This document shows positions 1-11,997 of a stretch of 11,997 nucleotides of DNA, one piece after another (the first letter of the stretch is position 1; each line of letters begins with the position of its first letter). The position numbers and the translations under genes were made by a program. The notes below the pieces were generated by a model, which saw only the letters and a program-made list of their open reading frames with translations, had not been told where the DNA came from and searched no databases. Source of the DNA: Veillonella sp. (GTDB lineage: Bacteria > Bacillota_C > Negativicutes > Veillonellales > Veillonellaceae); the NCBI GenBank assembly GCA_018367495.1, contig JAGZGB010000054.1, positions 1 through 11,997 of the forward strand, written 5' to 3'.

Positions 1-196
1 AACTTTGGCTAAACGTGGTGATCTTCATGCACGTCGCCAAGTTCTTGCATACCTCATGGATGAAAGCGTAGTAAAAAAATTGTTTGATACAATTGCTCCG
101 AAATATGCAGACCGTCAAGGTGGTTACACTCGTGTAATCAAAACTGGTCTTCGCAAAGGTGACGCTGCACCTTTGGCTATTATTGAGTTAGTTTAA
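1..196 (+). CDS. rplQ: 50S ribosomal protein L17, C-terminal part (5' end outside window)
   Basis: This is the C-terminal half of ribosomal protein L17, a large-subunit protein near the peptide exit tunnel. The open frame enters from the left edge (codons in phase from base 2) and gives 64 residues ending in IIELV and TAA. Recognisable L17 features are the block [14 protein letters not shown], the [16 protein letters not shown] segment and the closing [24 protein letters not shown], which is typical of bacterial L17. The full protein is usually about 110-130 residues, so roughly half is missing because of the window edge, not mutation. The TTG at base 5 is an internal leucine codon, not a start. 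In Firmicutes rplQ normally ends the rpsM-rpsK-rpoA-rplQ operon, which agrees with the terminator directly after it and the ECF genes downstream. Confidence 0.97.
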
Positions 197-205
197 TCAA
201 ACTCA
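184..205. repeat. Inverted repeat spanning the rplQ stop codon
   Basis: TGAGTT at 184-189 is mirrored by AACTCA at 200-205, and the TAA stop (194-196) lies in the middle. The stem is short (6 bp, with further partial pairing inside) and stops 2 bases before the strong terminator hairpin. It resembles the longer stop-straddling repeats after truA and korB. Confidence 0.45.
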
Positions 206-207
206 TA

Positions 208-242
208 CGGTGTTGTAACTTATGTTGCAGCACCGTTTTTTT
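208..242 (+). terminator. Rho-independent terminator after rplQ
   Basis: An 11-bp stem pairs CGGTGTTGTAA (208-218) with TTGCAGCACCG (225-235), with two G-T wobbles and a 6-base loop, followed by seven T (236-242). It begins 11 bases after the rplQ stop codon. It should end the ribosomal-protein transcript and separate it from the ECF genes. Confidence 0.93.
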
Positions 243-255
243 ATTGTCAATTTTA

Positions 256-277
256 TGGTACAATCGACTAGTATAAT
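256..277 (+). promoter_or_regulatory. Candidate promoter -10 elements for the ecfA1 operon
   Basis: After the rplQ terminator there are two plausible -10 boxes: TGGTACAAT at 256-264, which has the extended -10 TGn form, and TATAAT at 272-277. TTGTCA at 244-249 is a possible -35 but lies 22 bases from TATAAT, which is too far for a standard promoter. The rest of 278-463 is AT-rich with no riboswitch-like structure that I can recognise. Some promoter must exist here because the operon follows a strong terminator. Confidence 0.35.
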
Positions 278-475
278 ATCGTAATATGTTAGCAGTTATC
301 GTAAATAATGAATATGAATTGTTAACCGTCTATATAAAATTCAAGATATTATTACATTTAAATTTCATTAATAGGATATATTAAAGTAATAGTATTATGT
401 TTATATAGGTATGATAGGTAACGTAAATAGTTCTATTTTTAAAACGAAATTGACTAGAAAGATATGAGGTTATCC

Positions 476-1423
476 ATGAATAAAAAAGACATTATGATTG
501 AGGTCAATCATATGAGTCATATTTATACTGATGAAAATGGCAATGATGTACACGCATTAAATGATGTGAGTTTATCGATCAAACGAGGAGAATTTGTTTG
601 TATCATCGGTACTAATGGGAGTGGTAAAAGTACACTTGCGAAACATTTTAATGTACTTTTACAACCTAGTGAAGGTTATATCAATGTATGTGGCTTTGAT
701 ACGCGTGACGAAGCACATATCTGGGATATACGTCAACATGTAGGTATGGTATTTCAAAATCCTGATAACCAAATTGTAGCGGCCGTTGTAGAAGAGGACG
801 TTGCCTTTGGTCCTGAAAATCTAGGTATCCCAAGTGAGGAAATTAGAAAACGTGTTGATGCTGCCTTAGAGGCTGTTAATATGACTGAATATAGAGAACA
901 TGGTCCTCATTTATTGTCTGGTGGCCAAAAGCAACGTATTGCTATTGCTGGTGTATTGGCAATGAAACCAGATTGTATCGTTCTTGATGAGCCAACAGCT
1001 ATGCTTGATCCAAAAGGTCGTCGTGAAGTACTAGAAACAGTTCATAAACTTAATAAAGAGGAAGGTATCACTATTATCTATATTACGCACTTCATGGAGG
1101 AAGCTGTTACGGCAGACCGTGTAGTAGTTATGAAAAATGGAGTGAAATTACATGATGGTACACCGCGTGAAATTTTTAGACATGTAGATACTCTAAAAGG
1201 TCTTGGACTTGATGTACCAGTGGCTTCTGAAATTGCTTTCAAATTAAATGAAAAAGGCTATGAAGTTGGTAAAAGTATTATCAATAATGAAGAGTTAGCA
1301 GAAGGTCTTAAGCATTCTAAATTGGCTAACCAATTACTAAGTAAGCATAATGTAGGAGTTAATACAATTAGTTCTCCTATTAATGAACACACAAATGTGG
1401 TAAGAGGGGAGGGCACACACTAA
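476..1423 (+). CDS. ecfA1: Energy-coupling factor transporter ATPase EcfA1
   Basis: This is one of the two cytoplasmic ATPases that power an energy-coupling factor (ECF) importer for vitamins or metal ions. From the ATG at 476 it gives 315 residues. All ABC motifs are present: Walker A GTNGSGKST (about 45-53), Q-loop Q94, signature LSGGQ (147-151), Walker B CIVLDEP (167-173) and switch H205. The C-terminal 80 residues are the longer, variable tail usual in EcfA proteins. I chose the start at 476 because TGAGG at 465-469 lies 6 bases upstream as a Shine-Dalgarno; the in-frame ATG at 464 overlaps that site and has only a weak one of its own. The gene overlaps ecfA2 by one base (TAATG), suggesting coupled translation. 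Its place downstream of rplQ and upstream of ecfA2-ecfT-truA is the classic Firmicutes order, which supports EcfA1 over other ABC ATPases. Confidence 0.95.
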   Translation: MNKKDIMIEVNHMSHIYTDENGNDVHALNDVSLSIKRGEFVCIIGTNGSGKSTLAKHFNVLLQPSEGYINVCGFDTRDEAHIWDIRQHVGMVFQNPDNQIVAAVVEEDVAFGPENLGIPSEEIRKRVDAALEAVNMTEYREHGPHLLSGGQKQRIAIAGVLAMKPDCIVLDEPTAMLDPKGRREVLETVHKLNKEEGITIIYITHFMEEAVTADRVVVMKNGVKLHDGTPREIFRHVDTLKGLGLDVPVASEIAFKLNEKGYEVGKSIINNEELAEGLKHSKLANQLLSKHNVGVNTISSPINEHTNVVRGEGTH

Positions 1424-2283
1424 TGGCGATTATATTAGATAATATTACCTATACTTATGGTGTAGGTACTCCATTTGAAAAGACAGCCCTTCATGGCATA
1501 TCTCTTACCATTGAAAATGGTGAGTTTCTTGGCATTATAGGTCATACTGGATCTGGTAAGTCTACCTTTGTACAACATTTAAATGGTTTACTACATCCTA
1601 CAACTGGAACAGTTACCGTAAATGGTATAGATATTAGTGCATCTACAGAGGAAGCCAAAAAGATGCGTCATAAGGTAGGCATGGTGTTTCAATATCCAGA
1701 ACATCAGTTATTTGAGGAAACTATTGCCGAAGATATTGCCTTTGGCCCTAAAAACTTAGGGCTTAGTGCAGATGAAGTAGATGAACGCGTACGAGAGGCT
1801 ATGAAATTTGTAGGTCTTGATTACAATACCTATGCAGAGCGCTCTCCATTCCATTTGTCTGGTGGTCAAATGCGTCGTGTTGCCATTGCTGGTGTAGTGG
1901 CCATGGATCCAGATTTTTTAGTTCTTGATGAGCCATCGGCCGGTCTTGACCCATTTGGTCGTGAAGAAATCTTTGAAGAAATTATTCGCCTTCATAAGGA
2001 AAAGGGCATTACGGTAATCCTTGTATCACATAACATGGAAGATATTTCTCGTATGGCATCTCGCCTTGTAGTACTTGATAAAGGTCGCATCGTTCTCGAT
2101 GGACAGCCAATGGATATTTTTAATAATCATCGTGATGAATTACAGGCTGTTGGTGTAGACGTACCACCAGTATCTGTAACTATGGAGTACTTGCGTGAAC
2201 AGGGCTTAGATGTATCTAATCGTGTATTATCTGTAGATGATGCAGTACAAGCCATTTTAGAAGGAGGTAGCCATGTTAAATAA
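1423..2283 (+). CDS. ecfA2: Energy-coupling factor transporter ATPase EcfA2
   Basis: This second ATPase pairs with EcfA1 as a heterodimer and docks on the membrane protein EcfT. The product is 286 residues. Visible motifs are Walker A GHTGSGKST (40-48), Q-loop Q90, signature LSGGQ (145-149), Walker B FLVLDEP (165-171) followed by the D-loop SAGLD, and switch H203. Translation starts at an ATG sharing one base with the ecfA1 stop; the purine-rich AGAGGGGAGGG at 1404-1413, about 9 bases upstream, is the ribosome site. The 3' end overlaps ecfT by 11 bases, and its GGAGGT codons also serve as the ecfT Shine-Dalgarno. Length and motifs fit EcfA2 well. The family assignment is secure; A1/A2 naming rests on gene order. 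Confidence 0.95.
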   Translation: MAIILDNITYTYGVGTPFEKTALHGISLTIENGEFLGIIGHTGSGKSTFVQHLNGLLHPTTGTVTVNGIDISASTEEAKKMRHKVGMVFQYPEHQLFEETIAEDIAFGPKNLGLSADEVDERVREAMKFVGLDYNTYAERSPFHLSGGQMRRVAIAGVVAMDPDFLVLDEPSAGLDPFGREEIFEEIIRLHKEKGITVILVSHNMEDISRMASRLVVLDKGRIVLDGQPMDIFNNHRDELQAVGVDVPPVSVTMEYLREQGLDVSNRVLSVDDAVQAILEGGSHVK

Positions 2284-3076
2284 CATTACTATTGGGCAAT
2301 ACTTCCCAGGAAACTCCTTCTTGCATCGCATGGACCCTCGTGCAAAGATTATTGCTACCACTATATTCGTTGTAGCTATTTTCCTAGCGAATTCTCCTTT
2401 AGCATATGGATTAGTTGGTGCATTTACCATCTTTGCTATGTTGTTATCAAGGTTGCCATTACGATTAATGTGGTCTGCTATTAAACCTCTTTGGATTATC
2501 ATCGTATTTACTCTGGGTATTCATATTTTTACGACACCAGGTACTTCACTTTTCCAATGGGGCGTTATCAATATTACTGACCAAGGGTTGGCCATGGGCC
2601 TTCAAATGGCGGCACGCTTAATTTTTTTAATCTTGTTCTCGTCCCTATTGACCTATACGACGTCGCCAATTCGTTTGACTGATGGCATTGAACATTTACT
2701 CAATCCATTCCGTTGCATTGGTGTACCTGCTCATGAATTAGCTATGATGATGACTATTGCATTGCGTTTCATCCCTACTTTATTGGATGAGACAGATCGT
2801 ATTATGAAAGCCCAATCTGCTCGTGGTGCAGATTTTGTGACTGGGTCCATCATTCAACGTGCTAAAAACATGGTACCACTTTTAGTGCCATTGTTTATTA
2901 GTGCTTTTAGAAGAGCTGATGATCTAGCTATTGCCATGGAAGCTCGCTGTTATAGAGGTGGTGTTAATCGTACGCGGATGAAAGAATTACAAGTTACCTA
3001 TGTAGATGTTATCGGTGTAGGGGCTGTCGTTTTGGTTACCATTGTACTTATCGTTTTATGGTGGCTTGATCTATGA
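2273..3076 (+). CDS. ecfT: Energy-coupling factor transporter transmembrane protein EcfT
   Basis: EcfT is the membrane scaffold that links the EcfA1-EcfA2 ATPase pair to a substrate-binding S subunit. The product is 267 residues, the usual family length. Hydrophobic stretches that could be membrane helices lie near residues 24-40, 43-60, 72-88, 108-128 and 244-264. The two cytoplasmic Ala-Arg-Gly type coupling motifs that contact the ATPases are visible: AQSARGAD (180-187) and AMEARCYRGG (221-230). The N-terminal pattern around FLHRMDPRAKI is also characteristic. The ATG is preceded by GGAGGT at ideal spacing, within the end of ecfA2 (11-base overlap), and the gene overlaps truA by four bases (ATGA). 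No S subunit gene is adjacent, so this is probably a shared (group II) ECF module. Substrate cannot be inferred. Confidence 0.94.
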   Translation: MLNNITIGQYFPGNSFLHRMDPRAKIIATTIFVVAIFLANSPLAYGLVGAFTIFAMLLSRLPLRLMWSAIKPLWIIIVFTLGIHIFTTPGTSLFQWGVINITDQGLAMGLQMAARLIFLILFSSLLTYTTSPIRLTDGIEHLLNPFRCIGVPAHELAMMMTIALRFIPTLLDETDRIMKAQSARGADFVTGSIIQRAKNMVPLLVPLFISAFRRADDLAIAMEARCYRGGVNRTRMKELQVTYVDVIGVGAVVLVTIVLIVLWWLDL

Positions 3077-3858
3077 GAAATATACGTATCATAGTCGCTT
3101 ATGATGGTACTGATTTAGCTGGTTATCAAAAGCAACCTGACGATAAGGGCTTAACGGTGCAAGGCTGTTTAGAATATGGATTGTCAAAAATTTGCAATGA
3201 ATCAATCCAAATCTACGGTGCTTCTAGAACTGATGCAGGTGTACATGCAAAGTATCAAGTATGTACGTTCCAAACATCTGGATCTATACCGGCAGAAAAT
3301 ATTCCTCGTGCTATGATTGCTCATATCCCAAAGGATATAGTTGTTCTGGACGCGGTGGAAATCCCTCTAGATTGGAAGCCACGGTGGAATATATATGGTA
3401 AGGAATATGTATATACAATCCATAATCAAGTCATTGCTAATCCTTTGACAAAACGATATCATTGGCACGTTAAGAAACCTCTTAATATTAATCTCATGCA
3501 AGCTGCTGGTAATAAACTAGTAGGTACTCATGATTTTACAACCTTAAAGGGAACGAATTCAACGCCTGCTGATCCAGTAAAGACTATTATGGGAATCCAT
3601 GTAGAGGCAGAAGGACCTCATGTTACAATTTCTGTAGTGGGTGATGGTTTCCTATACCACATGGTTCGCAATATTGCAGGACTCCTCGTAGATGTAGGCC
3701 TTGGTAGACGCAAGGTTGAGGATATTAAGGGCTATTTAGCCGCTAAAGATCGTCGTGTAATAGGAAAAACGGCACCAGCGCAAGGTTTGTGCTTAGAGGA
3801 AATCTTCTTTACCGAAGAACGGCAGCAAGAGGTGTTACAGAATAAATATTCTATATAA
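3073..3858 (+). CDS. truA: tRNA pseudouridine(38-40) synthase TruA
   Basis: TruA isomerises uridines 38, 39 and 40 in the anticodon stem-loop of tRNAs to pseudouridine. The 261-residue product matches the family's usual 245-270 residues. The N-terminal strand IRIIVAYDGTDLAGYQKQP is typical, and the catalytic aspartate is D54 in the signature SRTDAGVHA (51-59). Other conserved blocks are FTTLKG and GDGFLYHMVRNIAGLLVDVG. The start overlaps the ecfT stop in ATGA, implying translational coupling; no strong separate ribosome site is seen. It is the last gene of the ecf operon: the stop codon sits in a perfect AT-rich inverted repeat and a terminator follows about 54 bases later. In many Firmicutes rplM and rpsI come next; here the order breaks and korA follows. 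Confidence 0.96.
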   Translation: MRNIRIIVAYDGTDLAGYQKQPDDKGLTVQGCLEYGLSKICNESIQIYGASRTDAGVHAKYQVCTFQTSGSIPAENIPRAMIAHIPKDIVVLDAVEIPLDWKPRWNIYGKEYVYTIHNQVIANPLTKRYHWHVKKPLNINLMQAAGNKLVGTHDFTTLKGTNSTPADPVKTIMGIHVEAEGPHVTISVVGDGFLYHMVRNIAGLLVDVGLGRRKVEDIKGYLAAKDRRVIGKTAPAQGLCLEEIFFTEERQQEVLQNKYSI

Positions 3859-3871
3859 TTTTATATAGAAT
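3848..3871. repeat. Perfect inverted repeat spanning the truA stop codon
   Basis: ATTCTATATAA (3848-3858) is followed by two T and its exact reverse complement TTATATAGAAT (3861-3871). The left arm is the last codons of truA including TAA. With only two central bases a few inner pairs would open in RNA. It is followed 40 bases later by the real terminator, so its role is unknown; 3' end protection is one possibility. Confidence 0.7.
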
Positions 3872-3911
3872 TTACTGTTATAATACATTTAAAACGATAA
3901 CTATTAATACT

Positions 3912-3946
3912 AAAAGGATACTACTTAATATGTAGTATCCTTTTCT
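3912..3946. terminator. Terminator after truA (13-bp perfect hairpin)
   Basis: AAAAGGATACTAC (3912-3924) pairs perfectly with GTAGTATCCTTTT (3932-3944) around a 7-base loop. The T run is short and interrupted (TTTTCTCTT), but the stem carries A on the left and T on the right, so it could work on both strands. It ends the ecf-truA operon. Confidence 0.85.
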
Positions 3947-4001
3947 CTTATAATTTTTAGTTATAATACCTTAGTTTATACCTATGATTATGTGAAATGA
4001 T

Positions 4002-4035
4002 ACATTGTAAACCTAAAATATAAATGATACAATGT
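4002..4035 (+). promoter_or_regulatory. korAB promoter with an embedded inverted repeat
   Basis: A -35 box TTGTAA (4005-4010) and a -10 box TACAAT (4028-4033) are separated by exactly 17 bases, and TGA before the -10 gives an extended -10. Transcription would start near 4040. The 8-base arm ACATTGTA (4002-4009) and its exact reverse complement TACAATGT (4028-4035) overlay the -35 and the -10, so this could be an operator. The predicted leader (4040-4130) also holds a 7-bp repeat, TACTATA (4054-4060) with TATAGTA (4065-4071). Confidence 0.65.
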
Positions 4036-4130
4036 CGATGTAAGACAGGTTCGTACTATATATTTATAGTAAAATAGTAAAGTAGACTCTTGTCAGCAGT
4101 ATAATTTTTATCCTAAGGAGGGTGAATCTC

Positions 4131-5882
4131 TTGCAAAAACGTAAAGATTTTATCTGGAAAATGGGCGGCCAACAAGGTGAAGGTATTGAGAGTTGTGGCG
4201 AAATCATGGCAACAATACTTGCTAAAGAAGGCTATTCCTTGTATAGCCAACGTTTATTTGCATCTCGTATCAAAGGTGGTCATACAACATTTGCGTTGCG
4301 CGTTGCATTAGAACAAGTTATGTCCATTGGTGAAGGCGTAGACTTCTTGCTGTCTCTTGATCAAGAAACAGTTGATATGCATGGTTCTGAAGTTCGTGAG
4401 GGCGGTTACATCATCTGTGACAGCAAAGTAAATCCTGACTTCTCTAAATTTGAAGGTACAAAGGTTAATTGCTTGTCCTTGCCAATCTCTGAAACAGCAA
4501 TGAAACAAGGTTCCTTGTTGATGCGTAATATCGTAGCACTTGGTATGTCTGTAGCACTTCTTGGTTTTGATACTAAGATGTTTAAAGATGCGATTGCTGC
4601 TAAATTTGCGAAAAAATCCCAAGAAATCGTGGATAAAAACTTAGCTGCCTTTGACGATGGTCATAGCCTTGTAATGGAACAATTGGGCGATGTGGAAATC
4701 GATACATTGCCAGCTCCTGGTAAGAAAGATCAAATGTTCTTATTAGGTAATGAAGCATGTGCTTTAGGTGCTATTGCTGCGGGCTCCCGTTTCATGGCAT
4801 CTTATCCTATTACTCCAGCATCTGAAGTAATGGAATATATGATTAAAAATATGGATAAATTGGGTGCTACAATCGTTCAAACAGAGGACGAAATCGCAGC
4901 ATGCATGACAGCTATGGGCGGTGTATACGCAGGTGTTCGTGGCTTTACATGTACTTCTGGCCCTGGGCTTTCTTTGATGGCTGAATCCTTATCCATGGCT
5001 TCCATGGCTGAATTGCCGATGGTTGTTATCGATGTTCAACGTTCTGGCCCATCTACAGGTATGGCGACAAAGGTTGAACAATCCGATATTGATGCGGCTT
5101 GCTACAATGCACATGGCGATTATTCTGGTATCGTAATTTCTCCAACATCTATTGAAGAGTGCTTCTATGAAATTCAAAAAGCTTTCAACTTGGCAGAAAT
5201 GTACCAATGTCCAGTTATCTTCATGCCTGATTTACAACAAGGTTTGAATAAACAATCCGTTCCTTCCTTCGATTTGAACCGTGTACCTATTAACCGCGGT
5301 AAAATGATGAAAGAAGCTGATCTTCCTACATTGGAACAACCTAATTACTTTAAACGCTTTGAATTGACTGAAGATGGTATTTCTCCACGTACAATTCCTG
5401 GTATGAAAAATGGTCTATTCCTTTCCACAGGTCTAGAACATAATGAAGAAGGTAAACCAGCGGAAGCACCTACAATGCACGTAGCGCAAACTGATAAACG
5501 TTTCCGCAAATTGGAAACTGTAGCTGATAACTATGAACCATTCTTGAACAATGCTAAATACGATGAAGCAGATGTTCTCGTTGTAGGTATGGCTTCTAGC
5601 CGTGGTGCTATCGAAGAAGCTGTTGCTGAATTCGATCAAGAAGGTGTTAAAGTTAACCACTTACAATTGCGCTTGATTAAACCATTCCCAGCAAAACAAT
5701 TACAACCATTCATGGATGCTGCGAAAAAAGTGGTTATCGTTGAGCATAATGCAACAGGTCAATTGACTAACTTATTTAAAATCAACATGCATAAGAAATC
5801 TAAAATTTCCAGCTGCTTGAAATACGATGGTAATCCATTCACAAAAAGTTATGTGAAAAATGCGATTAAGGAGGTCCTATAA
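4131..5882 (+). CDS. korA: 2-oxoacid:ferredoxin oxidoreductase, fused gamma-alpha subunit
   Basis: With KorB this forms an enzyme that interconverts a 2-oxoacid plus CoA and an acyl-CoA plus CO2, passing electrons to or from ferredoxin. The product is about 583 residues. The N-terminal gamma domain (about 8-185) opens with GGQQGEG (12-18). The alpha part starts near 205 with GNEACALGAIAAG and has YPITPASE (226-233), conserved E252 in QTEDE, TSGPGLS (275-281) and GPSTGMATKVEQSD (306-319). The C-terminal domain carries VVGMASSRGAIEEAV and the LRLIKPFP block. The start is TTG at 4131: AAGGAGG (4115-4121) lies 9 bases before it, whereas the in-frame GTG at 4122 abuts the same site and cannot use it. 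Fused gamma-alpha without a separate ferredoxin subunit is typical of KorAB. 2-oxoglutarate is the likely substrate; other 2-oxoacids cannot be excluded. The codons look more biased toward preferred ones than in the neighbours, suggesting high expression. Confidence 0.92.
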   Translation: MQKRKDFIWKMGGQQGEGIESCGEIMATILAKEGYSLYSQRLFASRIKGGHTTFALRVALEQVMSIGEGVDFLLSLDQETVDMHGSEVREGGYIICDSKVNPDFSKFEGTKVNCLSLPISETAMKQGSLLMRNIVALGMSVALLGFDTKMFKDAIAAKFAKKSQEIVDKNLAAFDDGHSLVMEQLGDVEIDTLPAPGKKDQMFLLGNEACALGAIAAGSRFMASYPITPASEVMEYMIKNMDKLGATIVQTEDEIAACMTAMGGVYAGVRGFTCTSGPGLSLMAESLSMASMAELPMVVIDVQRSGPSTGMATKVEQSDIDAACYNAHGDYSGIVISPTSIEECFYEIQKAFNLAEMYQCPVIFMPDLQQGLNKQSVPSFDLNRVPINRGKMMKEADLPTLEQPNYFKRFELTEDGISPRTIPGMKNGLFLSTGLEHNEEGKPAEAPTMHVAQTDKRFRKLETVADNYEPFLNNAKYDEADVLVVGMASSRGAIEEAVAEFDQEGVKVNHLQLRLIKPFPAKQLQPFMDAAKKVVIVEHNATGQLTNLFKINMHKKSKISSCLKYDGNPFTKSYVKNAIKEVL

Positions 5883-5883
5883 T

Positions 5884-6756
5884 ATGACAACAGCTAAAGA
5901 TTACAGAAACGATATTCGTCCTAACTGGTGTCCAGGCTGTGGCCATTATGGGGTTCAAGCAGCGATTACTGACGCTGTAGTAGCGAAAAATATTCCACCA
6001 GAAAAATTAGCAGTAATTTCCGGTATCGGTTGCTCTAGCCGTATCGGTGGTTATTTCTACGCATATGGCGCTCATACAACTCATGGTCGTGCGCTTCCTT
6101 ACGCACAAGGTGTTAAACTTGCTAATCAAGACTTAGAAGTTATCGCTTGCTCTGGTGATGGCGATGCGTTCGCTATTGGTATGGGGCACACTATTCATGC
6201 TTTTAAACGTAATGTAAATATGACATACATTGTAATGGATAACCATGTATATGGTTTGACTAAAGGTCAAGCATCCCCTCGTTCCGATATTGGTTTTGTT
6301 ACTAAAACAACTCCTCGTGGGGCGTTTGAATCTCCATTGTCCGTTTGTGAAACTGCAATTGCTGCTGGTGCAACCTTTGTAGCACAAGGTTATATGATTA
6401 ACCGTGCACAACTTGTAGACTTGATTCAACAAGCAATGGATCATGAAGGTTTCTCCTTCATCAACGTATTCAGCCCATGTGTTACATACAATAAACATAA
6501 CAGCTATGACTGGTTCAAAGAACATTTGGTAGAATTGCCAGAAGGTTATGACTCAACAGATCGTGCAGCAGCACTTAAAACATTGGGTGAAACTGATGGC
6601 TTGGTAACAGGTGTTATCTATCAAGATACTACTAAACCTTCCTTCGAAAAAGCTATGGCTGCAGCAAATGGTGGCCCACATCCTCGTCCATTGACAGAAG
6701 ATGTAGTAAAACCAGATCAAGCGCTATTTGATAGCCTTTGCAATCAATTTAAATAA
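5884..6756 (+). CDS. korB: 2-oxoacid:ferredoxin oxidoreductase, beta subunit
   Basis: KorB binds thiamine diphosphate and one [4Fe-4S] cluster that takes electrons from the oxoacid and gives them to ferredoxin. From the ATG at 5884 the product is 290 residues, normal for the family. Likely cluster ligands are visible: C16 and C19 in WCPGCGHYGV, C50 in GIGCSSR and C199 in FSPCVTYN. The thiamine-binding segment runs from GDGDAFAIGMGH (91-102) to MDN (118-120), followed by VYGLTKGQASPRS (122-134). The ribosome site AAGGAGG (5868-5874) is 9 bases upstream; an earlier in-frame ATG at 5860 lies inside korA, ahead of this site, and is unlikely. It starts one base after the korA stop, so the two are co-transcribed. 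No delta-type ferredoxin subunit gene is adjacent. Confidence 0.94.
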   Translation: MTTAKDYRNDIRPNWCPGCGHYGVQAAITDAVVAKNIPPEKLAVISGIGCSSRIGGYFYAYGAHTTHGRALPYAQGVKLANQDLEVIACSGDGDAFAIGMGHTIHAFKRNVNMTYIVMDNHVYGLTKGQASPRSDIGFVTKTTPRGAFESPLSVCETAIAAGATFVAQGYMINRAQLVDLIQQAMDHEGFSFINVFSPCVTYNKHNSYDWFKEHLVELPEGYDSTDRAAALKTLGETDGLVTGVIYQDTTKPSFEKAMAAANGGPHPRPLTEDVVKPDQALFDSLCNQFK

Positions 6757-6770
6757 TCTTATTTAAATTG
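6745..6770. repeat. Perfect inverted repeat spanning the korB stop codon
   Basis: CAATTTAAATAA (6745-6756) ends with the korB stop codon and is followed, after TC, by its exact reverse complement TTATTTAAATTG (6759-6770). This is a 12-bp repeat with a 2-base centre. It is laid out like the repeat at the truA stop, and a GC-rich terminator follows 17 bases later. Confidence 0.75.
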
Positions 6771-6787
6771 GATTATTTATGATCTAT

Positions 6788-6825
6788 GCCCCTCTTTACT
6801 GGATGTCCAGCAAAGAGGGGCTTTT
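6788..6825 (+). terminator. Rho-independent terminator after korB
   Basis: GCCCCTCTTT (6788-6797) pairs perfectly with AAAGAGGGGC (6812-6821); inside it CTGGA (6799-6803) pairs with TCCAG (6806-6810) across a single A-C mismatch. TTTT follows at 6822-6825. This is the strongest terminator in the window and should end the korAB transcript. Confidence 0.94.
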
Positions 6826-7071
6826 ATATTATGGCATTATGAATAGTATAATTACTTTATATTGCTATGAATAACTATGGTTATTTTGTTGTATTATGGA
6901 TAGTATTATTACTTTACGGAGTTTTTCTTACTTGATATACTAATTTATAATTTAGAATGTCTATAGAATATTATTCAGAATTACAAAGTTAAGATACGAT
7001 TCGTGATGCAATGCAACAAAACTCTTACTTGCAAAAAGAAATTACTGCAGCTAGAACATGAAGGGGATACT
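6826..7071 (+). other. Intergenic region upstream of the MATE gene
   Basis: No gene is visible here. The stretch holds a pair of imperfect direct repeats (annotated separately) and a weak candidate promoter: TTGATA at 6932-6937 with TAGAAT at 6953-6958 (spacing 15), or alternatively TATAAT at 6946-6951 with a poor -35. An open frame in phase with the MATE gene extends back to a GTG at 7003, but it has no ribosome site and reads as unremarkable sequence, so I treat it as leader. The region is very AT-rich and I recognise no riboswitch. Confidence 0.4.
6834..6916 (+). repeat. Two 26-base imperfect direct repeats upstream of the MATE gene
   Basis: The copies lie at 6834-6859 and 6891-6916, 57 bases apart start to start, and match at 23 of 26 positions. 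The shared core reads TTATG-ATAGTAT-ATTACTTTA. They lie between the korB terminator and the weak MATE promoter, so they may be regulator sites or a small duplication. Confidence 0.6.
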
Positions 7072-8418
7072 ATGAAGTCTTATGAAAAAGGGATTAGCTT
7101 GTCTATTTGGAGCTTGAGCTGGCCTATATTTATTGAAGTATTCCTGCAGTTGTTAGTGGGGAATATTGACCAATTGATGATGAGCCATTACTCACCTGAA
7201 GCTGTGGCGGCGGTAGCTAATGCAAATCAAATTTTGAATATCTTTATTATGCTCATCATTGTAATGAGCACAGCTACGACGATTTTGATCGCTCAATATT
7301 TAGGGGCCCGGAATCAGTCGAAACTATCAGAGGTGTGTACGGTTAGCTTGGTACTGAATTTTTTCTTCTCATCTATAGCGGCCGTATTCTTTATCACCTG
7401 TCATAAATGGATCTTTACGTGGCTTGGTATTCCGCCAGAAACGATGAGTGATACATCTGTATACACAACCATCGTGGCAGCAGGATTACCCATCCAGGCC
7501 ATGTACTATGCATTGGTAGCTGTATTTAGGGGGCATTCATTAACACGTATTACCATGTATATTGCATTGGTTATGAATGTTATCCATATTGTAACTAACT
7601 ATATATTGATATTTGGCCATGGTCCAATACCAAGCCTAGGTGTATTAGGGGTATCAGTTTCCACCTGGTTATCTAAGGTGGTTGGACTCGTAATTATCGG
7701 CTATGCATTTAAGAAGTTGCTTACTTTAGAGGTGAGCTTTACATTCTTAAAACCATTTCCGTGGCATACGATTAAGTCTCTACTGAATATCAGTGTTCCC
7801 TCTGGTGGTGAAACCTTGAGCTATCAGTTATCTCAGACAACGATTATGAAAATGGTCAATATTTTGGGGTTAGCTGTTATTAATACAAAGGTGTATGTAT
7901 CTGTTATAGCCATGCTTTGCTATGTATATACTATAGCACTAGCAAATGCGTCTCAAGTTATTGTGGGTTACCTAATGGGGGCTAAACGGCAGGCTGAGGT
8001 GACAAATCGTGTATGGCATTCTATGTTTTTAGCCATTGCTATTAGTGTAGGCCTGGCTACGTTCTTTTATAGTACCAGTGATATTGTACTATCCGTATTT
8101 ACTACGGATCCAGAAATTCTATTGTTAGCACATAGTGTTTTGCTGGTTGAGATTTTCCTTGAGTTAGGGCGTGCCGTTAACATTGTTATGGTTGGCTGCT
8201 TACAAGCAGCAGGGGATATTAGGACACCGATGCTCGTAGGCATTTTTGGCATGTGGCTATGCGCCGTACCATTGTCCTATCTATTTGGTATTTACTGGGA
8301 ATGGGGGCTCGTAGGCATTTGGATTGCCATGGCTGCTGATGAAATTTTACGCGGATTATTATTTGTATATCGCTGGTATAGTGGTAAATGGAAAAATAGA
8401 CATCTCATTGAGGTGTAG
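7072..8418 (+). CDS. MATE family efflux transporter (Na+ or H+ coupled antiporter)
   Basis: This is a multidrug and toxic-compound extrusion (MATE) family membrane protein, expected to export cationic or aromatic compounds in exchange for Na+ or H+. From the ATG at 7072 it has 448 residues, the standard size for a 12-helix MATE protein, and the sequence is hydrophobic throughout. The first-helix pattern ISLSIWSLSWPIFIEVFLQ, then GNIDQLMMSHYSPEAVAAVANANQI (D33 in the usual conserved position), and QYLGARNQSKLSEV are typical. The second half repeats the fold, with IALANASQVIVGYLMGAKR and the late block GCLQAAGDIRTPM. The start is set by AAGGGG at 7061-7066, 5 bases upstream. It appears monocistronic. 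The substrate cannot be told from sequence, and the exact subfamily (NorM-like or DinF-like) is uncertain. Confidence 0.9.
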   Translation: MKSYEKGISLSIWSLSWPIFIEVFLQLLVGNIDQLMMSHYSPEAVAAVANANQILNIFIMLIIVMSTATTILIAQYLGARNQSKLSEVCTVSLVLNFFFSSIAAVFFITCHKWIFTWLGIPPETMSDTSVYTTIVAAGLPIQAMYYALVAVFRGHSLTRITMYIALVMNVIHIVTNYILIFGHGPIPSLGVLGVSVSTWLSKVVGLVIIGYAFKKLLTLEVSFTFLKPFPWHTIKSLLNISVPSGGETLSYQLSQTTIMKMVNILGLAVINTKVYVSVIAMLCYVYTIALANASQVIVGYLMGAKRQAEVTNRVWHSMFLAIAISVGLATFFYSTSDIVLSVFTTDPEILLLAHSVLLVEIFLELGRAVNIVMVGCLQAAGDIRTPMLVGIFGMWLCAVPLSYLFGIYWEWGLVGIWIAMAADEILRGLLFVYRWYSGKWKNRHLIEV

Positions 8419-8465
8419 TTTTATATTTTTCTGATTGCCGTTAATTATTTAGTAGTTTGTAAATG

Positions 8466-8501
8466 TAGTTAGCCTTACATTGAAGCGTGTAAGGCTAACT
8501 A
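8466..8501 (+). terminator. 14-bp hairpin between the MATE gene and tyrA (terminator or attenuator)
   Basis: TAGTTAGCCTTACA (8466-8479) pairs perfectly with TGTAAGGCTAACTA (8488-8501) around an 8-base loop. Only TTTG follows, so the T run is weak. It ends 19 bases before the tyrA ATG. It may terminate the MATE transcript; if a weak promoter upstream (TTGCCG 8435-8440, TGTAAA 8458-8463) is used, it would lie at the very start of the tyrA leader instead. Confidence 0.65.
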
Positions 8502-8520
8502 TTTGTGAAAGCAGGTTTAT

Positions 8521-9408
8521 ATGAGTAAGACAGTAGGTATTATTGGCTTAGGACTATTAGGTGGTTCGTTGGCAAAGGCTTTAAAGGCTTATACTGATTA
8601 TGAGGTAGTGGGCTATGCGCGTCGTCAAGAGGTTTGTGATGCGGCTATTCAAGATGGTGTTGTGAATGCTGCTTGGACTGAGGTAGAACCATTGATTGAT
8701 AATTCTGATATTGTCGTATTTTCTTTGCCACCGGATACAAATGCAAGACTATTTACAGAAACGGCACATCTCTTTAGACCAGGACAAGTTGTGACCGATG
8801 TGTCTAGTGCAAAGGAAAACTTTGTACGAGCTGTATATAGTTCTATTCCAAAAGGGACTATTTTTGTATCTATTCATCCTATGGCGGGCTCTGAAAAAGG
8901 TGGCTATGAAGTGTCTCATAAAAACCTATTTAAAGGTATGGGTTGGATTGTACTAGAGGATAAGGCCTCTGATGTATATAGTGAGGAAGTAGCTCAAGAG
9001 CTAGCTGAAATGGGGCGTGCTGTAGGATCACGTATTGAGTTCGTCGATATCTATGCTCACGATGCATATTTAGCCATGGTTAGCCATATGCCACATTTAT
9101 TGGCATCCATTTTAACTCAAGTTTCTGGTGGTGATGAACTAGGCGAGTTGCGTATGAAATTATCCGCAGGGGGCTTTAGAGACTGTACGCGTGTAGCCGG
9201 CGGTTTGCCATCTATGTGGCGCGAAATCATCTACGGAAATAGAGATAATGTAATCGAAGGGCTTTCACAGATCGAATCTGAAATTCAACACGTAAAAGAG
9301 ATACTTTCACAAGAAGACGAAGGTCAAGCTTTAGAATCCTATCTTGAACGAGGGCGAGAAATCCGCGGTAAATTACCATATTTAACAGGACAAATAAAGA
9401 ATAGCTAA
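8521..9408 (+). CDS. tyrA: Prephenate dehydrogenase
   Basis: TyrA oxidatively decarboxylates prephenate to 4-hydroxyphenylpyruvate with NAD(P)+, the committed step to tyrosine, in the cytoplasm. The product has 295 residues. The N-terminal Rossmann fold shows GLGLLGGS (9-16), then the family blocks DVSSAKE (93-99), HPMAGSEKGG (119-128), VSHMPHLLAS (187-196) and GGFRDCTRVAGGLPSMWREI (217-236). The C-terminal ACT regulatory domain of the longer Bacillus-type enzyme (about 370 residues) is absent, so feedback control by tyrosine through that domain is not expected. The start has a modest AGG at 8513-8515. Arogenate as substrate cannot be excluded, since the dehydrogenases share these motifs. Other aromatic-pathway genes are not adjacent in this window. 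A strong hairpin lies just upstream, and no clear terminator is visible downstream. Confidence 0.92.
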   Translation: MSKTVGIIGLGLLGGSLAKALKAYTDYEVVGYARRQEVCDAAIQDGVVNAAWTEVEPLIDNSDIVVFSLPPDTNARLFTETAHLFRPGQVVTDVSSAKENFVRAVYSSIPKGTIFVSIHPMAGSEKGGYEVSHKNLFKGMGWIVLEDKASDVYSEEVAQELAEMGRAVGSRIEFVDIYAHDAYLAMVSHMPHLLASILTQVSGGDELGELRMKLSAGGFRDCTRVAGGLPSMWREIIYGNRDNVIEGLSQIESEIQHVKEILSQEDEGQALESYLERGREIRGKLPYLTGQIKNS

Positions 9409-9580
9409 TGGTAAATAACGATTAGGCATTGTGTTATTAACAAATCAGAATTAATGCAGTATGATAGTATATAGATACAATTGTGTAGCTAAAGTTACAT
9501 TATTGAAATAGTAAGATGTGTATACTAAAACTAGTAAAGAAGATACATACAATATATATTATTTAGTTAAGGGAGAAATA
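9409..9580 (+). promoter_or_regulatory. Leader region of the cobT-like pair, with a 16-base near-palindrome
   Basis: No gene and no obvious terminator for tyrA; the best candidate is a 6-bp AATAAC/GTTATT pairing at 9414-9438. TGTAGCTAAAGTTACA (9484-9499) is a near-palindrome with one mismatched pair and looks like a repressor operator or a short hairpin. Possible -10 boxes are TACAAT (9476-9481) and TATACT (9521-9526), neither with a well-placed -35. I do not see cobalamin riboswitch hallmarks such as a B12-box, and the space is too small for one. Confidence 0.4.
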
Positions 9581-10618
9581 ATGAGTTTGTTAGAAGAAAC
9601 CTGTGGCACTATTATAGGTCGCAGTCATGAGATTGAACAACATATAATTGATAGTTGGAATGTAGGATCACCTATAGAGCAATATGGTCGACTTGTAAAT
9701 GTGGTAGCTCAATATGGGGCAGCTACGAATCAAGACTCTGTTACCATTCCTAAGCCATGTATGATTATCGCATCTGCAGACCATGGTGTGGCAGATATGG
9801 GGGTAAGTGCGTACCCAAAGGAAACAACTATTGGAATGACGCAAAACTATCTCATTCCTAAAGGGGCTGGTGCTAACTCCTTAGCTAATTATTGTGGCGC
9901 TCAAATGGAAGTTATTGACATGGGCGTTGATGCGGATATGAGTTGGGTTCCAGGATTGCGTAGTCATAAGCTTGGAATGGGTACAAAAAACTTTGCAGAA
10001 GAACCGGCTATGACGCGTGAGCAAGCTATAGAAGGTATTGAAACAGGTATCCGTCTTGTAAAAGAGAAAATCGATGAAGGCTTTAATGTCTTTTTAGTAG
10101 GAGAAATGGGAATTTCCAATACTACAGCTAGTGCTCTTATGACGGCTAAATTTGCAGGACTCACTGCGGAGGAGGCGACAGGTCGCGGTACTAATATTTC
10201 TGATGAACGTCTTAAATTAAAGCAACGCATTGTACATGATGTATTAGAAAAATATAAAGATATTCCGAAGGACGATGCTATCGGAATCCTTGCGGCTGTA
10301 GGGGGCTTTGAATTTACCTGTATCGTAGGTGTTATTTTAGGCGCTGCAGCTAATAAGGCACTTGTTATTATTGATGGTTTTAATACATCCGCTTGTGCAT
10401 TGGTGGCCAAAACATTGGTGCCACAGGCGATGGATTATGTGATGGCGTCTCATTTATCTGCTGAAAAAGCGGCTAAATCGTCATTAGAAAATTTAGGGCT
10501 TGAAGCTTATGTTGATTTAGGTTTATGTCTTGGTGAGGCCTCTGGCGGCTCCATTCAAATGGGGATGCTTGACCTTGCTGTTCATATGTATTTGGCTGTT
10601 ACAGGAGGTAAGGCATGA
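9581..10618 (+). CDS. arsA: CobT-family nicotinate-nucleotide:base phosphoribosyltransferase, ArsA-like
   Basis: CobT-family enzymes move the phosphoribosyl group of nicotinate mononucleotide onto a base, making the alpha-ribotide used as the lower ligand of cobamides. Generic databases would call this cobT. From the ATG at 9581 it has 345 residues (Salmonella CobT is about 356). Conserved features are ASADHGVADMGVSAYP (64-79), GEMGISNTTASAL (174-186), the phosphate-binding GRGT (201-204), AAVGGFE (238-244) and the likely catalytic glutamate E319 in LGEASGG, which corresponds to Glu317 of Salmonella CobT. AAGGGAG (9569-9575) is 5 bases before this ATG, which rules out the earlier in-frame GTG near 9518. 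The gene overlaps the next one by four bases. That tandem arrangement, with a second CobT homologue, matches ArsAB of Sporomusa ovata, which activates phenol and p-cresol; ArsA here is unrelated to arsenic pumps. The family is secure and the ArsA identity is inferred. Confidence 0.85.
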   Translation: MSLLEETCGTIIGRSHEIEQHIIDSWNVGSPIEQYGRLVNVVAQYGAATNQDSVTIPKPCMIIASADHGVADMGVSAYPKETTIGMTQNYLIPKGAGANSLANYCGAQMEVIDMGVDADMSWVPGLRSHKLGMGTKNFAEEPAMTREQAIEGIETGIRLVKEKIDEGFNVFLVGEMGISNTTASALMTAKFAGLTAEEATGRGTNISDERLKLKQRIVHDVLEKYKDIPKDDAIGILAAVGGFEFTCIVGVILGAAANKALVIIDGFNTSACALVAKTLVPQAMDYVMASHLSAEKAAKSSLENLGLEAYVDLGLCLGEASGGSIQMGMLDLAVHMYLAVTGGKA

Positions 10619-11718
10619 GAACTTTTACAATCGAACCATTACATGCGCCATCCATGGAAGCATGCCGATTACGTATTGATAATTTAACAAAACCTATTTA
10701 CAGTCTTGCTACGTTAGAGTTAATAGCAGAACGTTTTGCAGGTATTCTGGCAGATCCTAAACCTAATCACTTGCGTCATGGTGTGCTCATTGTGGCATCG
10801 GATCATTTGGTAGATGGGCCTCAAAATAGTCAACATGGTTGTGAAAGTTATGAGGTTATCAAGCGTTTTAGTGTAGGTAGAACGGCTACGCAAGGTGCGG
10901 CATCTAAGTTACATGCAGCTGTGCACGTTGTAAATGTAGGCCTTGAACGAGACACAACGGATTTAACAAATATTGACCAAAAGGTTATTCGTAGGGGTTC
11001 CCACTTTTTCGGTGTAGAACCAGTTATTTCTTATGATGAATTAGAAGAAGCTCTTGAATTAGGTTTTAATTATGCTGATAAACTACATGATGATGGATTA
11101 CAAGTCGTTGCTATTGGTAATATCGGTGAACGGGCATTTCTTGATTCTCTCGTAACGACTGCAACTATAACAGGTTGTGAATTTAGCGATATTCTTGTTC
11201 ATACTGAATGTGGCCCTACTATTGAACAGCGAGCGGCTCATATTCATTCTTTTGTAGATCGTTTTAATATCGCTGTTGATGATTGGTCTGCTTTGAGTGA
11301 AAGCGAGCGCCGTGATGCGGTATTGCATTTACTTCATATTGCAGGAGGTTTAGATATTGCATTCTTAACAGGCTTTATCTTAGGTGCTGCTAGTCATCGT
11401 ATGGCTATTGTTTTTGATAATGCCGTAACAGGTGCTGCTATATTGGCTGCTGTTACCATTGAGCCATTAGTAAAAGACTATGTATTCCCATCGGCTGCCT
11501 ATGAGGAACCAATTCATAAGGAACAATGTCGATTCCTTGGAATAAAACCATGTTTACACTATAATTTACAAATTAATGAAGCATTGGGTTCCACAATGGG
11601 TCTATCTATTATCGATGCATCCATGCATATGTTAAATGATATGAAAACCTTCGTGGAAGCTGAGGTAAAAGCGGCTGAAGATGGTGCCGGTAAAGGTAGA
11701 CAAAAGAATAAAGAGTAA
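10615..11718 (+). CDS. arsB: Divergent CobT-family paralogue, ArsB-like partner subunit
   Basis: This 367-residue protein is a divergent paralogue of its upstream neighbour and probably its heterodimer partner in base activation for cobamide synthesis. Shared landmarks are IVASDHLVDG (59-68, matching ADHGV), AIGNIGERAF (167-176), HIAGGLDIAFLTGFILGAAS (241-260) and INEALGSTMG (320-329), which keeps a glutamate (E322) at the catalytic position. It lacks the GRGT phosphate-binding motif: the matching place reads HTECGPT (196-202). The substrate-side motif GVSAYP is also replaced (HGCESYE). The C-terminus adds a charged, lysine-rich tail. The start overlaps the previous stop (ATGA) with AGGAGG 6 bases upstream, so the two are translated together. 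In Sporomusa ovata ArsA and ArsB are both needed for phenolic cobamide ribotides. Alternatives are a regulatory or substrate-shifted CobT. The family is sure; the ArsB role is inferred. Confidence 0.78.
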   Translation: MRTFTIEPLHAPSMEACRLRIDNLTKPIYSLATLELIAERFAGILADPKPNHLRHGVLIVASDHLVDGPQNSQHGCESYEVIKRFSVGRTATQGAASKLHAAVHVVNVGLERDTTDLTNIDQKVIRRGSHFFGVEPVISYDELEEALELGFNYADKLHDDGLQVVAIGNIGERAFLDSLVTTATITGCEFSDILVHTECGPTIEQRAAHIHSFVDRFNIAVDDWSALSESERRDAVLHLLHIAGGLDIAFLTGFILGAASHRMAIVFDNAVTGAAILAAVTIEPLVKDYVFPSAAYEEPIHKEQCRFLGIKPCLHYNLQINEALGSTMGLSIIDASMHMLNDMKTFVEAEVKAAEDGAGKGRQKNKE

Positions 11719-11725
11719 TCTATAT

Positions 11726-11754
11726 AAACGAGGGGTTATTAAATCCCTCGTTTT
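11726..11754 (+). terminator. Terminator after the cobT-like pair
   Basis: AAACGAGGG (11726-11734) pairs with CCCTCGTTT (11745-11753) around a 10-base loop, followed by T and then ATATAT. Pairing can be extended by TATAT on the left with ATATA on the right across one extra T. It begins 8 bases after the arsB stop. Confidence 0.88.
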
Positions 11755-11808
11755 ATATATTTTATGTTCGATTATGGAAAATTAACTGAGAATTTCATGG
11801 AAAAACCA

Positions 11809-11837
11809 TTGACACTATATGTGTAAATTGATATTAT
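11809..11837 (+). promoter_or_regulatory. Upstream promoter (P1) of tRNA-Gly
   Basis: A consensus -35 TTGACA (11809-11814) and a -10 TATTAT (11832-11837) are separated by exactly 17 bases. The predicted start is near 11844, about 73 bases before the tRNA. Confidence 0.8.
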
Positions 11838-11869
11838 TATAGGGCAGTCAGGACAGACTTAAATTCTTC

Positions 11870-11899
11870 TTGACGACAGATTGATGATTATGTTATATT
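11870..11899 (+). promoter_or_regulatory. Proximal promoter (P2) of tRNA-Gly
   Basis: TTGACG (11870-11875) and TATATT (11894-11899) are separated by 18 bases (17 if the -10 is read as TTATAT). The predicted start is near 11906, roughly 11 bases before the mature tRNA, a common layout for stable RNA genes. Confidence 0.65.
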
Positions 11900-11916
11900 A
11901 ATTATCGGTTCTGTAT

Positions 11917-11991
11917 GCGGGAATAGCTCAGCGGTAGAGCACCGCCTTGCCAAGGCGGGGGTCGCGAGTTCGAATCTCGTTTCCCGCTCCA
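11917..11991 (+). tRNA. tRNA-Gly (anticodon GCC)
   Basis: A complete 75-base cloverleaf is present. The acceptor stem pairs GCGGGAA (11917-11923) with TTCCCGC (11981-11987). The D arm contains AGCTCAGCGGTAGAGC. The anticodon stem CCGCC/GGCGG (11942-11946 and 11954-11958) closes the loop TTGCCAA with anticodon GCC at 11949-11951, reading GGC and GGU. The T arm holds GTTCGAATC. A discriminator T is followed by a genome-encoded CCA (11989-11991). There is no variable-arm extension or intron. The window ends six bases later, so whether it heads a tRNA cluster is unknown. Confidence 0.98.
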
Positions 11992-11997
11992 TACATT

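Follow-up and report, generated by a model that had tools for sequence, protein, structure and literature searches.

Phenolic bases are preferentially activated by ArsAB of Veillonella parvula, according to the available part of PMC4657239, and this organism makes p-cresolyl cobamide (PMC6759758 and PMC9600662, accessible portions) and carries a cobT gene as well (PMC8123684, likewise in part). A census that relied on adjacent cobT annotations counted 27 species with arsAB among the genomes that it covered (available text of PMC6461909). ArsAB of Sporomusa ovata (PDB 4hdk, 4hdm, 4hdn, 4hdr and 4hds) is likewise a pair of tandem CobT paralogues. CobT of Salmonella enterica belongs to the same family and is a homodimer of one protein; the accessible sections of PMC9561151 give E317 as its general base and describe a base pocket built from both chains. 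CobT of Methanocaldococcus jannaschii is a distant relative, for which the same sections give Asp 52 as the general base, a different dimer interface and a pocket formed from a single chain without any fusion.

The DNA analysed here (the window) is a stretch of 11,997 nucleotides from a Veillonella species, and it encodes two CobT-family proteins on the + strand. The first gene, arsA, lies at positions 9581–10618 and encodes the putative catalytic subunit, 345 aa long when read from the ATG, while the ORF called mechanically begins at a GTG (9518) and is 366 aa long. The second, arsB, lies at 10615–11718 and encodes a core-degenerate subunit of 367 aa. A sequence-only reading of this DNA had described two overlapping genes joined by an ATGA, and both ORFs are indeed found there, with ATGA at 10615–10618 of the + strand; also by eye, a putative ribosome-binding-site-like GGAGG is seen at 10604–10608 (+ strand), 5′ of the arsB start. 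Both proteins match the PF02277 profile, ArsA with an E-value of 1.8e-97 over profile positions 20–319 of 329 and ArsB with 1.2e-63 over positions 1–329 of 329, so that these matches are not due to chance. A terminator-like hairpin followed by a run of Ts is visible by eye 3′ of arsB, at 11727–11756.

That the pair is of the ArsAB type, as had been proposed, is borne out by structural database matches and by phylogeny. The best PDB match of ArsA is S. ovata ArsA (4hdk_A, E-value 1.8e-95), the next being a CobT at 1.7e-49, and that of ArsB is S. ovata ArsB (4hdk_B, 5.9e-46), followed by one at 3.5e-23. A maximum-likelihood tree was built from 159 rows, with seven reference CobTs alongside the window pair, fragments of the S. 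ovata proteins and sequences from Veillonella and other loci. The two window proteins join their S. ovata counterparts in separate clades, one of ArsA and one of ArsB, each comprising 61 rows and having an SH-aLRT value of 100; the tree is a quick one, with SH-aLRT as its sole support measure, no bootstrap and long branches flagged. Grouping with ordinary CobT duplicates is not seen, and the other Veillonella CobT paralogues are placed elsewhere. Both proteins fall under the cut-off of the CobT model TIGR03160 (319.3 bits), ArsA narrowly with 318.6 and ArsB with 175.4, and neither has the termini and the core complete in one protein, as a canonical CobT does. To judge from these comparisons the window pair is an ArsA and an ArsB, an identity that is already known, and the pair is in itself ordinary. 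The orthologous pair of V. parvula (L005) has the same gene order and differs at the level expected of species, its ArsB being 83% identical to that of the window; a V. infantium protein is 91% identical to the latter. A phage collection gave no match to the pair, and in a plasmid collection the matches to ArsB that were listed (20 of 84 records) were distant CobTs of at most 28.7% identity.

Two of the twelve Veillonella-type genomes (G010 and G011) have the pair as their only PF02277 matches, so that it would seem to be the sole CobT-family enzyme there, unless the assemblies are incomplete. Further divergent CobT paralogues of 340–348 aa (L033–L041 and L045–L048) occur in nine of the twelve and in one MAG-type relative; these are without the usual N-terminal TKPxxSL motif.

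The two subunits differ in which parts of CobT they retain. ArsA keeps GVSAYP (aa 74–79, positions 9800–9817), GRGT (aa 201–204, 10181–10192) and E319 (codon at 10535–10537), the last in the alignment column of the S. enterica general base, all on the + strand and all as the sequence-only reading had them. The second protein lacks conserved GRGT and GVSAYP in the alignment, again in agreement with that reading, and its E322 (11578–11580, + strand) does stand in the same column as E319 and E. coli E318. All 18 Veillonella-type ArsB rows keep the base-equivalent glutamate, compared with just 25% of 20 fused ArsB halves (see below), and E322 is thus weak evidence of catalysis and not diagnostic. 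Over 45 large-domain columns conserved in CobT, window ArsA scores 0.87 and window ArsB 0.42. Among 18 Veillonella-type pairs the catalytic columns are mostly at or near 1.00 in ArsA, in which most CobT-invariant core columns are kept, while ArsB retention is 0.00 at E. coli CobT G71, E175, M176, N180, T181, T182, G201, G203, G265 and H290; other core columns, such as D69, G174 and G177, are retained. More core residues have been lost in Veillonella ArsB than in that of S. ovata, which still has, among others, GEMG and the LGEG motif.

The termini show the opposite distribution. The small domain of CobT is made from its two termini. Every one of the 18 Veillonella-type ArsB rows has both the N-terminal KP..SL motif and the C-terminal M.TF motif, and neither is present in any of the 18 ArsA rows. 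The ArsB N-terminal segment (aa 1–54, positions 10615–10776, + strand) contains DNLTKP at aa 22–27, and the C-terminal tail (aa 329–358, 11599–11688, + strand) contains NDMKTF at aa 341–346; these are the two parts of the lid proposed below. Each exact terminal motif is found in only 14 of 37 rows of single CobTs, and since many of these proteins are also without it, absence of a motif alone is not proof of loss. The boundaries of all ArsA and ArsB segments were set by us from the alignment.

Constraint within the genus follows the same division. In eight Veillonella sequences (the window and seven species, with the last nine ArsB residues excluded) the ArsA core (aa 59–325, positions 9755–10555, + strand) has a dN/dS of 0.024, against 0.154 for the N-terminus and 0.182 for the C-terminus, whereas in ArsB the C-terminal tail is the lowest of three segments at 0.040, the N-terminal segment being at 0.077 and the core at 0.093; all these ratios are rough, because most segments have a dS close to or above 1. 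Variable sites number 30 of 78 in the ArsA termini and 35 of 267 in its core (p 2e-6), compared with 24 of 84 in the ArsB termini and 102 of 274 in its core. Taken alone, the ArsB contrast does not reach significance (p 0.15), and the contrast of termini with core differs between the subunits with a z of 4.5.

We looked for ArsB in 300 sampled genomes belonging to the same class as V. parvula SKV38 (Negativicutes, going by the record of that strain), using as search pattern the DNA form of the tail NDM(K/R)TF. The signature is present in 133 genomes at 135 places, and a backward control pattern is found in 3 of 300. The pattern misses real cases: eight of nine earlier loci without a pattern match are ArsAB loci, the ninth (G035) being a pair of CobTs that fall in neither the ArsA nor the ArsB clade. 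Four places were dropped, one with the signature 54 bases from a contig end (L089), one at a contig end (L131), one without an ORF containing the motif (L183) and one with the gene split over two frames (L184). The remaining 131 usable pairs comprise 70 separate pairs and 61 in which ArsA and ArsB are fused in a single ORF, 16 of the latter having escaped an initial motif test and been recognised from the length of the ORF. On the best ArsA tree the fusion label requires at the fewest eight changes, a count that includes unsupported branches and does not tell gains from losses. No mention of ArsA–ArsB fusions was found in the accessible portions of PMC4657239, PMC8123684 and PMC9600662.

Fusion is accompanied by erosion of the ArsB core. 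In separate pairs the median score over the 45 columns is 0.91 for ArsA and 0.59 for ArsB, and the corresponding medians for fusions are 0.82 and 0.16; at the other extreme, tandem ArsBs in 13 of the 131 pairs score 0.89–1.00 and keep nearly all core residues. The distance from KP to NDM is 291–322 residues in 63 of the 70 separate ArsBs and 205–245 in the other seven, while it is 75–300 in the 46 fused ORFs called by motif (L184 included) and 174–238 in the 16 fusions assigned later. Seven shortened separate ArsB genes (266–308 aa; L125, L126, L135, L136, L196, L197 and L199) adjoin full-length ArsA genes and lie between the full and fused forms.

In five fusions of 469–478 aa (L165–L169) the distance is 75 residues: more than 200 ArsB core residues are gone, and ArsA is followed by an ArsB remnant of about 110 aa. 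The nearest named relatives of these mini-fusions are from Pectinatus, and a protein search found at least eight of 468–479 aa (P0241–P0248), two of them named Pectinatus frisingensis and P. sottacetonis, together with a shorter and more distant ninth (P0254). The open-licence literature yielded no paper on CobT in Pectinatus or on an ArsA–ArsB heterodimer of cobamide synthesis. Among 66 fused proteins other than minis (of 120 listed), whose alignment gives the fair count of invariant columns, 18 of the 20 invariant ArsB-half columns belong to one or other terminal segment, D554 and G593 of P0057 being the exceptions, and the C-terminal motif DMKTF..V..A.DG.G...Q is invariant over divergent fused proteins. 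When the nine minis are aligned with 43 longer fusions, most of the same ArsB terminal residues are still invariant; the columns of that alignment are numbered by its first row, a coreless mini, and it is therefore not counted against conservation of the core. Structure prediction for a mini-fusion is confident (pLDDT 91.7, pTM 0.94). In comparison with M. jannaschii CobT, the last aligned residue of 6pt8_B stands beside the ArsB DMKTF motif in both predicted fusions, and a fused ArsA–ArsB would resemble that enzyme in having its pocket in a single chain (PMC9561151, accessible sections).

Loss of the ArsA termini and loss of the ArsB core tend to go together, and in raw counts the association is strong. 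ArsA keeps its N-terminal motif in 17 of 31 pairs in which ArsB scores at least 0.7 and in 1 of 100 below that value, and its C-terminal motif in 11 of 31 and 0 of 100. Twenty pairs are without the ArsA C motif and have a mostly intact ArsB, and none shows the reverse, an asymmetry that hints at the ArsA termini having been lost before the ArsB core. A test of correlated decay on phylogenetically independent pairs is not significant, and with just two to three such pairs on well-supported branches we regard the correlation as a trend.

ArsAB is known as a phenolic-base phosphoribosyltransferase of cobamide synthesis, in which nicotinate mononucleotide (NaMN) donates its phosphoribosyl group to p-cresol or phenol and the alpha-ribotide so formed goes on to become the lower ligand. 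The window pair would do the same. We propose that ArsA would supply the catalytic core, with NaMN binding, GRGT and the general base E319, and that ArsB, having probably lost its own site, would cover the ArsA site with a lid made of its N- and C-terminal segments and so help to shape the choice of base. The enzyme is likely to be a heterodimer of ArsA and ArsB in which only the ArsA site is live and the ArsB termini cap it; natural fusions lend indirect support to heterodimer formation. The division of labour suggested in the sequence-only reading is thereby supported and made more specific: where S. enterica CobT has everything in one protein, ArsAB would split core and termini between two paralogues. 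The original observation is correct and mostly known, and what is new is which way the two subunits divide, with the core on ArsA and the termini on ArsB, a division supported by constraint, by the fusions and by natural core deletions. A role of the ArsB lid in base choice seems to us the best reading and a fairly probable one. What the sequences themselves show is membership of the family, the loss of core residues in one subunit and of terminal motifs in the other, constraint that matches this division and, in relatives, naturally fused proteins and proteins from which the ArsB core has been deleted. How the lid touches ArsA, that just one site is live here and which base the strain uses are inferred. 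On a wider scale, a symmetric two-site CobT homodimer may have become an asymmetric one-site enzyme, in which ArsA shed its termini and ArsB its core, with many fusions, and with the core deleted in Pectinatus-like bacteria and in P0254, so that about 110 residues would cap the ArsA site and help to set phenolic specificity; on balance we lean towards this history.

It could also be that ArsB merely stabilises a dimer-like ArsA, with no part in base choice, phenol selectivity then being a property of the ArsA core alone. The fused state of 61 of the 131 pairs and the mini-ArsB remnants fit a structural partner equally well, the retained termini could serve solely as an interface, and dimer stabilisation without shaping of the pocket would leave the same traces as a lid. 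We consider this unlikely nevertheless, since both chains form the base pocket of S. enterica CobT (PMC9561151, in the sections accessible) and the invariant DMKTF..V..A.DG.G...Q would appear to exceed what a generic interface needs.

The remaining alternatives concern whether ArsB is itself an enzyme, or needed at all. Retention of E322 throughout the 18 Veillonella-type rows, and the nearly intact cores of the 13 high-scoring tandem ArsBs, would agree with working sites on both subunits, ArsB then acting on another base or the enzyme showing half-of-sites turnover; this is very improbable given the ten columns at which Veillonella-type ArsB retention is 0.00 (even with D69, G174 and G177 kept), the fall of the base-equivalent glutamate to 0.25 in fused halves and the absence of the core from the five mini-fusions. 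Only ArsA is reportedly active according to the 2012 paper on the S. ovata structure. Still less probable is that the genes arose by ordinary duplication of CobT and that their products activate 5,6-dimethylbenzimidazole: both proteins do belong to PF02277 and match TIGR03160, albeit under its cut-off, but they group with the S. ovata proteins in the ArsA and ArsB clades and not with the further CobT paralogues of Veillonella, and V. parvula ArsAB prefers phenolics (available part of PMC4657239). That arsB is a decaying pseudogene behind a self-sufficient arsA is least credible of all; the catalytic motifs are indeed lost, but dN/dS over whole ArsB is 0.094 in the eight Veillonella sequences, which argues that it is no pseudogene, the terminal motifs are kept in every Veillonella-type row, and the frame is open beside arsA in 17 of 17 loci (L001–L017), although these were found by means of ArsB and do not measure how often arsB is lost.

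Natural proteins that retain little of ArsB beyond its two termini offer a direct handle on what ArsB is for. Fused forms would also escape screens for two adjacent cobT genes, and the fused proteins among the named matches listed are annotated as nicotinate-nucleotide--dimethylbenzimidazole phosphoribosyltransferase. With the signature in 133 of 300 genomes and 61 of 131 pairs being single genes, set against the 27 species of the adjacent-cobT census (PMC6461909, available text), the capacity for phenolyl cobamides may be underestimated by such a census.

The genomic surroundings of these genes vary. Directly upstream of arsA in the window is a putative tyrA-like prephenate dehydrogenase gene (8521–9408, + strand; NCBIfam matches under the curated cut-offs), which we treat as a neighbour only. 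Such a gene is present in 16 of the 17 loci L001–L017 (L012 is without it), directly upstream in 11, and in none of the other loci searched, mostly with short flanks of about 1 to 4 kb and with L125–L214 outside the search; tyrA linkage was rejected as a pathway clue and is treated as local synteny. Cobalamin riboswitches are found 5′ of arsA in 8 of 18 tandem loci scanned, and none is found in the window at Rfam gathering scores. In one genome (G031, locus L116) the order is arsA–cobS–arsB, beside genes for cobyric acid synthase, cbiB, cobD and cobC/alpha-ribazole phosphatase.

HydG releases p-cresol from tyrosine. It is above cut-off in 169 of the 300 genomes, 103 of the 133 with the ArsB signature and 66 of the 167 without (genomes were sorted by E-value, and the 18 without a match were identified by elimination; the total agrees with the tally), and it is a possible source of p-cresol for the signature genomes, though only a lead, since the comparison has no phylogenetic control and 30 signature genomes are without HydG. 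ThiH, considered as another source of p-cresol, is above cut-off in 6 of the 12 Veillonella-type genomes. At fused loci the upstream neighbour is tex in five of the eight proteins tested, which suggests nothing specific. The fused arsAB frame overlaps the end of the upstream gene in seven loci (L079, L082, L091, L092, L094, L095 and L097), and in the four of these in which the upstream gene was tested (L079, L092, L094 and L097) it is tex.
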